A DNA stretch of 64,000 bases from Alicyclobacillus hesperidum (GTDB lineage: Bacteria; Bacillota; Bacilli; Alicyclobacillales; Alicyclobacillaceae). The DNA lies in the NCBI RefSeq assembly GCF_900107035.1, contig NZ_FNOJ01000001.1, forward strand, positions 186,001 to 250,000, written 5' to 3'. The position numbers and the translations under genes were made by a program. Below the pieces are notes generated by a model. That model did not search any database. It saw only the letters and a list, made by a program, of their open reading frames with translations, and was not told where the DNA came from. Shown one piece after another: positions 1-64,000 of the stretch (positions within the stretch are counted from its first letter, which is position 1; every line of letters begins with the position of its first letter).

Positions 1-711
1 CTTTTCTAGTAGTCGTTGCATCGCCTGGTATCCGTCGTCAAATCGGTACTGACCATACTCCACGAGTTCCTCGTTATACTCGATTCCAAAATGGCGAAGC
101 CCTTTGCGATACCCTTCCAAGCGAAGTTCGCCCGTCTTATCGTCCCACTGCCTGCCAGCGATCATTCCAATTCTCTGGTGTCCGCGCGTAACTAGGAAGG
201 CCACAACATCAAACATTGCGCGCACTTCGTCGATCCGAAACGAAGGTAAGGGTGTTCGCGCCTCACTCTGCGTGAGTGTCAACACAACCGGGATGCCAAC
301 GCGCTGCAGTATTGGATCATAATCCTCGGTGACCAGTTTACTGGTAAAAATAATCCCAGAAACCTGATAGCCGCCAAGGATGGAGAAGCCGTCCAGCGCT
401 CGTTCACGCGAATGCTCGGAATCGTACAGCAGAACCCTCATCCCGTTCTGTTGACTGGCTCGGTCGATACCCTTGTACAGTTCGTTAAAGAAGAAATCCG
501 TGATGCCGGGAACAATGAGACCGAGTGTATCACTGCGTTTCGCGGACAAGCCCCGCGCGATGGCACTTGGCTGATAAGCCATGCGCTCCATGGCTGCGCG
601 AACCCTCTCCATGGTCTCGGGATCAACCATGTCTGGTTTGTTCAAGACCCGCGAAACCGTTGCGGTTGAAACCCCCGCAGCCTTCGCAACGTCACGAATG
701 GTCGCTCGCAA
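1..711 (-). CDS. LacI-family transcriptional regulator, C-terminal part outside window
   Basis: The protein opens with a LacI-type helix-turn-helix (residues 1-25, reading RATIRDVAKAAGVSTATVSR) and the hinge segment that follows it. A periplasmic-binding-protein-like sugar-sensing domain comes next. About 237 residues are visible of a family that is usually about 330-340 long, and the 3' end lies beyond base 1. I chose a TTG start at 711 because AAAGGAGGTG lies just upstream on the minus strand and the HTH begins immediately. The gene has its own promoter with a cre site and a LacI-like operator, so it is probably autoregulated and under catabolite control. The ligand cannot be named from the sequence. 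Confidence 0.9.
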   Translation of the reverse strand, partial: MRATIRDVAKAAGVSTATVSRVLNKPDMVDPETMERVRAAMERMAYQPSAIARGLSAKRSDTLGLIVPGITDFFFNELYKGIDRASQQNGMRVLLYDSEHSRERALDGFSILGGYQVSGIIFTSKLVTEDYDPILQRVGIPVVLTLTQSEARTPLPSFRIDEVRAMFDVVAFLVTRGHQRIGMIAGRQWDDKTGELRLEGYRKGLRHFGIEYNEELVEYGQYRFDDGYQAMQRLLEK

Positions 712-734
712 GCGTGCTCACCTCCTTTGCAATT

Positions 735-758
735 GTTTCATAAAACGGTTTCAAAAAA
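735..758 (-). promoter_or_regulatory. Candidate LacI-type operator
   Basis: The block holds AAACGGTTT, an odd-centred palindrome flanked by partly symmetric TGAAAC/GTTTCA blocks, between the -10 box and the ribosome site of the lacI-type gene. The position suits autorepression by roadblock or promoter occlusion. The call rests on symmetry and position only. Confidence 0.45.
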
Positions 759-770
759 TGTGACAGCCAA

Positions 771-807
771 ATCATAGCCAAGGAACCCCTTGATGTCAAC
801 GCTTTCA
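771..807 (-). promoter_or_regulatory. Sigma-A promoter with overlapping cre site
   Basis: On the minus strand a perfect TTGACA (794-799) is separated by 17 bp from TATGAT (771-776). The sequence TGAAAGCGTTGACA (807-794) matches the Bacillus catabolite-responsive element consensus TGWAANCGNTNWCA at every position and overlaps the -35 box. This predicts repression by CcpA of the LacI-type gene. Confidence 0.75.
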
Positions 808-830
808 TTACTATTTTGCATAGACCATCA

Positions 831-849
831 TGGTTTATGTAACAAACCA
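831..849. promoter_or_regulatory. Inverted repeat upstream of XRE/PBP regulator
   Basis: TGGTTT and AAACCA form a perfect 6-bp inverted repeat around a 7-nt centre, just before a possible TATAGA -10 box (851-856) and about 75 bp upstream of the regulator start. It may be an autoregulatory operator. A second repeat with the same 7-nt centre lies at 2014-2034. Confidence 0.35.
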
Positions 850-925
850 ATATAGAAAATGAAATTGCGCGGATTGGGATGGTACAGGTAAGATGAAAAT
901 ATACTTTCGAACGAGGCGGTCGGAG

Positions 926-2017
926 ATGAAATATCCCAATCGAGTTCAACAATTGCGACAAAGCGCCGGATTGTCTCGTGCTGAAGTGGCGCAACAAGTT
1001 GGCATTACACCACAGGCTTTAGGGCTTATCGAACAAGGTCGCGTGAGTCCATTGACGCACGTTGCACTGGGGCTCGCACGGGCGTTAGGTACGACTGTTG
1101 AATCACTATTTCAGCAACCTGAGGCCGAACAATTGACATGGCGTCTATTTGCTCCGGACCTCGACCCTGCTTGTGTGCCCGACAGAATCCGCGCCGTCGT
1201 CGGGCACGTCAATGGCCAGCCCATTGTCCGTTCCCTGCAGCATGCGGCATTTGGCACGCCAGCATGCGCCATGGCCGTGCCAACGTCCATCCAGAAGGCG
1301 CGCGTCGAATGGCTTGGCGATCCGGCGCAGAGCTTCGCTACCCTCTTCGTATCCGGATGCGATCCTGCGCTATCGCTGGTCTGTGGCTGGATGAACAAGC
1401 AATCGTCCACCTGCCAAGCCGTGCATTTTCACGCCACCAATCGCCAGTCCTTGGCGGAACTTGCTGCCGGTGTGACACATGTTGCGGCTATACATGGGAC
1501 GCTGGATGACTTGCCAGGGCTATTGGAACAGTGCGAAGAACCGGTGGTTGCAATAGAACTTGCCCGGGCGTGTATGGGCTGGATCGTCCCCCACGGGAAC
1601 CCAAAGAGCTGGGTTGTGAGCAGAGATTTTGGCGACGGAGAGATGCGCATCGTCAATCGCCCGATAGGAGCTGGTGCACGGCTCCTTATCGACACAGAAC
1701 TAGCCCGTCAAAACCTAAACCCCAAGCAAGTGATGGGGTACGATTGCGAGGTGGCCGATCACTGGCAGGTCGCGCAAGCCGTCGCACTGGGCGCAGCGGA
1801 CGTGGGTGTCGCCCACGAATGTGTATGCACCCTACATCACGTGTCATTTATCCCCATCCGCAACGAAATCACGATGCTCTTCATCCCTCGTTCATATCTA
1901 CGGCATCCTGCCGTACAAAGCCTTTGCGAGGTGTTACAGTCGGACCGATTTCGCTCCGATTTGGGCGCTGCTGGGCCGTACGACGTGGAACATACAGGTC
2001 AACTTTTTGTCAATTGA
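926..2017 (+). CDS. XRE-type HTH regulator fused to a PBP-like ligand domain
   Basis: Residues about 4-62 form an XRE/Cro-type helix-turn-helix. The remaining ~300 residues resemble the periplasmic-binding-like domain that is fused to HTH or MerR/ModE-type heads in molybdate-responsive regulators. It lies 40 bp upstream of a molybdate-type binding lipoprotein and permease, so it is likely their oxyanion-responsive regulator; that role is inferred. The start is uncertain. ATG 926 puts the HTH at the very N-terminus with GAGG nearby, while ATG 893 would add 11 residues and has only a weak AGGTAAG in front. The 363-residue product has no signal peptide, so it acts in the cytoplasm. Confidence 0.75.
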   Translation: MKYPNRVQQLRQSAGLSRAEVAQQVGITPQALGLIEQGRVSPLTHVALGLARALGTTVESLFQQPEAEQLTWRLFAPDLDPACVPDRIRAVVGHVNGQPIVRSLQHAAFGTPACAMAVPTSIQKARVEWLGDPAQSFATLFVSGCDPALSLVCGWMNKQSSTCQAVHFHATNRQSLAELAAGVTHVAAIHGTLDDLPGLLEQCEEPVVAIELARACMGWIVPHGNPKSWVVSRDFGDGEMRIVNRPIGAGARLLIDTELARQNLNPKQVMGYDCEVADHWQVAQAVALGAADVGVAHECVCTLHHVSFIPIRNEITMLFIPRSYLRHPAVQSLCEVLQSDRFRSDLGAAGPYDVEHTGQLFVN

Positions 2018-2034
2018 TATATGAAGCATATCAA
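2014..2034. promoter_or_regulatory. Perfect inverted repeat before the oxyanion transporter genes
   Basis: TTGATAT and ATATCAA form a perfect 7-bp inverted repeat around a 7-nt centre. It overlaps the stop codon of the regulator and precedes the binding-protein gene by about 20 bp. It could be an operator for the upstream regulator or an mRNA hairpin between the two genes. Confidence 0.4.
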
Positions 2035-2057
2035 CCTTCTAAAAGGAAGTGAATGAT

Positions 2058-3095
2058 TTGTCTATGACTCAAATCAAATGCCACAGATCGATCACATCCC
2101 TTATCGGGGCTCTACTCATTTCCAGCATGGTAACAGGGTGCACAACGCCCTCTCACGAAACCAACACGAAAACAGCGTCCGCGAGCGTCACGCACCAAAC
2201 ACCCTTGTCAGTGCTGTATGCTGGATCCATGACGCATGTGATGGAAAACGAGATTCGCCCGGCCGCCAACGCAGCACTACATATCAATTTCCAAGGTGAA
2301 GGCGCTGGCTCTGCGGAGTTAGCTCACATGATAACAGCTAAACTCGCCAATCCCGACGTATTTATCAGCGCCTCCCCAAGCGTGGACACCAACGATTTGA
2401 TGGGACCGTCGAACGGCAATGCGATCCGGTGGTATCTCACACTTGCTTCTGATCAATTGGTCATCGCCTATGCGCCGCATAGCCGATTCCGATCCGAACT
2501 GCAAGCGGCTGCGCAAAAAAAGATTCCGTGGTATAAGGTGCTTGCAACGCCAGGCTTACGCCTAGGCCGCACCGACCCTAACCTCGATCCGAAGGGTGCC
2601 GATACGATTTTAATGATGAGACTAGCGGCAAAACTTTACCACCAGCCGAATCTGGAACAAACATTGCTTGGAAGCGACGAAAATCCAAAACAAGTTTACC
2701 CAGAGGAAGATTTGATTGCGCAGCTGACCAGCGGACAAATGGACGCTGTGATCGCGTATAAACACGAGGCCATTGAGTGGCACGTCCCATACATCACACT
2801 ACCAAATGCCATCAATTTGGGCGATCCGGCGGATGCCAAAACATACGCACAGGTGTCGTGGCAGCCGACACACGGCAAGCCCGTGGTCGGTGCACCGATT
2901 CTATTTACCATCACGGTTCCCAAACGAGCTCCCCACGCGTCGACAGCCGTGGCCTTTGTCCGTTATATGGTTGATGGCCAAGGCCACTCAATGCTCATGC
3001 GCGATGGATTTACGCCGACCAAAATTGAAGTCGGCGGAGATGAAGCGGCCGTGCCGCACAGCCTTTCGTCGACGATTCAGGGGAAGATTTCGTGA
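2058..3095 (+). CDS. Molybdate/tungstate-type ABC substrate-binding lipoprotein
   Basis: The N-terminus has a basic start, a hydrophobic stretch and a lipobox-like MVTGC, so the mature protein should be lipid-anchored outside the membrane. The segment LSVLYAGSMTHVMENEIRP followed by GEGAGSAELA and NPDVFISASP is typical of the WtpA/ModA oxyanion-binding family. The product has 345 residues if TTG 2058 is the start, placed about 10 nt after AAAGGAA; GTG 2049 is an alternative. It overlaps the permease gene by 4 bp (GTGA), so the two are translationally coupled. Molybdate, tungstate or a related oxyanion is the likely ligand, but the exact ion is not readable. Confidence 0.82.
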   Translation: MSMTQIKCHRSITSLIGALLISSMVTGCTTPSHETNTKTASASVTHQTPLSVLYAGSMTHVMENEIRPAANAALHINFQGEGAGSAELAHMITAKLANPDVFISASPSVDTNDLMGPSNGNAIRWYLTLASDQLVIAYAPHSRFRSELQAAAQKKIPWYKVLATPGLRLGRTDPNLDPKGADTILMMRLAAKLYHQPNLEQTLLGSDENPKQVYPEEDLIAQLTSGQMDAVIAYKHEAIEWHVPYITLPNAINLGDPADAKTYAQVSWQPTHGKPVVGAPILFTITVPKRAPHASTAVAFVRYMVDGQGHSMLMRDGFTPTKIEVGGDEAAVPHSLSSTIQGKIS

Positions 3096-3907
3096 AGTTA
3101 ACCGGACTGCGCCTCACTTTGCTCATTGCCTTCGCAATCGTACCGATTCTTTACACGTTGCTACCCATGGCGCACCTGTTTGTCGGCACATCTCCAGCTT
3201 CTATGTGGAAGTCTTGGATGGATCCCGAGCTACTTGCCGCCGTCGCGACGTCGCTTCTCGGCGCAGTGACGGCAACTGCTCTGTCCTTGGGCTTCGGTTT
3301 ACCTGCAGCCTTTTTGATCGCGATCGCGCGATTTCCTGGAAAGTGGCTGCTTGAGTCATTTCTTTTGCTGCCACTCGTCCTGCCACCCATTGTCGGCGGC
3401 GTTGCATTAGTCGACTTGTTTGGGCCTTATGCCTGGATTGGTCAATGGGCGGCTATGCATGGTGTCATGTTGACAAATTCACTTTGGGGAATCGTGCTGG
3501 CGCAATGGTACATCACCGGGCCATTCCTGATTGTCACTGCGGAGGCAGGATTTCGTGCGGTACCGAGTGAGCTTCGCGAAGCAGCGATATTGGATGGAGC
3601 AGACTTATTGACACAATTCTGGGGATTGTATGTTCCTTTAGCAGGAAAGGCGATTTTAGCGGGAACCGCATTGACGTTCACCAGGGCAGTGGGAGAGTTT
3701 GGCGCTACCATGTTAATGGCATACCATCCGTACAGCCTTCCGGTCGACATCTGGGTGCAATTTACCGCGAATGGCGTCTCCGGCATGATTCCGATTGCCT
3801 GTGGAGCCATCCTGATGATGGTCGTTGGCCTTGTTACCGGACGATGGATCATGCGAATGCGGCAGAGTCATCAGCGAGAGACGTCCTCATCTGCGTCACC
3901 TTGGTGA
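3092..3907 (+). CDS. Molybdate/tungstate-type ABC permease
   Basis: This 271-residue protein has about six hydrophobic segments. Its cytoplasmic loop PSELREAAILDGADLLTQF matches the EAA coupling motif of ModB/WtpB/CysT-type permeases. It starts with GTG inside the last codons of the binding-protein gene. No ATP-binding subunit follows: the next genes are on the opposite strand. The transporter must borrow an ATPase from elsewhere, or the local modC has been lost. The 3' end overlaps a small convergent reading frame by 37 bp. Confidence 0.85.
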   Translation: MKLTGLRLTLLIAFAIVPILYTLLPMAHLFVGTSPASMWKSWMDPELLAAVATSLLGAVTATALSLGFGLPAAFLIAIARFPGKWLLESFLLLPLVLPPIVGGVALVDLFGPYAWIGQWAAMHGVMLTNSLWGIVLAQWYITGPFLIVTAEAGFRAVPSELREAAILDGADLLTQFWGLYVPLAGKAILAGTALTFTRAVGEFGATMLMAYHPYSLPVDIWVQFTANGVSGMIPIACGAILMMVVGLVTGRWIMRMRQSHQRETSSSASPW

Positions 3908-4198
3908 AGTGAGCAGACGCCAAACCGATACATCCCTGATGGCATGAGCCGGAAGCAGGTGTGCATTTCAGATTCGGCGTGTTTGCTGTCACGCAGTTGA
4001 TGACAAATCACACACCAAATCATGTCATCTCGCAGTGACCAATCCTCATTGTGCACGATAGGCACCCCCCAAAAGATTGGTGTAGACCTACGATATCACA
4101 GCGGGGGTGCAGAATCTGACGAAAGCTGTCGAAGTCGTGAAAATCTCCTGACGGCTTGGCGAATAACGCCTCAATTTGTCGAATGAAATCCGTTGTGG
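3871..4198 (-). pseudogene. Small Cys-rich reading frame broken at a G6 run
   Basis: Two overlapping frames downstream of nsrR both look coding. The upstream frame (to 4020) reads TTDFIRQIEALFAKPSGDF and ends after LHQSFGG. The downstream frame (4054 or 4065 to 3871) carries WCVICHQ, HTC and VCSLHQ, a four-cysteine pattern like a zinc ribbon. They join by a -1 shift at a G6 tract (C6 on the plus strand, 4065-4070), giving a continuous ~105-residue protein. The downstream part could also be translated alone from GTG 4054, with GGGGGG as ribosome site. I do not recognise the family. A sequencing error, a phase-variable run or a true pseudogene are all possible. Confidence 0.4.
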
Positions 4199-4206
4199 AT
4201 GGTGTT

Positions 4207-4653
4207 TCAAGAGGTTCTGTTCTTAGCAAAAAGCACCCGCAACAGCACCGGATCGCCAACAACATCAGCTAAAGTATATTCGTCCAACACGCTTAAAAAT
4301 GCCTCCATCGCCTTCTGTAAAACGCGTTTCAGTCGGCAGGTCGGATTCAAAATACATATTCCGGCCTCAGCTTGAAAACACTCGACAACGTGCAGGTTTT
4401 CTTCCATTTGGCGGACCACATCTCCGATGCGAATTTCAGTCGCAGGTTTGGCGAGCCGAAACCCTCCGTTACGGCCGCGAATGGTCTGAATGTAACCAAG
4501 TTGACCAAGCCTGTGCACAGCCTTGGTCAAATGATTTCGCGATATCCCGTACACTTTCGCGATTTCATCGATGTTCGCAAGTTCTTCTGATGGAAGGGAG
4601 GCTGCATACATGAGTGTTCGCAACGAATAATCCGTAAACAACGTCAAGTTCAC
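4207..4653 (-). CDS. nsrR: NsrR, nitric-oxide-sensing Rrf2-family repressor
   Basis: The 148-residue protein has the Rrf2 winged helix (residues 1-70, with GRNGGFRLA in the wing). It has cysteines at 92, 100 and 106, the positions reported for the iron-sulfur cluster of B. subtilis NsrR. Asp8, a cluster ligand known in the Streptomyces protein, is also present. The gene is divergent from the flavohaemoglobin gene hmp, its classical target. Nitrosylation of the cluster should relieve repression of hmp. Confidence 0.92.
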   Translation of the reverse strand: MNLTLFTDYSLRTLMYAASLPSEELANIDEIAKVYGISRNHLTKAVHRLGQLGYIQTIRGRNGGFRLAKPATEIRIGDVVRQMEENLHVVECFQAEAGICILNPTCRLKRVLQKAMEAFLSVLDEYTLADVVGDPVLLRVLFAKNRTS

Positions 4654-4689
4654 GTTTTAGATCCCCTTTCGTCATACATCCGTCAAACA

Positions 4690-4735
4690 AAGATGCATTT
4701 TATATATATATTTTAATGTCCCAAGCTCTTATAAT
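4690..4735 (+). promoter_or_regulatory. hmp promoter with candidate NsrR box
   Basis: AAGATGCATTTTATA at 4690-4704 reproduces the half-site AAGATGCATTT of the described NsrR operator. An AT-rich TATATATTTTAAT follows, giving imperfect dyad symmetry. TATAAT at 4730-4735 is a good -10 box; the -35 region would lie inside the putative operator, as expected for repression. Confidence 0.6.
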
Positions 4736-4771
4736 GACATCGTCAGAGAGAACGACATGGGAGGAATCAGA

Positions 4772-5986
4772 ATGCTGAGCACAGAAACGAAGTCCATTAT
4801 CCTTTCAACCGTGCCCGTTTTAGAAAAACATGGCGAGGCCATTACTGGCCGATTCTATCATATTCTGTTCAGTGAACATCCAGAGCTACTTAACTTGTTT
4901 AACCAAACGAACCAGCGTCAGGGGAAGCAACAGACTGCACTTGCTAATGCCGTGTACGCCGCGGCAGCCCATATCGACAACCTTTCCGTCATTCTTCCAG
5001 TCGTTCAACGGATCGCGGAAAAACACAGAGCGCTTGGTGTCACGCCTGATCAATATCCCATCGTCGGCGAAACCCTGTTAAAAGCTATCAAGGACGTTTT
5101 GGGCGATGCGGCAACGCCAGAAATTATGGACGCCTGGGCACAAGCGTACGGTGCGATTGCCGACGTATTCATCTCGGTGGAACAAGAACTCTACCGCGAA
5201 GCTGCCGAACAACCAGGCGGATGGCGAGGATTCCGCGAATTCATCGTGCGCGACAAGGTGAAAGAAAGCGAGGCCATTACGTCGTTTTACCTTGAACCCG
5301 CCGACGGTAAAGCCATAGCCAGCTATACCCCTGGTCAATATTTGACCTTCCTCGTGCAAGTGCCTGGGCAACCATACCTGCAACGACGTCATTATAGCCT
5401 GTCCGATGCGCCTGGCAAACCGTATTATCGGATCAGCGTAAAGCGGGAAGCTGGAATAAACGGCTTGCCGGATGGTATCGTGTCGACCTATTTGCATGAT
5501 ACGGTGCAAACCGGTGACAAGCTACAGGCGAGTGCCCCTGCAGGCGATTTCAAATTGGATACGACAAACAATAGGCCTATCGTACTGCTAAGCGGCGGCG
5601 TAGGCATGACACCGCTCATCAGCATGGCACAGACCCTGGCAGAGCGCGGTGACACCCGACCCATCGTCTATATCCACTCCGCCATCGAAGGCAGCGTGCA
5701 CGCATTCGATCGGCAGTTACGCGAACTGGCTCAACAACCAAACTTCTCTTACCATGTGGTGTACGAACGGCCACAAGGGGAAGACGAGCGGCATCCGCAC
5801 TTCGCCAAGTCTGGATTTGTCGATCGCGATTTGATCGAACGGTTGGCACCAGCAGATGCGACATTCTACTTTTGCGGACCGACCCCATACATGCGCGCCG
5901 TCTATAAGACCTTGCATGCAATGGGCATTGAAGAAGATCGCATTCGCTTCGAATTCTTCGGGCCTACGTCGCAATTGGTCGACTGA
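4772..5986 (+). CDS. hmp: Flavohaemoglobin, nitric oxide dioxygenase
   Basis: Residues about 1-140 are a globin domain, with the haem-proximal region QRIAEKHRALGVTPDQY. About 150-255 is an FAD domain (RHYSLSDAP), and the rest is an NAD(P)H-binding domain (LLSGGVGMTPLISM and FYFCGPTPYM). The enzyme oxidises NO to nitrate with O2 in the cytoplasm. I chose ATG 4772 because GGGAGG lies 7 nt upstream; an ATG at 4757 would place the ribosome site inside the coding region. The product is 404 residues, normal for Hmp. It is controlled by the divergent nsrR. Confidence 0.96.
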   Translation: MLSTETKSIILSTVPVLEKHGEAITGRFYHILFSEHPELLNLFNQTNQRQGKQQTALANAVYAAAAHIDNLSVILPVVQRIAEKHRALGVTPDQYPIVGETLLKAIKDVLGDAATPEIMDAWAQAYGAIADVFISVEQELYREAAEQPGGWRGFREFIVRDKVKESEAITSFYLEPADGKAIASYTPGQYLTFLVQVPGQPYLQRRHYSLSDAPGKPYYRISVKREAGINGLPDGIVSTYLHDTVQTGDKLQASAPAGDFKLDTTNNRPIVLLSGGVGMTPLISMAQTLAERGDTRPIVYIHSAIEGSVHAFDRQLRELAQQPNFSYHVVYERPQGEDERHPHFAKSGFVDRDLIERLAPADATFYFCGPTPYMRAVYKTLHAMGIEEDRIRFEFFGPTSQLVD

Positions 5987-6010
5987 CTGCGTAACGATAA
6001 CCACTGCAAC

Positions 6011-6033
6011 GCCCCGGCTGAACCAGTCGGGGC
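6011..6033. terminator. Hairpin between hmp and the yaaH 3' part
   Basis: GCCCCGGCTG and CAGTCGGGGC pair over 10 bp (one G-T) around the loop AAC. It lies between convergent genes and probably serves both, although no long T-run follows. Confidence 0.6.
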
Positions 6034-6047
6034 GTTCTCACTGTTAA

Positions 6048-6469
6048 TCAAACTTTGCGAATCGTGTATCCATCTTTGAGTAAATACCAAAGCTGAGGAA
6101 ATTCGTTGCCAAGCACCCACACCGAGACGCCACGCAACTGATATTCGTCCACCAACGCCAGCTTAATGGCGGCGCTCTGAGCGTCGTCGAACCACACGCG
6201 ATGCTGCACGCCAGCAACCATGTATTCAAAATACGGCGACGCTGATTTTACGTCCCAGATGATTGGTGCTTTCTCCGCGATGGCTAAATTCTGGGCAGCG
6301 TTGTTCGACACACCACTGGCCCGAGTGCGCCCTTTCTCATACGGCAGCGGCCAATCATACCCGTAAAGGGACATACCCATAAGAATCTTTCCCGGCTCGA
6401 TCGCGCTGGTCGCGTAATCCAATACCGCCCTTACCTGATCGATCGGAGCGATGGCCATCGGTGGTCCGC
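6048..6469 (-). CDS. yaaH: C-terminal part of interrupted spore glycosidase (YaaH/SleL type)
   Basis: This 135-residue segment after the shared GGPPM point reads AIAPIDQVRAVLDYA, then ILMGMSLYGYDWPLP, and ends in a GH18 C-terminus (YQLRGVSVWVLGNEFPQ). It has no start or ribosome site of its own at the break. The codons for GPPM lie inside the 15-bp repeat at 6455-6469. The matching N-terminal part ends in the same repeat 8.6 kb away. Joined, the frame is continuous and the protein has 429 residues, close to the ~427 of B. subtilis YaaH. It would be translated only after excision of the intervening element. Confidence 0.9.
6455..6469. repeat. Element end, left attachment site core (attL)
   Basis: CCATCGGTGGTCCGC is repeated exactly at 15099-15113. 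The flanking bases differ on both sides, so the shared core is 15 bp. It encodes the GPPM codons of the GH18 domain on the minus strand. Confidence 0.88.
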
Positions 6470-6523
6470 TTGCCATCATCCAACTACACATCCCCTGATC
6501 TCTGTCGTATCGACGAGTCTCTG

Positions 6524-8050
6524 TTATAACGCGGAAAACGTATAGCAAATCGAGACGGAGATGTCTGGGTCAAACGACGTCAGTCTCACCTCGTGTACCA
6601 GTGCGGCTAGAATGCGCCTCTGGACAGAGGTATATTCCGAGTCGTACGGTCGAACAGTCAGCCACGACAAAATGAAGTCGTCGAGCGATGCCTCCTGCTC
6701 ATGGTTGTCGCTGCCTTCTGATACAGCCTCTAATGAGGCCAACCGCTCGCGCAGGGGGCCGTTAAGATGATCAAACTGTTCAAGGGAGAGGGCACCACTT
6801 GCATACGCAGCGAATAACTTCTCAAATTGCGCGACAATGCGTGATCGTTCAACCTCTGTCACTTGTCGATAAAGCGGTCTATCCGCGATCAGCCGATCCT
6901 TTAAAGGCAAATACGTCAACACATCTTCCCTGACCCGCTGGATAACGGCCTGTTCCAGATCATCCGCGCGCACATACGGAGCATTGCAGGCCGACCGCCC
7001 ATACTCCGCCTGGCGAGCACAGCGATAGTAAAGCGTATGGCGCCCATTCTCTTTTGTCACGAGCCGTCCACCGCAGACACAACGCGCCAAACCCACGAGC
7101 AGGTGCACACTGCCGACGCGCCCGCGGTGCGAACGACGCTCCTCCAAGCAATGTGCGACCGCCGCAAACGTCTCGCGATCGATAATAGCTGGATGTGCTT
7201 CGAACACGTGGACGATCTCGGCTTCATCCCGCACCCAGTCGCTTCGGCGTTCGACAATGCCAAACTGGCCGCGTCGAAAGCGCATACGCTTCGTTCGGCG
7301 GCCATACACGATCTCGCCGCAATATACCGGATTCTGCAAGATACGGGCAATCCGGCGCTGACTCCACAGCTTTCCATTTGGCGTCGCGATGCCTTGCCGA
7401 TTGAGTCGTTCCGCGATTGCTCGGCAGCCTAAGCCAGCTCGATACATCGCGAAGATCTGACGGATAATAGGCGCTTCTTCACGGTCGACTTCAAGCCTTT
7501 GCGTCTCGCGGTTCAGGCGATAGCCGTCAGGTGGCCGACCGTTCCATCTGCCACTGCGAGCCTTTTGCATCGCGCCGAGACGCACGCGAACGGATGTCTT
7601 TTCCGATTCTGCCTGAGCGAGAGCACTGTGAATGGTAAACACAAACTCAGCGCGATCGCGATCGCTGTCGAAATTTTCCTCAATGGATAGAACCCGCACC
7701 CCACAGGCAAGTAATAAACGCAACATGGTTAAGGCGTCCACAGTATCGCGTGCAAAGCGAGAGATACCCTTACACAGTAAGACATCAAAGCGGCCGCGCT
7801 TGGCATCGTCCAGCAGCCGCAACACCGCTGGGCGCTTTACCATACTCAGTCCCGTAATGCCTTCGTCGACATACACAAGCTCGTCTGGGGCCAACCATAT
7901 CTCGTCTGCATCAGTCGCCCGCCGACGCGCATATTCACGTGCATATGCGATCTGATGTTCGAGCGAATCGCCGTGTACCTGCGATTCGTCGGAAACGCGG
8001 GCGTAGATGGCGCAGACGCGAGTCGTACGATGGTCGGATCTTAGTATCAT
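6524..8050 (-). CDS. Large serine recombinase of the intervening element
   Basis: The 508-residue protein has a resolvase domain (1-155) with the nucleophile in YARVS (Ser20) and the SRFARD arginine motif (98-103). A recombinase domain follows (about 170-260, DGYRLN to NPVYCGEIVYGR). A zinc ribbon has Cys324, 326, 344 and 355, and a helical C-terminal region completes it. Length and order resemble SpoIVCA, the skin recombinase. I chose ATG 8050 because AGGGAG lies 8 nt upstream. It ends 54 bp from attL, the position expected for the enzyme that excises the element. In known cases such genes are expressed in the mother cell; no clear sporulation promoter is proven here. Confidence 0.93.
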   Translation of the reverse strand: MILRSDHRTTRVCAIYARVSDESQVHGDSLEHQIAYAREYARRRATDADEIWLAPDELVYVDEGITGLSMVKRPAVLRLLDDAKRGRFDVLLCKGISRFARDTVDALTMLRLLLACGVRVLSIEENFDSDRDRAEFVFTIHSALAQAESEKTSVRVRLGAMQKARSGRWNGRPPDGYRLNRETQRLEVDREEAPIIRQIFAMYRAGLGCRAIAERLNRQGIATPNGKLWSQRRIARILQNPVYCGEIVYGRRTKRMRFRRGQFGIVERRSDWVRDEAEIVHVFEAHPAIIDRETFAAVAHCLEERRSHRGRVGSVHLLVGLARCVCGGRLVTKENGRHTLYYRCARQAEYGRSACNAPYVRADDLEQAVIQRVREDVLTYLPLKDRLIADRPLYRQVTEVERSRIVAQFEKLFAAYASGALSLEQFDHLNGPLRERLASLEAVSEGSDNHEQEASLDDFILSWLTVRPYDSEYTSVQRRILAALVHEVRLTSFDPDISVSICYTFSAL

Positions 8051-8356
8051 GGATGGTTCTCCCTGTTCGACATCCCTGAACTTCGTACTGACCGCATCAA
8101 CTCCACGAGTCGATCCGCGATCACCGCGGGATCGACCGCGCCAAACTGGACGCTCGATATTTTGACGAGTTTTCGCTTTCGCAATCGGCATCCCCCCGCC
8201 TAACCGTATGCAATAACCGCCCGTCCGTTTGCCGCCTGCCAACGACTATCGCAAAAAGTTTCGAAACCTGAGTGCATTTAAGTTTGTTTCAAGGATGATT
8301 GGGTAGAATGAGGAAGTGTACAAGATTATTTACGATGTGATGGGCAGGTGCGAAGG
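8051..8356. other. Gene-poor stretch upstream of the recombinase
   Basis: This 306-bp stretch separates the recombinase from a small divergent peptide gene. On the minus strand CATACGGT at about 8204-8211 resembles part of a sigma-E/sigma-K -10 box, without a convincing -35. On the plus strand TAGAAT near 8304 may be a -10 box for the small peptide. An open frame extends the recombinase upstream to 8242, but no ribosome site supports it. Confidence 0.3.
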
Positions 8357-8473
8357 ATGTTCGGAACAATTGCGGCCATCGTCCTCATCACGGCCGGCAT
8401 GATTACATTCAATCGTTATGTGAAGAAACAAACCGAGCGACTGGAAGAAAAAATTCAGTCGATGAAGGCTTGA
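8357..8473 (+). CDS. Small single-pass membrane peptide (38 aa)
   Basis: The sequence begins MFGTIAAIVLITAGMITF, one hydrophobic helix, followed by a charged amphipathic tail (YVKKQTERLEEKIQSMK). AGGTG lies 6 nt before the ATG and a strong terminator follows 32 bp after the stop, so it is a complete transcription unit. It lies in the element beside the recombinase. I do not recognise the family, and its membrane helix makes it an unlikely recombination directionality factor. Confidence 0.6.
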   Translation: MFGTIAAIVLITAGMITFNRYVKKQTERLEEKIQSMKA

Positions 8474-8504
8474 TACGGTTACTCCTCTCTCCTTCTTTGG
8501 TTAA

Positions 8505-8537
8505 AAAGGCCGCAGGAGCATATCTCCTACGGCCTTT
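8505..8537. terminator. Bidirectional intrinsic terminator
   Basis: AAAGGCCGCAGGAG and CTCCTACGGCCTTT pair around CATAT, with A-rich and T-rich flanks. It sits between the convergent small peptide and permease genes and can serve both. Confidence 0.85.
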
Positions 8538-8561
8538 CTCGCTGTATGATGCGCCTCGCAC

Positions 8562-10049
8562 TTAGTCCAAATCGAAATCGACGTCTTGCAACGGGATAAG
8601 CTTTGTCCGTTTGATCCATTTGTAGCCGAACCACAAGGCCAAAAATAACGGAATTCCGATGTATGTCGCGATGACCCCGGTCCAATCGACTTTGCCACCC
8701 GTAAAGGCGCTGATATCTTGCCCAACGATGACAATGGCGCACAACACGGTCGCCAGCAATGGGCCAAACGGATACCATTTCGCCCGGTACGCAAGCTTGC
8801 TTAAGTCACGTCCCTGTGCGAGATAAGCCTTGCGGAACCGGTAGTGGCTAACGGCCACTCCGAGCCAGGCAAGAAAACCAGTCAAACTGGCCGCGTTCAT
8901 CATCCACGTATAAACGGCACCGTTGCCGACAAATGACGACAGAAATGCAACGAACCCAATGACCGTGTTGACATAGAGCGCGTTCATCGGCACGCCGCGT
9001 CGGTTGACCCTCGCAAACACCCGTGGGGCTTTCCCCTCACAGGCAAGTGCCCAAAGCATGCGACTCGACGCGTACAGCGAGGAATTCCCCGCCGACAACA
9101 CAGCCGTCAAAATCACGGCATTCATGACAGCTGCGGCAAGTGCAAACCCAGCTCGCCGGAAGACGAGTGTAAACGGACTGATCGCGACGTTGTTGACGCT
9201 CGCGTTCAACAAGTTCGGATCCGTATACGGAATAAGCATGCCAATGAGGAAGATGGCTAAGACATAAAACAATAAAATGCGCCAGAATACTTGACGAATG
9301 GCTCGCGGCACGGCCCGCTCCGGATGCTCGCTTTCCCCTGCCGCCAAACCAACCAGTTCCGTCCCCTGAAAGGCAAATCCAGCGACCATCACAGTGCCAA
9401 GGAACCCAAGCCAACCACCATGAAAGGGCGTCCCGCCCGTCATGAACGTGTGCCAACCAACCGGATGCCCGCCCAAGATGCCAAAAATCATAGCTAGACC
9501 AATGATAATAAAGACGATAATCGTCAAAACCTTAATTCCTGCAAACCAGTACTCGCCTTCCCCGTACCCTCGCACAGAGACGACATTTAGCAGAAACAAC
9601 ACGGCGAGGAACACGGCACTCCAAACCACGGAAGGCGTGTGCGGAAACCAATACTTCATTACGATGGCGCCCGCCGACAACTCGGCCGGCAACGTAACGG
9701 TCCATGTGTACCAATAATTCCAACCCAGTGCAAAACCAAACGCCGGATCGACAAACCGTGTAGCATACTGTTCAAACGATCCTGCAATTGGCATGAATGT
9801 GGCCATCTCACCGAGACTGGTCATGATGAAGTAGACCATGATGCCAACAATGATATATGCCAACAGCGCGCCGCCGGGCCCCGCCGTGGAAATGGACGAT
9901 CCGCTCGCCACAAAAAGTCCTGTGCCGATGGCCCCACCCAGGGCAATCATCGATAGATGGCGGGAGCGAAGTTCACGGTGCAACCCGATCTCTGCATGTT
10001 TGCGCACAGGTTGCTCTGAAAAGGGTGTACTCGCTGGCCTCTGACTCAC
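8562..10049 (-). CDS. Amino-acid permease, APC superfamily
   Basis: After a soluble N-terminus ending in the family motif ELRSRHLSMIALGGAIGTGLF come about 12 hydrophobic segments, typical of LysP/GabP-type amino-acid permeases of the cytoplasmic membrane. GTG 10049 is favoured as start because AGGAG lies 8 nt upstream; this gives 495 residues, normal for the family. The substrate cannot be read. It is cargo of the intervening element and has no obvious link to sporulation. It is convergent with the small peptide gene and shares its terminator. Confidence 0.9.
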   Translation of the reverse strand: MSQRPASTPFSEQPVRKHAEIGLHRELRSRHLSMIALGGAIGTGLFVASGSSISTAGPGGALLAYIIVGIMVYFIMTSLGEMATFMPIAGSFEQYATRFVDPAFGFALGWNYWYTWTVTLPAELSAGAIVMKYWFPHTPSVVWSAVFLAVLFLLNVVSVRGYGEGEYWFAGIKVLTIIVFIIIGLAMIFGILGGHPVGWHTFMTGGTPFHGGWLGFLGTVMVAGFAFQGTELVGLAAGESEHPERAVPRAIRQVFWRILLFYVLAIFLIGMLIPYTDPNLLNASVNNVAISPFTLVFRRAGFALAAAVMNAVILTAVLSAGNSSLYASSRMLWALACEGKAPRVFARVNRRGVPMNALYVNTVIGFVAFLSSFVGNGAVYTWMMNAASLTGFLAWLGVAVSHYRFRKAYLAQGRDLSKLAYRAKWYPFGPLLATVLCAIVIVGQDISAFTGGKVDWTGVIATYIGIPLFLALWFGYKWIKRTKLIPLQDVDFDLD

Positions 10050-10219
10050 CTTGTTAGCTCCTTTCTTGTTCCGAAAATCATCGTATAGCGTGTACATATA
10101 AATCGCAATGAGAAATGCTTTCCTTCGCTAAAGAAATAGTGAAATAAAGTGCAAAGACATAATCAAATGCAGCTTGGAGACCCTCAGAATAAGTGATGTT
10201 TGTAAAGGAGAGGAATTTC

Positions 10220-10765
10220 ATGAAAAGGGTTGCTGGCTATCTATCGACGTCGGCTCTACTATGTACCTTGTGGGCTCCAATCAGTACCAATGCAGCTGTG
10301 AGCGGATCAAGCCACAAAGGGGATATCGAGTTTCGCGTCGGGTCCTCCACCTCGACGGTCATTGCAGGCGCCCGCGTGATCGTCATCAATCACGACGGGA
10401 ACATCGTCGCCACAGGCCTGACCAATGCCCAAGGCACGTGGGACGCGCAGGTACCCCTGTACAAGGCCGATTGGAACAAAAAGTTTGACGCCAAAGGCGT
10501 CGTCAACGCCATCGTCGTTGCGGACGGTTTTAATGAACAAGCCGTGTATATCATTCCCATCACCGAACACACAGTTCAACCCGTCATTCTGCAGCCCATA
10601 CAGGCCAATCGGCGCAACGCGCCTTCGGCGTCCCTCGGCAACTTTAGTACACATGATCTGCAGCGTTACATTGACCGCTATGCGTCTGAACTGAAACTGA
10701 AGCGGCAGGCACCGATTCCTGCCGATCCGGAGCACGCGCCATGGAGTCCTCAGCAACAGCAGTAA
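10220..10765 (+). CDS. Secreted protein with carboxypeptidase-regulatory-like fold, function unknown
   Basis: A signal peptide with an AxA-type end (STNAA) is followed by a beta-rich domain of about 90 residues (GDIEFRVGSSTSTVIAGARV, then GLTNAQGTWDAQVP). This resembles carboxypeptidase-regulatory-like or CNA-B-like repeats. The tail is Pro/Gln-rich. ATG 10220 has AAAGGAG 9 nt upstream. It lies 13 bp upstream of a SpoIID-like gene and is probably co-transcribed with it, which suggests a role at the cell wall or spore envelope; this is inferred. Confidence 0.7.
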   Translation: MKRVAGYLSTSALLCTLWAPISTNAAVSGSSHKGDIEFRVGSSTSTVIAGARVIVINHDGNIVATGLTNAQGTWDAQVPLYKADWNKKFDAKGVVNAIVVADGFNEQAVYIIPITEHTVQPVILQPIQANRRNAPSASLGNFSTHDLQRYIDRYASELKLKRQAPIPADPEHAPWSPQQQQ

Positions 10766-10778
10766 GGAGTGGCTGCTC

Positions 10779-11390
10779 ATGCGAACCTTTCGTTCTTTGC
10801 AATTGACCCTTGCGTCTGCGGCGCTTGCGTTCGCGTTCGAGCAAGCACCGGTGATAAGTGCCCAGACGATTTATAATACGCCGTATCCTTCGGTCATACG
10901 GGTTGCCATCCGCGCCAATAACAACCCGACCAGCCCTATTCTGTACGTCCAGACTGTCGGCTTTGAAGAGTATTGCGAAGACGTGTTGCCAAACGAGTGG
11001 ATGCCCAGTTGGAACGCCGAGGCTCTTAAGGCCGGGGCAATTGCGGTGAAGATGTTCGCCTGGTACTGGACGCTCCACCCCACAACCGAAGGCGGATTTA
11101 CATACGACGTGGACAACACCACAAACTTTCAGACATTCAAATACCTAAGCGGTCAAGTCGCCACAGATTTGGCGGTTCAAGAGACGTGGAACATGGTATT
11201 TGTGCCAAGCGACGGATCTATTAAGCCGCTCGACTTCCGGGCTGGCACACCAGATGGTAGCAACACGGGATACGTGGGAACCTTCATTATGTCACAATGG
11301 GGATCGCAATACTGGGCGCAAACCGCAAAGCTTCCTTTCACGACGATCCTCAGCCTCTTTTACCCCGGGTATCAACTGCGATTTGTTTAA
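10779..11390 (+). CDS. SpoIID/LytB-domain secreted protein
   Basis: The 203-residue protein has an N-terminal signal segment. Its domain YVQTVGFEEYCEDVLPNEW with WNAEALKAGAIAVKMFAW matches the SpoIID family, peptidoglycan lytic transglycosylases that support engulfment or enhance amidases. A glutamate stands at the position of the catalytic Glu (NEWMP for the usual AEMP). It is shorter than SpoIID (~340), so it is not SpoIID itself. It ends in a strong terminator and forms a unit with the preceding gene. A sporulation-type wall enzyme inside an element that interrupts a spore gene is notable. Confidence 0.8.
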   Translation: MRTFRSLQLTLASAALAFAFEQAPVISAQTIYNTPYPSVIRVAIRANNNPTSPILYVQTVGFEEYCEDVLPNEWMPSWNAEALKAGAIAVKMFAWYWTLHPTTEGGFTYDVDNTTNFQTFKYLSGQVATDLAVQETWNMVFVPSDGSIKPLDFRAGTPDGSNTGYVGTFIMSQWGSQYWAQTAKLPFTTILSLFYPGYQLRFV

Positions 11391-11403
11391 CGCCACTGTA
11401 TCA

Positions 11404-11436
11404 GGGGGTCGAGCCCAAGTAGCTCGGCCCCCTTTT
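11404..11436 (+). terminator. Intrinsic terminator after the SpoIID-like gene
   Basis: GGGGGTCGAGC and GCTCGGCCCCC (one G-T pair) form an 11-bp stem followed by TTTT. Confidence 0.9.
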
Positions 11437-11524
11437 GTGAAACATTCTCCTGCTTCCACTGCGATCTTTCCCCCTTTTGCTGCGTCTAATCAGATGTAAA
11501 GAGATTGCGAGGTGCCATGGTCTC

Positions 11525-12043
11525 ATGGAACGTTACCCATCGTCTGTCCGCGAAGAAATCTCGAGATTATACGAGCGCTATGCGGACGATGTCTATCGCT
11601 ATGGGAGATTGACTCTGGGCACCGAAGACGATGCGTACGACGTGGTGCAAGAGACATTTTTACGGGCCATTCGCGGTTGGCCAAGATTTCGCAGGGAAGC
11701 AAGTGAGCAAACATGGCTGCTACAAATCGCGCGCAATGTCATGTATGACAAGTTTCGTAGACGTCGCTCCGAGCAAAGGGTGATGCAGTTTGCACAAATC
11801 CATCAAACCAAGTGGCAAGATGCCATCGATCACTCCCTTGTGATCGAAAGCGCCATCAGGAAGCTGCGCGAATCCTACCGTCAAGTGGTCATTCTACGTC
11901 ATGTTGAAGGCCTTAATGTAGAAGAAACCGCACAAGTACTGGGGTGGAGCGAGAACAAGGTGCGTTCGACTACGCATCGTGCACTTGCCAAACTGCGAGA
12001 CCTGCTCACTGACGATGAGGAAACGGGGGTTTGGGACAGATGA
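11525..12043 (+). CDS. ECF-type RNA polymerase sigma factor
   Basis: The 172-residue protein has sigma region 2 (YERYADDVYRYGRLTLGTED, DVVQETFLRAI) and region 4 (YRQVVILRHVEGLNVEETAQ, then an HTH ending STTHRALAKLR), with no region 3, as in extracytoplasmic-function sigma factors. ATG 11525 has GAGGTG about 10 nt upstream; an earlier ATG at 11477 lacks support. Its stop overlaps the start of the next gene by 4 bp, a typical sigma/anti-sigma coupling. Targets are unknown, but other element genes are candidates. Confidence 0.9.
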   Translation: MERYPSSVREEISRLYERYADDVYRYGRLTLGTEDDAYDVVQETFLRAIRGWPRFRREASEQTWLLQIARNVMYDKFRRRRSEQRVMQFAQIHQTKWQDAIDHSLVIESAIRKLRESYRQVVILRHVEGLNVEETAQVLGWSENKVRSTTHRALAKLRDLLTDDEETGVWDR

Positions 12044-13149
12044 GCCATGGGCACAGCATCGAGAAGGAGCTCGAAAAAATGAAATCGGTTCGCATGTCTA
12101 AAGAACAGCGGGATGGCATCTGGGAGAATATCGTGGCCAATTTGGACAGCGTGCCAAAGCGCAACATGATACGCGCCCGCAGCGTATGGGCGTCAGTGGG
12201 AGGGGGTGCCGCTGCAATCGCGCTCGTCGTAGGTGGCTATGCTGCCGTGCACAAAGGATCACCGGGCCCACGTACGGCGGTTGAGGCGCCAGCCCAAGCC
12301 GGCTCGGCGAATGGTTCGCCCGCCATTCTGTATCAATTAAACAACTATGCAGCACAAGCCAATCGAGCGACAGTTCCCTTTTACGAAGACGGTCACATTG
12401 TCCAGGAACGAATGCCGATACAGAAAAGTTTGGAAATCGCCAAGGCACATAGTCCATGGCGAACCGATCCGGTCCTGTCTGCCCAAGCGTACACAGCCAA
12501 TCTCTTACCTGCAGGTTTTGCTCATGCAGCTTGGAGCACCACGAGCCATCACATGTTGACCACGACCAAAAACGGCGTCATCGCGACATACCAATTGATG
12601 AGTAGGAACGATGCTGGCTCCCCGCCAACAGCGAACGTGCAACTTTCCATCACAGGTGAAGGACATCCATTGTACTATCACATTCATCTTTTTGAATTAC
12701 AACATCGGTACGTATGGGATATCGCGCGAATTGTCCGTACGCCGGCCCCACCGATTCCGCTACCCTCAGGCATCAAATCGCTGTCAGTGAGCACAGGCCT
12801 CGCGGCAATCGGGTACGTACCGAACCAGTTCGACAAAGTTGCACGTCAGATAACAGTCTGGCTGGAGACGGCGACACGCACGTCGTATCAGCTACCGCCT
12901 GCGCCGGCGAACCTGATCTTCAACGTGAATGTCGCACCGGATACCCTGTATCTAACCGCGTCCGACGGCACACAGATTTCTATCACACCGGCCTATACGA
13001 TCGTAAGACGAGACGAAAAGTATGAAGTGCTGACACAGCCCGACACCGTCGAATATAAGACTTCGACAGAAGTGGTGTATCTACATTGTCCAGCTTTATA
13101 CAAGTGGCTTGACGATCACGCCTGGAAAGCATCGTTTCACCTGTCGTGA
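12040..13149 (+). CDS. Putative anti-sigma/membrane partner of the ECF sigma factor
   Basis: A charged N-terminus (about 1-48), one hydrophobic segment (about 50-68, VWASVGGGAAAIALVVGGYA) and a ~300-residue extracytoplasmic domain give the topology of a single-pass anti-sigma factor. No zinc-binding HxxxCxxC motif is present, so it is not a ZAS-type anti-sigma. The outer domain is not recognised. The 4-bp ATGA overlap with the sigma gene is the main support for the role. Confidence 0.6.
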   Translation: MSHGHSIEKELEKMKSVRMSKEQRDGIWENIVANLDSVPKRNMIRARSVWASVGGGAAAIALVVGGYAAVHKGSPGPRTAVEAPAQAGSANGSPAILYQLNNYAAQANRATVPFYEDGHIVQERMPIQKSLEIAKAHSPWRTDPVLSAQAYTANLLPAGFAHAAWSTTSHHMLTTTKNGVIATYQLMSRNDAGSPPTANVQLSITGEGHPLYYHIHLFELQHRYVWDIARIVRTPAPPIPLPSGIKSLSVSTGLAAIGYVPNQFDKVARQITVWLETATRTSYQLPPAPANLIFNVNVAPDTLYLTASDGTQISITPAYTIVRRDEKYEVLTQPDTVEYKTSTEVVYLHCPALYKWLDDHAWKASFHLS

Positions 13150-13198
13150 AACCCCGTTTATGCGCCAGTATTTATCTCCATTTCCTCCACATGGTTTC

Positions 13199-13238
13199 CG
13201 TGTTGCTTGCGCCATGTTGTCACATGCCAAGCAACACG
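13199..13238. terminator. Perfect 11-bp inverted repeat between convergent genes
   Basis: CGTGTTGCTTG (13199-13209) and CAAGCAACACG (13228-13238) pair perfectly around a 19-nt spacer. The spacer itself contains CATG...CATG. It lies in the 200-bp gap between the sigma partner gene and arsB, so a terminator role is likely, though no T-run follows. Confidence 0.45.
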
Positions 13239-13349
13239 AGCCTTGCAGGTTCCTTCTTTCTGGCTTCTGTGCATGTTGAACAACACACATCGATGAGTAC
13301 AACCTTCACTACGATTGTAATCAGTACACTGTGACAAGGTGCCTAAACT

Positions 13350-14654
13350 TTAATGCACGGCTAGCAGCCAAACATACAAACCAGAGAGTGTGATAAACAG
13401 CGTTGGAAGCGTGAGCACAATACCTGTTTTGAAGTATTGACCCCATCCGATGCGCACCCCTTTTTGCGCCAGGACGTGTAACCAAAGTAATGTGGCAAGT
13501 GAGCCAATGGGTGTGATTTTGGGTCCTAAATCACACCCAATAACATTGGCGTAGACCATCGCTTCACGCATAAGACCCGTTACGGCGGCGGAGTGAATCG
13601 CGAGTGCACCCACCATCACCGTCGGTAAATTGTTCATAATGCTCGACAGGATGGCTGCAACAAAACCTGTGAACAGCGTCCCGGCGTAAAGCCCACCGTG
13701 CGTCGACCACTGCATGAGACGGCCGAGCAATGTGGTCAGTCCCGCGTTGCGAAGTCCGTATACGACGACATACATACCTATCGAAAACACAACGATGGAC
13801 CACGGAGCACTGCGAATCGTCGACCACGGTGCGACGGTCTTGGTTCTCGCTCCGGCGATGAGAAACACCAGCGCAACCGCCAAGGTCACGAAGCTGACAG
13901 GGATATGAAACAACTCAGTCAGAACGTAACCGACAAGCAAGACAGCAAGGATAATCCAGGAAGCCAAAAACATACCTTTGTGCCGAATAGCACTTGCCGC
14001 CTCTGGCAAATCACTTGGGCGATAGGCATTGGGAATGTCCTTACGAAAGAAGAGATATAACATCAAGAAGCTAGCGACAAACGCAAACAAGTCAGGGACA
14101 ATCATGTGTACGGCATAGCTGATAAAACCGACGCCAAAGTAATCGGCGGATACGATGTTGACAAGGTTACTCACGATGAACGGCAGTGACGTGGTATCGG
14201 CAATAAATCCACTTGCCAGTATAAACGGTAGCATCTTCCTCATGTCAAATTTCAACAGCTTCACTTTTTCTAGAACGATGGGTGTCAAAATGAGCGCAGC
14301 TCCATCATTGGCGAAGAAGGCGGAGACGATGGCCCCGAGTGTAATGACATACAAAAAAACTTTTCTCCCGTCCCCTTTGGCGACATGTGCCATTTTGAGC
14401 GCGGCCCACTCGAAAAAGCCAATTTTGTCCAAGATTATCGAGTTCATGATGATGCCTACGAATGCCAAGGTCGCATCCCAAACAATTTTCGTCACCGACC
14501 ATACATCTGCAACATGCACAACATGAAGCAGCAGTGCGAGCACCGCACCGCCTATGGCACTCCATCCGATGGACAACCCCTTGGGTTGCCATATGACAAA
14601 CACCAATGTCAGAACAAACACCGCCAGTGCGAACCATGCCGCGGGCGCTATCAT
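13350..14654 (-). CDS. arsB: ArsB-type arsenite efflux permease
   Basis: The 434-residue protein has 11-12 hydrophobic segments. The stretches FVIWQPKGLSIGWSAIGGAV, FFANDGAALILTPIVLEKV and ASGFIADTTSLPFIVSNLVN are characteristic of the Staphylococcus ArsB family, which expels arsenite and antimonite across the membrane. Its start codon overlaps the stop of the full-length arsR frame by 4 bp (ATGA), so they form one operon. It is cargo of the intervening element; the B. subtilis skin element also carries an ars operon. Confidence 0.93.
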   Translation of the reverse strand: MIAPAAWFALAVFVLTLVFVIWQPKGLSIGWSAIGGAVLALLLHVVHVADVWSVTKIVWDATLAFVGIIMNSIILDKIGFFEWAALKMAHVAKGDGRKVFLYVITLGAIVSAFFANDGAALILTPIVLEKVKLLKFDMRKMLPFILASGFIADTTSLPFIVSNLVNIVSADYFGVGFISYAVHMIVPDLFAFVASFLMLYLFFRKDIPNAYRPSDLPEAASAIRHKGMFLASWIILAVLLVGYVLTELFHIPVSFVTLAVALVFLIAGARTKTVAPWSTIRSAPWSIVVFSIGMYVVVYGLRNAGLTTLLGRLMQWSTHGGLYAGTLFTGFVAAILSSIMNNLPTVMVGALAIHSAAVTGLMREAMVYANVIGCDLGPKITPIGSLATLLWLHVLAQKGVRIGWGQYFKTGIVLTLPTLFITLSGLYVWLLAVH

Positions 14655-14995
14655 GTGGCCACACCTTCAAATTCGACATGCAAATCTTCTTTATGTACCA
14701 ATTCCTTCTCGTCCCCCAGTTTCGTCAACTCGTTCAGCGCAATCCCCACTTCCTGAAGGCAAATCTTGTTTCATGCATAGAAAACCCACATACCTTTTCG
14801 AGTTTCCTTCACCAGCCCCACGGCCTTCAGTCGACTCATATATTTTGACACGGCCGGCTGTGAGATGCCAAACAGTGGCACCCATTCACATACATACCAG
14901 TCGCGGATGTTCAACATTGCAATGATTCGACGACGCGTGGGATCCGCCAAGCCTTCAACGTGCTCGCGGGTTTTTCCAAATCCAATCCCGATCAC
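14651..14995 (-). pseudogene. arsR: arsR-type repressor interrupted by an in-frame TGA
   Basis: The frame encodes an ArsR/SmtB winged helix (LADPTRRRIIAMLN, then FGISQPAVSKYMSRLKAVGL) and stops at TGA 14771-14773 after WVFYA. The same frame continues with NKICLQEVGIALNELTKL and ends at 14651, overlapping the arsB start by 4 bp. A normal ArsR of ~114 residues is thus cut to ~74, losing the C-terminal dimerisation helix. The usual metal-binding CVC is YVC here, so one sensing Cys is also gone. The start is uncertain: GTG 14995 or ATT 14986 (GAGGTG 7 nt upstream). The truncated protein may be inactive. Confidence 0.75.
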
Positions 14996-15075
14996 CTCAC
15001 ATCATAACCACATCGTCATCAACCGATCAAACGACGCTCGTCGTCACCCTTCAGTCAGTACCGCACACATGCGGC

Positions 15076-15981
15076 CTAAACGTGTAGCATTTTGCTGACC
15101 ATCGGTGGTCCGCCGACCCATCCCCACTCATACGTCATCAGCATGACAAAGTCGACTTCCTGCCCCAACGTCCGGTAATCGAACGCACCCATCCAAGGCT
15201 GATTCGGGTTGTCGGCCGTCTTTGGTCCCATCGCAATGGATATGCTGAGGTTCCGACTGCGCAAAGATTGGACCAACTCGCGAATAAACTCATTGTACAA
15301 CGGCCGATCCGATGGACCCATATGTTCGAAGTCGACGTTCACCCCCGCATATCCTTTGCTTGTGCAGATCGATAAAGCCTGGTCGATCACGGTCTGACGT
15401 AAGGAGCGGTTGGCCAAGATGGAATGTGCGAGTTGCGTGTTGAAGTTGTTGCCATCGAAGTTCGTGATCGTGACAAGTGGGCGAATGTTGTATCGTTTTG
15501 CTGAGGCGAGCACGATGTCGTCCTTTGGAGCTTCAAAATGGCCATCAGCGCGAACCTGATAAGAGAATGTACAAACATATGTTAGGTCTGAGACGTCGCC
15601 TAAGATTTCCTCGTCGCTCTGCTCGCCCGTCGGCACGATGTACCCGTTTACTTCAATCGTTTTTCGCGTCGTGCGCCGCACAGGCAGATAGATTTGCGAC
15701 CCTACCGAAAGTGCGGACCCACTCACATAGCCGGTCCAACTCGCGAAGACCGCAGGTGAAATACCGAAACGCTGCGCAATAGACTCCGGTGTATCACCTG
15801 ATTGAATGGTGTAGGCTTGAACAGCGAGCGGATCTCCCTTCGGAATCAACAGAGCTAGACCCGGTACGATTTCGGTGCGCGAAGGCAGTTCGTTGTAACG
15901 CAAGATGTCGCGCACCGATACACCATAGGTGGCGGCAATCTGCCTGAGCGTCTCTCCAGAACGGACGCGATGAATTCGCAT
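15076..15981 (-). CDS. yaaH: N-terminal part of interrupted spore glycosidase (YaaH/SleL type)
   Basis: Two LysM peptidoglycan-binding domains (about 4-47 and 55-100) precede a GH18 domain, with the catalytic motif GVNVDFE ending in Glu219 and the strand VDFVMLMTYEWGW. Native sequence ends at GGPPM (residue 294) in the 15-bp repeat. Seven foreign residues and a stop come from the element. ATG 15981 has GGGAGG 7 nt upstream. YaaH/SleL proteins are spore-coat-associated N-acetylglucosaminidases acting on cortex fragments. The intact product would be 429 residues after joining to the 6048-6469 segment. Unjoined, the barrel lacks its C-terminal third and should be inactive. Confidence 0.92.
   Translation of the reverse strand: MRIHRVRSGETLRQIAATYGVSVRDILRYNELPSRTEIVPGLALLIPKGDPLAVQAYTIQSGDTPESIAQRFGISPAVFASWTGYVSGSALSVGSQIYLPVRRTTRKTIEVNGYIVPTGEQSDEEILGDVSDLTYVCTFSYQVRADGHFEAPKDDIVLASAKRYNIRPLVTITNFDGNNFNTQLAHSILANRSLRQTVIDQALSICTSKGYAGVNVDFEHMGPSDRPLYNEFIRELVQSLRSRNLSISIAMGPKTADNPNQPWMGAFDYRTLGQEVDFVMLMTYEWGWVGGPPMVSKMLHV
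15099..15113. repeat. Element end, right attachment site core (attR)
   Basis: This is the second exact copy of CCATCGGTGGTCCGC. On the element side, past the core, lie GTGTAG (15083-15088) and a CCGCA/TGCGG inverted repeat (15061-15074). The GTGTAG is the reverse complement of CTACAC at 6484-6489 on the other element end. Confidence 0.88.
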
Positions 15982-16061
15982 GGTATAGCCTCCCTGATGC
16001 AAAACAGTCACTCCAGCCTATGCTGGGGGCTGGCGTCATGCGCATCCGGGTTGGCTGATCT

Positions 16062-17531
16062 TTATGCAGACGTGGTTGAAGCGTTCTTCACAAAAATATC
16101 GGCATTGCCATCGGAATAAACCAACGTCCAATTCGGGTTATTCGAAAGATAAACAGTCAGAGCATAGCCTGGAGGCAACAATGCCGACTGAAAATTGTAC
16201 TTGGCAAGCAATTGGGGAGCGTCCCACGCCAAGTTTTGCAAATCCATATAGTCTGCAAATACGCTGCTACGCAAAAAGATATCCGTGCGCCCGTCAACGA
16301 ATGTCGGGACGCCGCGATATATTAAATATCCCCCATAATCGTACGCGTTTAACAACGGTCCTGGAATGTGGTGTTGAATGAGGTAGTTGACGGCCGCAAC
16401 AGGATAAGCCCCAGGATCCATATGCGATGCCACCGTCCCCTTCACGGAAGGCATTTTCAATCCGAATTCGGCTACTTCAGCCAACAGCGCAATGAAACAA
16501 ACGTAGCGGAAAAATCTTGATGGCGCAGTGAGCACCCGCGCCCAATCGTATGTGGCAAACCCAATCAAAGGTGCTCCCGCAATCGCCAGATAGGGCATGA
16601 AACGTTGGTAGACAAGTGTGAGTGCAAAACATCCGCCAAAGTAGAGGATGTACTTTAACGGAATCTCCCGACGCCGGGCAATGACGATCACAAGCACACC
16701 TGCAAGAAACGGAATGACGCCATATTTGTAGTACGAGCTATGAAAGTTTGGCGAATGCCATTCGTTAATCGAACTGGTCATCAGGGTGTTATTTGACAAC
16801 AGGGCATAGGTAAATTCGTGATATCCATTGGGATTGAGCAATCCAAAACCGACGGATACCACAGCCGTGACAAGTAACCACAGACGGGTTCTGTTCGACA
16901 GACCATGCCTCTCTAAGCGACCAATGGTCGGCACAAATGAAACGACCACTTCAAATATCAACATCAGGATACCAATCGAGACCGACGCATGAGCGTTGGC
17001 CCAAACCAGAATCAACAAGGGAACGAGCACGAGCAACCAAACACGGCCGGATCGGACGCGCTCTAGAATAAGCAAAAACACAGCAAACATCGTGTAGGAT
17101 ACGAGTTGCGGACGCACTACCCAGAAGGCAATGCCGGCTGCCACCGCGATGATGGCCGCGATTGCAGCGAAGACGCGGTTGCCTTGTGACAAAGTTGAAA
17201 CCAGACGATAAACGGCCAACACGGTGACCGTTTGCAAAAATACGACCAGTCCCCATACACCGGCAAATCCCAAGTGATTGGCAAGCCACGCAAGCACAAC
17301 CTCAAACAGCCATTCTTGCGTCACCCAGGGTTGTCCATGCATGGACCACGAAAACGGATCCGTCGTCGGAATCTTGTGATGCGTCAAGATATAATCGCCT
17401 GTGGCGAGGTGCCAAGGCGTGTCTGGATCTGACAGCGGAAGGGCCGCGTGTACGGCAAAGTACAGAAGCCATCCGAGTAATATTACGTATTCTAGCCGAG
17501 CCCACGGCCTTGGTCGCTTCACTTCGATCAC
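16062..17531 (-). CDS. Polytopic membrane protein, GT-C glycosyltransferase-like
   Basis: The 489-residue protein has about 10-11 hydrophobic helices. Its first outer loop contains SDPDTPWHLATGDYI and DPFSW, followed by QPWVTQEWL, the pattern of GT-C-fold sugar transferases and related uncharacterised membrane proteins. GTG 17531 has GAGGTGAGG upstream. It begins 11 bp after the preceding membrane-protein gene ends, so the two form an operon. The donor and acceptor are unknown. Confidence 0.65.
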   Translation of the reverse strand: MIEVKRPRPWARLEYVILLGWLLYFAVHAALPLSDPDTPWHLATGDYILTHHKIPTTDPFSWSMHGQPWVTQEWLFEVVLAWLANHLGFAGVWGLVVFLQTVTVLAVYRLVSTLSQGNRVFAAIAAIIAVAAGIAFWVVRPQLVSYTMFAVFLLILERVRSGRVWLLVLVPLLILVWANAHASVSIGILMLIFEVVVSFVPTIGRLERHGLSNRTRLWLLVTAVVSVGFGLLNPNGYHEFTYALLSNNTLMTSSINEWHSPNFHSSYYKYGVIPFLAGVLVIVIARRREIPLKYILYFGGCFALTLVYQRFMPYLAIAGAPLIGFATYDWARVLTAPSRFFRYVCFIALLAEVAEFGLKMPSVKGTVASHMDPGAYPVAAVNYLIQHHIPGPLLNAYDYGGYLIYRGVPTFVDGRTDIFLRSSVFADYMDLQNLAWDAPQLLAKYNFQSALLPPGYALTVYLSNNPNWTLVYSDGNADIFVKNASTTSA

Positions 17532-17542
17532 GCTGCCTCACC

Positions 17543-18415
17543 TCATATGTGCTTGCGCGTTCGCATGTCGAGATACATGACGGAAATCGCCACATAGACA
17601 AACGGCGTTGTCAACAAGGAAACGAGCAGCGATACGAGCAAGGCTCCCCCGCTCGAAGGAAACAATAGGTCGCCAAAGAGCGTCAAAACGCCTTGGGCGA
17701 TGGAACAAATCACAAAGAGCAGGACAAAAAAGCCAAGCAAACGCCACAAGTCCCCGCGGGCAATTCTAAAACAACGGCGAATCGCTCGAAAGAAGCCGAC
17801 GCCCTCCTCCGCGACCACGACGGGCAAAAACAAGGCGTGTAAGAAAAACCAAAGACTGGCGATCATGTACGCCAGACTACCTAATACGGTTACCACATAC
17901 GCCAGTGCCTCGGAAATACCCGCAACGAGAGAAGCCAGGAGACTGACGGCGAACGTCCAGATGCCACTACCGACAACATATAGGACGATTGTCATGACAA
18001 TCGTCAGGATGACGAGCGGCAATCTGCGAAAGGCGTCGTTGCCTGCATCCGCCGTCGGCACATCGATACCTCGTGCAATCATGCCAACGACGACACGGCT
18101 CACCATCGCGAGCATGAGCGGGAAGACAAGGAGCACGTAGACAAGCGTCAACAATGGGATCCACGTCGCATACGGCGCCGGGATGGCATGAAGCATTTGC
18201 CCAATGGTGCGAGCGGACTGCAGGCGCGACACCCAATTCGATGAGTCCGTCATACTCGCACTGCTCAAAAAGCGAAGTTGCACATAGGCGTTTAAGATTT
18301 GGAATGGTAGTAAGATAAGCGCAGAGGCCGCCATCATCGTGCGAAACCGGCGGCGATAGACCGCGAGCGACACCTGGAACACATCGCGGAGTGTAAACGA
18401 TGTATGAGAAGGCAA
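17543..18415 (-). CDS. Polytopic membrane protein, GPDPase-membrane-domain-like
   Basis: The 290-residue protein has six hydrophobic segments and an amphipathic stretch (GFFRAIRRCFRIARGDLWRL) typical of the glycerophosphodiester phosphodiesterase membrane domain and DUF975-like families. I chose TTG 18415 because AGGAGG lies 7 nt upstream; a longer frame reaches 18457. No catalytic domain is attached. Function is unknown. Confidence 0.6.
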   Translation of the reverse strand: MPSHTSFTLRDVFQVSLAVYRRRFRTMMAASALILLPFQILNAYVQLRFLSSASMTDSSNWVSRLQSARTIGQMLHAIPAPYATWIPLLTLVYVLLVFPLMLAMVSRVVVGMIARGIDVPTADAGNDAFRRLPLVILTIVMTIVLYVVGSGIWTFAVSLLASLVAGISEALAYVVTVLGSLAYMIASLWFFLHALFLPVVVAEEGVGFFRAIRRCFRIARGDLWRLLGFFVLLFVICSIAQGVLTLFGDLLFPSSGGALLVSLLVSLLTTPFVYVAISVMYLDMRTRKHI

Positions 18416-18521
18416 ACCGATTCCTCCTGCGAGGTTGTGGAATCGCAACCGGCGCAAACCCTGGAAGCGTCCCTATCATCATAGCACATCAAGGGAAGCC
18501 TGCGCGCCAACGAAACCATGA

Positions 18522-20315
18522 TCACACGGACAGACTCGATTCAATGCCACTTTCCGCGTGCAGCCGCGCATAAAAGCCCCCATGCCGTAACAACGCCTCG
18601 TGTGTCCCCATCTCGGCGATCCGCCCTTGCTCAAGCACGATTATGGCATCTGCATGCCGGATCGTCGACAATCGATGCGCGATGACAAGCGTTGTCCGCC
18701 CTTCTGTCACGGCTGCCAATCCGCGTTGCACAAGCCTCTCCGTCTGACTGTCGAGGCTTGCTGTCGCCTCATCCAAGATCAAAATGCGTGGGTTTAAAGC
18801 GACGATGCGCGCGAACGAGATGAGTTGCCGCTCGCCCATGGACAGGTTGCTTCCTTTACCGTACAAAAAAGTGTCATAGCCATCTGGCAACCGCTCAATC
18901 ACGCTATCTGCACCGACCGCCTTCGCCGCCCGCTCAATGTCTTCGTCGCCAAGCTCGGGCCGAAACAAGCGAATGTTGTCCCGCACCGTGCCGGTGAACA
19001 GACTCACATCCTGCTGCACAATGCCAACAATCGCGTGTAAGTCGCGCTGGCGCATGGACGCAATCGGCACACCGTCAATTTCAATGGTACCTGCCTGCGG
19101 TTCGTAAAAGCGCGTAAGCAGACTCATCAGCGAACTTTTCCCGGCTCCGGTCGCACCGACAACGCCAATCAACTGCCCAGGTTCGACGACAAACGAGATG
19201 TCGCGCAGCACGGGGCTCTCCGGCTGATACCCAAACGTAACGCCCCGAAACTCCACTCGCCCCAACACCCGTTTTGGATCCACGACAACAGGGTCTTCAA
19301 CATCCACAATCTCGGGCTCGATGCGCAAGACTTGCCCGATTCTCTCTGCCGCCACCATCGCCGATTGCAAGGTGTTCCATTGCTGCGTCATGGCATTGAT
19401 GGGCTGAAAAAACTGCTGGATGTAGCGGATAAAAGCGTACAGCGTACCGAACGCAATCGCCCGATGCAAGACGGCTTCGCCGCCAATGAAGACGACAGCG
19501 CTCACAGCCACATTTCCGAGTAACTCAAACGTGCGATTAAACCACACCGACGTCGTGTACTCGCGCACATTTGCATCGCGGTGCTGTTCATCCAACTGCA
19601 AAAAAGCCCGTCGCTGGCGTACCTCCTGGTGGAAAATCTGCGTGATCCGCATGCCCGCCAAATTCTCCGCCAAAAATGCGATCATCGCCGATAAGAGCGA
19701 TCGCGTCTTCTGATAGCGCCTGCGCAATCTACCGCGAAATGAAATCGCAACGGCAAAGATGATGGGGATTAACACCATCGAGTAAAGCGCAATCCTGGCA
19801 TTCAGGCGAAACATCGCGAACAGAATCATCAAGATGGACAGCCCATCGCGAATCAAACTCAAAAAGAAGTTCGTAAAAAACTGACTGACAGTCTCGGTAT
19901 CACTCGACACGTTGGTAACCAATGTGCCAATCGCCCGCGAGTCAAAAAAGCGCATAGCTTGACGTTCAATATGCTGAAACAGCGATAGCCGGATGTTTTG
20001 AATGACACTTTGACCCGCCCGCTGCAAAAGCGTGACCTGAAGATAGTTTGCCGCAACTCCGGCGATCACGACGCCAATGTACACAAGTGCAATGATCAAC
20101 AATGCATGTCCATTCGGATGCGCGGTCGCAATATCGCTGTCGATGGCGACCTTTACGAGATACGGCTGCAACACGCTCGACGCGTTAAACACAATGACCA
20201 ACGCGATGACGAGAACGAATTGCCACAGATAAGGTCTTGCAAACGGTAGAAGACGGCGAAGAGATTTAACGCCGGGCTTCTGTTTTTGCGTGGGCTTGGT
20301 GGCACGCTCGTTCAT
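18522..20315 (-). CDS. ABC exporter half-transporter, catalytic-site subunit
   Basis: An N-terminal six-helix exporter domain (about 30-320) is fused to a nucleotide-binding domain with GATGAGKSSL (Walker A), a variant signature NLSMGERQ and Walker B LILDEATASLD with the catalytic Glu intact. It overlaps the upstream partner by 4 bp. Together they match heterodimeric type-IV exporters such as BmrCD or TM287/288. The substrate is unknown; drugs or lipids are typical for the family. Confidence 0.88.
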   Translation of the reverse strand: MNERATKPTQKQKPGVKSLRRLLPFARPYLWQFVLVIALVIVFNASSVLQPYLVKVAIDSDIATAHPNGHALLIIALVYIGVVIAGVAANYLQVTLLQRAGQSVIQNIRLSLFQHIERQAMRFFDSRAIGTLVTNVSSDTETVSQFFTNFFLSLIRDGLSILMILFAMFRLNARIALYSMVLIPIIFAVAISFRGRLRRRYQKTRSLLSAMIAFLAENLAGMRITQIFHQEVRQRRAFLQLDEQHRDANVREYTTSVWFNRTFELLGNVAVSAVVFIGGEAVLHRAIAFGTLYAFIRYIQQFFQPINAMTQQWNTLQSAMVAAERIGQVLRIEPEIVDVEDPVVVDPKRVLGRVEFRGVTFGYQPESPVLRDISFVVEPGQLIGVVGATGAGKSSLMSLLTRFYEPQAGTIEIDGVPIASMRQRDLHAIVGIVQQDVSLFTGTVRDNIRLFRPELGDEDIERAAKAVGADSVIERLPDGYDTFLYGKGSNLSMGERQLISFARIVALNPRILILDEATASLDSQTERLVQRGLAAVTEGRTTLVIAHRLSTIRHADAIIVLEQGRIAEMGTHEALLRHGGFYARLHAESGIESSLSV

Positions 20316-22057
20316 GTGTCGATCACCTCCCCCTCTGCCTGCAACGCGTACGTCTGCGCATAAATCCCGCCTCGCTGAAGCAGTTCTTCATGCGTACCCT
20401 GCTCGGCAATCCTGCCTTCCTCCAGCACGATGATCCAGTCTGCAGTGCGCACGGCCGAAAGGCGGTGAGCAATGATGAGCGTCGTCCGGTTTTGGCGAAC
20501 CTCTTGTAAAGCGCGAAGGATCCGCTTTTCCGTCTCCATGTCGACCGCGGACAAGCTATCGTCGAGAATCAGGATGGGGGCGTCCTTCAGCCATGCACGC
20601 GCGATCGCAGTGCGCTGGCGCTGCCCTCCTGACAATGTGACGCCGCGCTCCCCAATGATGGTGTCGAAGCCGTCTGGAAAACGAACGATGTCATCGTAAA
20701 TGCACGCCGCCCGAGCCGCACGCTCGATCTCGCTTTCCAATGCATCCGACCGCCCGAACGAGATGTTATCGCGAATCGTCGTTGAAAACAGGAATCCGTC
20801 CTGGGGCACATACGCGATGGCCTCGCGCAATTGTTGCAATCGCAGTTCGCGTATATCACAGCCGTCGAGGAACACGGAATGGGCAGGTGGATCAAACATC
20901 CGCGGCAACAAGTTGACGAGCGTCGTCTTGCCGCTGCCCGTACGTCCCACAATGCCAAGCGTCTGCCCTGGTTTCAAATGCACGTGAATGTCGCGCAAAA
21001 CGGGTTCATCACCGTCAGGGTAGCTGAAATGAGCGAGATCGATCCGAATGTCACCTCGGATGGTTGGGAGTTCCGCAGGGTGCTCAGGATCCGCAATTGC
21101 CGGCCGTTCATCGAGAAGTACCTGCAGGCGGGTCAACGATGCAAAAGCCCGTTGAAAATTGTTAATCACCTGCCCAATTTGTTGCAACGGCACGACCAAT
21201 TGACCTAAGTACAAAGTGAAAGCCACGAAAGCTCCGAGTTGGATGGCATGTGTCACCGCGAGCCAACCGCCATAAAGCAGTGCAATACCGAATGCAATTG
21301 AGCTCGCCGTCGGAATGACCGCCTGGAACAGCGCAGTCTTGCGGACCAAGGATATCTGTTCAGCGACGATGTCGTTGACGCGAGCGTGAAAACGGCTTGC
21401 CTCAATCGGTTCGTTGGCTGTCGCTTTGACCAGACGGATCGAGGAAAAACTCTCTTCGGCGAATTCCGACATGGCAGACAGCGCTTCTTGTACGCGGCGC
21501 GACGATACCCTGACCTGGGGGCCAATCCAGACGATGAAAAAAGGAATTGCAACGAGTGGGATCATGCTGGCCAGCGTCAGTTTCCAACTGACGGTGGTGA
21601 ACGTCATGATAAGCGTGGCGGTCATCAGGAAGATCGAGTTCGTCAAAATGTTGAAGCCACCGGATAGCGCCTCCCGGACCTGACGGACGTCGTTCATGGC
21701 GTGATTGAGGAGATCGCCAATGCTTCGCTTTCTGAAATATTCGGTCGACAGGAGTTCCCAATGCTCAAATAAGCGCAAACGCAAGAGGTATTCAAAACCG
21801 CGTGCCGCGCGCCCGTTTTGTGCCTGTCCGATGCCGTAAAAAAGGACATAGACCGAACCGACGATGAATAACAGCGCGGCGTACACCAAAATGCCGCGGC
21901 CGCTCAACCGATGCTTGGCAAGTGCATCGGTGAAGCGGCCGAGAATATTCGGAAATTGGACAAAAATAAATTCGGACACAATAATGGACAACGTCGATCC
22001 GATATAACCCCATTTATGGCGTAACAAGTAATCTCGTAAAAGGGATTGGGGGCTCAT
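20312..22057 (-). CDS. ABC exporter half-transporter, degenerate-site subunit
   Basis: The 581-residue protein has a six-helix transmembrane domain and an ATPase domain with GRTGSGKTTL, LSGGQRQR and Walker B LILDDSLSAVD. The catalytic Glu is replaced by Asp, which marks the degenerate site of heterodimeric exporters. ATG 22057 has AAGGTGG in front; a frame extending to 22087 lacks support. Its last 4 bp overlap the next gene, so both chains are made together. Confidence 0.88.
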   Translation of the reverse strand: MSPQSLLRDYLLRHKWGYIGSTLSIIVSEFIFVQFPNILGRFTDALAKHRLSGRGILVYAALLFIVGSVYVLFYGIGQAQNGRAARGFEYLLRLRLFEHWELLSTEYFRKRSIGDLLNHAMNDVRQVREALSGGFNILTNSIFLMTATLIMTFTTVSWKLTLASMIPLVAIPFFIVWIGPQVRVSSRRVQEALSAMSEFAEESFSSIRLVKATANEPIEASRFHARVNDIVAEQISLVRKTALFQAVIPTASSIAFGIALLYGGWLAVTHAIQLGAFVAFTLYLGQLVVPLQQIGQVINNFQRAFASLTRLQVLLDERPAIADPEHPAELPTIRGDIRIDLAHFSYPDGDEPVLRDIHVHLKPGQTLGIVGRTGSGKTTLVNLLPRMFDPPAHSVFLDGCDIRELRLQQLREAIAYVPQDGFLFSTTIRDNISFGRSDALESEIERAARAACIYDDIVRFPDGFDTIIGERGVTLSGGQRQRTAIARAWLKDAPILILDDSLSAVDMETEKRILRALQEVRQNRTTLIIAHRLSAVRTADWIIVLEEGRIAEQGTHEELLQRGGIYAQTYALQAEGEVIDT

Positions 22058-22102
22058 GGCAACCACCTTCCATTGCAAACACGTCAACTCTCTTACCTTA
22101 AC

Positions 22103-23656
22103 TCAGTGCCCGACTGGCAGGCAAGCGGCCACGACCCAATATCCGAACGCACACACCACTGCCGTTACAGCGGCGCTTTTTAGTTTGTAATTGGCGTATT
22201 GCATGACAGGCAATTTCATCACGGTCGCCATCGCGATCGTGTTGTCGCTCAGAGGTGACGCAAAGCCCCCGAAAGTGCCGCTGGCAAACACGGCACCAGC
22301 GACGAGTGGCAAACTCTCTGCACCGCCAGCCGCCAGCGAAAAAGCGAGGGGCATCAGCATGCCCCAGGTGCCAAAGGAACTGCCCAGCACATAGGAGATG
22401 GCGCAGCCAAACAGAAACAAGGCGGGAACAATAAGATGCGCCGGAACATAGCGGACAATCTCCCGCTGGCAAAACGCAGAAAAGCCGAGATCGGCAGCGA
22501 CCGCGGAGACTGCCCAGATCAGAACAAGAAGCACAATCACAGGCATCATCTCGTTACCCCCTTGCAAAAAGCCGATCATCAGCCGCTGCAAGGGCAGTCG
22601 CCGAACGGTGTAGAGGACGAACATCGCGACAACGGTGATCACCAAAGCTTCCAGCATTGCGCGTGCTGCATTAGCTTTTGCAAAGGCCGTAAGGACAGAC
22701 ACGCCCGGAGCGCGGCCCGATAGGTACGTAAAGACGACGGTTGCGCCGAGCAGGAGCGCGAGGGGCAGGATGAGGTTCAGTTGACTTGGACGGGCACGTT
22801 CCGCCAAGACTTCGACCGGATCCGGTACAGACTCCTCTGGTGCATGCGCCTTGGTCCGACGCAGTGGGCGCTGTACCGCCGCATCCGCCGGCATTCCGAT
22901 GGCTCCTGTCTCGACGGCAAATGCGGCTCGTCGGCTCACGGCTGCACCTGCCCATGGAGAAGCGTTGCGCACGGCGTCGGTGGGCGGCCGATTTGTGTGC
23001 ATCTTCGTACGCGAATGCCGGAAAAAGGTCAAACCGAATCCCACAGCGAGCATCGCCCATGCAAACAAGTTGAACGGTATGCTCAGAAGAAACAAGCGGT
23101 ACGGCGAAGCCGTCGCAGCAGCGTGATCGCTCGATGTGTGCATGAGACCTACCATGTATGCGACAAATGCGGTGCCAAGTGGTACCAGCGCGCATAAAGG
23201 CGTCGAGGTGACGTCGATCGCGAAGGCCACTCGCTCCGGACGGACGCCGAAACGCTGAAAGGCGCGACTGACAATCGGCGCGATCGTCATGATGCGAAAA
23301 TCAGGTGCCATGAATGTGAACAAGCTTGAAAGCCATGTGAAAGCAAAGGCGCCGCGCGGCGAACGAATGCGTTGCTCCATCCAATTCGCAAACCCTTGTA
23401 CACCGCCACTTACCCGCAATAACCCGACAAAGGAGCCGAATAAATAGAGAAACAACATCAGACTAACATTGCCTGGAACAGCCATCTCGTTGCCCAAGTA
23501 AGTAAGCGCGGATGAAAGCCCGGCAACCGGTTGTGGATGCATCATGTAGGCCCCAGTGAATAGCCCTAGGGCCAATCCCAAAATGACCTGTTTAGTCAAG
23601 AGTGCGATTGGAATCACGACCAAAAACGGAATCAGTGATAAGACAGAACCGTGCAT
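22103..23656 (-). CDS. NhaC-family Na+/H+ antiporter-like transporter
   Basis: The 517-residue membrane protein has about 11-12 hydrophobic segments and the conserved FAIDVTSTPLCALVPLGTAF and YVLGSSFGTWGMLMPLAFSL regions of the NhaC superfamily. A central cytoplasmic insertion of about 80 polar residues (around 200-280) is unusual. ATG 23656 has GGGGGAG about 10 nt upstream. Sodium/proton or organic-anion exchange are both possible in this superfamily. Confidence 0.8.
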   Translation of the reverse strand: MHGSVLSLIPFLVVIPIALLTKQVILGLALGLFTGAYMMHPQPVAGLSSALTYLGNEMAVPGNVSLMLFLYLFGSFVGLLRVSGGVQGFANWMEQRIRSPRGAFAFTWLSSLFTFMAPDFRIMTIAPIVSRAFQRFGVRPERVAFAIDVTSTPLCALVPLGTAFVAYMVGLMHTSSDHAAATASPYRLFLLSIPFNLFAWAMLAVGFGLTFFRHSRTKMHTNRPPTDAVRNASPWAGAAVSRRAAFAVETGAIGMPADAAVQRPLRRTKAHAPEESVPDPVEVLAERARPSQLNLILPLALLLGATVVFTYLSGRAPGVSVLTAFAKANAARAMLEALVITVVAMFVLYTVRRLPLQRLMIGFLQGGNEMMPVIVLLVLIWAVSAVAADLGFSAFCQREIVRYVPAHLIVPALFLFGCAISYVLGSSFGTWGMLMPLAFSLAAGGAESLPLVAGAVFASGTFGGFASPLSDNTIAMATVMKLPVMQYANYKLKSAAVTAVVCAFGYWVVAACLPVGH

Positions 23657-23828
23657 TGTTGGACAACTCCCCCTTGGCACTTCCAGCTTTAACGTGCACA
23701 AGGAAAAGCAGTCTCATGCGAGAATGAGGTGTGATTCGATGCGGCACGCATGTGGAATACTGAAGACGGAGTGAACGAAGTGACCGTTTGTGATGCGAAG
23801 GGAACAGGCCACAAAGGGGGGCATTAAA

Positions 23829-24296
23829 ATGGCATGGCCCCTGTCGCTGGACATTGTGGAAGTGGCAAGCGTTTTGTCGTCCGTCGGTACACTTGCCATT
23901 GCGGTGACGTCATGGTACCAGATTCACCGCGCGAACCAGGAGACATTTTACCCCATCGTTGCGATCGACGACATCGGACAAACATCCTGTGGAGTTTGGG
24001 AAATTGCCATGAAAAATTACGGGACTGGGCCTGCGCTAGAACTTAAACTTGCCATTCAGAGCGACGACGGGTGTACGGCAATTCCGCCCATCGTCAGCGG
24101 CAATCGCGTTACGGGGCTTCATTTGGCGCCCAATGAGCAAAAAACCATACAATTTTCGATGGACGAAAGTCGTCTAGAGCATCGCGCAAACCCATTCAGG
24201 AAGCGAGAAGCACTTCGCATTTCATACCGCTGCATACGGGGACGTAGGCATGAGTTGTTCACCGAGTTGCCAGAAGAACTTGAGTCAAATCTATAA
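23829..24296 (+). CDS. Hypothetical membrane-anchored protein
   Basis: One hydrophobic helix near the N-terminus (about 10-30, VASVLSSVGTLAIAVTSW) is followed by a ~120-residue soluble domain with beta character. ATG 23829 has AAAGGGGGGC upstream and a strong terminator follows the stop, so it is a complete gene. Similar short proteins with an N-terminal helix are common and mostly uncharacterised. Confidence 0.65.
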   Translation: MAWPLSLDIVEVASVLSSVGTLAIAVTSWYQIHRANQETFYPIVAIDDIGQTSCGVWEIAMKNYGTGPALELKLAIQSDDGCTAIPPIVSGNRVTGLHLAPNEQKTIQFSMDESRLEHRANPFRKREALRISYRCIRGRRHELFTELPEELESNL

Positions 24297-24300
24297 AGAA

Positions 24301-24326
24301 AGCGCAGGCCAGCATCGGCCTGCGCT
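24301..24326. terminator. Intrinsic terminator between convergent genes
   Basis: AGCGCAGGCC and GGCCTGCGCT form a perfect 10-bp stem around AGCATC, followed by GTTGTTGG. It serves the 23829 gene and probably the convergent binding-protein gene. Confidence 0.75.
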
Positions 24327-24341
24327 GTTGTTGGATTCAAC

Positions 24342-26108
24342 TTATTTCGAGATCCAGATATAGTTGAGAAGCGGATATCCGGTCGTCGGGTTCATATACT
24401 GCGATGTCGCATTGTGTACATTGGGAGCCACAACGCCTAAGGAAGCAGCCGAGTTGTTCCATAGAACCGGGACCTGCTCAGACACATATTCCTCGTACTT
24501 GAAGAAGTTTTGTTGAGATTGAGCTGCGGACGCAGCCGGCTCATTCGTCTTCTTAATCAATTGGTCAAGTGTCGGATTGTCGTATCCGAAGTTATCCAGG
24601 CCGCCTGGCTCAAACAGCTGTTCTCCAGACGGATACGATCCGCCATACGTAATTCCAGTACCTGCAGCGGCAGCCCACTTACTGGGTTCCTTCGAATTGC
24701 TCATAATGCCAATTTCTTGAGCAAACTCCTCAGGCTTGAGATTGACAACAACACCGATCTGCTGCCAATCTTGCTGAATCAACTCTACCATTTGTGTCGT
24801 CGAAGGAGAACCAGATGGATACATGAGATCAAACTCAAGCTTTTGGCCGTTCTTCGTCATGACTCCATTCTGCAACGTCCAGCCATCAGACTCCAGCAGT
24901 TGTTTGGCCTTGCTCAAGCTGAATGGGAACAGCGGCTTTTGCAGCTTTGGATCCAAGAACACCGTTTTCGGAGTTGCCGGAATCGGTCCATACTGCGGCG
25001 GTGCATAACCGTGGTAAATCTCTTTGTCAATGGTGTTCTGGTCAATTGCATATTCAAGGGCTTGACGGACCTTCAAGTCTGAGAATGCCGAATACAAAGG
25101 TGACCCCTTCAACTGATTCAGTTCCACGAAGTAGTAGCCGAAGTTGTATCCTGGAACGATACTGTCGCCGACTGACGTAAGGGCTTGCCGCGATCCCCAC
25201 TGTGCCGGGTCCAAATAACCGAGGTTGATGGCACCTGTTTTCAGCGCAGAAAACTCCGCATCAGAGGACGCTTCATACTGGAAAATCACCTTATCGAGCG
25301 TGCTCTTGTGCCCACCGAACGTCGGGTTCGGTACGAGTACCCAAGCCTGACTGCTCTTTGCACTTTGCAACTTGAATGGACCATCTACGACCTTAAAGAA
25401 TGTCGGATTGGTAGCTTCCTTGCCCAGGTACGTAATCTCTTGATTCATATTGGAAGGATACTTATTCCACGCGTGCTCTGGGAGAGGCGTCAACTGACCA
25501 ATGCCATTGTAAATGAACCATTGCTGGTTCACTGGCTTTTTCAACGTGATGGTGACTGTGTACTTACCCGTAGCGACGACACTCTTCACGTTGTCAGGTA
25601 CGCCACCCGAACCCGCATTATAATTCGGCCAAGGCGCCGGAGCCTTCGGATTGTCGGTTGCCTTAATCAGATTGTAGTCCCACACGACATCCTGCGCTGT
25701 GACGGGTTGCCCATCGGACCATTTCCAATTCTGTTTAAGTTGAATCGTGAACACTGTACCGGTCGCGTTATACGTGATTTTATTAGCAAAGCTGTCCGCG
25801 TAGTCAATCCCATACTGATTATTAATGTATATGACGCCCGGATACATTTGCATAAATAGCTGTGCGTTGTAGAGGCTCGCGTTTTGTGAGTTTTCAATCG
25901 GCAAATACCATGTGATGTTCGTGGCAGGTGGCAATGCGTATACAAGTGTACCGCCTTTTTGCGGAGCTACCGTAGCTGCGGCCCCGACCGAAGTTGCTTT
26001 GTTTGCCGAATTGCTGTTTTGCGCCGGCGCGGACGCACAACCGGCCACAACTCCGGCAGCCAAGACTGCGGACATTCCAAATGCGCCTGCAAGGTGACGC
26101 TTTTTCAT
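24342..26108 (-). CDS. Oligopeptide ABC substrate-binding lipoprotein (second paralogue)
   Basis: The 588-residue family-5 extracellular binding protein has a lipoprotein signal (AGVVAGCAS) and the peptide-binding core (YTVTITLKKPV, DVVWDYNLIKATD, VRQALEYAIDQNTI). It is closely related along its whole length to the protein at 28524-30299. An intrinsic terminator (26464-26497) separates it from the permease genes, and a good promoter lies at 26261-26289, so it is transcribed at least partly on its own. Peptide binding is inferred from the family and the OppBCDF context. Confidence 0.92.
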   Translation of the reverse strand: MKKRHLAGAFGMSAVLAAGVVAGCASAPAQNSNSANKATSVGAAATVAPQKGGTLVYALPPATNITWYLPIENSQNASLYNAQLFMQMYPGVIYINNQYGIDYADSFANKITYNATGTVFTIQLKQNWKWSDGQPVTAQDVVWDYNLIKATDNPKAPAPWPNYNAGSGGVPDNVKSVVATGKYTVTITLKKPVNQQWFIYNGIGQLTPLPEHAWNKYPSNMNQEITYLGKEATNPTFFKVVDGPFKLQSAKSSQAWVLVPNPTFGGHKSTLDKVIFQYEASSDAEFSALKTGAINLGYLDPAQWGSRQALTSVGDSIVPGYNFGYYFVELNQLKGSPLYSAFSDLKVRQALEYAIDQNTIDKEIYHGYAPPQYGPIPATPKTVFLDPKLQKPLFPFSLSKAKQLLESDGWTLQNGVMTKNGQKLEFDLMYPSGSPSTTQMVELIQQDWQQIGVVVNLKPEEFAQEIGIMSNSKEPSKWAAAAGTGITYGGSYPSGEQLFEPGGLDNFGYDNPTLDQLIKKTNEPAASAAQSQQNFFKYEEYVSEQVPVLWNNSAASLGVVAPNVHNATSQYMNPTTGYPLLNYIWISK

Positions 26109-26260
26109 TTCTTGCTACCCCCTTGATGTTTCTGTACGAACGATACAAACCTTTAATAGTGACTGAATTGGCGGTTTGTCCTCTCGCACCCCACCTTTTG
26201 ATCCATCGCCACATCTGCGCTGAACCATCCGAATTAACTGATTATTTGTTGTATAGTGAA

Positions 26261-26289
26261 ATGATACGTATGTTTGATAAGTTTGTAAA
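26261..26289 (-). promoter_or_regulatory. Promoter candidate for the second binding-protein gene
   Basis: On the minus strand TTTACA (26289-26284) and TATCAT (26266-26261) are 17 bp apart, about 150 bp upstream of the ATG. The rest of the 419-bp gap (26109-26527) holds the terminator at 26464-26497 and the 14-bp repeat at 26393-26406, and nothing else I can identify. Confidence 0.5.
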
Positions 26290-26392
26290 GATATTCACAC
26301 GCCGTTTCAAACCGTCAAACAGGCTGATATATACGCTAAAAATGCTGATTTCGCGCGGATTTCAGGGGGAACGGGAAGTGGGAAACGCATTT

Positions 26393-26406
26393 TAAGAATT
26401 CTCTTA
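26393..26406. repeat. 14-bp palindromic motif, copy 1
   Basis: TAAGAATTCTCTTA (TAAGA/TCTTA arms) lies 285 bp upstream of the second binding-protein gene. An exact copy lies at 32608-32621, upstream of the first gene of the oligopeptide operon, in the same orientation. In both places GCGCGA follows 33-35 nt further toward the gene. A shared regulator site is possible. Confidence 0.35.
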
Positions 26407-26463
26407 CAAAGTCGGGTACTGTGGTTGTCTGGAAGGAAATATAACAAATTAACTCAAAAAAGC

Positions 26464-26497
26464 GGCGAATGGACATGATATTCTCTGTCCATTCGCC
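26464..26497 (-). terminator. Intrinsic terminator after oppB
   Basis: GGCGAATGGACA and TGTCCATTCGCC form a perfect 12-bp stem. On the minus strand it is followed by GCTTTTTT, a classical terminator that ends the D-F-A-C-B unit. Confidence 0.92.
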
Positions 26498-26527
26498 AGA
26501 CATTTCACTTGTGTTGTTAGGATGTAC

Positions 26528-27487
26528 TTACAAGTTATCAAAGCTGATGCGCGGATCGACGAGACTATACAAGATGTCTGCCAACAGGTTTCCGACAATT
26601 GTGAGTACCCCAAGGAACATGGTCACACCAAGCAGTACAGGATAGTCGAGCGTGCCCGTGGCATTCCAGTACAACAACCCCATCCCTGGATAGTTGAAAA
26701 TCTCTTCGATGAAGAGTGCGCCAGCGAACAACCCCGGGAACGACAGACCAAACAGCGTAATCTGCGGCAAGATGGAATTTCGCAACACATGTCGGAACAT
26801 CACTTGCGATTCGCGCAATCCCTTGGCCCGTGCGGTACGGACATAATCGAGAAGAAGCGTTTCGCGAACAGAGGAACGCATATAACGCGAGTAGCCTGCC
26901 AAGGTGATTAATGTCAAGGTTGCCGCCGGCAGTACGAGGTGGTGAAGCCAGTCCGCAAATCCTGGATTCTGATCCTGTGGATTCACCACTCCGCCTGAAG
27001 GGAACCAGTGCAAATCAATGGCAAAGAAGATGACGAGCAAAATACCCAGCCAGAAAGACGGCATCGAATAGAAGAAGTAATTGAGAACCGAAACGATATG
27101 ATCGACAATCGAGTTCTCAAAATACGCCTGAATCGTTCCGATGGCCATCGCAAACAGCTGTGCGAAGACGGTTGAAATCAACACTAACGACAGCGTGGTT
27201 GGCAAAGCATGCACAATCAGTGAGGTGACCGGTTCACTGTAGTTGTACGAATAGCCCAAATTCCCGCGAACGAGATTGCCAAGCCAGATTAAGTACTGCA
27301 TATAAAGCGGTTTGTTCAAACCAAGCGATGCGGACAGTGCGGCCGCGCGCTGCGCCGTATAGTGCTGGCCAAGCATAATGCGCACCGGGTTGCCTGGTAC
27401 GATGTGAAGCAGAATAAACGAGATAATGGAGATGCCAAGCAACGCTGGAATTGCCTCCATAATACGGCGAACAATATAACTGAGCAA
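26528..27487 (-). CDS. oppB: Oligopeptide ABC permease, OppB type
   Basis: The 319-residue permease begins MLSYIVRRIMEAIPALLGIS, the typical OppB/DppB start, and has six helices. The coupling loop DYVRTARAKGLRESQVMFRH is the binding-protein-dependent transport signature. The TTG start at 27487 has GAGGTGA upstream. It is the last gene before the terminator at 26464-26497 and pairs with the OppC-type permease. Confidence 0.93.
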   Translation of the reverse strand: MLSYIVRRIMEAIPALLGISIISFILLHIVPGNPVRIMLGQHYTAQRAAALSASLGLNKPLYMQYLIWLGNLVRGNLGYSYNYSEPVTSLIVHALPTTLSLVLISTVFAQLFAMAIGTIQAYFENSIVDHIVSVLNYFFYSMPSFWLGILLVIFFAIDLHWFPSGGVVNPQDQNPGFADWLHHLVLPAATLTLITLAGYSRYMRSSVRETLLLDYVRTARAKGLRESQVMFRHVLRNSILPQITLFGLSFPGLFAGALFIEEIFNYPGMGLLYWNATGTLDYPVLLGVTMFLGVLTIVGNLLADILYSLVDPRISFDNL

Positions 27488-27552
27488 CGCGATTCACCTC
27501 GATTCATCGAACCTGGCCGCGCAGTAATCGCTTGGCCAGGTCAAATTGATGT

Positions 27553-28440
27553 TCAATCCGTACGCGTGTCCAGTGCGTGACGGAGGCCATCGCCGACAAA
27601 GTTGACACAAAGTTCCGCAATCAAAATCAGTATCCCAGGTGGATACGTAAGCCACCAAGCATTCTGGAAGATGTAGTTCATCGAAGCCGACAAATCGGCA
27701 CCCCAGTTCGGAGCCGGTGGTGGCAAACCTAGTCCCAAGAACGATAGACCTGCAATGTTGAGAATCGAGTCAGCAACCGCAAATGTCGTTGTAACCAAAA
27801 CCGTGCCAATAAAGTTGGGCACAAGGTACTTCAACATTAAGCGCCAGGTGCGCACACCTGAGAGTAAAGCTGCTTCGACATACGTTTCATTTTTAATCTT
27901 GAGCACTTCGCCGCGGACGATACGGCTGACCCCGAGCCAACTGGTCGCCGCCAGGACGAAAATCATCAGGCCGACATTCGGTTTAAACGTCGCGTTCAAA
28001 AAGAGCAGAATAAAGATACTTGGGATTGACAACAAGATGTCGACGATACGCATGAGCACCATGTCAACCCAACCACCGACAAGTCCACTGACCATCCCGT
28101 ATAGGGTACCAAATGCCATCGCGACAAACGCCGACAAGAAGCCGACTTCGAGCGATGCCTGTCCGCCAACCATCATGCGTGCAAGCACATCGTGTCCGGC
28201 GTCATCCGTACCCAGTGGGTGAGCCCAACTTGGCGGCTGTAACAGGGCTGTGAAGTCGCCATGTAGCGGATCCACATGATAAATCATCGGCCCAATGAAC
28301 GAGAATGCGAACAACAGCACGATGCCAATGAGGCCAATCGCGCTCATCGGATAGCGCCAGAACCGCTTCCATGTACGCCACCGATTTGACTGCGCCTTCG
28401 GTGTAACAGTGGCTTTGTTCACCTCGGTTTGTGTTACCAC
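27553..28440 (-). CDS. oppC: Oligopeptide ABC permease, OppC type
   Basis: The 295-residue permease has the OppC N-terminal extension, the motif HPLGTDDAGHDVLARMMVGG, and the coupling loop TYVEAALLSGVRTWRLMLKY. The GTG start at 28440 has AAGGAGGGG upstream. It follows the binding-protein gene after a hairpin that may reduce read-through into the permease genes. Confidence 0.93.
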   Translation of the reverse strand: MVTQTEVNKATVTPKAQSNRWRTWKRFWRYPMSAIGLIGIVLLFAFSFIGPMIYHVDPLHGDFTALLQPPSWAHPLGTDDAGHDVLARMMVGGQASLEVGFLSAFVAMAFGTLYGMVSGLVGGWVDMVLMRIVDILLSIPSIFILLFLNATFKPNVGLMIFVLAATSWLGVSRIVRGEVLKIKNETYVEAALLSGVRTWRLMLKYLVPNFIGTVLVTTTFAVADSILNIAGLSFLGLGLPPPAPNWGADLSASMNYIFQNAWWLTYPPGILILIAELCVNFVGDGLRHALDTRTD

Positions 28441-28463
28441 GGCTGCCCCTCCTTCCTCATCCA

Positions 28464-28488
28464 GCGATCCGCATCATGTGCGGATCGC
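28464..28488 (-). terminator. Intercistronic hairpin after the first binding-protein gene
   Basis: GCGATCCGCA and TGCGGATCGC form a perfect 10-bp stem around TCATG, 36 bp after the binding-protein stop. Such hairpins often give partial termination or protect the upstream message, so that binding protein exceeds permease. Confidence 0.6.
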
Positions 28489-28523
28489 CATCGTCATTTT
28501 GCGTCTTGACACCGACGCGATAA

Positions 28524-30299
28524 TCACTTGGACATCCAAATATAGTTAAAGAGAGGATACTCGGTCGTCGGATTGAGATATTCAGGCGTCGCATTATGAA
28601 CGTTCGGAGCTGCCACCGAGAGGCTCGCCACGGCGTTGTTCCACAACACCGGTACCTGCTTCGAGACGTACTCTTCATAAGCAAAGAACGCCTGCTGCGA
28701 CGCTGCCTGCGAAGCCGAAGGTTCGGTCGTCTTGGCAATCAGCTTATCGAGCGTCGGATCATTGTATCCAAAGTTGTCGAGGCCACCTGGCTCAAACAAC
28801 TGTTCACCGGATGGGTACGATCCGCCATAGGTGATGCCGGTACCGGCCGCTGCTGCCCACTTGCCAGGTTGACTGCTGTTGTTCATGATGCCAAATTCCT
28901 CGGCCAGTTGTACAGGCTTCAATGTAACCACTACGCCAATTTGCTTCCAATCTTGTTGGATGAGCTCCATCATCTGCGTCGTGGACTCTCCACCCGTCGG
29001 ATACATCAGCTCAAACTTCAGTTGCTGGCCGTTCTTCGTCATGACGCCGTTTTGCATCTTCCAACCGTCGGATTCGAGCAACTGCTTGGCCTTGTTTAAA
29101 TTGAACGGGAACAATGGCTTAGCTAGTTTCGGATCCAAGAAAACCGTCTTTGGCGTCGCTGGAATTGGCCCGTACTGTGCCGGAGCATACCCATGGTAAA
29201 TCTCATTGTTGATAGTATTTTGATCAATTGCGTACTCCAGGGCTTGACGCACCTTTACATCGCTGAACGCAGCATACATCGGTGATCCTTTTTGCTGGTT
29301 CAACTCGATGAAGTAATACCCGAAGTTATACGCAGGTGTAATCACGTCGCCTGCAGAAGTCAGGGCATCCTTCGAGCCGTATTGCGAAAGATCCAAGTAC
29401 CCCAGGTTGACGTTACCTGTTTTTAAGGCGGAGAACTCCGCGTCTGAAGAAGCCTCATACTGGAAAATCAGCTTATCAAGCGTACTCTTATGTCCGCCAA
29501 AGGTCGGATTCGGCACGAGTGTCCATGATTGACTGCTCTTCGCACTTACAAGCTTGAACGGTCCATCCACAACCGTGAAAAATGAAGGATTCGTGGCCTC
29601 TCTGCCCAAGTATGCAATCTCTTGGTTCATGTCGTTCGGGTACTTGTTCCACGCATGTTCCGGCAGAGCCGTCAACTGCCCAATGCCATTGTAGATGAAC
29701 CACTGCTGGTTCACGGGCTTATTGAGCGTAATGGTCACAGTGTAAGGATTCGTCGCCACAACACTCTTCACGTTGGCCGGAACCCCGCCCGAACCGGCGT
29801 TGTAATTGGGCCATGGCGCTGGCGCGTTTTTGCTATCCGTCGCCTTGATCAAGTTGTAGTCCCACACAACGTCATTAGCAGTCACCGGTTTACCATCAGA
29901 CCATTTCCAGTTCTTTTTCAAGGAAATGGTGTACACAGTTCCCGCAGGATTGTACGTGATCTTATCCGCAAAGCTGTTGTTATAGTCGACTTGGTACTGA
30001 TTATTGATGTAGATCACGTTCGGATACATCTGCGTAACGAGTTGAGCATTATAGATGCTCGCGTTACCCGCATTTTCGATGGGTAAATACCACGTGATGT
30101 TGGTCGACGGCGGCAATGCGACAACCAGAGTTCCACCTTTTTGAATCTTGGCAGGTCCCGTTGTCGTATTGCCTGCGCCGTTCCCGGTTGCTGGGGCAAC
30201 CGGGGACGAATTGTTGGCGGCCGCGCCGCACCCTGTTAGGGTAGCAACAGACAGCGCAGTCGATAAAGCAAGTAATGCAGCAACGTTTTGTTTCTTCAC
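28524..30299 (-). CDS. oppA: Oligopeptide ABC substrate-binding lipoprotein (first paralogue)
   Basis: The 591-residue lipoprotein (lipobox TLTGC) belongs to solute-binding family 5. The GTG start at 30299 has GAGGGGG 7 nt upstream; the longer frame to 30335 is unsupported. It is near-identical in architecture to the 24342-26108 paralogue, with many conserved blocks and scattered substitutions, so the duplication is not recent. It lies inside the operon between the ATPases and the permeases. Confidence 0.93.
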   Translation of the reverse strand: MKKQNVAALLALSTALSVATLTGCGAAANNSSPVAPATGNGAGNTTTGPAKIQKGGTLVVALPPSTNITWYLPIENAGNASIYNAQLVTQMYPNVIYINNQYQVDYNNSFADKITYNPAGTVYTISLKKNWKWSDGKPVTANDVVWDYNLIKATDSKNAPAPWPNYNAGSGGVPANVKSVVATNPYTVTITLNKPVNQQWFIYNGIGQLTALPEHAWNKYPNDMNQEIAYLGREATNPSFFTVVDGPFKLVSAKSSQSWTLVPNPTFGGHKSTLDKLIFQYEASSDAEFSALKTGNVNLGYLDLSQYGSKDALTSAGDVITPAYNFGYYFIELNQQKGSPMYAAFSDVKVRQALEYAIDQNTINNEIYHGYAPAQYGPIPATPKTVFLDPKLAKPLFPFNLNKAKQLLESDGWKMQNGVMTKNGQQLKFELMYPTGGESTTQMMELIQQDWKQIGVVVTLKPVQLAEEFGIMNNSSQPGKWAAAAGTGITYGGSYPSGEQLFEPGGLDNFGYNDPTLDKLIAKTTEPSASQAASQQAFFAYEEYVSKQVPVLWNNAVASLSVAAPNVHNATPEYLNPTTEYPLFNYIWMSK

Positions 30300-30407
30300 T
30301 GAAGTTCCCCCTCTGATGTCAAACCCTCGCCGCATTAGGATCCCGAAGTCCGAGCCTGTTCATGCACTGGCACTGGCAAGCGCGCAAGCCATGCGCAAGA
30401 CCTTGCC

Positions 30408-31376
30408 TCAACCATGCAAATGACAAGCCACCCAGTGCTCGGGGTGAACCATCACGGGCTTAGGCATCTGCGAGCGACACACATCCATCGCGCGCGGACA
30501 GCGTGTGTGGAAGGGGCAACCAGTTGGCGGGTTCGCTGGACTTGGAACATCCCCTTGCAAAATGATGCGCTCGCGTCGTTTCACGCGCCGCGGCTCTGGG
30601 GCAGCCGACAGCAGCGCCTGCGTATACGGGTGCAACGGATCAGCGTAAAGCGAAGATTTCGGTCCGTTTTCAACCATGTGACCGAGATACATCACCCCGA
30701 CGCGATCGCTGATATGCCGTACGACCGCTAGGTTGTGAGAAATAAAGAGATATGCAAGATTAAATTCGTGCTTCAAGTCCATAAGCAGATTCAATATCTG
30801 CGACTGAATCGACACGTCGAGAGCTGAAACAGCCTCGTCCGCGACGATGAGCTTGGGGTTCAAAGCAAGTGCGCGAGCGATCCCGATACGCTGGCGCTGG
30901 CCACCCGAAAACTCGTGTGGAAAGCGCGTGATGTCCGTGCGCCGTAAGCCAACCGTGTCAAGGAGTTGCGCGGCGCGTTCAAATGCGTCGTCACGCGACA
31001 GTACCTTATTGACAATAAGCGGCTCTGCAATGCTTTCCCCTACACTCATCTTCGGGTTCAGCGAAGCATACGGATCCTGAAAGACCATTTGCGCATGCCG
31101 ACGACTCTCGCGCAGCGCCGCGCCCTTGGCGTGGGTAATATCCTTGCCGTCAATCAAAATCTTGCCATCGGTTGGCGTCGTCAGCCGCATGATCATGCGC
31201 CCTGTCGTCGACTTTCCGCAACCGGATTCACCGACGATCCCGAGCGTTTCACCAGGCTTGACGTCAAAAGAGACCCCATCTACCGCTCGCACATGACCGA
31301 TGGTGCGCTTAAAAACGCCTGAACGGATAGGAAAGTACTTTTTTAAATCTTTCACTTCCAACACATACTGGCTCAT
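30408..31376 (-). CDS. oppF: Oligopeptide ABC ATPase, OppF type
   Basis: The 322-residue ATPase has [14 protein letters not shown] (Walker A), a variant signature FSGGQRQR, VADEAVSALDVSIQ (Walker B) and the C-terminal oligopeptide-specific region with PTGCPFHTRCPRAMDVC. It energises the OppBC permease as a heterodimer with OppD. ATG 31376 has AAAGGAGGGG in front, and the gap from OppD is 16 bp. Confidence 0.95.
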   Translation of the reverse strand: MSQYVLEVKDLKKYFPIRSGVFKRTIGHVRAVDGVSFDVKPGETLGIVGESGCGKSTTGRMIMRLTTPTDGKILIDGKDITHAKGAALRESRRHAQMVFQDPYASLNPKMSVGESIAEPLIVNKVLSRDDAFERAAQLLDTVGLRRTDITRFPHEFSGGQRQRIGIARALALNPKLIVADEAVSALDVSIQSQILNLLMDLKHEFNLAYLFISHNLAVVRHISDRVGVMYLGHMVENGPKSSLYADPLHPYTQALLSAAPEPRRVKRRERIILQGDVPSPANPPTGCPFHTRCPRAMDVCRSQMPKPVMVHPEHWVACHLHG

Positions 31377-31392
31377 CGTACCCCTCCTTTCT

Positions 31393-32361
31393 TCATGAAA
31401 CGAGATCGCAACGAACCAGATGGCCCGGTGCTACTTCACGCAGCTCTGGCGCTTTTTCAAAGCAAGATGGCTGCGCCAATGGACAGCGCTCCGCAAAACG
31501 ACAACCTTTCGGGAAGTTCGCTGCGCTTGGAACGGTGCCCGGAATGGAGTAAAGAACGTCTTTGTCCTCTTCGAGCGACGGAATGGAATCCATCAGCGCT
31601 CGGGTGTACGGATGCTTCGGCTGTTCGAACACCGTATCGGCGTCGACACTCTCGACCACCTGACCAGCGTACATGACGACGACATGATCCGCCATGTCGG
31701 CGACGACGCCGAGATCGTGAGTAATCATGATGATGGCCGTGCCAGTCTCATCGCGCATCTTCTTCATGAGCTCCAGAACCTGCGCTTGAATGGTCACGTC
31801 GAGCGCCGTTGTCGGCTCGTCCGCAATCAGCAGCTTGGGCTCGCAGATCATAGCCATCGCAATCATCACGCGCTGGCGCAGACCGCCTGACAACTGGTGT
31901 GGAAACTCGTGAATAATTTCATTGGCGCGCGGCACACCGACAAATTTCAGCATTTCGACAGCCTTGTCCAAAGCCTGGCGCTTGTTCATGCCGCGGTGGC
32001 GGATCAAAATCTCGCTGATCTGCGTTCCAATCGTCAGAACGGGATTAAGTGCCGTCATGGGTTCTTGGAAGATCATCGAAATCTCACTGCCACGCATGTC
32101 GGCCATCTCGCGATCACTCAGTTTCAGGAGATCTTTCCCATCAAACAAGATCTCACCGTTAACAATCTTGCCGCGTGGCTTTGGCACAAGGCGCATGATG
32201 GACAGTGATGTCATGCTCTTGCCGCAGCCTGACTCGCCGACGATGCACACAATCTGCCCCTTTTGGACGTCGATGTCGATTCCGTCGACGGCGCGCACCT
32301 CTGCGTGTTTGCTTACGAAATACGTCTTTAAATCGCGAATCGCGAGGAGCGGTTCCGCCAT
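31393..32361 (-). CDS. oppD: Oligopeptide ABC ATPase, OppD type
   Basis: This is the first gene of the oligopeptide operon. It carries [14 protein letters not shown] (Walker A), [12 protein letters not shown] (signature), [16 protein letters not shown] (Walker B) and a C-terminal [18 protein letters not shown] cysteine region. Of two close ATG codons, 32361 is 9 nt from GGGAGG and is preferred over 32367. Confidence 0.95.
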
Positions 32362-32417
32362 TGTCATGCCCCTCCCATCTCTCGGTTTCGGCAATGTCAT
32401 GTCAAGTTTCGGAGTCT

Positions 32418-32447
32418 GTATTAAGAAATATCATAATTGCATGTCAG
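32418..32447 (-). promoter_or_regulatory. Promoter candidate for the oligopeptide operon
   Basis: On the minus strand CTGACA (32447-32442) and TAATAC (32423-32418) are separated by 18 bp, about 57 bp upstream of the oppD start. The 416-bp divergent gap 32362-32777 also holds the 14-bp repeat copy and the leader of the response-regulator gene (TACAAT near 32728). I see no gene in it. Confidence 0.45.
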
Positions 32448-32607
32448 ATTCCGAAAAATTGATAGAAGATTCGTTGGTATAGCGCAAATTTTAGCTGCGG
32501 CACAAGGGCTTGTAAAGGCGAGTGAAATCCACGCGATTCACGATTTTCCAGCGAATATGGACAAAAATCGCGCGTTGACGCCCTTTTTGCACAGGTACAA
32601 AGGAAGC

Positions 32608-32621
32608 TAAGAATTCTCTTA
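32608..32621. repeat. 14-bp palindromic motif, copy 2
   Basis: This is an exact copy of TAAGAATTCTCTTA found at 26393-26406. It lies 247 bp upstream of oppD and 157 bp upstream of the divergent response-regulator gene, so it could serve either side. Confidence 0.35.
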
Positions 32622-32777
32622 TTTTCACACACCACGGCAGTAAATCTTACATATCGTGACGATACCAACCAGGATGCGTCATTCCATCCCTCCCTTGCTT
32701 CGAGCGTCCTTCAAGCTGAGCGTGTACAATAACAATGGACGACCATCGCCCGCTTGTGGTGACAGGAGGGTACACAT

Positions 32778-33467
32778 ATGCGCATTTTATTGGTGGAAGA
32801 TGAAGCGCGGCTCGCCTCCGCGCTCAAACAATTGCTCAAAGAAAATCAGTACGCCGTCGATACTGTGCATGATGGCGACTCCGGATACGACTTGGCACTT
32901 ACAGACAGCTACGACATCGTCATCCTCGACATCATGCTACCCAAGATGAGCGGCATCGACATTCTCCGGGGCATGCGCGAGAACGGGGTGCAGACCCCTG
33001 TGTTGCTTCTCACCGCCAAAGACACGGTCGAAGACCGAGTCACTGGTCTGGACGCGGGTGCTGATGACTATCTTGTCAAACCATTTGACAACAAAGAATT
33101 GCTCGCCCGCGTGCGCGCACTGTCGCGCCGTACAGGGCAATTCAGCGGCTCTGACGCCATCGAAGCTGGTCCGTTTCGCCTTGATTTTAGCACCCGTACT
33201 GTAACGCGCAACGGGGAAGCGTTGGCGCTGACGGCTAAGGAGTTCCAACTGCTCGAACTGTTCATGCGGAATCAAAACAAAGTGCTGTCCAAAGAGATCA
33301 TTCTCGACCGCGTATGGGGACCTGATGCCGATGTGATTGGCAATGCCGTGGAAAACTACGTCCATTTCCTGCGCAAAAAGATCGACGAATCAGGTAAACC
33401 ATCGTACATTGCCACCGTTCGCGGTGTCGGCTATCTGTTTCAACCCGACGCTTCCGAAGCGCGCTGA
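32778..33467 (+). CDS. OmpR-family response regulator
   Basis: The receiver domain has acidic residues VEDE at 7-10, phosphoacceptor Asp51 (VILDIMLP) and Lys in LVKPFD. The C-terminal winged helix reads LTAKEFQLLELFMRNQNKVL, ending VRGVGYLF. ATG 32778 has AGGAGGG upstream. It is followed after 30 bp by its histidine kinase. It is divergent from the oligopeptide operon, which may be a target; the signal is unknown. Confidence 0.95.
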   Translation: MRILLVEDEARLASALKQLLKENQYAVDTVHDGDSGYDLALTDSYDIVILDIMLPKMSGIDILRGMRENGVQTPVLLLTAKDTVEDRVTGLDAGADDYLVKPFDNKELLARVRALSRRTGQFSGSDAIEAGPFRLDFSTRTVTRNGEALALTAKEFQLLELFMRNQNKVLSKEIILDRVWGPDADVIGNAVENYVHFLRKKIDESGKPSYIATVRGVGYLFQPDASEAR

Positions 33468-33497
33468 TGATTGCCCCGCCGAGAAAGGAAGTGCCCT

Positions 33498-34805
33498 TTG
33501 TTTAGGCGACTTAGTCTTCGTTTGACGATGCTCTCCGTCGTGCTTTTGGTTGTACTCTATACCATCACGTCGGTCGCCGTATACACGACCATTCGTAGCT
33601 TCGTCATGCGCAGCGTCGATTTTGGCCTGCGCGAAGCCGCCTACCGCGTGATGAACACAGCCGTACTTACAGGTATTCCGAGCTTCGGATCCACAGGTTC
33701 ACCGCAAATCTACTTCTTACTTGTCGAGAACGGAAGTTTTAGCACGATACCAGATGCGTCACTCGCCGCTCATGTGAAAGCGCGGCTTGATACCGTAAAA
33801 AATGATCAAGAATTTCTCAACTACACATTTGCGGGCGAGCACTATCGCATCTTTTATGTTCAATTGCCGACTTCGGGAGGCGGCTCTCCCTATTTGGCAA
33901 CGCTACTCGATGATTCGCAAACCGTTCATGTGTTGAGTGAGTTGCAATCGGTGATTATTCTCGTCGGCGCGTTCGGCATGCTCGGGGCCGCGCTTGTCGG
34001 ATTTATTTTGTCGGATCGCATGTTGCAGCCGATTCGCCGCGCCTGGCAGCGACAGTTGGAGTTCGTCGCCGACGCGTCGCACGAACTGCGCACGCCGCTC
34101 GCCGTCATTCAATCGAATTTAGGTATCGTGATGGAACACACAGATCAATCGGTGGAGGAGAATTTGGAGTGGCTGAACAACGCGCATGGCGAGGCGAGAC
34201 GACTGGCCAAACTGGTACAGGATTTGCTCACCCTCGCCCGCTCCGACTCCGAGCGCATGCCCATCGACCGCAAGCCGCTTGACCTGCGTGACCTGTTGCT
34301 GCACATTCAGGATCTCTACGAAACCATTGCCGATATGAAAGGCATTCATCTAACTGTCCGAGCCAATGAACCGCTTGTTATACTCGGCGATCGCGATCGA
34401 CTCCATCAGTTGCTGGTCATTTTGTTGGACAATGCGGTCAAGTTTACCGATGAGGGTGGCGAGATCGAGTTGGCGGCAACGCGCAGCCGCAACCATGTGA
34501 CGCTTTCTGTCCGCGACACGGGATTAGGCATTGCGAAGGAGCACTTGGATCGCGTGTTTGACCGCTTCTTTACCGTCGATCCGTCGCGATCGCGCGAGCA
34601 GTCGAGCAAAGGCACTGGGCTTGGGCTATCCATTGCCAGGTGGGTCGCAGAAGCGCACGGCGGGCGCATCGGTATCTGGAGCGACGGCCTCGGCAAGGGG
34701 ACGACAGTGCGCGTCGAGTTGCCCTTTCATCCGAAGCGAACGACCGCACTCAGCGTGGGTGATCCGCAAGAGCCGTCTAACAACGGACGCAAACGCCCTG
34801 TGTAG
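33498..34805 (+). CDS. Sensor histidine kinase (partner of 32778-33467)
   Basis: The 435-residue protein has a TM helix near the N-terminus and a second near 140-160, enclosing a ~100-residue sensor domain. A HisKA domain (DASHELRTP, His195) and a HATPase domain (LLDNAVKFTDEGGEIE, VRDTGLGI, GTGLGLSIA) follow. The start is TTG 33498, 7 nt after AAAGGAAG. Its last 29 bp overlap the convergent LipL-like gene. Confidence 0.93.
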   Translation: MFRRLSLRLTMLSVVLLVVLYTITSVAVYTTIRSFVMRSVDFGLREAAYRVMNTAVLTGIPSFGSTGSPQIYFLLVENGSFSTIPDASLAAHVKARLDTVKNDQEFLNYTFAGEHYRIFYVQLPTSGGGSPYLATLLDDSQTVHVLSELQSVIILVGAFGMLGAALVGFILSDRMLQPIRRAWQRQLEFVADASHELRTPLAVIQSNLGIVMEHTDQSVEENLEWLNNAHGEARRLAKLVQDLLTLARSDSERMPIDRKPLDLRDLLLHIQDLYETIADMKGIHLTVRANEPLVILGDRDRLHQLLVILLDNAVKFTDEGGEIELAATRSRNHVTLSVRDTGLGIAKEHLDRVFDRFFTVDPSRSREQSSKGTGLGLSIARWVAEAHGGRIGIWSDGLGKGTTVRVELPFHPKRTTALSVGDPQEPSNNGRKRPV

Positions 34806-35553
34806 TCCAATATGAACCGAGAAAGTCGACCAACGACCGCTTGGCTTTGGCGCTGTCAAACGGTCGTTGCAGCCTTTCTTCTAGCGTGCTGGCAGTCTCG
34901 GGTTGGACGTCGATGGCGGCGCCCGCGTACCCATAGAAGCGATTGATAGCGGAAATGGCTGCGCCGATGTCGAGATCGATCGCGATGCAAGCATGGGCGA
35001 GAACGTATCCGGGATGGCGAGACGTTGTGCCGGCTAACCCCCCGCGCCACGCCTGTGCAGTGCCAACGATTTTCTTACCATCGACTTGGACGTTGTAGCC
35101 ACCATCGCAATAGCTTCCTGGGACCTCACCTGTCGAGGCGGATAGCCCAAGATGGATAAACCAGTCGATCAGTGGCTGGCAGAGCAACCTGTAATATGCA
35201 TCCGTGGTGGCTTTCTCGTGCTGCCGCGGAAAGATGATCGACATGTTGAGCATGCCGCTGCCATGCGGCACTGCGGTGCCGCCCGTCGACCGGACGAAAA
35301 TGGGCCAGCCTTCGTCCGCCATGGCGTTCATCGCGAATTCCCCGTTTGCACCTGCGACGTCCCGTCGGCTGACGACCAGTCCTTGCACAGGCGCATGCCG
35401 CCATACACGCACAGTGGGGCGACGCGCACCTTGCGCGACTTGTTTAGCAATTTCGTCATCATACAGAATATTGTTCAGTGGATGCAAAGCGAATTCGTCC
35501 GTCACTATGTCTAATTCGGTCGGCAGCAATACTCGCCAGTCCGTGATGCTCAT
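34777..35553 (-). CDS. LipL/LplA-family lipoyl-octanoyl transferase
   Basis: The 258-residue protein has the BPL/LplA/LipB fold with RSTGGTAVPHGSGMLNMSI, SYCDGGYNVQVDGKKIVGTA and the C-terminal acyltransferase region. The Cys in SYCDGG corresponds to the acyl-carrying Cys region of LipL, which moves octanoyl groups from GcvH to E2 subunits. A lipoate ligase or octanoyltransferase LipM role is also possible. ATG 35553 has GGGGAG 8 nt upstream and lies 4 bp after a histidine kinase gene, an unusual operon partner. Confidence 0.82.
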   Translation of the reverse strand: MSITDWRVLLPTELDIVTDEFALHPLNNILYDDEIAKQVAQGARRPTVRVWRHAPVQGLVVSRRDVAGANGEFAMNAMADEGWPIFVRSTGGTAVPHGSGMLNMSIIFPRQHEKATTDAYYRLLCQPLIDWFIHLGLSASTGEVPGSYCDGGYNVQVDGKKIVGTAQAWRGGLAGTTSRHPGYVLAHACIAIDLDIGAAISAINRFYGYAGAAIDVQPETASTLEERLQRPFDSAKAKRSLVDFLGSYWTTQGVCVRC

Positions 35554-35557
35554 GATG

Positions 35558-37018
35558 TCACTCCCCGCTCTTCTCTCCATCGATGTGCATGGTGCGCAAA
35601 GTCGGCAATAAAATCATGACGGTAGTCCCGCGGCCTTCACGACTGCGGACATAAATTTTTCCTTGATAAGCCTCTATTAACTGCTTGCTGATGGCAAGTC
35701 CCAAGCCTGAGCCCTTGCCCGTCGCCCGTGCCGCATCGCCGCGATAAAACCGTTCAAAGATGTGCGGGAGCACATCTGCGGGTATCCCTTCGCCGTCGTC
35801 GCTGACCGATATCCGCACCATCGGGCCTTCCTCGCGGGCAGCAAGTTCAAGCCAGCCCCCTTCCTTCGTATGGCGCATCGCGTTGTCGATAAGGCCGACC
35901 AGCACCTGACGAAGCCTGTCCTGCTCGATAGCAACCCGAGTCCCTGGCGTCAAATGGACGTGTGCTTCGATGTCCAAATCCGGGCGTAAAACCGACGCAT
36001 CTTCGCCCAATCGGACAAACAGCTCCTCTAGACCCCGTTGATCCAGGCCCTCGGTTACAGGCGGCAATTTCTGCTCCTCGAGACGCGACATCGTCAGAAG
36101 TTGGTCGACCAACTTCTGAAGCCTTTCCACCTCAAGGACAATGTTGCGTACGGCTGGCTCCCAAACGCGCGCGTTCTGATGTCCCCAACGGCGTAGCAGA
36201 TTTGCGTGTCCAGCTACAATCGCCAAAGGCGTCCTCAATTCGTGCGACGCATCTGCCATGAATCTGCGCTGCTCTTCGACAGCGTCATCGATGCGGTCCA
36301 ACAACTGATTGAGCGACTGTTGCAGCGACGCAAGTTCTGGTGGCAGTCGGTCAAACCGAAGGCGGCCAGCGCGCCGCCACTCGACTTGTTGTATCCCAGC
36401 CATCAGGCGTTGCAGTGGTTGAAATCCCCTGCGCAACAACACGTACATACCACTGGCAAACAAGCCGATCACAGCCACATCCATGATGACAAACACGCTT
36501 AACATGTGAAAGGTGTCCTGGCGCAAAGGGTCCGTCAGGCTATAAATCGCCAGCACACCGCTGGCGCCATTTTCAAAATGAACGCCTTCGGTCAGCGCGA
36601 TCACGCGGTGAAATCCGCTGGCGTCGCGCCACTTATACGGGTAACTCCATTCTGGCTTGGAGAAGTCCTGTCCCTGTGGCTGAGCAGGCACGCGGTTGAC
36701 AATTTGTTGTACGATGTCACTACTAAAAACCGGACTGTTGATTTGGAACAAGACGTTGCCCTCGTTATCCGTCAGACGGATCACCGAGTCTGTCACGGCG
36801 ACATATCGATCCCAACTCGTCGTCACCGTTTGTTGTGCCAACTGGTCGACGCCTTGGCCAAGTAACGTCGCCATCTCAAGCTCCATTACGCGCTTGTACG
36901 AGTTTAAGCTGGCCGCCGAGAACGCCGTCATAAAGACGGTAGTAAAGACAATAAAGACAACAGCGCACCAACATGTGCTCCAACGCAGCAAAGACGCCTG
37001 TGTACTACGGCGACTCAT
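35558..37018 (-). CDS. Sensor histidine kinase (partner of 37005-37676)
   Basis: The 486-residue kinase has TM1 (about 12-37), a ~130-residue outer sensor domain, TM2 (about 172-196), a HAMP-like linker, a HisKA domain with His259 (DASHELRTPLAI) and a HATPase domain (LIDNAMRHTKEGGWLE, VSDDGEGIP, KGSGLGLAIS). The start overlaps the end of the response-regulator gene by 14 bp; GAGGTG precedes tandem ATG codons at 37021/37018. The ligand is unknown. Confidence 0.92.
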   Translation of the reverse strand: MSRRSTQASLLRWSTCWCAVVFIVFTTVFMTAFSAASLNSYKRVMELEMATLLGQGVDQLAQQTVTTSWDRYVAVTDSVIRLTDNEGNVLFQINSPVFSSDIVQQIVNRVPAQPQGQDFSKPEWSYPYKWRDASGFHRVIALTEGVHFENGASGVLAIYSLTDPLRQDTFHMLSVFVIMDVAVIGLFASGMYVLLRRGFQPLQRLMAGIQQVEWRRAGRLRFDRLPPELASLQQSLNQLLDRIDDAVEEQRRFMADASHELRTPLAIVAGHANLLRRWGHQNARVWEPAVRNIVLEVERLQKLVDQLLTMSRLEEQKLPPVTEGLDQRGLEELFVRLGEDASVLRPDLDIEAHVHLTPGTRVAIEQDRLRQVLVGLIDNAMRHTKEGGWLELAAREEGPMVRISVSDDGEGIPADVLPHIFERFYRGDAARATGKGSGLGLAISKQLIEAYQGKIYVRSREGRGTTVMILLPTLRTMHIDGEKSGE

Positions 37019-37676
37019 CATGCACCTCAAGCCGATAGCCTTGGCCACGCACGGTTTTAATGTACTTTCGCTCCGGGTCCAGTTTTTGACGCAGATAACC
37101 AATATACACGTCGACGACATTCGTATCTCCCGGTGTGTGGAATCCCCACACACGTTCCAGCAAATCGTTGCGCGAACACGTTTGATTGACATGCCGCAAA
37201 AGGTAGACTAACAAATCGTACTCGCGCGCCGTCAAGTCGACGTCCTGCCCGCGGTACACAACGCGATGAAGGTCCATTTGTACGGTGGTTTCGCCAAACC
37301 GAAACGTCGTGGATGACGCCTCATGTCGCCTCCGCAAGGCACGCATGCGTGCCCACAATTCTTCAATTGCAAACGGCTTCACAAGATAGTCGTCGGCGCC
37401 AGCGTTAAGCCCGTCGACACGATCCGCCACCGACCCACGAGCGGTCAACATAATCAAAGGGACATTCGAGAACATGCGAACAGCTTGGCACAATTCGATT
37501 CCGTTCATGCCAGGCAACATGATATCGACAAGCAGTAGGTCATAAGGATGCTCGCGCGCGAGCGCAAGCCCTGACTCCCCATCCGGTGCGACATCAACTG
37601 CCACACCTTGCAACTCTAGTTCCAACGTCAAAAATTCGATTAATCCGGGCTCATCTTCGACTAACAGCACGCGCAT
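37005..37676 (-). CDS. OmpR-family response regulator
   Basis: The receiver has VEDEP at 6-10, Asp51 (LLLVDIMLPG) and LVKPFA. The winged helix reads LTAREYDLLVYLLRHVNQTC and ends TVRGQGYRLEV. ATG 37676 has GGGTGA 6 nt upstream. It is the first gene of a regulator-kinase-LipL operon with overlapping or 4-bp junctions. Its targets are unknown. Confidence 0.94.
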   Translation of the reverse strand: MRVLLVEDEPGLIEFLTLELELQGVAVDVAPDGESGLALAREHPYDLLLVDIMLPGMNGIELCQAVRMFSNVPLIMLTARGSVADRVDGLNAGADDYLVKPFAIEELWARMRALRRRHEASSTTFRFGETTVQMDLHRVVYRGQDVDLTAREYDLLVYLLRHVNQTCSRNDLLERVWGFHTPGDTNVVDVYIGYLRQKLDPERKYIKTVRGQGYRLEVHDESP

Positions 37677-37696
37677 TGCCAATCACCCACTTCATC

Positions 37697-38608
37697 TTAC
37701 CGCAATTCGCGACCCGGTGCTTCTGACCGTGCGGCGAGCCACGAAACAAAGGCCTGTGCTGCTTGCGGCATCGTTGTGTGCTTGCGTACGACGAGTGTGA
37801 CGGTACGCGCACCGAGATCGACATCGATGAGATTGACCGTACACAATCTCTTTGCTTGCACGTCCTCCGCAACGGCCGGCCATGGCACGATGGCTAGTCC
37901 CATCCCCGCCTGTACAAAGCGGCTCATCGCTTCCAAACTGTCGGTCTCCATAAGCGGTAAAGCCGGATCCGCAACACCCATGCGCGTAAACGTATCATGA
38001 ACCAACTGCCGTAAACCAGACTCTGGATGCATCACGACCATCGGTTGCTGAGCGAGATCGCCCAATGTACAAGCGCATCCAGCAAGTGGGTGGCCAGACG
38101 GCGCCACGACGACCAACGCGTCTCGCCAAAGCGGCGTCATCACGAAATCGTCGCTACTGGCAGGCGGCGTCGTGACGATGGCGGCATCGACCGTTCGCGC
38201 TTGCAACCGCTCCATGGTCAATTTGGACGATCCGGTGACAACCTGAAAGCGTACACGCGGATGTTGCTCCGCATATTGCGCGAGAATAGAAGGCAACCGA
38301 TATAAAGTGGGTGACAGCCCAGCGCCAATGCGAATAAGACCTGCGCTCGGATCGGCAAACTCGCGTAGCTCTTCCTGTAAGCGCACTTCAAGTGTCTGCA
38401 GCTCCGAAGCAAACGCATATACGCGTTCACCTGCGCCAGTGAGAGTCAACCGTTTGCCAGAGCGATCGAATAACGGTGCCCCAAGTCGCCGTTCCAACTG
38501 CTGCAACTGACGCGTTACCGTCGGCTGTGTGGTATGTAACACACGCGCTGCGTCAGACAACGTCTGATGCTCGACAACGGCAAGCAAGGTTCGATATAAA
38601 ACATCCAA
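37697..38608 (-). CDS. LysR-family transcriptional regulator
   Basis: The N-terminal HTH (DVLYRTLLAVVEHQTLSDAA, TTQPTVTRQLQQLERRLG) is followed by the LysR effector-binding domain (~90-300). A TTG start at 38608, 6-7 nt after GGGTGAT, gives the standard LysR N-terminus; ATG 38623 would add five residues without a ribosome site. It is divergent from the purA-like gene 113 bp away, and LysR proteins usually control the divergent neighbour. Confidence 0.88.
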   Translation of the reverse strand: MDVLYRTLLAVVEHQTLSDAARVLHTTQPTVTRQLQQLERRLGAPLFDRSGKRLTLTGAGERVYAFASELQTLEVRLQEELREFADPSAGLIRIGAGLSPTLYRLPSILAQYAEQHPRVRFQVVTGSSKLTMERLQARTVDAAIVTTPPASSDDFVMTPLWRDALVVVAPSGHPLAGCACTLGDLAQQPMVVMHPESGLRQLVHDTFTRMGVADPALPLMETDSLEAMSRFVQAGMGLAIVPWPAVAEDVQAKRLCTVNLIDVDLGARTVTLVVRKHTTMPQAAQAFVSWLAARSEAPGRELR

Positions 38609-38721
38609 TGTTTCATCACCCATACATAAATCGTATCAAAACAATACACATCATTCATTTTACACATATCCAAAAGAGACGTACACTGAAGCATGTGAAA
38701 GCGATTCGAGGAGGTCATCCG

Positions 38722-39981
38722 ATGTTTCACGCGGTGGTTGGAGCACAGTACGGCGACGAAGGCAAGGGCAAAATGGTCGACTATTTGGCTGAGTCCGCAG
38801 ACATCGTTGTTCGCTATCAAGGCGGCGGCAATGCCGGTCATACAATCGTTAATGAGCACGGAAAGTTTGCATTGCACCTGGTGCCCTCAGGCATCTTTCA
38901 CAAACATACGATCTCGGTGCTCGGGGCGGGTGTCGTTCTCCACCCAGGGCAATTGGTGCAAGAACTTGCGACCTTGCAGGACGCGGGGATTGACACCAGC
39001 CGCTTTATGATTTCCGAACGCGCCCACATGGTTCTGCCCTATCATCTGTGGCAAGACAGATGGGAAGAAGAACAGCGCGCTAAGAAGGTCGGTACAACAC
39101 TGCAAGGGATCGGCCCAGCCTACCAAGACAAAGTCGGTCGCTTTGGCCTGCAGATAGGAGAACTCCGCGACGTGGAGCGCCTCCGCGAACGCCTACAAGC
39201 TGCATACCAAGCCAAGTTAGCGCGCATCCCCGCACTCGCAAACTACGGGACGTGGGACGATGTATGGTCTACCTTGATGGAAGCACGCAATCAGCTACTG
39301 CCCTTTATTGCGGATACGACACCGCTGTTGTACGAAGCTTACAAGCAAGACAAACATGTGGTGTTTGAAGGACAGCTTGGCATCATGCGCGATCTCGATT
39401 GGGGGGTCTACCCGTTTGTCACCTCGTCCAATCCCATAGCCGGTGGCATTGGCGCAGGTGCCGGTGTACCGCCAACTGCTATTCGTAGAATCACCGGTAT
39501 ATCCAAGGCGTACACGACTGCAGTCGGCGAAGGCCCGTTCCCGACGCAATTGCACGACGAATACGGTCGATATTTGCAGGACAAAGGTCATGAGTATGGA
39601 GCTACGACGGGCCGCCCTCGCGCCTGCGGCTGGCTCGACATCCCATCGCTGCGATACGGCGCTTGGGTCAATGGCTATACGGAACTCGCCTTAATGAAGC
39701 TGGATGTCCTGTCGGGCCTGGATGAAGTTCGCGTCGGAATCGCCTATGACAAAGGTGGATCGCGTTATGAATGGCCCTTGCCCGCTTATGACATGGAACA
39801 CGTCACGCCAGTCTACGAGTCCCTACCGGGCTGGCATGAGGATATATCCACTTGCCGCCACTTTGACGAGTTGCCGGCGAACGCCCGAGCGTTTGTGGAG
39901 CAAATTGAGAACTGGGTCGGTGTTCCCATCCGCTACATCAGCGTCGGACCGGACCGGGCACAGACCATCGTGCGAAACTAA
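38722..39981 (+). CDS. Adenylosuccinate synthetase homologue, divergent
   Basis: The fold and catalytic Asp and His are kept (GDEGKGK at 11-17, NAGHT with His40, KAYTTAVGEGPFPT, GATTGRPRACGW), and the length of 419 is normal. PurA makes adenylosuccinate from IMP, aspartate and GTP. Several signature positions differ. FEGAQG, which carries a catalytic Gln, is FEGQLG (215-220); DHGTYP is DWGVYP; TTGRGIGP is TTLQGIGP. It is therefore either a divergent PurA or a paralogue with another substrate. ATG 38722 has GAGGAGG upstream. No purine gene is nearby, and a LysR regulator is divergent. Confidence 0.8.
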   Translation: MFHAVVGAQYGDEGKGKMVDYLAESADIVVRYQGGGNAGHTIVNEHGKFALHLVPSGIFHKHTISVLGAGVVLHPGQLVQELATLQDAGIDTSRFMISERAHMVLPYHLWQDRWEEEQRAKKVGTTLQGIGPAYQDKVGRFGLQIGELRDVERLRERLQAAYQAKLARIPALANYGTWDDVWSTLMEARNQLLPFIADTTPLLYEAYKQDKHVVFEGQLGIMRDLDWGVYPFVTSSNPIAGGIGAGAGVPPTAIRRITGISKAYTTAVGEGPFPTQLHDEYGRYLQDKGHEYGATTGRPRACGWLDIPSLRYGAWVNGYTELALMKLDVLSGLDEVRVGIAYDKGGSRYEWPLPAYDMEHVTPVYESLPGWHEDISTCRHFDELPANARAFVEQIENWVGVPIRYISVGPDRAQTIVRN

Positions 39982-40011
39982 TCCGCCTCATCACTGCAAC
40001 AACGAACTCTG

Positions 40012-40032
40012 GGCCAGCCTACTGGGCTGGCC
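40012..40032 (+). terminator. Hairpin after the purA-like gene
   Basis: GGCCAGCC and GGCTGGCC form a perfect 8-bp stem around five bases, followed by a short T-rich stretch. Confidence 0.6.
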
Positions 40033-40074
40033 TTGAAGCGTTTCCATGGGAGTGGCAATTGCCCCGAAATTCTC

Positions 40075-40104
40075 TTGCAAATTCCTCAAAACTCAGGCTA
40101 TATA
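40075..40104 (+). promoter_or_regulatory. Promoter candidate for the metallopeptidase gene
   Basis: TTGCAA (40075-40080) and TATATA (40099-40104) are 18 bp apart and 40 bp upstream of the start codon. Confidence 0.5.
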
Positions 40105-40143
40105 TTTAGTAGATCGGCTCATATCACGAGAGGGTTGGACAAC

Positions 40144-41562
40144 ATGAGAAAGCGTATTCATAGGGCGTTTTGGCCTACTTTTGCGGCTGGCATCGCCCTC
40201 GCCGGCACCACCTTCGGTTCTTGGTCAAATTCTCCCACGTTTTCAGCATCCCGAATCCATCAAAGACCTGCGAGTGTAGGTGCGGCCAATTTGGCGGACA
40301 GCGGCCAGAACGCTCCAAGCCACACGGCGGATCCGTCACGCATTTCCTATGCTTATTCGCCTGTACCTGCCGACTCCAGCATGGTGCGGTTCGAAGCCTA
40401 CGGCAGCGGCGTCACAAACGGAGACATTCAGCGCGCCGAGGCCATCCTTAGTCGCGTCCACTCCGTCAGTCGCATCAGCAACTTTCTCGGTCTGCGCATG
40501 CATAAACCGGCGACGGTCTATCTAGTCAACAACGCGTCTTCGTACGCAAAACTATTGCAACAAATTGGTGTATCGCAGGGCGATGCCAGTAGCCTCTCTC
40601 AGGATTCGAACGGTTTTACCTTACGTAGCACGGTGATTATCCCGCTGTTTCAGAATACAAGTGATTACGATCTCGCCAATACGTTGACACATGAACTGAC
40701 TCATGTGACCATCAATCAGAACATCTCGTATCTGCCGAGTTGGATGAATGAGGGCATGGCCGTCTATATGGGATTTAACGGCCAAAAGGCGATTGAGCCG
40801 CAGGCAGAATTCGAGGGTGACGAGCGCGAATACGCCGAGGATATACTCGACGTTGTGCAATCCGGATCTCTTGTGCCCTTATCCAACGACGAAGCAGCCA
40901 TTTTGTCAGGATCCGAGACCTATGATTACGAACTTCAAGACTGGCTCGCCATCTGTGACCTGATCTCGAAGTTCGGGATATCCTCGATTGCAAAACTGGC
41001 CAACAACCTGACACACGAAAATCCGGATCAGGCATTTCAGTCTGCATTCGGAGAGACAGTTCCGTCCTTTAACGCCAGCTTCACAAAGCAGCTTCAAGCT
41101 GCGGTCAGGGCGAAGACAAAGGGCGCATCGTTAAATGTGACCATTCCTCCGGGATTTCACGGTACGCTTCAGTTTCTGTCACCCAATCGTGCCAAGTACG
41201 ACGCTTTGAGTGCATCCCCAGGAAACTACAATATTAAATGGAACGTGAATGGAGGCCTCGCAAGCGTTCTGCCTACCGCGACGCCACTCAAGAATGCGCA
41301 GTCACCGGATCCATCTTCCGCGTACCTGTGGCTGACATCGTCACATAAATTGGTTTATCAAAATAAGACCGTGGCGGACTGCGGATTTCGGTTTGACTAC
41401 CAGTTTGGTTTATATGCGTTTGAAAACGCTTGGATAGACTTTACCAATGGTCAAGTTGCATATGTGAATCAACCGTCGCTCTTCGGTGTCACGATTCAGG
41501 ATGTAACGGAAATCGCACCATCCGACCCACTTTTGCCTATTCTGCGTGCGGAATGGGCTTGA
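40144..41562 (+). CDS. Secreted gluzincin zinc metallopeptidase (MA clan)
   Basis: After a signal segment (FWPTFAAGIALAGTTF) and a linker, the domain carries THELTH, the HExxH zinc motif, followed by LPSWMNEGMAVYMG with the third zinc ligand Glu. This is the pattern of peptidase MA-like proteins. A ~150-residue beta-rich C-terminal region is unrecognised. ATG 40144 has GAGAGGG about 9 nt upstream; an earlier ATG at 40033 overlaps the terminator. The target is unknown. Confidence 0.82.
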   Translation: MRKRIHRAFWPTFAAGIALAGTTFGSWSNSPTFSASRIHQRPASVGAANLADSGQNAPSHTADPSRISYAYSPVPADSSMVRFEAYGSGVTNGDIQRAEAILSRVHSVSRISNFLGLRMHKPATVYLVNNASSYAKLLQQIGVSQGDASSLSQDSNGFTLRSTVIIPLFQNTSDYDLANTLTHELTHVTINQNISYLPSWMNEGMAVYMGFNGQKAIEPQAEFEGDEREYAEDILDVVQSGSLVPLSNDEAAILSGSETYDYELQDWLAICDLISKFGISSIAKLANNLTHENPDQAFQSAFGETVPSFNASFTKQLQAAVRAKTKGASLNVTIPPGFHGTLQFLSPNRAKYDALSASPGNYNIKWNVNGGLASVLPTATPLKNAQSPDPSSAYLWLTSSHKLVYQNKTVADCGFRFDYQFGLYAFENAWIDFTNGQVAYVNQPSLFGVTIQDVTEIAPSDPLLPILRAEWA

Positions 41563-41850
41563 ACCATCTGATTCCTAACCGGTGAACGGGGACTGAACCC
41601 TCGAGGCTCAGCCTCCGTCGCCTTTCGGATAACCCCAACCTTAACCACATCACCCATATTCGCTCCAAGGCACCCTACTTTTTACCTACACCTTTACAAA
41701 GTCTTCACAATCCGCATATGCCTTCTTCACAATTGAGGCGTAACATTCACTTCGGAATACATCGACCACAATCGAAATGGTGCAAACTGTATCAGTGTTC
41801 ATCGAAACATTGACAACCAAGACTCACTTATAAGCAAAGGAGCGACCACT
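41563..41850. other. 288-bp gap before the phosphate-type transporter
   Basis: No gene is seen. It holds a GAGGC/GCCTC hairpin near 41605-41617 and, nearer the transporter, the Pho-box-like repeats listed separately. Confidence 0.4.
41681..41731 (+). promoter_or_regulatory. Pho-box-like tandem TT(T/C)ACA repeats
   Basis: TTTACC at 41681, TTTACA at 41693, TTCACA at 41704 and TTCACA at 41726 recur with spacing of 12, 11 and 22 bp. One-turn-spaced TTAACA-like hexamers are the known binding pattern of Bacillus PhoP. They lie about 120-170 bp upstream of a transporter of the phosphate:H+ symporter family. Confidence 0.55.
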
Positions 41851-43239
41851 GTGTCCGTCAATTCCAGCGTTCTAGAGGCTTTTGACGAAAGCAAGCTCAA
41901 TTCATTTCATTGGAAAACCATTTTGACGGCAGGAATGGGCTTTTTCACTGATGCTTACGACCTGTTTATCATCGGGACGGTTACCGCTATTTTGACACCG
42001 ATGTGGCACCTGACCACGACGCAGTTGTCGATACTCAATAGTACTTCCTTGGCAGCTGCAGCACTCGGAGCCTTGTTTTTCGGCAAGCTGATGGATTTGC
42101 TTGGTCGTAAGGCAATGTACGGAATCGAAGTCGCCATGCTGGCCGTGGGCGCCATTTTATCCGCATGTGCACCGTCCTTCATCTGGCTCGTCATTTTTCG
42201 ATTCATTGTTGGCCTTGGCGTAGGTGGTGACTACCCAACCAGTTCGGTGATTATGACTGAGTATGCGAATCGAAAAAACCGTGGATTTTTGGTGACGATG
42301 GTATTTGCGATGCAGGGTCTTGGGCTTTTAGCGGGACCTTTAGTCGCTTCCCTTTTGCTGTCACTCGGCATTCCACATGCCGTTGCCTGGAGGCTGATGC
42401 TGGGACTCGGTGCAATCCCCGCCGCATCCGTCATCTATTTGCGTCGGAAAATGCCTGAGACGCCGCGCTATCTACTCGCCGTCAAACAGGACGCCAGCCA
42501 AGCCGCTAACGTCGCATCACACCTGACAGGCCAGCGTGTCGCCGGCGGATCTTGGAATGGTACGGTTGCAAAGCAAAGTATGTGGAGTCGCAAACATGTC
42601 ATTCGACTGATTGGCACGGCAGGCAGTTGGTTTTTAATCGACGTCGCATTTTACGGCAACAGCGTCTCATCGCAACTCATTTTGAAAGCTTTGCTCCCAC
42701 ACGCAGCTCTGGTGACGACAACCCTTGTGGCAACAGCTATTTTCCTTGTCGCAGCGGTTCCTGGTTATTTCGTGGCCGCTGGTCTCATGGATAAAATCGG
42801 CCGCAAAACGATTCAAAGTGTCGGTTTCGTCGTGATGGCCTGTGCGTATGCGGCAATTTTCTTCGTACCGACCATCGCGAAGTTGCCGATTGTGTTCCTG
42901 ATTGTCTACGCGATTAGTTACTTTTTTATCGAATTCGGACCGAACACCACGACATTCCTCGTTCCGTCGGAAGTATTCCCGACCAATCTGCGCGGAACGG
43001 CGCATGGCATGTCTGCCGCGGGTGGCAAAATTGGAGCCTTTCTCGGTGCATTCGTCCTGCCTGGCATTCTCAAGGCGTCAGGGCTCAATGTCACGATGGG
43101 CATGCTGGCAGGCGTGGCTTTGTTGGGAGCCGTGCTGACAATGGTGGCCGTACCCGAAATGAAACAGCGTTCACTCGAAGACAACGAAGAGATACACCAC
43201 TCAGCAACCTCGACATCACCGCGGCACAGTGTGAGCTAA
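41851..43239 (+). CDS. MFS transporter of the phosphate:H+ symporter type
   Basis: The 462-residue protein has 12 predicted helices and the family motifs GMGFFTDAYDLFIIG, GKLMDLLGRKAMYG, VGLGVGGDYPTSSV and PETPRYLLAV. These match Pho84-like phosphate transporters and related sugar/acid symporters. The GTG start at 41851 has AAAGGAG 8 nt upstream. Upstream Pho-box-like repeats support phosphate as substrate; other small anions remain possible. Confidence 0.82.
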   Translation: MSVNSSVLEAFDESKLNSFHWKTILTAGMGFFTDAYDLFIIGTVTAILTPMWHLTTTQLSILNSTSLAAAALGALFFGKLMDLLGRKAMYGIEVAMLAVGAILSACAPSFIWLVIFRFIVGLGVGGDYPTSSVIMTEYANRKNRGFLVTMVFAMQGLGLLAGPLVASLLLSLGIPHAVAWRLMLGLGAIPAASVIYLRRKMPETPRYLLAVKQDASQAANVASHLTGQRVAGGSWNGTVAKQSMWSRKHVIRLIGTAGSWFLIDVAFYGNSVSSQLILKALLPHAALVTTTLVATAIFLVAAVPGYFVAAGLMDKIGRKTIQSVGFVVMACAYAAIFFVPTIAKLPIVFLIVYAISYFFIEFGPNTTTFLVPSEVFPTNLRGTAHGMSAAGGKIGAFLGAFVLPGILKASGLNVTMGMLAGVALLGAVLTMVAVPEMKQRSLEDNEEIHHSATSTSPRHSVS

Positions 43240-43301
43240 CGACGAGATCGTTTCACCATGTAAAGACAAGGTGCATCGGATTTTGATGGAGGGATTGTAC
43301 G

Positions 43302-43652
43302 TTGAATTCGAGGGCGAAGGATACGGTACAAGGCACGGCGTGGGACGGACTGGCGGTTTTATGCGAACGACAGCGATTGCGCATTGTCGAGGCGTTATCA
43401 AACGGCGAACGCTGTGCAGCAGAATTAAGCGCCACCTTAGGTATCCGCCAGAACACACTGTCACATCACATCAAGGTGCTACGCGACTACGAGTTGATCC
43501 GCGTTCGCCGCGATCCGGATGACCAACGATGGCTGTACTACAGCATCAACGAAGCGAAGCTGAGACGGCTGGGGCACACCTTAATGCGCTTGGCGGACAA
43601 CGCAAGGTCGGCGGAAGAGACAGTTGAGCGACCAAAGGCAGCGACAACATAA
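43302..43652 (+). CDS. Small ArsR/SmtB-fold transcriptional regulator
   Basis: The 116-residue winged-helix protein (LCERQRLRIVEALSNGERCA, LGIRQNTLSHHIKVLRDYEL, DDQRWLYYSIN) has the ArsR fold. The single Cys in GERCAAEL is at the usual metal-sensing helix, without a CVC pair. TTG 43302 has GGAGG about 9 nt upstream. It follows the MFS transporter by 62 bp and ends in a terminator, so it may regulate it. It is intact, unlike the arsR at 14.8 kb. Confidence 0.85.
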   Translation: MNSRAKDTVQGTAWDGLAVLCERQRLRIVEALSNGERCAAELSATLGIRQNTLSHHIKVLRDYELIRVRRDPDDQRWLYYSINEAKLRRLGHTLMRLADNARSAEETVERPKAATT

Positions 43653-43665
43653 TCCATTCAAAGTA

Positions 43666-43700
43666 AAGGCCTTGGCGAACCAATCGCCAAGGCCTTTTTA
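43666..43700. terminator. Bidirectional intrinsic terminator
   Basis: AAGGCCTTGGCGA and TCGCCAAGGCCTT form a perfect 13-bp stem around ACCAA, followed by TTTTTA on the plus strand. A second perfect stem (GGTGCCGTCG/CGACGGCACC) follows at 43703-43726 on the gapA side. Confidence 0.92.
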
Positions 43701-43749
43701 TAGGTGCCGTCGATAACGACGGCACCGACAGGTCATGTCTGAAATTGGC

Positions 43750-45809
<2,060 letters not shown>

Positions 45810-45861
45810 AGCGCTTCTCCTCAACATGCCGCCCATGGTTCACGGGTCGGTACGTCACCGG

Positions 45862-45897
45862 GACATCTTCAGTCCCTGCGATCCAAATATCGTCCCA
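45862..45897 (-). promoter_or_regulatory. CggR operator
   Basis: On the minus strand TGGGAC-N6-TGGA, four bases, then AGGGAC-N6-TGTC reproduces the two-repeat layout of the B. subtilis CggR operator (CGGGAC-N6-TGTC twice, N4 apart), with two substitutions in the first TGTC. It lies directly downstream of the promoter. Confidence 0.8.
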
Positions 45898-45905
45898 TCA
45901 CTTGT

Positions 45906-45934
45906 AGTGTAGCGTCTTTGCCAAGGTTGCGCAA
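45906..45934 (-). promoter_or_regulatory. cggR-gapA promoter
   Basis: On the minus strand TTGCGC (45934-45929) and TACACT (45911-45906) are 17 bp apart. The CggR operator begins 8 bp downstream, so bound repressor would block transcription. Confidence 0.6.
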
Positions 45935-45952
45935 TGCCTACCAAATCGCCAT

Positions 45953-46918
45953 TCATATCTTCCGCAACTGCACCTCTTGTACCTGATGTCCCTCTCCTTT
46001 ATGTAAGATTAACTGCGCACGAGGTTTGGTGGGCAGTATGTTTTCCCGTAAATTTTTCGCATTGATCTCTTCCCAGATACGCGAGGCCGTCGCTTCAGCT
46101 TCCACATCGGTCAGCGATGCATAACGGTGAAAATACGACTCTGGATTGCGAAACGCAGTTTGTCTTAATGTGAAAAAGCGCGTGATGTACCATTCGCGGA
46201 TTAGGTTCTCAGGCGCATCGACATAGATGGAGAAGTCGAAGAAGTCGGACACAAAGATGTTCATTGGCCTCTGCGCATGGCTGGCGGCCGACGTCTGCAG
46301 GACATTGAGCCCCTCTAAAATGACGATATCAGGTTGACGAACTACGATTTTTTCGGTCGGGACGATGTCGTAGGCAAGATGTGAATACACTGGAGCCTCG
46401 ACAATTGGTTTTCCAGACTTAACATCCGCCAAAAATTGAATAAGCCGCCGCGTGTTGTAGCTCTCCGGAAATCCTTTGCGGTGCATGATACCGCGGCGCT
46501 CCAATTCGGCATTTGGAAACAGAAACCCGTCTGTCGTAACGAGATCCACTTTCGGATGATTAGGCCAGCGCGACAAGAGCGCTTGTACGATGCGAGCAGT
46601 GGTGCTTTTGCCGACGGCAACACTTCCCGCAATCCCGATGATATAAGGGACCTTCGTTCCGGTATGGCCGAGGAACTTGTGGGTCGCTTCGTACAGGCTT
46701 TGTGTCGCACCCACGTACAGGTTTAATAGCCTTGATAAAGGAAGATAAATGTCCTCGACTTCAGCGAGTGACACGCGTTCGTTGATTCCATGCAGGCGCG
46801 CCAAATCTTCCTCCTGCAACAAAAGCGGCGTGGAAGCGCGCAATTGTCGCCACTCCTCACGCGAAAACGAGATAAAAGGGCTAAAGCGATTCGCCTTGGA
46901 GACCCGTTCTTGTCCCAT
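45953..46918 (-). CDS. coaA: Type I pantothenate kinase
   Basis: The 321-residue enzyme has the P-loop [35 protein letters not shown] and the CoaA-specific YYxP-like region ([19 protein letters not shown]). It phosphorylates pantothenate, the first step to coenzyme A. ATG 46918 has CGGAGG 7-8 nt upstream; the frame extending to 47020 is unsupported. The length is typical. Confidence 0.96.
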
Positions 46919-46953
46919 GATTCGCCTCCGATATGTGCCGCTTACCATGTTGA

Positions 46954-46975
46954 AGCCCGGCCAAAGAGCCGGGCT
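46954..46975. terminator. Hairpin downstream of the ABC exporter operon
   Basis: AGCCCGGC and GCCGGGCT form a perfect 8-bp stem around six bases. It lies between the second exporter operon and coaA; no strong T-run follows. Confidence 0.5.
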
Positions 46976-47036
46976 AGTGCAAAGTATACATGCTTTGATC
47001 GTTAAACAGAAGGGAGACATTCGCCGCTACCTACAC

Positions 47037-48875
47037 TTAGGCGAGAAACTTGTACTGTGCGGCTACCAAGTCGTAGTAATAACCTCCATGCGCCATGAGT
47101 TGCGCATGGGTCCCACGTTCGACGATCCGCCCCCCGTCAAACACCAAAATTTGATGGGCATCGCGAATCGTCGAGAGCCTGTGCGCAACGACAAACGCCG
47201 TCCGCCCTTCCAGCAATACGTTAAGTCCCTTTTGAATCAGGTGTTCGGTATAGGTATCAATACTCGCCGTCGCCTCATCGAGTATCAAGATGCGCGGATC
47301 AGCAAGAATGGCTCGCGCAAACGAAATGAGTTGGCGCTGTCCTTGCGACAAGCGACTGCCCCGTTCGCGCACCTCCGTGTGATAACCTTCCGGCAAGTTC
47401 TCGATAAACTCATGCGCATAGACGGCACGGGCAGCCGCCTTCACCTCTTCGTCGGAAGCAGCGGGATTGCCATACCGAATATTGTCCATAATGGTTCCCG
47501 AAAAGATGAAGGTATCTTGCAACACGATACCAATCTGACTGCGCAAGCTATCGAGGGACACCTTGGCAATATCTTTGCCATCGACGAGAATGGAACCTTC
47601 TGTCGGATCGTAAAAGCGAGCTAGCAGGTTGATGACCGTGCTTTTACCGGCGCCCGTATGGCCAACCAAGGCCACGGTTTGCCCTGGCAGAGCTTCGAAT
47701 GATACGTCGCTCAGCGCTCTCCGGCCCTCTTCATAGGAAAAGCCAACAGAACGGAACTCAACTTTCCCTTTAATAGGAGGCAAAGCGATTGCGTCATCGC
47801 GATCGACGACATTCGCTTGGGTGTCGAGATACTGGAAAATACGTTCTGAAGATGCCATGGCGACGAGAATTTGGTTGTATACTTGACCAAGTTGGCCGAT
47901 GGGCGTCCAGAAGTTCCCGAGGTAGTTGGCAAAGGCAACGAGCAACCCGACGGTGACGACCCCATTGTGTAACAGATGCACGCCATACCAGAAAAGCAAA
48001 GCGCTTCCGAGTGCACCGGTCAAGTCGACGAGTGGGCCAAACGGAATGGACCAACGCTGCGCACGCAAGAAGGTCGCCATGTAATCGCGGTTCATCTTTT
48101 CAAAGAACATTTGATTCTCGTCCTGGCGCACATACGATTCGGTCACGCGCATGCCTTGAATGCCTTCTGCTAGGTGCGCATTGATTCGGCTCAGACGAAG
48201 ACGCACCTGCTGCCACGCGCGACGGATTTGAATCGTCAAGCGCAACGAGAGCATAAACATGAAGGGAACGACGACCAATGTCACAATCGACAACTGCCAG
48301 TTCAGTGAAAACATGATGGCAATGATGCCAATCAACGTGAACAAGTTGGTGATCGAATTGATGACGCCGTTCGTGAACAAATCCTGTAGTGAGTTGACGT
48401 CATTTAAAATCCGAACCAAAATCGACCCGGCTGGTCTGGCATCGAAAAAATCGCTCGACAATCCCTGGACGTGGACGAACAGCTCCCTGCGCAGTCCTTG
48501 GATGACGCGCTGACCAAGTTGGTTCGTCAAGTAGATGCGAAATGACGACGCCGCAAAGTTCAGCAAGTAAAGCCCAATGAGTATTGCTCCATAAGCCAAC
48601 AACGCATGCACGCGGTGATGTGCAATCGCCGTATCAATGGTTCGGCCAACCAAGTAGGGGGCGATGAGTGTGACCGCCAGGTTGCCTAGCGTTGCGCAGA
48701 AGGCAGCTGCCATCAGTCCAGGATAAGGTCGCATATATGACGCGAGCCGCTTCATGAGTGTAAATTGAAAGCTCTTTTCCAAAGCCTCATCATCGCGGTA
48801 AATAAAAGGCGCACGTAGCAATTCTTCGCGATTCGACGCTTCGGAGCGCACTTGTTCCTTCGCGTTCACGCTCAT
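47037..48875 (-). CDS. ABC exporter half-transporter, catalytic-site subunit (pair 2)
   Basis: The 612-residue chain has a six-helix exporter domain and an ATPase domain with GHTGAGKSTVINL, a variant signature LSQGQRQL and LILDEATASID with the catalytic Glu. It overlaps its partner by 4 bp. As in the 18-22 kb pair, this is the chain with a full catalytic Glu and an atypical signature. Multidrug or lipid export is typical of the family. Confidence 0.88.
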   Translation of the reverse strand: MSVNAKEQVRSEASNREELLRAPFIYRDDEALEKSFQFTLMKRLASYMRPYPGLMAAAFCATLGNLAVTLIAPYLVGRTIDTAIAHHRVHALLAYGAILIGLYLLNFAASSFRIYLTNQLGQRVIQGLRRELFVHVQGLSSDFFDARPAGSILVRILNDVNSLQDLFTNGVINSITNLFTLIGIIAIMFSLNWQLSIVTLVVVPFMFMLSLRLTIQIRRAWQQVRLRLSRINAHLAEGIQGMRVTESYVRQDENQMFFEKMNRDYMATFLRAQRWSIPFGPLVDLTGALGSALLFWYGVHLLHNGVVTVGLLVAFANYLGNFWTPIGQLGQVYNQILVAMASSERIFQYLDTQANVVDRDDAIALPPIKGKVEFRSVGFSYEEGRRALSDVSFEALPGQTVALVGHTGAGKSTVINLLARFYDPTEGSILVDGKDIAKVSLDSLRSQIGIVLQDTFIFSGTIMDNIRYGNPAASDEEVKAAARAVYAHEFIENLPEGYHTEVRERGSRLSQGQRQLISFARAILADPRILILDEATASIDTYTEHLIQKGLNVLLEGRTAFVVAHRLSTIRDAHQILVFDGGRIVERGTHAQLMAHGGYYYDLVAAQYKFLA

Positions 48876-50650
48876 CCGATGTGCCCCTCCGTTCCGGTCT
48901 GTGCTGTTTCTCCGCTATCGTTCATCGAAGCGAAATCTTGAAACTGCATGTCGAAGATATGCCGGTATAGCCCGTGACTGGCGAGCAATTCCTCATGTGT
49001 ACCACGTTCGACGATCCGCCCGCCGTCGAGGACGAGAATCTGATCCGCGCGCTTGAGTGACGATATGCGATGGGCAATGATAAACGTCGTCCGGCCAGCC
49101 ATGACCTTTTGCAAAGCCTGCTGAATCTCATATTCCGTCTCCATGTCGACCGCGCTCGTCGCATCGTCGAGAATGAGGATGCTTGGATTCAGCAAGATTG
49201 CCCGGGCTAAGGCAACGCGTTGTTTTTGCCCACCGGAAAGTCCCATGCCGCGCTCGCCGACGAGTGTCATATAACCTTCGGGAAGCTCGTCGATGAACTC
49301 CGCGGCATCCGCAATAGCAGCGGCCCGGCGGACGTCCTCAACCTTCGCGTGAGGGCGCCCGTATGCAATGTTGGCGAAAATGGTCGTCGAGAAGAGGAAC
49401 GGATCCTGAAACGCGACGCCGACCTGCGAGCGCAACGCGTGGCGGTTCCAGGATCGAATTGGAATTCCGTCAATTAATACTTCGCCTTCCGTCGCATCCC
49501 GAAACCTGGCAATGAGCGACGTCAACGTCGTTTTGCCGGCACCGGTCAAGCCAAGCAAGGCAATGGTCTGCCCCGGCTCGGCAGTAAAGTTGATGTCCGA
49601 TAAAACCCACTTGTCGCCCATCTTGACACCGACATTGCGAAACTCTACTTTTCCTTGGACCGATTGCGAGATTTGCTCATCTGACGCGTCAAGGTCGTCC
49701 GGATACTCGAGAATCTCGAGTAAACGCTCTCCTGCTGCGGTTGCTTGGGTCCAGTTATTGAGGAAAAATCCGAGTTGCGACATCGGCCAAATCATGTACC
49801 AAACCACGGACAAAAAGGCGACCAGATCACCCAAGTTCATGTGCGATGACATGACGAGCCAGCCACCGACCATCAAGATGAGTACCACGCCAATATTGCC
49901 GACGAGTTCGATAAACGGGAAGAACTTGCGCCAAAGCTTCGTCGCTTGCATGTTTGCACCATAATAGGCGTCATTGCGCTCGTTGAATTTGTCGATCTCA
50001 AACGATTCTTTTGCAAACGATTTCACCGTGCGCATACCCATGAGGTTTTCCTGCACGCCCGAATTCAGATTGCCAAGAGTGCGCCGCACAGCCTGGAATA
50101 CCGGATGCAATTGCCGGTCAAAGCGGATAGCCGTCACCGCCAAAATAGGCATGAGAGCGGTGAGAACCAACGCCAATATCCAGTTCATCGTCAACATCAT
50201 GCTGATCCCAAGCACGACGGTAAGGCCTAGGCTCATCAGGTTGTTGATGCCGAATGCAAAGAACATGCGAAACGCATCCAAATCCGCTGTCATCCGCGAC
50301 ATCAGATCCCCTGTATGAACGTTGTCATAATAGGAAAACGGTTGATGATTCAGTTTTTTGTACAATGCGTTGCGCAGATCGAACGCGGTTTTGCTGCCAA
50401 ACACCTGCGCCAAATACGCTTGCGAGAAATTAAATACGCCTTTGACCATCGACGCAAGCAAAATCGCCGCAGATAGCGGCAGCAACGCCTGAAAATGATG
50501 ACCGATGACGACTCGATTGACGATCATTTTCAGTAAGTACGGATAGGCGAGTTGAAGTGCTGTCGTTAACACCAGCAAGCCCAAACTGACATACAGCAAG
50601 CGCAAATAAGGACGGTAAAAGCGGCTTAAACGCCGGTACACGCCTTCCAC
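48872..50650 (-). CDS. ABC exporter half-transporter, degenerate-site subunit (pair 2)
   Basis: The 592-residue chain has the exporter membrane domain and an ATPase domain with GLTGAGKTTLTSL, canonical LSGGQKQR and Walker B LILDDATSAVD, where Asp replaces the catalytic Glu. GTG 50650 is favoured because GGAGAG lies upstream. The gene order (Asp chain first, Glu chain second, ATGA overlap) is the same as in pair 1. Confidence 0.88.
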   Translation of the reverse strand: MEGVYRRLSRFYRPYLRLLYVSLGLLVLTTALQLAYPYLLKMIVNRVVIGHHFQALLPLSAAILLASMVKGVFNFSQAYLAQVFGSKTAFDLRNALYKKLNHQPFSYYDNVHTGDLMSRMTADLDAFRMFFAFGINNLMSLGLTVVLGISMMLTMNWILALVLTALMPILAVTAIRFDRQLHPVFQAVRRTLGNLNSGVQENLMGMRTVKSFAKESFEIDKFNERNDAYYGANMQATKLWRKFFPFIELVGNIGVVLILMVGGWLVMSSHMNLGDLVAFLSVVWYMIWPMSQLGFFLNNWTQATAAGERLLEILEYPDDLDASDEQISQSVQGKVEFRNVGVKMGDKWVLSDINFTAEPGQTIALLGLTGAGKTTLTSLIARFRDATEGEVLIDGIPIRSWNRHALRSQVGVAFQDPFLFSTTIFANIAYGRPHAKVEDVRRAAAIADAAEFIDELPEGYMTLVGERGMGLSGGQKQRVALARAILLNPSILILDDATSAVDMETEYEIQQALQKVMAGRTTFIIAHRISSLKRADQILVLDGGRIVERGTHEELLASHGLYRHIFDMQFQDFASMNDSGETAQTGTEGHIG

Positions 50651-50844
50651 AAAAGTCTCTCCTCTCCCACTTTCCGACACCAGGTGGTGCGACACGAGTG
50701 TCATTTAACCACAAACCAGGAAGGCTGCATATTGTCGATTTGGTCATCTAATGACGAATTTGGCTGGCAAGAAAACTAAGCCGTTTTGACCTATCTTCTG
50801 GGATTATCAGGATGGGAGCGGGGCAGACCGCCGAATGCTGGCGG

Positions 50845-51684
50845 TCACTGTGCCCGCTGTCGAAATTCGCTTGGGGAGACGCCATACTTGGCCCGAAACA
50901 CGCGATAAAAGTAAGAATATGAACGAAAACCACAAAGATCGGCAATTTGCTCTAAATTGAGATTGCTAAAGCGCATTCGATCACATGCCATTTGCAAGCG
51001 TACGTCCTGCAAGTATTGAACAATCGTTTGCCCATAGGCTTCTTTAAAGACATGCACCGCCCGGGACACGGAGAGTCCAATGTCTTCAGCGACGTCGCGC
51101 AAGGTAAACTCCTCGGCTGCGTGCTTCTCAATATACGAGCGAATGCGCTCCGCCGCTAAAGGAATGGGAGATGCGGCAGCGGGATCGTAACCATATTTAT
51201 CGACGGTCAGACACAAGGCCCGCAACAGATAATCGCACAACTCCAAATCTGGCTGGCCCGGTCGCCGGTACTCCTCAATGAGTTGTCGCCAAAGATACAC
51301 ACAGTTCTCATGGAGAGCCAACCGCAGATGTGTCTTACGCGGGCGCCCTTGCCACCATTGATCTAACCAGGGACCTTCACAAAACAAGTAGAGGTCCGTC
51401 GACAACACGTCGTTTGTCGACGTGCGATCAGCATCGTTCCCTTCGATCCGCAGCTCGTACACCTGCCCGGGTGCAAACATGACAAGATCGCCCGCCTCGG
51501 CGACCAACAGACGATCACCGATCAAAACGCGCGCTTGGCCATCGGTTTGCAGGCGGAATAAATACGAGTCGAGTCCAGAGCGAACACTTTGAACGTATGG
51601 CGCCTCGTGTTCGGCAAAGCCAGCACCACGCACCTTCGTCCCAAGCCCTGGTTGGGAATGGACGCATGCGTTGTCCATCAACAC
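50845..51684 (-). CDS. AraC-family transcriptional regulator
   Basis: An N-terminal cupin-like sensing domain (LLVAEAGDLVMFAPGQVYEL) is followed by two C-terminal HTH motifs (FTLRDVAEDIGLSVSRAVHV and LEQIADLCGFRSYSYFYRVF, ending KYGVSPSEFR). The 279-residue length is normal. Start GTG 51684 or ATG 51678. It is divergent from the DUF1641 gene by about 215 bp. The N-terminal type often senses sugars. Confidence 0.9.
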   Translation of the reverse strand: MLMDNACVHSQPGLGTKVRGAGFAEHEAPYVQSVRSGLDSYLFRLQTDGQARVLIGDRLLVAEAGDLVMFAPGQVYELRIEGNDADRTSTNDVLSTDLYLFCEGPWLDQWWQGRPRKTHLRLALHENCVYLWRQLIEEYRRPGQPDLELCDYLLRALCLTVDKYGYDPAAASPIPLAAERIRSYIEKHAAEEFTLRDVAEDIGLSVSRAVHVFKEAYGQTIVQYLQDVRLQMACDRMRFSNLNLEQIADLCGFRSYSYFYRVFRAKYGVSPSEFRQRAQ

Positions 51685-51899
51685 GGCACCATCACTCCAT
51701 CTGCGACAAGTTACACAATTCGTTTTGCTATACAGTTTGAATCATACAGGTGCGCGGGCATGTACGGCAATATCGAGGCAACATCTATTAGACATTGTCG
51801 CTCGCGTCCACTATACTGGGCAATGGAATGTAACGTCCCAGACAATCCTAGGATCGCACGCGGTTCCATCGGTGCAACGAAGGCAAGGAGGCACATTCA

Positions 51900-52385
51900 G
51901 TGAGTGAGGCAACGCAAACCCACGAAACGGTCGACGTCTCTGACGTCCTGCTCGATCCCGCCGTACAAGCATCCCTCAATACCATCTTGGAGAAACTTCC
52001 ACAAATTGCGCAAGTGATGACGGCCCTGACAAAGGATGAAGAGACGCTCACGAGTTTGACCACCGTGATCGAAAACCTTCCCCGTCTGTCGAAGATAGTA
52101 TACTTGCTTGGCCGTGTCTACCAGGCAGCGGAAGATGTCGTCACGGATGGCGATACCCTCGAAGGATTTTCGAACATGTTCCAAAACTTCACGAAACCGG
52201 CTGTCGACGTGGCGAAGAAAGGGCTGCGCGCCTACAACGCCGCGAAAGAACGCGCGGAACATGACACCACGGTGTACAGCGTATTCAGCCTGTTGAAGTT
52301 GCTCAAGGATCCCAATGTTCAAAAGGGCATTCGCTTGGTGACCGCCATGCTGGACGAACTCGGCAAGGAGTCTCATCAAGAGTAA
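51900..52385 (+). CDS. DUF1641 family protein
   Basis: The 161-residue, mainly helical protein shows the DUF1641 pattern (LDPAVQASLNTILEKLPQIA, LPRLSKIVYLLGRVYQAAED, VQKGIRLVTAMLDELG). Members often lie near formate dehydrogenase or oxidoreductase genes, but none is adjacent here. The GTG start at 51900 has AAGGAGG 8 nt upstream. Its function is unknown. Confidence 0.82.
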   Translation: MSEATQTHETVDVSDVLLDPAVQASLNTILEKLPQIAQVMTALTKDEETLTSLTTVIENLPRLSKIVYLLGRVYQAAEDVVTDGDTLEGFSNMFQNFTKPAVDVAKKGLRAYNAAKERAEHDTTVYSVFSLLKLLKDPNVQKGIRLVTAMLDELGKESHQE

Positions 52386-52397
52386 ACAATGTCGCAT

Positions 52398-52428
52398 AAA
52401 GCCACGCCGAATCGGCGTGGCTTTTTAT
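52398..52428 (+). terminator. Intrinsic terminator after the DUF1641 gene
   Basis: AAAGCCACGCCGA and TCGGCGTGGCTTT pair almost without a loop, followed by TTTAT. Confidence 0.9.
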
Positions 52429-52544
52429 ATCCATGCCCATCTCTGCGCCAACCGAATCCTATCCTGTCATAGGTTTCATACCGTGACCCAACTGGGACAT
52501 GCTACATCTATGCGTGTCAAGAAAACTGGGTGGGAGGAGCCAAG

Positions 52545-52730
52545 ATGGACGTTCATCGCGCAAAAGACATCATCGCGTCAAAAGAGTTCATACCGGTTGA
52601 ATACGAAGGGACACCGGTGTATATCAATCGCGTCTTTGAATCGAGCCCGTACGCAGAAGTTCGGTACGAAAATGGCGCCATCACAGAAGTACCTGTCTCA
52701 GAGTTAAAGGAGGTCGGGAAGCCTCACTGA
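52545..52730 (+). CDS. sspH: H-type small acid-soluble spore protein
   Basis: The 61-residue protein starts MDVHRAKDIIASKEFIPVEY and continues EGTPVYINRVFES, the SspH family pattern (RAKEI..S, then G.PVYI). SspH proteins are made in the forespore and packed in the spore core. ATG 52545 has GGGAGGAG 7 nt upstream. A second copy is at 62271-62453. It marks the organism as a spore-former. Confidence 0.85.
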   Translation: MDVHRAKDIIASKEFIPVEYEGTPVYINRVFESSPYAEVRYENGAITEVPVSELKEVGKPH

Positions 52731-52890
52731 TGCAAACCGCCTGGCCCCAATCTGTGCGCGGGCTGGGCTGGATTGCCTATTGGTCTTTTACACCACCGCA
52801 AAACCTTGCTACATTGAATAGAGAGTTGTCAAAGAGGCACTTCCTCTTGAAACCACTTGGACACATCATCGCGAAAGGATGAGTTCGGAT

Positions 52891-53319
52891 ATGGATAAGG
52901 ATGATTTGAAACGCCGCTTGACACCCCTTCAGTACGAGGTTACGCAACACAATGCAACGGAGCCACCGTTCCACAACGAATTTTGGAACCATAGCGAGGA
53001 AGGCATCTACGTTGACGTCGTCTCTGGCGAGCCGCTGTTCTCCTCGCGCGACAAGTACGACGCAGGTTGCGGCTGGCCCAGTTTTACGAAGCCGATTGAA
53101 TCCGACGTCGTGATCGAACGGCCGGACTACAGCCACGGCATGATCCGAACCGAAGTGCGCAGCCAGCAAGCCGACTCCCATCTAGGCCATGTCTTTACAG
53201 ACGGCCCGCGTGCGACCGGCGGCTTGCGCTACTGCATCAACTCCGCCGCCTTGCGCTTCATCCCGAAGAGCGATTTAGAAAAAGAAGGATATGGAGAATA
53301 TCTGAAGCTGTTCGATTAA
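52891..53319 (+). CDS. msrB: Peptide methionine (R)-S-oxide reductase
   Basis: The 142-residue enzyme shows [50 protein letters not shown] and the catalytic [11 protein letters not shown]. The paired CxxC zinc sites of zinc-type MsrB are absent, so it is the zinc-free form. It repairs methionine-R-sulfoxide in proteins. ATG 52891 is chosen, but ATG 52879 is possible; both are close to AAAGG. Confidence 0.93.
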
Positions 53320-53354
53320 ATAGAGTCCGGTCCAAGGCACAAAGGAGACACGAG

Positions 53355-54122
53355 ATGTTTGTCGTTATCAAGATCATCGAAAGCTTGTTGATCCCGCCCG
53401 GCCTGTTCGCTTTGACCTTCGCCCTCGCCGGACTCTTTGGCCTTGGCCGATACAGATGGTTGGCGAAGACCAACATCGCAATCGCGCTCGCCATCGTCAT
53501 CGTCTCGACGCAATGGTTCGCCAACCTGCTTTTGCGCCCGCTCGAATCTGCGTATCCCCAGCCCAAAGACCCGCGAGGCGACGCCATCGTCGTGCTGGGC
53601 GGCGGCTTTACGACAGGCACGCCGGACATCACCGGACTGGGCAATCTATACGGCGATTCGTCGGTCCGGCTGCTCGCGGCGGCCATGTTGTATCGTCGGC
53701 TACACATCCCGATTCTCTTGTCAGGAGGACCAAACACACGCGTGGGCGATCACGCTTACTCGTTTGCCGCCATCGGCCGTCGCGACCTCATTGCCCTGGG
53801 CGTTCCCAACCAGATGATCTGGCAGGAGCCAAATAGTCGCGACACGCAGGAGAACGCCTTGTTCTCGGCCGCCATTCTGCGGGCACACCACGTGCAAACG
53901 CCCCTGCTCATCACCTCGGCGTACCATATGCGCCGCGCCATGCTCGATTTTGCCAAAGCACAGGTGAAAGCCGTGCCGTATCCTGTGGGCTACTTGGTCA
54001 ATCGCACAGCGAGCCACGACGCGTTCGGCTGGTTGCCATCTATGCAAGGCCTCGACGATACAACGATAGCCGTGCGCGAGTACTTCGGCATCGCGGCGAC
54101 CCAGATTGGCGTGCGCGGCTAA
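53355..54122 (+). CDS. YdcF/ElyC-like DUF218 membrane protein
   Basis: Two N-terminal hydrophobic helices (about 5-30 and 40-60) precede a DUF218 domain with AIVVLGGGFTTG, LSGGPNTRVGD, SRDTQENALFSA and LITSAYHMRRAM. Members of this family act in envelope or undecaprenyl-phosphate metabolism in E. coli. ATG 53355 has AAAGGAG 8 nt upstream. The specific role is unknown. Confidence 0.83.
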   Translation: MFVVIKIIESLLIPPGLFALTFALAGLFGLGRYRWLAKTNIAIALAIVIVSTQWFANLLLRPLESAYPQPKDPRGDAIVVLGGGFTTGTPDITGLGNLYGDSSVRLLAAAMLYRRLHIPILLSGGPNTRVGDHAYSFAAIGRRDLIALGVPNQMIWQEPNSRDTQENALFSAAILRAHHVQTPLLITSAYHMRRAMLDFAKAQVKAVPYPVGYLVNRTASHDAFGWLPSMQGLDDTTIAVREYFGIAATQIGVRG

Positions 54123-54136
54123 ACCGGTGACAATCG

Positions 54137-54913
54137 TCACTCCGCGTGAAGTTGTGCCCGCAGATCCGTATACGCCTCGGCCGTCGCTGCCACAATGCCA
54201 TTGACCAAGGTATTCTGCTGATTAAACACAAAGGGCTTGGCCGCCTTGTCGGTCACGTGGCCGCCGGCAGCTTTGACGATCGCGACACCTGCCGCGATGT
54301 CCCACTCGTTTTTCGGCCCAAGGCTAAATGTAGCATCGGCTTGTCCCGCCCCAACCAGGGCCAACTTGTACGCGATAGACCCAACGGCTTCGACACGCAT
54401 CGTCTGCTCAAACCGGGCAAATTCCCCGCGCTTGATTTCTGAGCGACTCCCTAGCACGGTCAACTGCTCGCCGCGCGCGCGTGAAGCACGTATAGGGTTG
54501 CCGTTGAGCCATGCCCCACTCCCGACCAAACCGGTGAATAGTTCGCGCCGGGCCGGGTTGCAAATGACCCCAAGTACAGCTTCGCCCCGTTTTGACAGCG
54601 CAACCGAGACCGCGTACTGCGGAACGCCTTCCACAAATTCGCGCGTGCCGTCGATAGGATCGACAATCCAAACATACTCCACATCCAACCGCGACAGGTC
54701 GTCGCGCGTCTCCTCCGAGAGCCAGCCAGAGCCAGGCAAAAGCGCGAGCAACCGCTCGCGCAAAAACGTATCACATGCCAGATCTGCCGTCGTGACCGGA
54801 TCCGAAAACCCTTTGAATTGCGTATCAAATCCCTTTTTCGCAATATCCTCCACAATGTTGCCCGCATCCTCAACGAACTGTGCGACAGCCTGTAACAGCG
54901 ATGTATCGATCAC
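54137..54913 (-). CDS. Inositol monophosphatase / bisphosphate nucleotidase family enzyme
   Basis: The metal-binding signatures are present: SDPVTTADLACD, GWLSEETRD, WIVDPIDGTREFVEGVPQYA and KNEWDIAAGVAIVKAAGGHV. FVEG rather than the FxxG of IMPases, and the CysQ-like order, suggest 3'(2'),5'-bisphosphate nucleotidase or an IMPase-like activity. The GTG start at 54913 follows AAAGG; the 258-residue length fits. It is convergent with the YdcF-like gene. Confidence 0.85.
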   Translation of the reverse strand: MIDTSLLQAVAQFVEDAGNIVEDIAKKGFDTQFKGFSDPVTTADLACDTFLRERLLALLPGSGWLSEETRDDLSRLDVEYVWIVDPIDGTREFVEGVPQYAVSVALSKRGEAVLGVICNPARRELFTGLVGSGAWLNGNPIRASRARGEQLTVLGSRSEIKRGEFARFEQTMRVEAVGSIAYKLALVGAGQADATFSLGPKNEWDIAAGVAIVKAAGGHVTDKAAKPFVFNQQNTLVNGIVAATAEAYTDLRAQLHAE

Positions 54914-55012
54914 GATGCACAAACCTTTCCTTAAGCAAGTTGAGCCCTGCAAAAAAGACTCCTCATGCCCATTATACCGAGTATGTCCAACTTGCTCGTT
55001 TGCCTCCCAGAC

Positions 55013-56056
55013 TTACGCGAAGGCTCGTGCGGCTTCCCAGAGTCCATTCAGATACGCGAGGCCAAGTGCGCGATCGTACAGACCGTAACCGGGGTTTCCT
55101 GTCTCCCCCCAGATCATGCGCCCGTGATCCGGACGGACGGGACCCGCGTAGTTGATCTCGGCGAGCACCCGCACAAGGCCCAGCATGTCGATAGAGCCGT
55201 CGGCAGAAAGATGGCCAGACTCATAAAACGACCGCGGCCCGACTTTGCGCACATTGCGCAAATGCACGAAGTGCACCCGCTTTGCTTCTCCTAATTCACG
55301 GAGAATGAGTGGCAAGTCGTTGTCCGCTGAGGCACCAAGCGAACCAGAGCAAAAGCAGACGCCATTTGCGGGCTTGTCGCAAAGGCCAATGAGCCGCTGG
55401 AAGGCAGCGCGATCGACGATGATACGAGGGATGCCGATGACGGGCCAGGGCGGATCATCAGGATGAATCGCCATGTTGATCCCCACTTCGTCCGCAACGG
55501 GTATCACGGCCTGCAGGAAATAGGCGAGGTTGTCCCACAGCGCCTCCGTCCCCATCTCCCGATAGGTCACAAGCATCTCTTGCAAAAGATGCGAATCCGT
55601 CTCTAAGTTCCATGCAGGCAATCGCAAACGGCCGGCAAGCAACGCCTGTTCATCGACCTCTTCGTCAAAGTACGCGAGCGTGGTCGATCCGTCGGGCAGT
55701 TCATAAGCGAGCGACGTACGCAACCAATCGAACAAAGGCATGAAGTTATAGCACACCGTGCGAACGCCTGCGGCAGCCAGGCGCCGCAACGTCGTCTGAT
55801 AATTCGCGATGTACCCGTCGCGCGTTGCCCGTCCCAGCTTGATATCCTCGTGTACGGGTACGCTTTCGATCACGCTCAGTTGCAATCCCGCGGCTTCTAT
55901 GGTTTGGACAAGCGCCCGGATCTCATCCTCTGGCCAAGCTTCGCCTGCGGGTATGTGATAAAGCGAGGTGACAATGCCAACAACACCCGGAATTTGGCGT
56001 ATGTTCGCAAGTGTCACCGGATCGCTTGAGCCATACCATCGAAATGACATCTGCAT
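55013..56056 (-). CDS. uxuA: Mannonate dehydratase
   Basis: The 347-residue TIM-barrel protein has the UxuA pattern: FRWYGSSDPVTLANIRQIPG, VYNFMPLFDW-like CYNFMPLFDWLRT, MAIHPDDPPWPVIGIPRII, FCSGSLG and VRPDHGRMIWGE. It dehydrates mannonate to 2-keto-3-deoxygluconate. ATG 56056 has AGGAGGT 8 nt upstream. It is the last gene of the hexuronate operon. Confidence 0.95.
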   Translation of the reverse strand: MQMSFRWYGSSDPVTLANIRQIPGVVGIVTSLYHIPAGEAWPEDEIRALVQTIEAAGLQLSVIESVPVHEDIKLGRATRDGYIANYQTTLRRLAAAGVRTVCYNFMPLFDWLRTSLAYELPDGSTTLAYFDEEVDEQALLAGRLRLPAWNLETDSHLLQEMLVTYREMGTEALWDNLAYFLQAVIPVADEVGINMAIHPDDPPWPVIGIPRIIVDRAAFQRLIGLCDKPANGVCFCSGSLGASADNDLPLILRELGEAKRVHFVHLRNVRKVGPRSFYESGHLSADGSIDMLGLVRVLAEINYAGPVRPDHGRMIWGETGNPGYGLYDRALGLAYLNGLWEAARAFA

Positions 56057-56076
56057 CGTTGTGACCTCCTGCCCCG

Positions 56077-56706
56077 TTAACCCAACAATGTCCGCAGACG
56101 CTCTGCACGGCGCGCGATACTCATAAAGTCGCGAGCGGCAATCTCCGCCTTTGGAAACAGCGAACTGCCCATGCCCACGGCGATGGCCCCTGCCTCGATA
56201 AACTGGCGCGCGTTGGTCTCGTCAATGCCGCCTGTGACCATGGCCTGTAAATCGCCAAAGGGCCCGCGCAAGTCCCGAACATAGCCAGGTCCCATGGCCG
56301 CCGCCGGAAAAATCTTCACCGCTTCGGCGCCTGCCTGACGGGCTGCATGCACCTCTGTCGGTGAAAGCACACCTGGCACCATGGGCTTGGCCAGGCTCTC
56401 AGCCAGGCTTAGAAGCGCCGGATCGAAATGCGGCGAAACAAAAAACTCGGCCCCGCTTGCATGTGCATCCAACATTTGCTGGTCCGTCAATACGGTGCCC
56501 GCACCAATGCGCGCCCTATCGCCATAGCGCTCGCGCGTCTGGGCGATGAGGCGCGAACCTCCCGCCGAATCCATGGTCACTTCAATGGTTGTGATGCCAC
56601 CTTCAATTAAGGCGCCGATCACGTCATGAAATACGTCTTCCGGCAGCCTGCGTACCACGGCAACGACGCGCGCTCGTTGCAACCACGCCACGATCTCTGA
56701 TTTCAT
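56077..56706 (-). CDS. kdgA: KDPG/KHG aldolase
   Basis: The 209-residue class I aldolase has GITTIEVTMDSAGG, IGAGTVLT, FFVSPHFDPALL, VPGVLSPTEV and VKIFPAAAMGPGYV with the Schiff-base Lys in VKIFPA. It cleaves KDPG to pyruvate and glyceraldehyde-3-phosphate. Its ATG overlaps the KDG-kinase stop by 4 bp, so the two steps are coupled. Confidence 0.94.
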   Translation of the reverse strand: MKSEIVAWLQRARVVAVVRRLPEDVFHDVIGALIEGGITTIEVTMDSAGGSRLIAQTRERYGDRARIGAGTVLTDQQMLDAHASGAEFFVSPHFDPALLSLAESLAKPMVPGVLSPTEVHAARQAGAEAVKIFPAAAMGPGYVRDLRGPFGDLQAMVTGGIDETNARQFIEAGAIAVGMGSSLFPKAEIAARDFMSIARRAERLRTLLG

Positions 56707-57692
56707 CGCTCCACAACTCCCTTTCCGTCCAGATGCGCCGCCACTTCTGTCCACGTCGGATACTGGCTAAAGTCTCCGCTTCCCGTCACCGCGTAAGCAC
56801 CGACGAGCGATCCGAGCCTCAAACATTCGTCAAGCGGAAACCCACGCAGCATGCCAGCGATGAAACCCGCGTTGAATCCGTCACCTGCGCCGACGGTATC
56901 GACGACGGTTTCAACAGGCCATGGATCGACGTGCAGCCGTTTGGCGGTCGTCGCCAGGTCGGCTCCTTTGTCGCCGCATTTGACGACGACGCCCGTGCCG
57001 CTAAACCCGTTCTCACAAAGCCGTGTCAACACCTCGCCAGCATCGCAGGTGCCATACAACTGTTCCGCCTCACCATCTCCCATGAACACCCAGGTCACAT
57101 GGGGCAAGACTTGGCGCACGAACGCCCGCCACTCTTCGATGGGCGCCAATTTCAGCCGAATGTTCACATCAAACGACACAGGTACGCCCGCCAACCTCGC
57201 GGACTTGACCAGTTCAAAGCTCGACTGTTTGGCGTCACTGCCAATCATCCACGTGATACCCGTCGCGTGCACCCATGCAAAGGCCGCTTCCTGAAGGCGT
57301 GAGATTGCACGGTCAATCGCAAATCCCTCGCTGGCCATCGCCGAAAGCGCACGGTAATAATACACTTGCGTCTGTTTTTTGAGGCCGTGCCACTGCTTGA
57401 AGTACACTCCTGTGGGCCGCTCGGCCGACACGTCGACCAGCGTATCATCGACGCCTTCTGCTCGCAGTTGTCTGCGGATCAACTCGCCAAACGGGTCATC
57501 GCCAACGCGCGCCAAGTATGTGGTAGGCACCTGGAGCCGTGCCAGACCAATGGCAGTATTCATCTCCGCTCCTGCACAGTCGGTACGAAAATCTCGAACT
57601 TCGGTCAACTTCCCAGCTTCTTTGGGTACGCACACGACCATCGGCTCCCCAAACGTGAGCACGCGACCGAGTGGTTGCATGACGTTTGACAA
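56703..57692 (-). CDS. kdgK: 2-keto-3-deoxygluconate kinase
   Basis: The 329-residue PfkB-family kinase has GAEMNTAIGLARLQVPTTYL, RVGDDPFGELI and the catalytic DTVGAGDGFNAGFIAGML. In this operon the substrate is KDG, giving KDPG for the aldolase. The TTG start at 57692 has GGGGGG 7 nt upstream; ATG 57680 is an alternative. Confidence 0.93.
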   Translation of the reverse strand: MSNVMQPLGRVLTFGEPMVVCVPKEAGKLTEVRDFRTDCAGAEMNTAIGLARLQVPTTYLARVGDDPFGELIRRQLRAEGVDDTLVDVSAERPTGVYFKQWHGLKKQTQVYYYRALSAMASEGFAIDRAISRLQEAAFAWVHATGITWMIGSDAKQSSFELVKSARLAGVPVSFDVNIRLKLAPIEEWRAFVRQVLPHVTWVFMGDGEAEQLYGTCDAGEVLTRLCENGFSGTGVVVKCGDKGADLATTAKRLHVDPWPVETVVDTVGAGDGFNAGFIAGMLRGFPLDECLRLGSLVGAYAVTGSGDFSQYPTWTEVAAHLDGKGVVER

Positions 57693-57717
57693 TCTGATGC
57701 CCCCCGTTCAAAACCGA

Positions 57718-58956
57718 TCAGCGCTTTACAAAATCCCAGAAGTTTTGTGAGAATAACTGCTTCACGTCGCGCTCGACATCTTCGCGCGTCAAATCCCATC
57801 CTGCGTCCTGCAACAGCTGATACTTATGGGTCAAGACGTCGGTTGCGACTTTGCGCGCCCGACGCCACTTATAAATGACGTGTTCCAGCACGCGCGCGTC
57901 GGAGTGTTGAATGACGAACGTGGGACCGATTAATTCAAGGCGCAAGTTGGAGATTTCTGAAACGAGCGTCTCCGTGTTCAAAAACCACCAACATCCAAAT
58001 GGCATGATGTTTCCAAATTTGCGCGCCGTGACGGCCAATTCATGCTGATCCTCGCGCGATAAAAACGTCACGAGAAACTTGTTGTCTGGGTAACGCCGAG
58101 CCAAAGCTTCAATCGGCAGCATCGAGGCCTTTGCCGTGCTATCGCCGGCGGATCGCAAACTTGGGTTGACCTGTCTGCGCACACCGATCATCAGCGCAAG
58201 AGGCAATCGTTGTTCCCGGCAGATTGGCAAAATCGCCTCGGCGAGCAGGCGTCCCCGCACGCTATCCTCTGGGAACGCAAACGTGTCAGGTGCAGAAAAC
58301 GCAAAGTAGACCGGCTTGATTTTCGCAACCCAGTCTTTCAGAAACCTGCGCACCTCCGCCATATCGACCTCGCCAAGTTCTGGCCCCACATGGTAGCCGC
58401 TATGCGACAGCTGCGCTTGTGCCCGCGGCCAGTCGTTCAGAAGAACGTCGAGGCGCAAAGCGGCGTGAAAGCGCGGGTTGCGCGGCGTGCCTTGTTCCCA
58501 ATAGCGCCGCTCAATCTCGTCAAACGGATCGTTGGTCATGACCACGCTGTCAACCCCGGCAAGATCGAGCACATGGTCGGCATATACGTCGGTGGCGCTC
58601 GCTTCGAGTTTTGCTCGCAGCCCGGCCAACTTTTCTCTCCGCAAATCGACGGCAAACGCCTGTGCTATTTGAACCACACCCAAGGCCGCTTCACTCAGCG
58701 GTGTCGTCTTTTCAAATAGCTGTTCCCAGATCCAATCCGCCTGTAAAGGCGTCGACAAGTCCCAAAACTCTGTCGGCGGCATCTGCCCAATGCGCATCGC
58801 CTCGGCAATCAGATAGTGATATGTGAGTACATTATCTGCGCCACTCACCTGAAGCGCCGAGAACGAGGGTGGAAACAAATGTGTGTGCATATCGGTGACG
58901 CGTACCGCTGCCACGGCTTCGCGCACCCACGTAGCGAGTTCACCTTGCGCTGCCAC
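57718..58956 (-). CDS. Uronate isomerase-like protein
   Basis: The 412-residue amidohydrolase-fold protein keeps the metal motif TDMHTHLFPPSF and a UxaC-like C-terminus (FVIQHSDARVLEHVIYKWRR). It is shorter than E. coli UxaC (~470) and divergent. It would convert glucuronate to fructuronate or galacturonate to tagaturonate. GTG 58956 is chosen because GGTGGGG lies 8 nt upstream. Position between the SDR and KDG kinase supports the role. Confidence 0.82.
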   Translation of the reverse strand: MAAQGELATWVREAVAAVRVTDMHTHLFPPSFSALQVSGADNVLTYHYLIAEAMRIGQMPPTEFWDLSTPLQADWIWEQLFEKTTPLSEAALGVVQIAQAFAVDLRREKLAGLRAKLEASATDVYADHVLDLAGVDSVVMTNDPFDEIERRYWEQGTPRNPRFHAALRLDVLLNDWPRAQAQLSHSGYHVGPELGEVDMAEVRRFLKDWVAKIKPVYFAFSAPDTFAFPEDSVRGRLLAEAILPICREQRLPLALMIGVRRQVNPSLRSAGDSTAKASMLPIEALARRYPDNKFLVTFLSREDQHELAVTARKFGNIMPFGCWWFLNTETLVSEISNLRLELIGPTFVIQHSDARVLEHVIYKWRRARKVATDVLTHKYQLLQDAGWDLTREDVERDVKQLFSQNFWDFVKR

Positions 58957-59004
58957 GAAAGAATCCCCACCTTTTGGCACAATCTACAAAAGCGTAACAC
59001 TTCT

Positions 59005-59766
59005 TCAAATCGTCATCGCCGTGAACCCGCCGTCGACTGGAATCAATGCCCCAGTGACAAAACTGGAAGCCCGCTCAGACGCCAACCACACAGCTATCCC
59101 TTGAAGTTCCTCCGGCTCCCCTAACCTGCCCATTGGCGTGTGTCGAAGGATGTTCTCGATCCGCTCCTTGGTTAGGATTTTTCGATTTTGTTCTGCCGGG
59201 AAAAAGCCTGGAATAATGGCATTGACGCGCACATGAGGAGCCAACTCGCGCGCTAGGTACTGCGTCATATTGTTGACAGTCGCCTTCGATGCGGCATACG
59301 CAAAGACACCGGAGAGTGGAGGATGTGAGGAAACGGATGAGATGTTGATGATAGAGCCGCCGCCATGCTCCACCATGTGTCTGCCCACCACCTGGCAGGC
59401 AAAAAAGACGGCCTTGGCGTTTGTGGCCATGATGTGATCCCATTCGGCCTCCTCGATGTCGAAAAACGGTGTTTTGCTGTTGACACCTGCACAGTTAACC
59501 AAAACGTCGATCCGCCCGGCCCACGCTGCGACATTATGCACGAGGTTCACAATGGACGACTGATTTTGGACATCGACGGCAAACACCTGTGCCTCACCGC
59601 CGAGATCCTGCAGATGCTTGGCAACTTGTGCACCTTTCGTTTGATCCCGTCCGGCAATAGCGACCTTTGCCCCGTGCTCGGCAAGCCCCTTCGCAATGTA
59701 ACTGCCCAGCACGCCGGTACCACCAATGACCAAAGCAGTACGACCATGCAAGTCAAACAGGTGCAA
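59005..59766 (-). CDS. SDR-family oxidoreductase, probable fructuronate reductase
   Basis: The 253-residue protein has the Rossmann GGTGVLGSYIAKGLAEHGAK, NCAG, the Ser-Tyr-Lys active site (ISSVSS...YAASKA) and VNAIIPGFF. The operon lacks a classic UxuB. The B. subtilis fructuronate reductase is, as I recall, also in this SDR class, so mannonate:NAD oxidoreductase activity is the likely role. The TTG start at 59766 has AAAGGGGTG 6 nt upstream; the much longer frame to 60183 is unsupported. Confidence 0.85.
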   Translation of the reverse strand: MHLFDLHGRTALVIGGTGVLGSYIAKGLAEHGAKVAIAGRDQTKGAQVAKHLQDLGGEAQVFAVDVQNQSSIVNLVHNVAAWAGRIDVLVNCAGVNSKTPFFDIEEAEWDHIMATNAKAVFFACQVVGRHMVEHGGGSIINISSVSSHPPLSGVFAYAASKATVNNMTQYLARELAPHVRVNAIIPGFFPAEQNRKILTKERIENILRHTPMGRLGEPEELQGIAVWLASERASSFVTGALIPVDGGFTAMTI

Positions 59767-59888
59767 GGCGGACACCCCTTTCTTCGCCCACACTTCGGAA
59801 GCGGTTACAGGACAGCCAGAACCCAAGCTCTCCTCGTCGTCTCCCAGAGAGATTTGGTATACGAGTGGACACGTCAATTGTAGCACAA

Positions 59889-61055
59889 TTAGGAATTCAT
59901 GGTGCTCCGCATCGTGCCCTGCGTCCGCTGGTAGCCTGCGAGAAACGCACGAACGACCATTTCTGCAGCGTTGGCCGTCAAGGAGAATGCCTGCTCCATC
60001 GCATCCTCTGCCGAGATGGGGCCATTGACGATCGAAAACATGGCACTGACACCGAGATCGTATAAGCCTTTGGCACCCTCTAGAACCGCGCCGGAAATAC
60101 AGATCACAGGCACACCCGCTGCCTTTGCGCGTTCGGCCACTCCTGCTACCGCCTTGCCAAAGCATGTTTGCTCGTCTGTACACCCCTCGCCCGTCAAGAC
60201 AAGGTCTGCCGTTTGGAGGTGTAGGTCAAAATCGATCGCGTCGAGAACGAGATCGACACCGCGGGCAAATTGCGCACCCAGGACCAACAGTGCAAAACCA
60301 ATCCCCCCTGCCGCACCTGCGCCAGGAAGTGCTTGGCAGGGTCGCGCAAACGCTTGTTCTACCGTGCTGGCGATGTGACTCAGCACGGCGTCAAGGCGAG
60401 GCAGATCCGCAGCGGTAGCGCCCTTTTGCGGGCCGTAGACAAATGTTGCCCCGCGCGTGCCGCACAGTGGATTCGCGACGTCGCAAGCCGCCCAGATGTC
60501 GGCGCCGTGTAAAGCCGGGTGCAAGTTTGCGAGATCGACCCGCGCCACAGCTTGACAAGCGGCAGGCGTCGGTTCCAACGAGTGGCCAGCGGCATCGTAA
60601 AAACGGGCACCCAACGCATGAAGCAATCCGATGCCCGCGTCGTTTGTACCACTGCCGCCGAGACCGACGATGATTCGGCGATGACCTCGTTCGAGCGCAT
60701 GGAGCAGCATCTCGCCAAGGCCGCGGCTATTCGCCTGCCAGAGATTGCGATCCGCAGGTTGAACCAAGTTTATGCCCACCGCCGACGCCGCCTCTAACAC
60801 CGCTGTACCGTCTGGGAGGACGACATAGCCTGCCCGAATGGGCCGCGCAAGCGAATCGTGAACATCGACGTTGACCATTTCGCCTCCCGTTGCCTGAAGC
60901 AGGCTTGCCACCGTGCCCTCGCCCCCATCGGCGATCGGGAGTTGCAGGATATTGGCCTTTGGGCAAGCACGTTGCACGCCAAGTGCGAAGGCCTGTGCCG
61001 CGCGAGCCGAGGTCAGTGAACCTTTGAATGAGTCCGGAGCTACAAGAAAGTGCAT
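59889..61055 (-). CDS. Glycerate kinase (GarK/GlxK family)
   Basis: The 388-residue protein has VAPDSFKGSLTSARAAQA, PIADGGEGTV, VGLGGSGTNDAGIGLLHALG and LVLTGEGCTDEQTCFGK, the glycerate-2-kinase family signatures. It converts D-glycerate to 2-phosphoglycerate. As first gene of the hexuronate operon it is not needed for the phosphorylative route. It may serve glycerate formed from glyceraldehyde, or galactarate/glucarate breakdown. ATG 61055 has AAAGGGTG 6 nt upstream. Confidence 0.93.
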   Translation of the reverse strand: MHFLVAPDSFKGSLTSARAAQAFALGVQRACPKANILQLPIADGGEGTVASLLQATGGEMVNVDVHDSLARPIRAGYVVLPDGTAVLEAASAVGINLVQPADRNLWQANSRGLGEMLLHALERGHRRIIVGLGGSGTNDAGIGLLHALGARFYDAAGHSLEPTPAACQAVARVDLANLHPALHGADIWAACDVANPLCGTRGATFVYGPQKGATAADLPRLDAVLSHIASTVEQAFARPCQALPGAGAAGGIGFALLVLGAQFARGVDLVLDAIDFDLHLQTADLVLTGEGCTDEQTCFGKAVAGVAERAKAAGVPVICISGAVLEGAKGLYDLGVSAMFSIVNGPISAEDAMEQAFSLTANAAEMVVRAFLAGYQRTQGTMRSTMNS

Positions 61056-61080
61056 ACAGACACCCTTTCACTCACTATAA

Positions 61081-61112
61081 ACCTGTAACCTGGCATATCT
61101 CACAGGTATAAT
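61081..61112. promoter_or_regulatory. Divergent promoter region with ACCTGT/ACAGGT repeat
   Basis: ACCTGT (61081-61086) and ACAGGT (61102-61107) are a perfect inverted pair 15 bp apart. TATAAT (61107-61112) is a -10 box for the ThuA-like gene. On the minus strand TATAGT just outside the repeat may serve the hexuronate operon. A common regulator could control both. Confidence 0.45.
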
Positions 61113-61178
61113 CATAACAGTCTTAGCGCAGAGAGGCCTGCATCATCGCAGAACTGCGCCACAAGAGGGAGGACCTAT

Positions 61179-61832
61179 ATGAACAAGCTGATCTACGCAG
61201 TCTTCGGGGACTACTATCACCCAAGTGCGCCCATTTCGGAAGCGTTTGCAGCCATGTTTGAACCACTTGCCAAACAAGGATACACGTATACCGAAATTCG
61301 GGAATCTGAGCTGGCGGATCGCCTCGCGGAACAGCCTGCTGCTGTCGTCATCTATAAAGAAGACCGCGTCGATCCCACTCTGAATCCACCGACGCGTTGG
61401 CAGGATGAGCGAGTTGCAAACATCATCGTGCAATACGTCGAGGCAGGGGGAGGCTGGCTCGCATGGCATGCCGGCATGTCGTGTTACCCGGTCCCCGGCC
61501 CGTATACATCTATGCTGCGTGGCCACTTTGTATCGCACCCCAAAGTGAACGCACCCGTTACATATACGCCAGCGAGCCACCCGATCACGGACGGCATCGC
61601 TCCGTTTACCATCGTGGATGAACACTATTTTGTCGAACTGCATTCTGGACCGACTGACATTCTCGTATCATCGACGTCGATCGACGGTGCGTCCACAGCT
61701 GGTTGGGCACACTCGTATGGCAGTGGACGCGTCTGCTGTATCACGCCCGCACATAAACCGGAGGGACTCGCACACCCTGGCGTGCGGCAACTGTTGACGA
61801 ACGCCATGCTCTGGGTAACGAAACAACTGTGA
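61179..61832 (+). CDS. ThuA-like domain protein
   Basis: The 217-residue protein has the class-I-glutamine-amidotransferase-like ThuA fold, with GGGWLAWHAGMSCYP, VTYTPASHPITDGI, DEHYFVE and YGSGRVCCITPAH. ThuA-like proteins are linked to sugar catabolism, and this gene is divergent from the hexuronate operon. ATG 61179 has GGGAGG upstream. The reaction is unknown. Confidence 0.85.
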   Translation: MNKLIYAVFGDYYHPSAPISEAFAAMFEPLAKQGYTYTEIRESELADRLAEQPAAVVIYKEDRVDPTLNPPTRWQDERVANIIVQYVEAGGGWLAWHAGMSCYPVPGPYTSMLRGHFVSHPKVNAPVTYTPASHPITDGIAPFTIVDEHYFVELHSGPTDILVSSTSIDGASTAGWAHSYGSGRVCCITPAHKPEGLAHPGVRQLLTNAMLWVTKQL

Positions 61833-61845
61833 TACCATAGACTTG

Positions 61846-62004
61846 GTGATTGCGTTGAATCCAAAGCGTTGGCTTTCAGGACTTTCCATTGCCATCCCTG
61901 TCGCGAGCCTCGTCGTATCGGCGGTGACCTCGCACTGGGGACTTCTGTTCCTTTGCATCACGCCGGCGTTTTTAAACTGGGGCTTTGGCCGAGGGGATAA
62001 GTGA
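61846..62004 (+). CDS. Small two-helix membrane peptide (50-52 aa)
   Basis: The frame reads about NPKRWLSGLSIAIPVASLV and SAVTSHWGLLFLCITPAFL, two short hydrophobic segments with basic ends, finishing GRGDK. It starts 13 bp after the ThuA-like gene at GTG 61846 or, more likely, TTG 61855 with GGTGA upstream. The composition is coding-like. The family is not recognised. Confidence 0.5.
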   Translation: MIALNPKRWLSGLSIAIPVASLVVSAVTSHWGLLFLCITPAFLNWGFGRGDK

Positions 62005-62008
62005 TCCC

Positions 62009-62089
62009 TCAGCCTCCATGTCGTCGGTAGCGCAAGACAAACCATATAAGTAGGGCCAAGCCCGCAACTTCAAAGAACCCTTGCACCAT
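62009..62089 (-). CDS. Very small membrane peptide (26 aa)
   Basis: The sequence MVQGFFEVAGLALLIWFVLR ends in RYRRHGG, one hydrophobic helix with a strongly basic tail. AGGCGGTG precedes the ATG. It is convergent with the preceding small gene. Such peptides can be regulatory, but chance cannot be excluded at this length. Confidence 0.3.
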   Translation of the reverse strand: MVQGFFEVAGLALLIWFVLRYRRHGG

Positions 62090-62270
62090 GACACCGCCTG
62101 TCGAAGATTGTCACTTTTGATCATAGCGCAAAATGTGAGAGCGGCGATCTGTACGGTGTGGCAAATTGATGAGGATTTTGCGCAATGGTCGCGAGTGCGT
62201 ATGGCACTCCGTATCTGGACACGCTACAGTTGCACCTCTACACGTATGCAACGAAAGGAGTGACCAGCAG

Positions 62271-62453
62271 ATGCTGAACGCACGTCGCGCCAAGGAAATT
62301 TCTGAATCGCCGGTCATGGCCAACGTAACGCACAATGGCCAGCGTATCTACATTCAACAGGTCGATCTCGCGAGCGAGACCGCCCGCGTCTACGCCTTGG
62401 AACGGCCCGAACAAGAATACGACGTACATGTGTCTAACCTCGTCGAGCATTAA
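62271..62453 (+). CDS. sspH: H-type small acid-soluble spore protein (second copy)
   Basis: The 60-residue protein reads MLNARRAKEISESPVMANVT, then GQRIYIQQVD and RVYALERPEQEYDVHVSNL, a full match to the SspH pattern. ATG 62271 has AAAGGAG 10-12 nt upstream. It is closer to the family consensus than the copy at 52545. Expression in the forespore is expected from the family. Confidence 0.93.
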   Translation: MLNARRAKEISESPVMANVTHNGQRIYIQQVDLASETARVYALERPEQEYDVHVSNLVEH

Positions 62454-62578
62454 CGGCCAGTGTTGGCGGATCGGCACGGCAAACGACGCCTACCGATTCG
62501 CCGCTTTCTGCGTTAGGATGATGCTCGAGCCCATATGGGCGCTGGCCCGGGCACCTTGACGAAAAGAAGGCATCTTCC

Positions 62579-63364
62579 ATGTATCCAGAACGAATTGTCT
62601 GCCTCGCCGCAGAAATCCCAGCAATCCTGTATGAGCTCGGCGCACTCGACCGCGTCGTCGGCATCTCTGCCTACACGACGCGCCCGCCAGAAGCCTTAAA
62701 CATTCCAAAAGTCTCTGGGTTTCAAAACGGCAGTATCAAAAGGATTCTCGACACAAAGCCGGATGTCGCCATTCTCACTTCCGCGGTTCAAAACGGTTTG
62801 GCGGCCGAGCTCGGCAAAGCCGGAGTCACCGTCATTCACCTTTACCCCCAACGATTGCAGGATCTGTTTTCGACCATCACGCTCCTTGGCAACATCGTAG
62901 GCGCGCCTGACAGGGCATCTGCGCTCAACGAACGGTTGGAAACGGCGATCGACGCAGTGCGCAGAGAAGCCAATCGCCTGCCGCGCAGGCCCCGTGTATA
63001 TTTCGAAGAGTGGATGGATCCACTGATCACCGGCATTGGCTGGGTCAGCGATGTCATCGAACTGGCAGGGGGTGAAGATGTCTTTCGGACGAAGGCGACC
63101 GGGGGACTTTCGGCGTCAGAGCGCATCATCCAGCCGGAAGAGGTGATCGCGGCGGACCCGGAAATTGTGTTTGCATCATGGTGTGGTAAGCCGTTCCGAC
63201 AGGAAGAATTCTATGCTCGCCCAGGGTTTTCGCAAATTTCAGCCGTACACAAAGACCGCGTCTACGAATGGTCGGGGGAAATTTTGCAATGTGGCCCGAT
63301 GCTCGTCGATACCCTCGCATCCCTGCATCAGGTGATCGCTAAGGTTGCACGCACTGAACATTGA
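62579..63364 (+). CDS. BtuF-like cobalamin/iron-complex-binding protein without signal peptide
   Basis: The 261-residue protein has the TroA/BtuF fold: PERIVCLAAEIPAILYELGA at the start, FQNGSIKRILDTKPDVAILT and GIGWVSDVIELAGGEDVF. It has no signal or lipobox, so it is probably cytoplasmic, unlike a transporter partner. Such cytosolic members are seen in Bacillota. The ligand is unknown. It is followed after 44 bp by an MFS gene. Confidence 0.85.
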   Translation: MYPERIVCLAAEIPAILYELGALDRVVGISAYTTRPPEALNIPKVSGFQNGSIKRILDTKPDVAILTSAVQNGLAAELGKAGVTVIHLYPQRLQDLFSTITLLGNIVGAPDRASALNERLETAIDAVRREANRLPRRPRVYFEEWMDPLITGIGWVSDVIELAGGEDVFRTKATGGLSASERIIQPEEVIAADPEIVFASWCGKPFRQEEFYARPGFSQISAVHKDRVYEWSGEILQCGPMLVDTLASLHQVIAKVARTEH

Positions 63365-63408
63365 ATCACGCCTTTGCGGTTCACGGCTTCGACAAAGGGG
63401 GCAACCAC

Positions 63409-64000
63409 ATGTCCAAACGACTCTGGTTATTCTATTGTGTCACGATGTTATATTGGTTTTCTACGTATACATACGTGCCCCTTTTATCTCCGTATGTACT
63501 CGCGATTGGCGGCACGTTGAGCATGGCAGGCGTGATCGTCGGATCGTATGGCTTCTCGCAGATGTTGATTCGGATTCCACTGGGTATCTGGTCGGATCGC
63601 ATAGGTCGGCGCAAGCCGTTTGTCATCGGCGGTGTGACGATGGGCGCTGTAAGTAGCTTGGGGTTGGCACTCACCCACTCGGTCGCCGCAACGTTAATGT
63701 TCCGCTTGCTTGCCGGCGTCGCTGCCGCAAGCTGGGTCGTGTTCACCGTCCTTTACGCCAGCTATCACACGCCGGATGAGGCACCGAAGGCCATGGGCGT
63801 GATTAGCTTTTACACTTCCCTCGGCCAACTTGCCGCTTCGACGCTTGGGGGGATTGTGGCAGAACGCTTTGGCTGGCACGCGCCGTTTTGGCTTGGCGCC
63901 TTGGGCGGCGCCATCGGGATCGCGTTGGCGTTTGGCATCCCAGACAAACCACCAGCCGCCGACAACGTTGGCATTCAGCCGCGCGAAATGATCGCCGTCG
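63409..64000 (+). CDS. MFS transporter, 3' end outside window
   Basis: About 197 residues are visible with six hydrophobic helices and the MFS motif RIPLGIWSDRIGRRKPFVIG between helices 2 and 3. ATG 63409 has AAAGGGGG 7 nt upstream. It probably forms a unit with the BtuF-like gene. The substrate cannot be inferred. Confidence 0.9.
   Translation, partial: MSKRLWLFYCVTMLYWFSTYTYVPLLSPYVLAIGGTLSMAGVIVGSYGFSQMLIRIPLGIWSDRIGRRKPFVIGGVTMGAVSSLGLALTHSVAATLMFRLLAGVAAASWVVFTVLYASYHTPDEAPKAMGVISFYTSLGQLAASTLGGIVAERFGWHAPFWLGALGGAIGIALAFGIPDKPPAADNVGIQPREMIAV

Follow-up and report, generated by a model that had tools for sequence, protein, structure and literature searches.

Serine-recombinase elements that split sporulation genes are a known kind of insertion, represented by gin, yin, SPbeta, and a phage in sigK of Alicyclobacillus, and the spore genes reported to be split in this way are sigK, spsM, spoVFB, gerE, and yabG (PMC5595907, PMC10747680). 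In Bacillus subtilis, precise excision of skin (from sigK) and SPbeta (from spsM) restores the interrupted gene, the core of skin being five nucleotides long (PMC4191935, PMC13141910). The gin element in gerE of Bacillus cereus is a non-phage element for which excision has been demonstrated; its att site is an inverted repeat with a central dinucleotide and a short core (9 bp), and it employs three recombinases together with GirX, its known directionality factor (PMC5595907). Excision of yin, a prophage-like element with inverted repeats at its ends that its authors call unique, restores yabG in Clostridium botulinum (PMC10747680), and the infectious Alicyclobacillus phage MMB025 uses sigK as its integration site, with a TCTC core (PMC13141910). 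SCC elements with Ccr recombinases are cassettes that differ in cargo and stack up at a single site in the chromosome (PMC5595907).

Here we describe a cassette that splits a sleL/yaaH-type gene in the window, i.e. the whole 64,000-nucleotide stretch analysed of DNA from the acid-loving, spore-forming Alicyclobacillus hesperidum, and its relatives elsewhere in the family. Through sequence comparison we document its attachment sites, their dyad, bounds on the crossover, the reading frame restored by its removal, its recurrence, and selection on the severed gene. It resembles gin in being a non-phage, serine-recombinase element that splits a sporulation gene, in the design of its att site, and in its short core, but it occupies another gene and, in contrast to gin, is known from sequence alone. 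Its common core, GGACC, has five nucleotides like that of skin; skin and SPbeta, however, are prophages or prophage-like with other targets, whereas a Pfam scan of the eight named sleL-element proteins matched no virion or packaging family. It shares with yin the same three recombinase domains and the inverted repeats, although the sleL split recurs across a family, and with MMB025 the genus and the use of a spore gene, although gene and core differ. Tandem arrays among its relatives recall SCC, but its own recombinase scores well short of the 900-bit Ccr cut-offs and the cassette has inserted within a spore gene. No element interrupting sleL/yaaH was recognised in the titles and abstracts of a literature search restricted to open-licence PMC papers (a weak negative), and the available part of an arsenic genome paper on A. 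mali FL18, which lists ars genes, makes no mention of one (PMC8060452). Within the literature searched, sleL as a target, recurrence throughout a family, and stacking in the manner of SCC appear to be new.

The interrupted gene and its cassette

The features of the window are collected in Table 1. The host gene was designated SleL/YaaH-type because the closest solved relatives of its intact homologue in G013 are a cortical-lytic enzyme (4s3j) and the spore germination protein YaaH (4s3k). Its GH18 profile match ends at 182 on one side of the break and resumes at 208 on the other, and removal of the insert yields a 441-codon open frame, measured between stop codons, that reads MLMTYEWGWVGGPPMAIAPIDQ across the junction. 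Precise removal restores the frame of a spore-type gene, its role in sporulation being suggested by the similarity to SleL/YaaH.

Table 1. Coordinates of the split gene, the cassette genes, and the attachment sites in the window.
Feature	Position	Strand	Remarks
Host gene 3' part: C-terminal part of GH18	6048..6469	-	
Left repeat copy, CCATCGGTGGTCCGC (15 bp)	6455..6469	.	C-side junction; common segment GGTCC 6463-6467; predicted crossover GG 6463-6464
Reconstructed attP, one 25-bp half	15083..15107	.	arm GTGTAG 15082-15087
Reconstructed attP, other 25-bp half	6464..6488	.	arm CTACAC 6484-6489
Large serine recombinase (Resolvase, Recombinase, Zn_ribbon_recom)	6524..8242	-	domain profiles
Small ORF, 51 codons, hydrophobic stretch	8318..8470	+	adjoins recombinase; ORFs like it in 5 of the 14 contiguous loci, the window among them
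Amino acid permease (cargo)	8562..10097	-	profile match
Hypothetical protein (cargo)	10193..10765	+	sub-threshold carboxypeptidase-regulatory-like match
SpoIID-domain protein (cargo)	10779..11390	+	profile match
ECF sigma factor (cargo)	11477..12043	+	profile match
Protein without family match, downstream of sigma factor (cargo)	12031..13149	+	putative anti-sigma factor, by position
ArsB arsenite efflux pump (cargo)	13350..14654	-	profile match
ArsR-family regulator, short form (cargo)	14771..14995	-	profile match
Right repeat copy, CCATCGGTGGTCCGC (15 bp)	15099..15113	.	N-side junction; common segment 15107-15111; GG 15107-15108
Host gene 5' part: two LysM and N-terminal part of GH18 (SleL/YaaH-type)	15099..16011	-	

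The 8.6 kb element combines a serine recombinase with cargo that includes ArsB. All three recombinase domains score above their cut-offs (Resolvase, 102.3 bits; Recombinase, 91.8; zinc-ribbon, 45.3), and the true start of the protein probably lies near 8047. Its best NCBIfam scores are 128 bits for CcrB and 121 for CcrC (cut-off 900) and 79 for CcrA (cut-off 700), i.e. it reaches none of the three Ccr cut-offs. When three element proteins were compared with PHROGs, the recombinase alone was matched, to integrase and invertase families. It is 96% identical to its counterpart in A. tengchongensis and 78% to that in A. sacchari, and the genome itself is close to both species; among the matches listed, relatives in phage and plasmid records are 27-34% identical, and the G003 recombinase has three relatives in viral contigs (25-30% identical). 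The ArsR-type frame of the window encodes 74 aa, with a different start, against 91 aa in the G011 cassette, and is perhaps degraded.

Recurrence across the family

Our survey covered 41 family genomes (from Alicyclobacillus and its relatives), 16 of which have the gene interrupted at the same codons (G000, G001, G003, G004, G005, G006, G007, G011, G012, G016, G018, G021, G025, G029, G031, and G061), with both parts on one contig in 14 and on two contigs in G021 and G031. Another 22 are not split at this site, including G009 (split elsewhere), G019 (read to the contig end), and G062 (judged by open-frame length), while three were left unassigned: G008 (contig end), G014 (no clear orthologue), and G064 (fragments). 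Inserts at the 14 contiguous loci range from 5.1 to 41.0 kb, and every one contains at least one recombinase at least 48% identical to that of the window over the matched part. In an all-against-all comparison in which overlapping ORFs in other frames were set aside, the recombinase was the sole gene common to all 14 loci; in 12 of them the gene terminates at the C-side junction, the exceptions being G004 and G025. Tandem cassettes occupy the site in G001 (two inner junctions), G007 (one), and G004 (one), the window having no array. Near a contig end of G021 (L128), a core-like GGACC follows the 3' end of a recombinase and is perhaps a further tandem junction.

Cargo varies among the cassettes. 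ArsB-like ORFs also occur in G005, G011, and one G001 cassette, and G006 carries a heavy-metal P-type ATPase that clusters with ORFs in G001, G004, G007, and G012; another P-type ATPase, of potassium type as read from its neighbours, is present in G007. G025 carries GerA, GerAC, and a spore permease, while the G029 insert (L118), with ThsB-like TIR, caspase-like, RmrA-like, and kinase proteins, is a possible defence island. One recombinase group of eight (support 100/99) unites Alicyclobacillus with two other genera (G029 and G031), and this mixture suggests, from the recombinase tree alone, movement between genera. The recombinase group also extends beyond sleL, one member in G022 lying away from an unsplit sleL.

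Several related arrangements were observed alongside the 16 split loci. In G041, which belongs to another family, an element of approximately 3.6 kb occupies the same site with its recombinase on the N side (L155, L156). In G009 (L123, L124, L125), sleL breaks at another codon into parts approximately 118 kb apart, with TACGG in both; genes matching phage families, namely a distinct serine integrase, a repressor, and a metalloprotease, adjoin the N-side break, which is probably the mark of a second, independent element in the gene. Orphan sleL 3' parts were found in G033 (L129, L130) and G019 (L132, L133), each of which also has a sleL copy that is uninterrupted at the site; the G033 orphan lies behind a core approximately 21 kb beyond the unsplit gene, with a frame break between the core and the remainder. 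Such orphans may have been left behind by an insertion that arrived with a 3' part of its own. In G054 (L158), G043 (L159), G053 (L160), and G047 (L161), recombinases that share 45-51% identity with the G003 enzyme abut a frame that resembles, as judged by eye, an HtrA-type serine protease and is perhaps another split gene.

Attachment sites and the position of the crossover

Joining the two ends of the element places the inverted 6-bp arms GTGTAG and CTACAC 40 bp apart. The first-pass annotation had both the arm sequences and their spacing right, although the right end that it gave, 15083, omits the first arm base, 15082. It had also placed the dyad centre between core bases 9 and 10 (GG), which is where we find it in the joined junction, and our recount returned the same 15 complementary pairs of 26, the top score among 26 centres tested (next best, 11). 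With the centre fixed, 15 of 26 is reached at 39 of 63940 window positions, and a maximum of at least 15 across 26 neighbouring centres arose in 1.5% of 5000 samples (probability approximately 0.015). By itself, the dyad of the window is suggestive: moderately unlikely by chance and not conclusive. It is also one of the weaker sites, with 15 pairs in a range of 12-19 among 18 rebuilt attP sites.

These 18 sites derive from 11 single loci and from the three arrays (G001, G007, and G004), which give seven sites with 14-19 of 26 positions paired. G021 and G031, with sites on different contigs, and G041, of another family and with its recombinase on the opposite side, were excluded from pairing. 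The four inner junctions of the arrays were chosen by eye, each directly after a recombinase 3' end and with other matches there passed over, from a scan that reported only junctions scoring at least 11 of 28. Cognate halves pair at a mean of 16.5 of 26 positions versus 13.5 for swapped halves, and none of 20000 permutations, which ignore the relatedness of the elements, reaches the observed sum. A set of 14 elements, from which G005, G011, and G006 were omitted as redundant and G025 as poorly pairing and perhaps not cognate, gives 16.9 versus 13.4, again with none of 20000 permutations reaching the observed value; omission of G025 favours pairing in this set, and the 18-element set retains all four. 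Swapped halves still exceed the random pairing level of 6.5 of 26, because a half-site consensus, gTGTaGTa.gaTGgtGGcCAtcGGAc over the 14 elements, is common to the elements. Empty or flank-joined host sites (26 sites) pair at 7-12 of 26 positions. Since pairing fades past 25 bp per side (4, 2, 2, and 3 of 14 elements at positions 26 to 29), attP is an inverted repeat of approximately 50 bp about a central dinucleotide, to which G025 (12 of 26) and G041 (9 of 26 at the fixed centre) fit poorly; the arms of G041 line up, by eye, only after a shift of 1 bp. Conservation of the arms in related elements, proposed as a check by the first-pass annotation, is borne out by the consensus and by the excess of cognate over permuted pairing in all 20000 shuffles, and the cognate pairing among relatives supports its view that the ends are probably genuine recombination sites of a large serine recombinase. 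Its text mentions neither the split spore gene that hosts the site nor the use of this site in several genera.

The predicted crossover near the central GG likewise agrees with what was found. On the gene strand, the window's GGTCC reads GGACC and its central GG reads CC, and comparison of N-side with C-side sites bounds the crossover to GGACC at all but one of the 16 loci. The exception is G021, with a bound of CC, for which the two sites lie on separate contigs and the single-base differences used may be later mutations. The run shared by the two sides varies from 2 to 15 bp over the 16 loci (15 bp in the window, 7 bp in G005); it includes GGAC|C in 15 and only C|C in G021, and identity stops one base to the right of the centre in 9 of 16. 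In G001, G007, and G004, the outer sites compared belong to different cassettes of an array. The 15-bp core previously taken as a unit is therefore local to the window, the part common to 15 of 16 loci being GGACC. A single pattern representing the excised (circle) junction found no match in viral contigs.

The glycine codon at the core is GGA in all 16 occupied genes (N-side sites) versus 5 of 20 unoccupied genes, the core codons having been read in 20 of the 22 (G024 and G062 left out). Fisher's exact test, in which phylogeny is ignored, gives p = 3e-6 for this comparison and 5e-7 for 16/16 versus 2/15. Unoccupied genes with GGA include G033 and G019, the two with an orphan 3' part, and the GGA spelling may mark which sleL alleles are usable.

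Excision, selection, and alternative explanations

We assign a probability of roughly 70% to the following reading: the cassette entered a sleL/yaaH-type gene by means of its own recombinase, its repeats are hybrid att sites, and the gene, by analogy with skin, SPbeta, and gin, is rejoined when needed. The recombinase would recognise a pair of inverted half-sites, each approximately 25 bp long, around the central GG (window forward strand; CC on the gene strand) and cut there, so that attP on a circle would integrate into attB in the gene to give two hybrid sites, seen as the repeats; the reverse reaction, presumably requiring a directionality factor, would excise the cassette precisely, restoring the frame. 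As with skin, SPbeta, and gin, excision may take place in the mother cell during sporulation, where the mother cell dies and the spore would retain the cassette. Mother-cell excision is a natural model because YaaH is equated with SleL in a report (PMC6282716) that cites a paper titled for its SigE-dependent transcription during sporulation.

Judged from substitution patterns, the severed 3' part is under purifying selection. Across six pairs of split genomes its dN/dS is 0.021, 0.038, 0.027, 0.049, 0.065, and 0.138, the first three pairs sharing the genomes G000, G005, and G011, compared with 0.039-0.059 for the intact gene in five of seven pairs (the remaining two being saturated). Rough binomial tests against neutrality, with an assumed synonymous-site fraction, give p values of at most 6e-8 for five pairs, and the aligned 3' parts are free of stop codons in all 16 split genomes; the orphan 3' part of G033, with its frame break, provides a loose control. 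G000, G005, and G011 carry homologous cargo, so the split has probably lasted while synonymous divergence rose to approximately 1. Because selection acts on the 3' part in cassette-bearing species, the gene is most likely rejoined, although intact alleles passing from strain to strain could likewise maintain the 3' part. Selection shows that the gene is used, without bearing on whether excision is specific to sporulation or on its timing.

Searches for regulation were based on sigma-E and sigma-K motifs in 50 upstream regions (20 recombinase, 30 sleL). No sigma-E-like promoter was found at p 0.05 in any of them. Sigma-K-like sites at an uncorrected p<=0.05 occur in 6 of 30 sleL regions (G010, G017, G020, G023, G029, and G034) and 1 of 20 recombinase regions (G025), and none was found with these motifs upstream of the window's genes. 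At the recombinases the scan gave no convincing promoter of either type. A search for a directionality factor revealed no small gene common to all cassettes of the 14 contiguous loci. Such results also fit an ordinary mobile element whose low, unregulated excision yields enough intact sleL in the absence of developmental control, and both the tandem arrays and the recombinase group mixing three genera suggest mobility. We regard this as the most serious competitor, though a distinctly less probable one, as rare excision would provide intact SleL in few spores, which fits poorly with dN/dS values near those of intact genes.

That sleL has been inactivated, the insertion having landed at a neutral or redundant site and left the 3' part as a remnant, gains some plausibility from other LysM/GH18 genes elsewhere in several interrupted genomes. 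The absence of stop codons, the dN/dS range of 0.02-0.14, and the occupation of the same site in several genera make it very unlikely. It is more improbable still that the two parts function as separate polypeptides: both frames are open and many C-side sites have an in-frame ATG in the core, but this ATG is missing in G018 and G029 and the break falls within a single GH18 domain. A chance dyad picked by eye, for which the window's own probability is no lower than 0.015 over 26 centres, is scarcely credible against the consensus and the cognate pairing shared across elements.

Returning to a rejoined sleL, we would tentatively extend this reading, at less than even odds, to sleL as a family-wide docking site for stackable cassettes: whole stacks would be deleted from the mother cell while the spore line retained them, GGA would decide which alleles can be occupied, and the cargo would comprise genes for metal resistance, germination receptors, defence-like functions, and others. 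If the preferred reading is true, sleL would join the short list of spore genes split by such elements, and with 16 of 41 genomes affected it would be no single curiosity. The 18 rebuilt attP sites and their recombinases form a natural series for studying site recognition by serine recombinases, and the recurrence permits asking why mobile elements settle in genes needed only by a dying cell.
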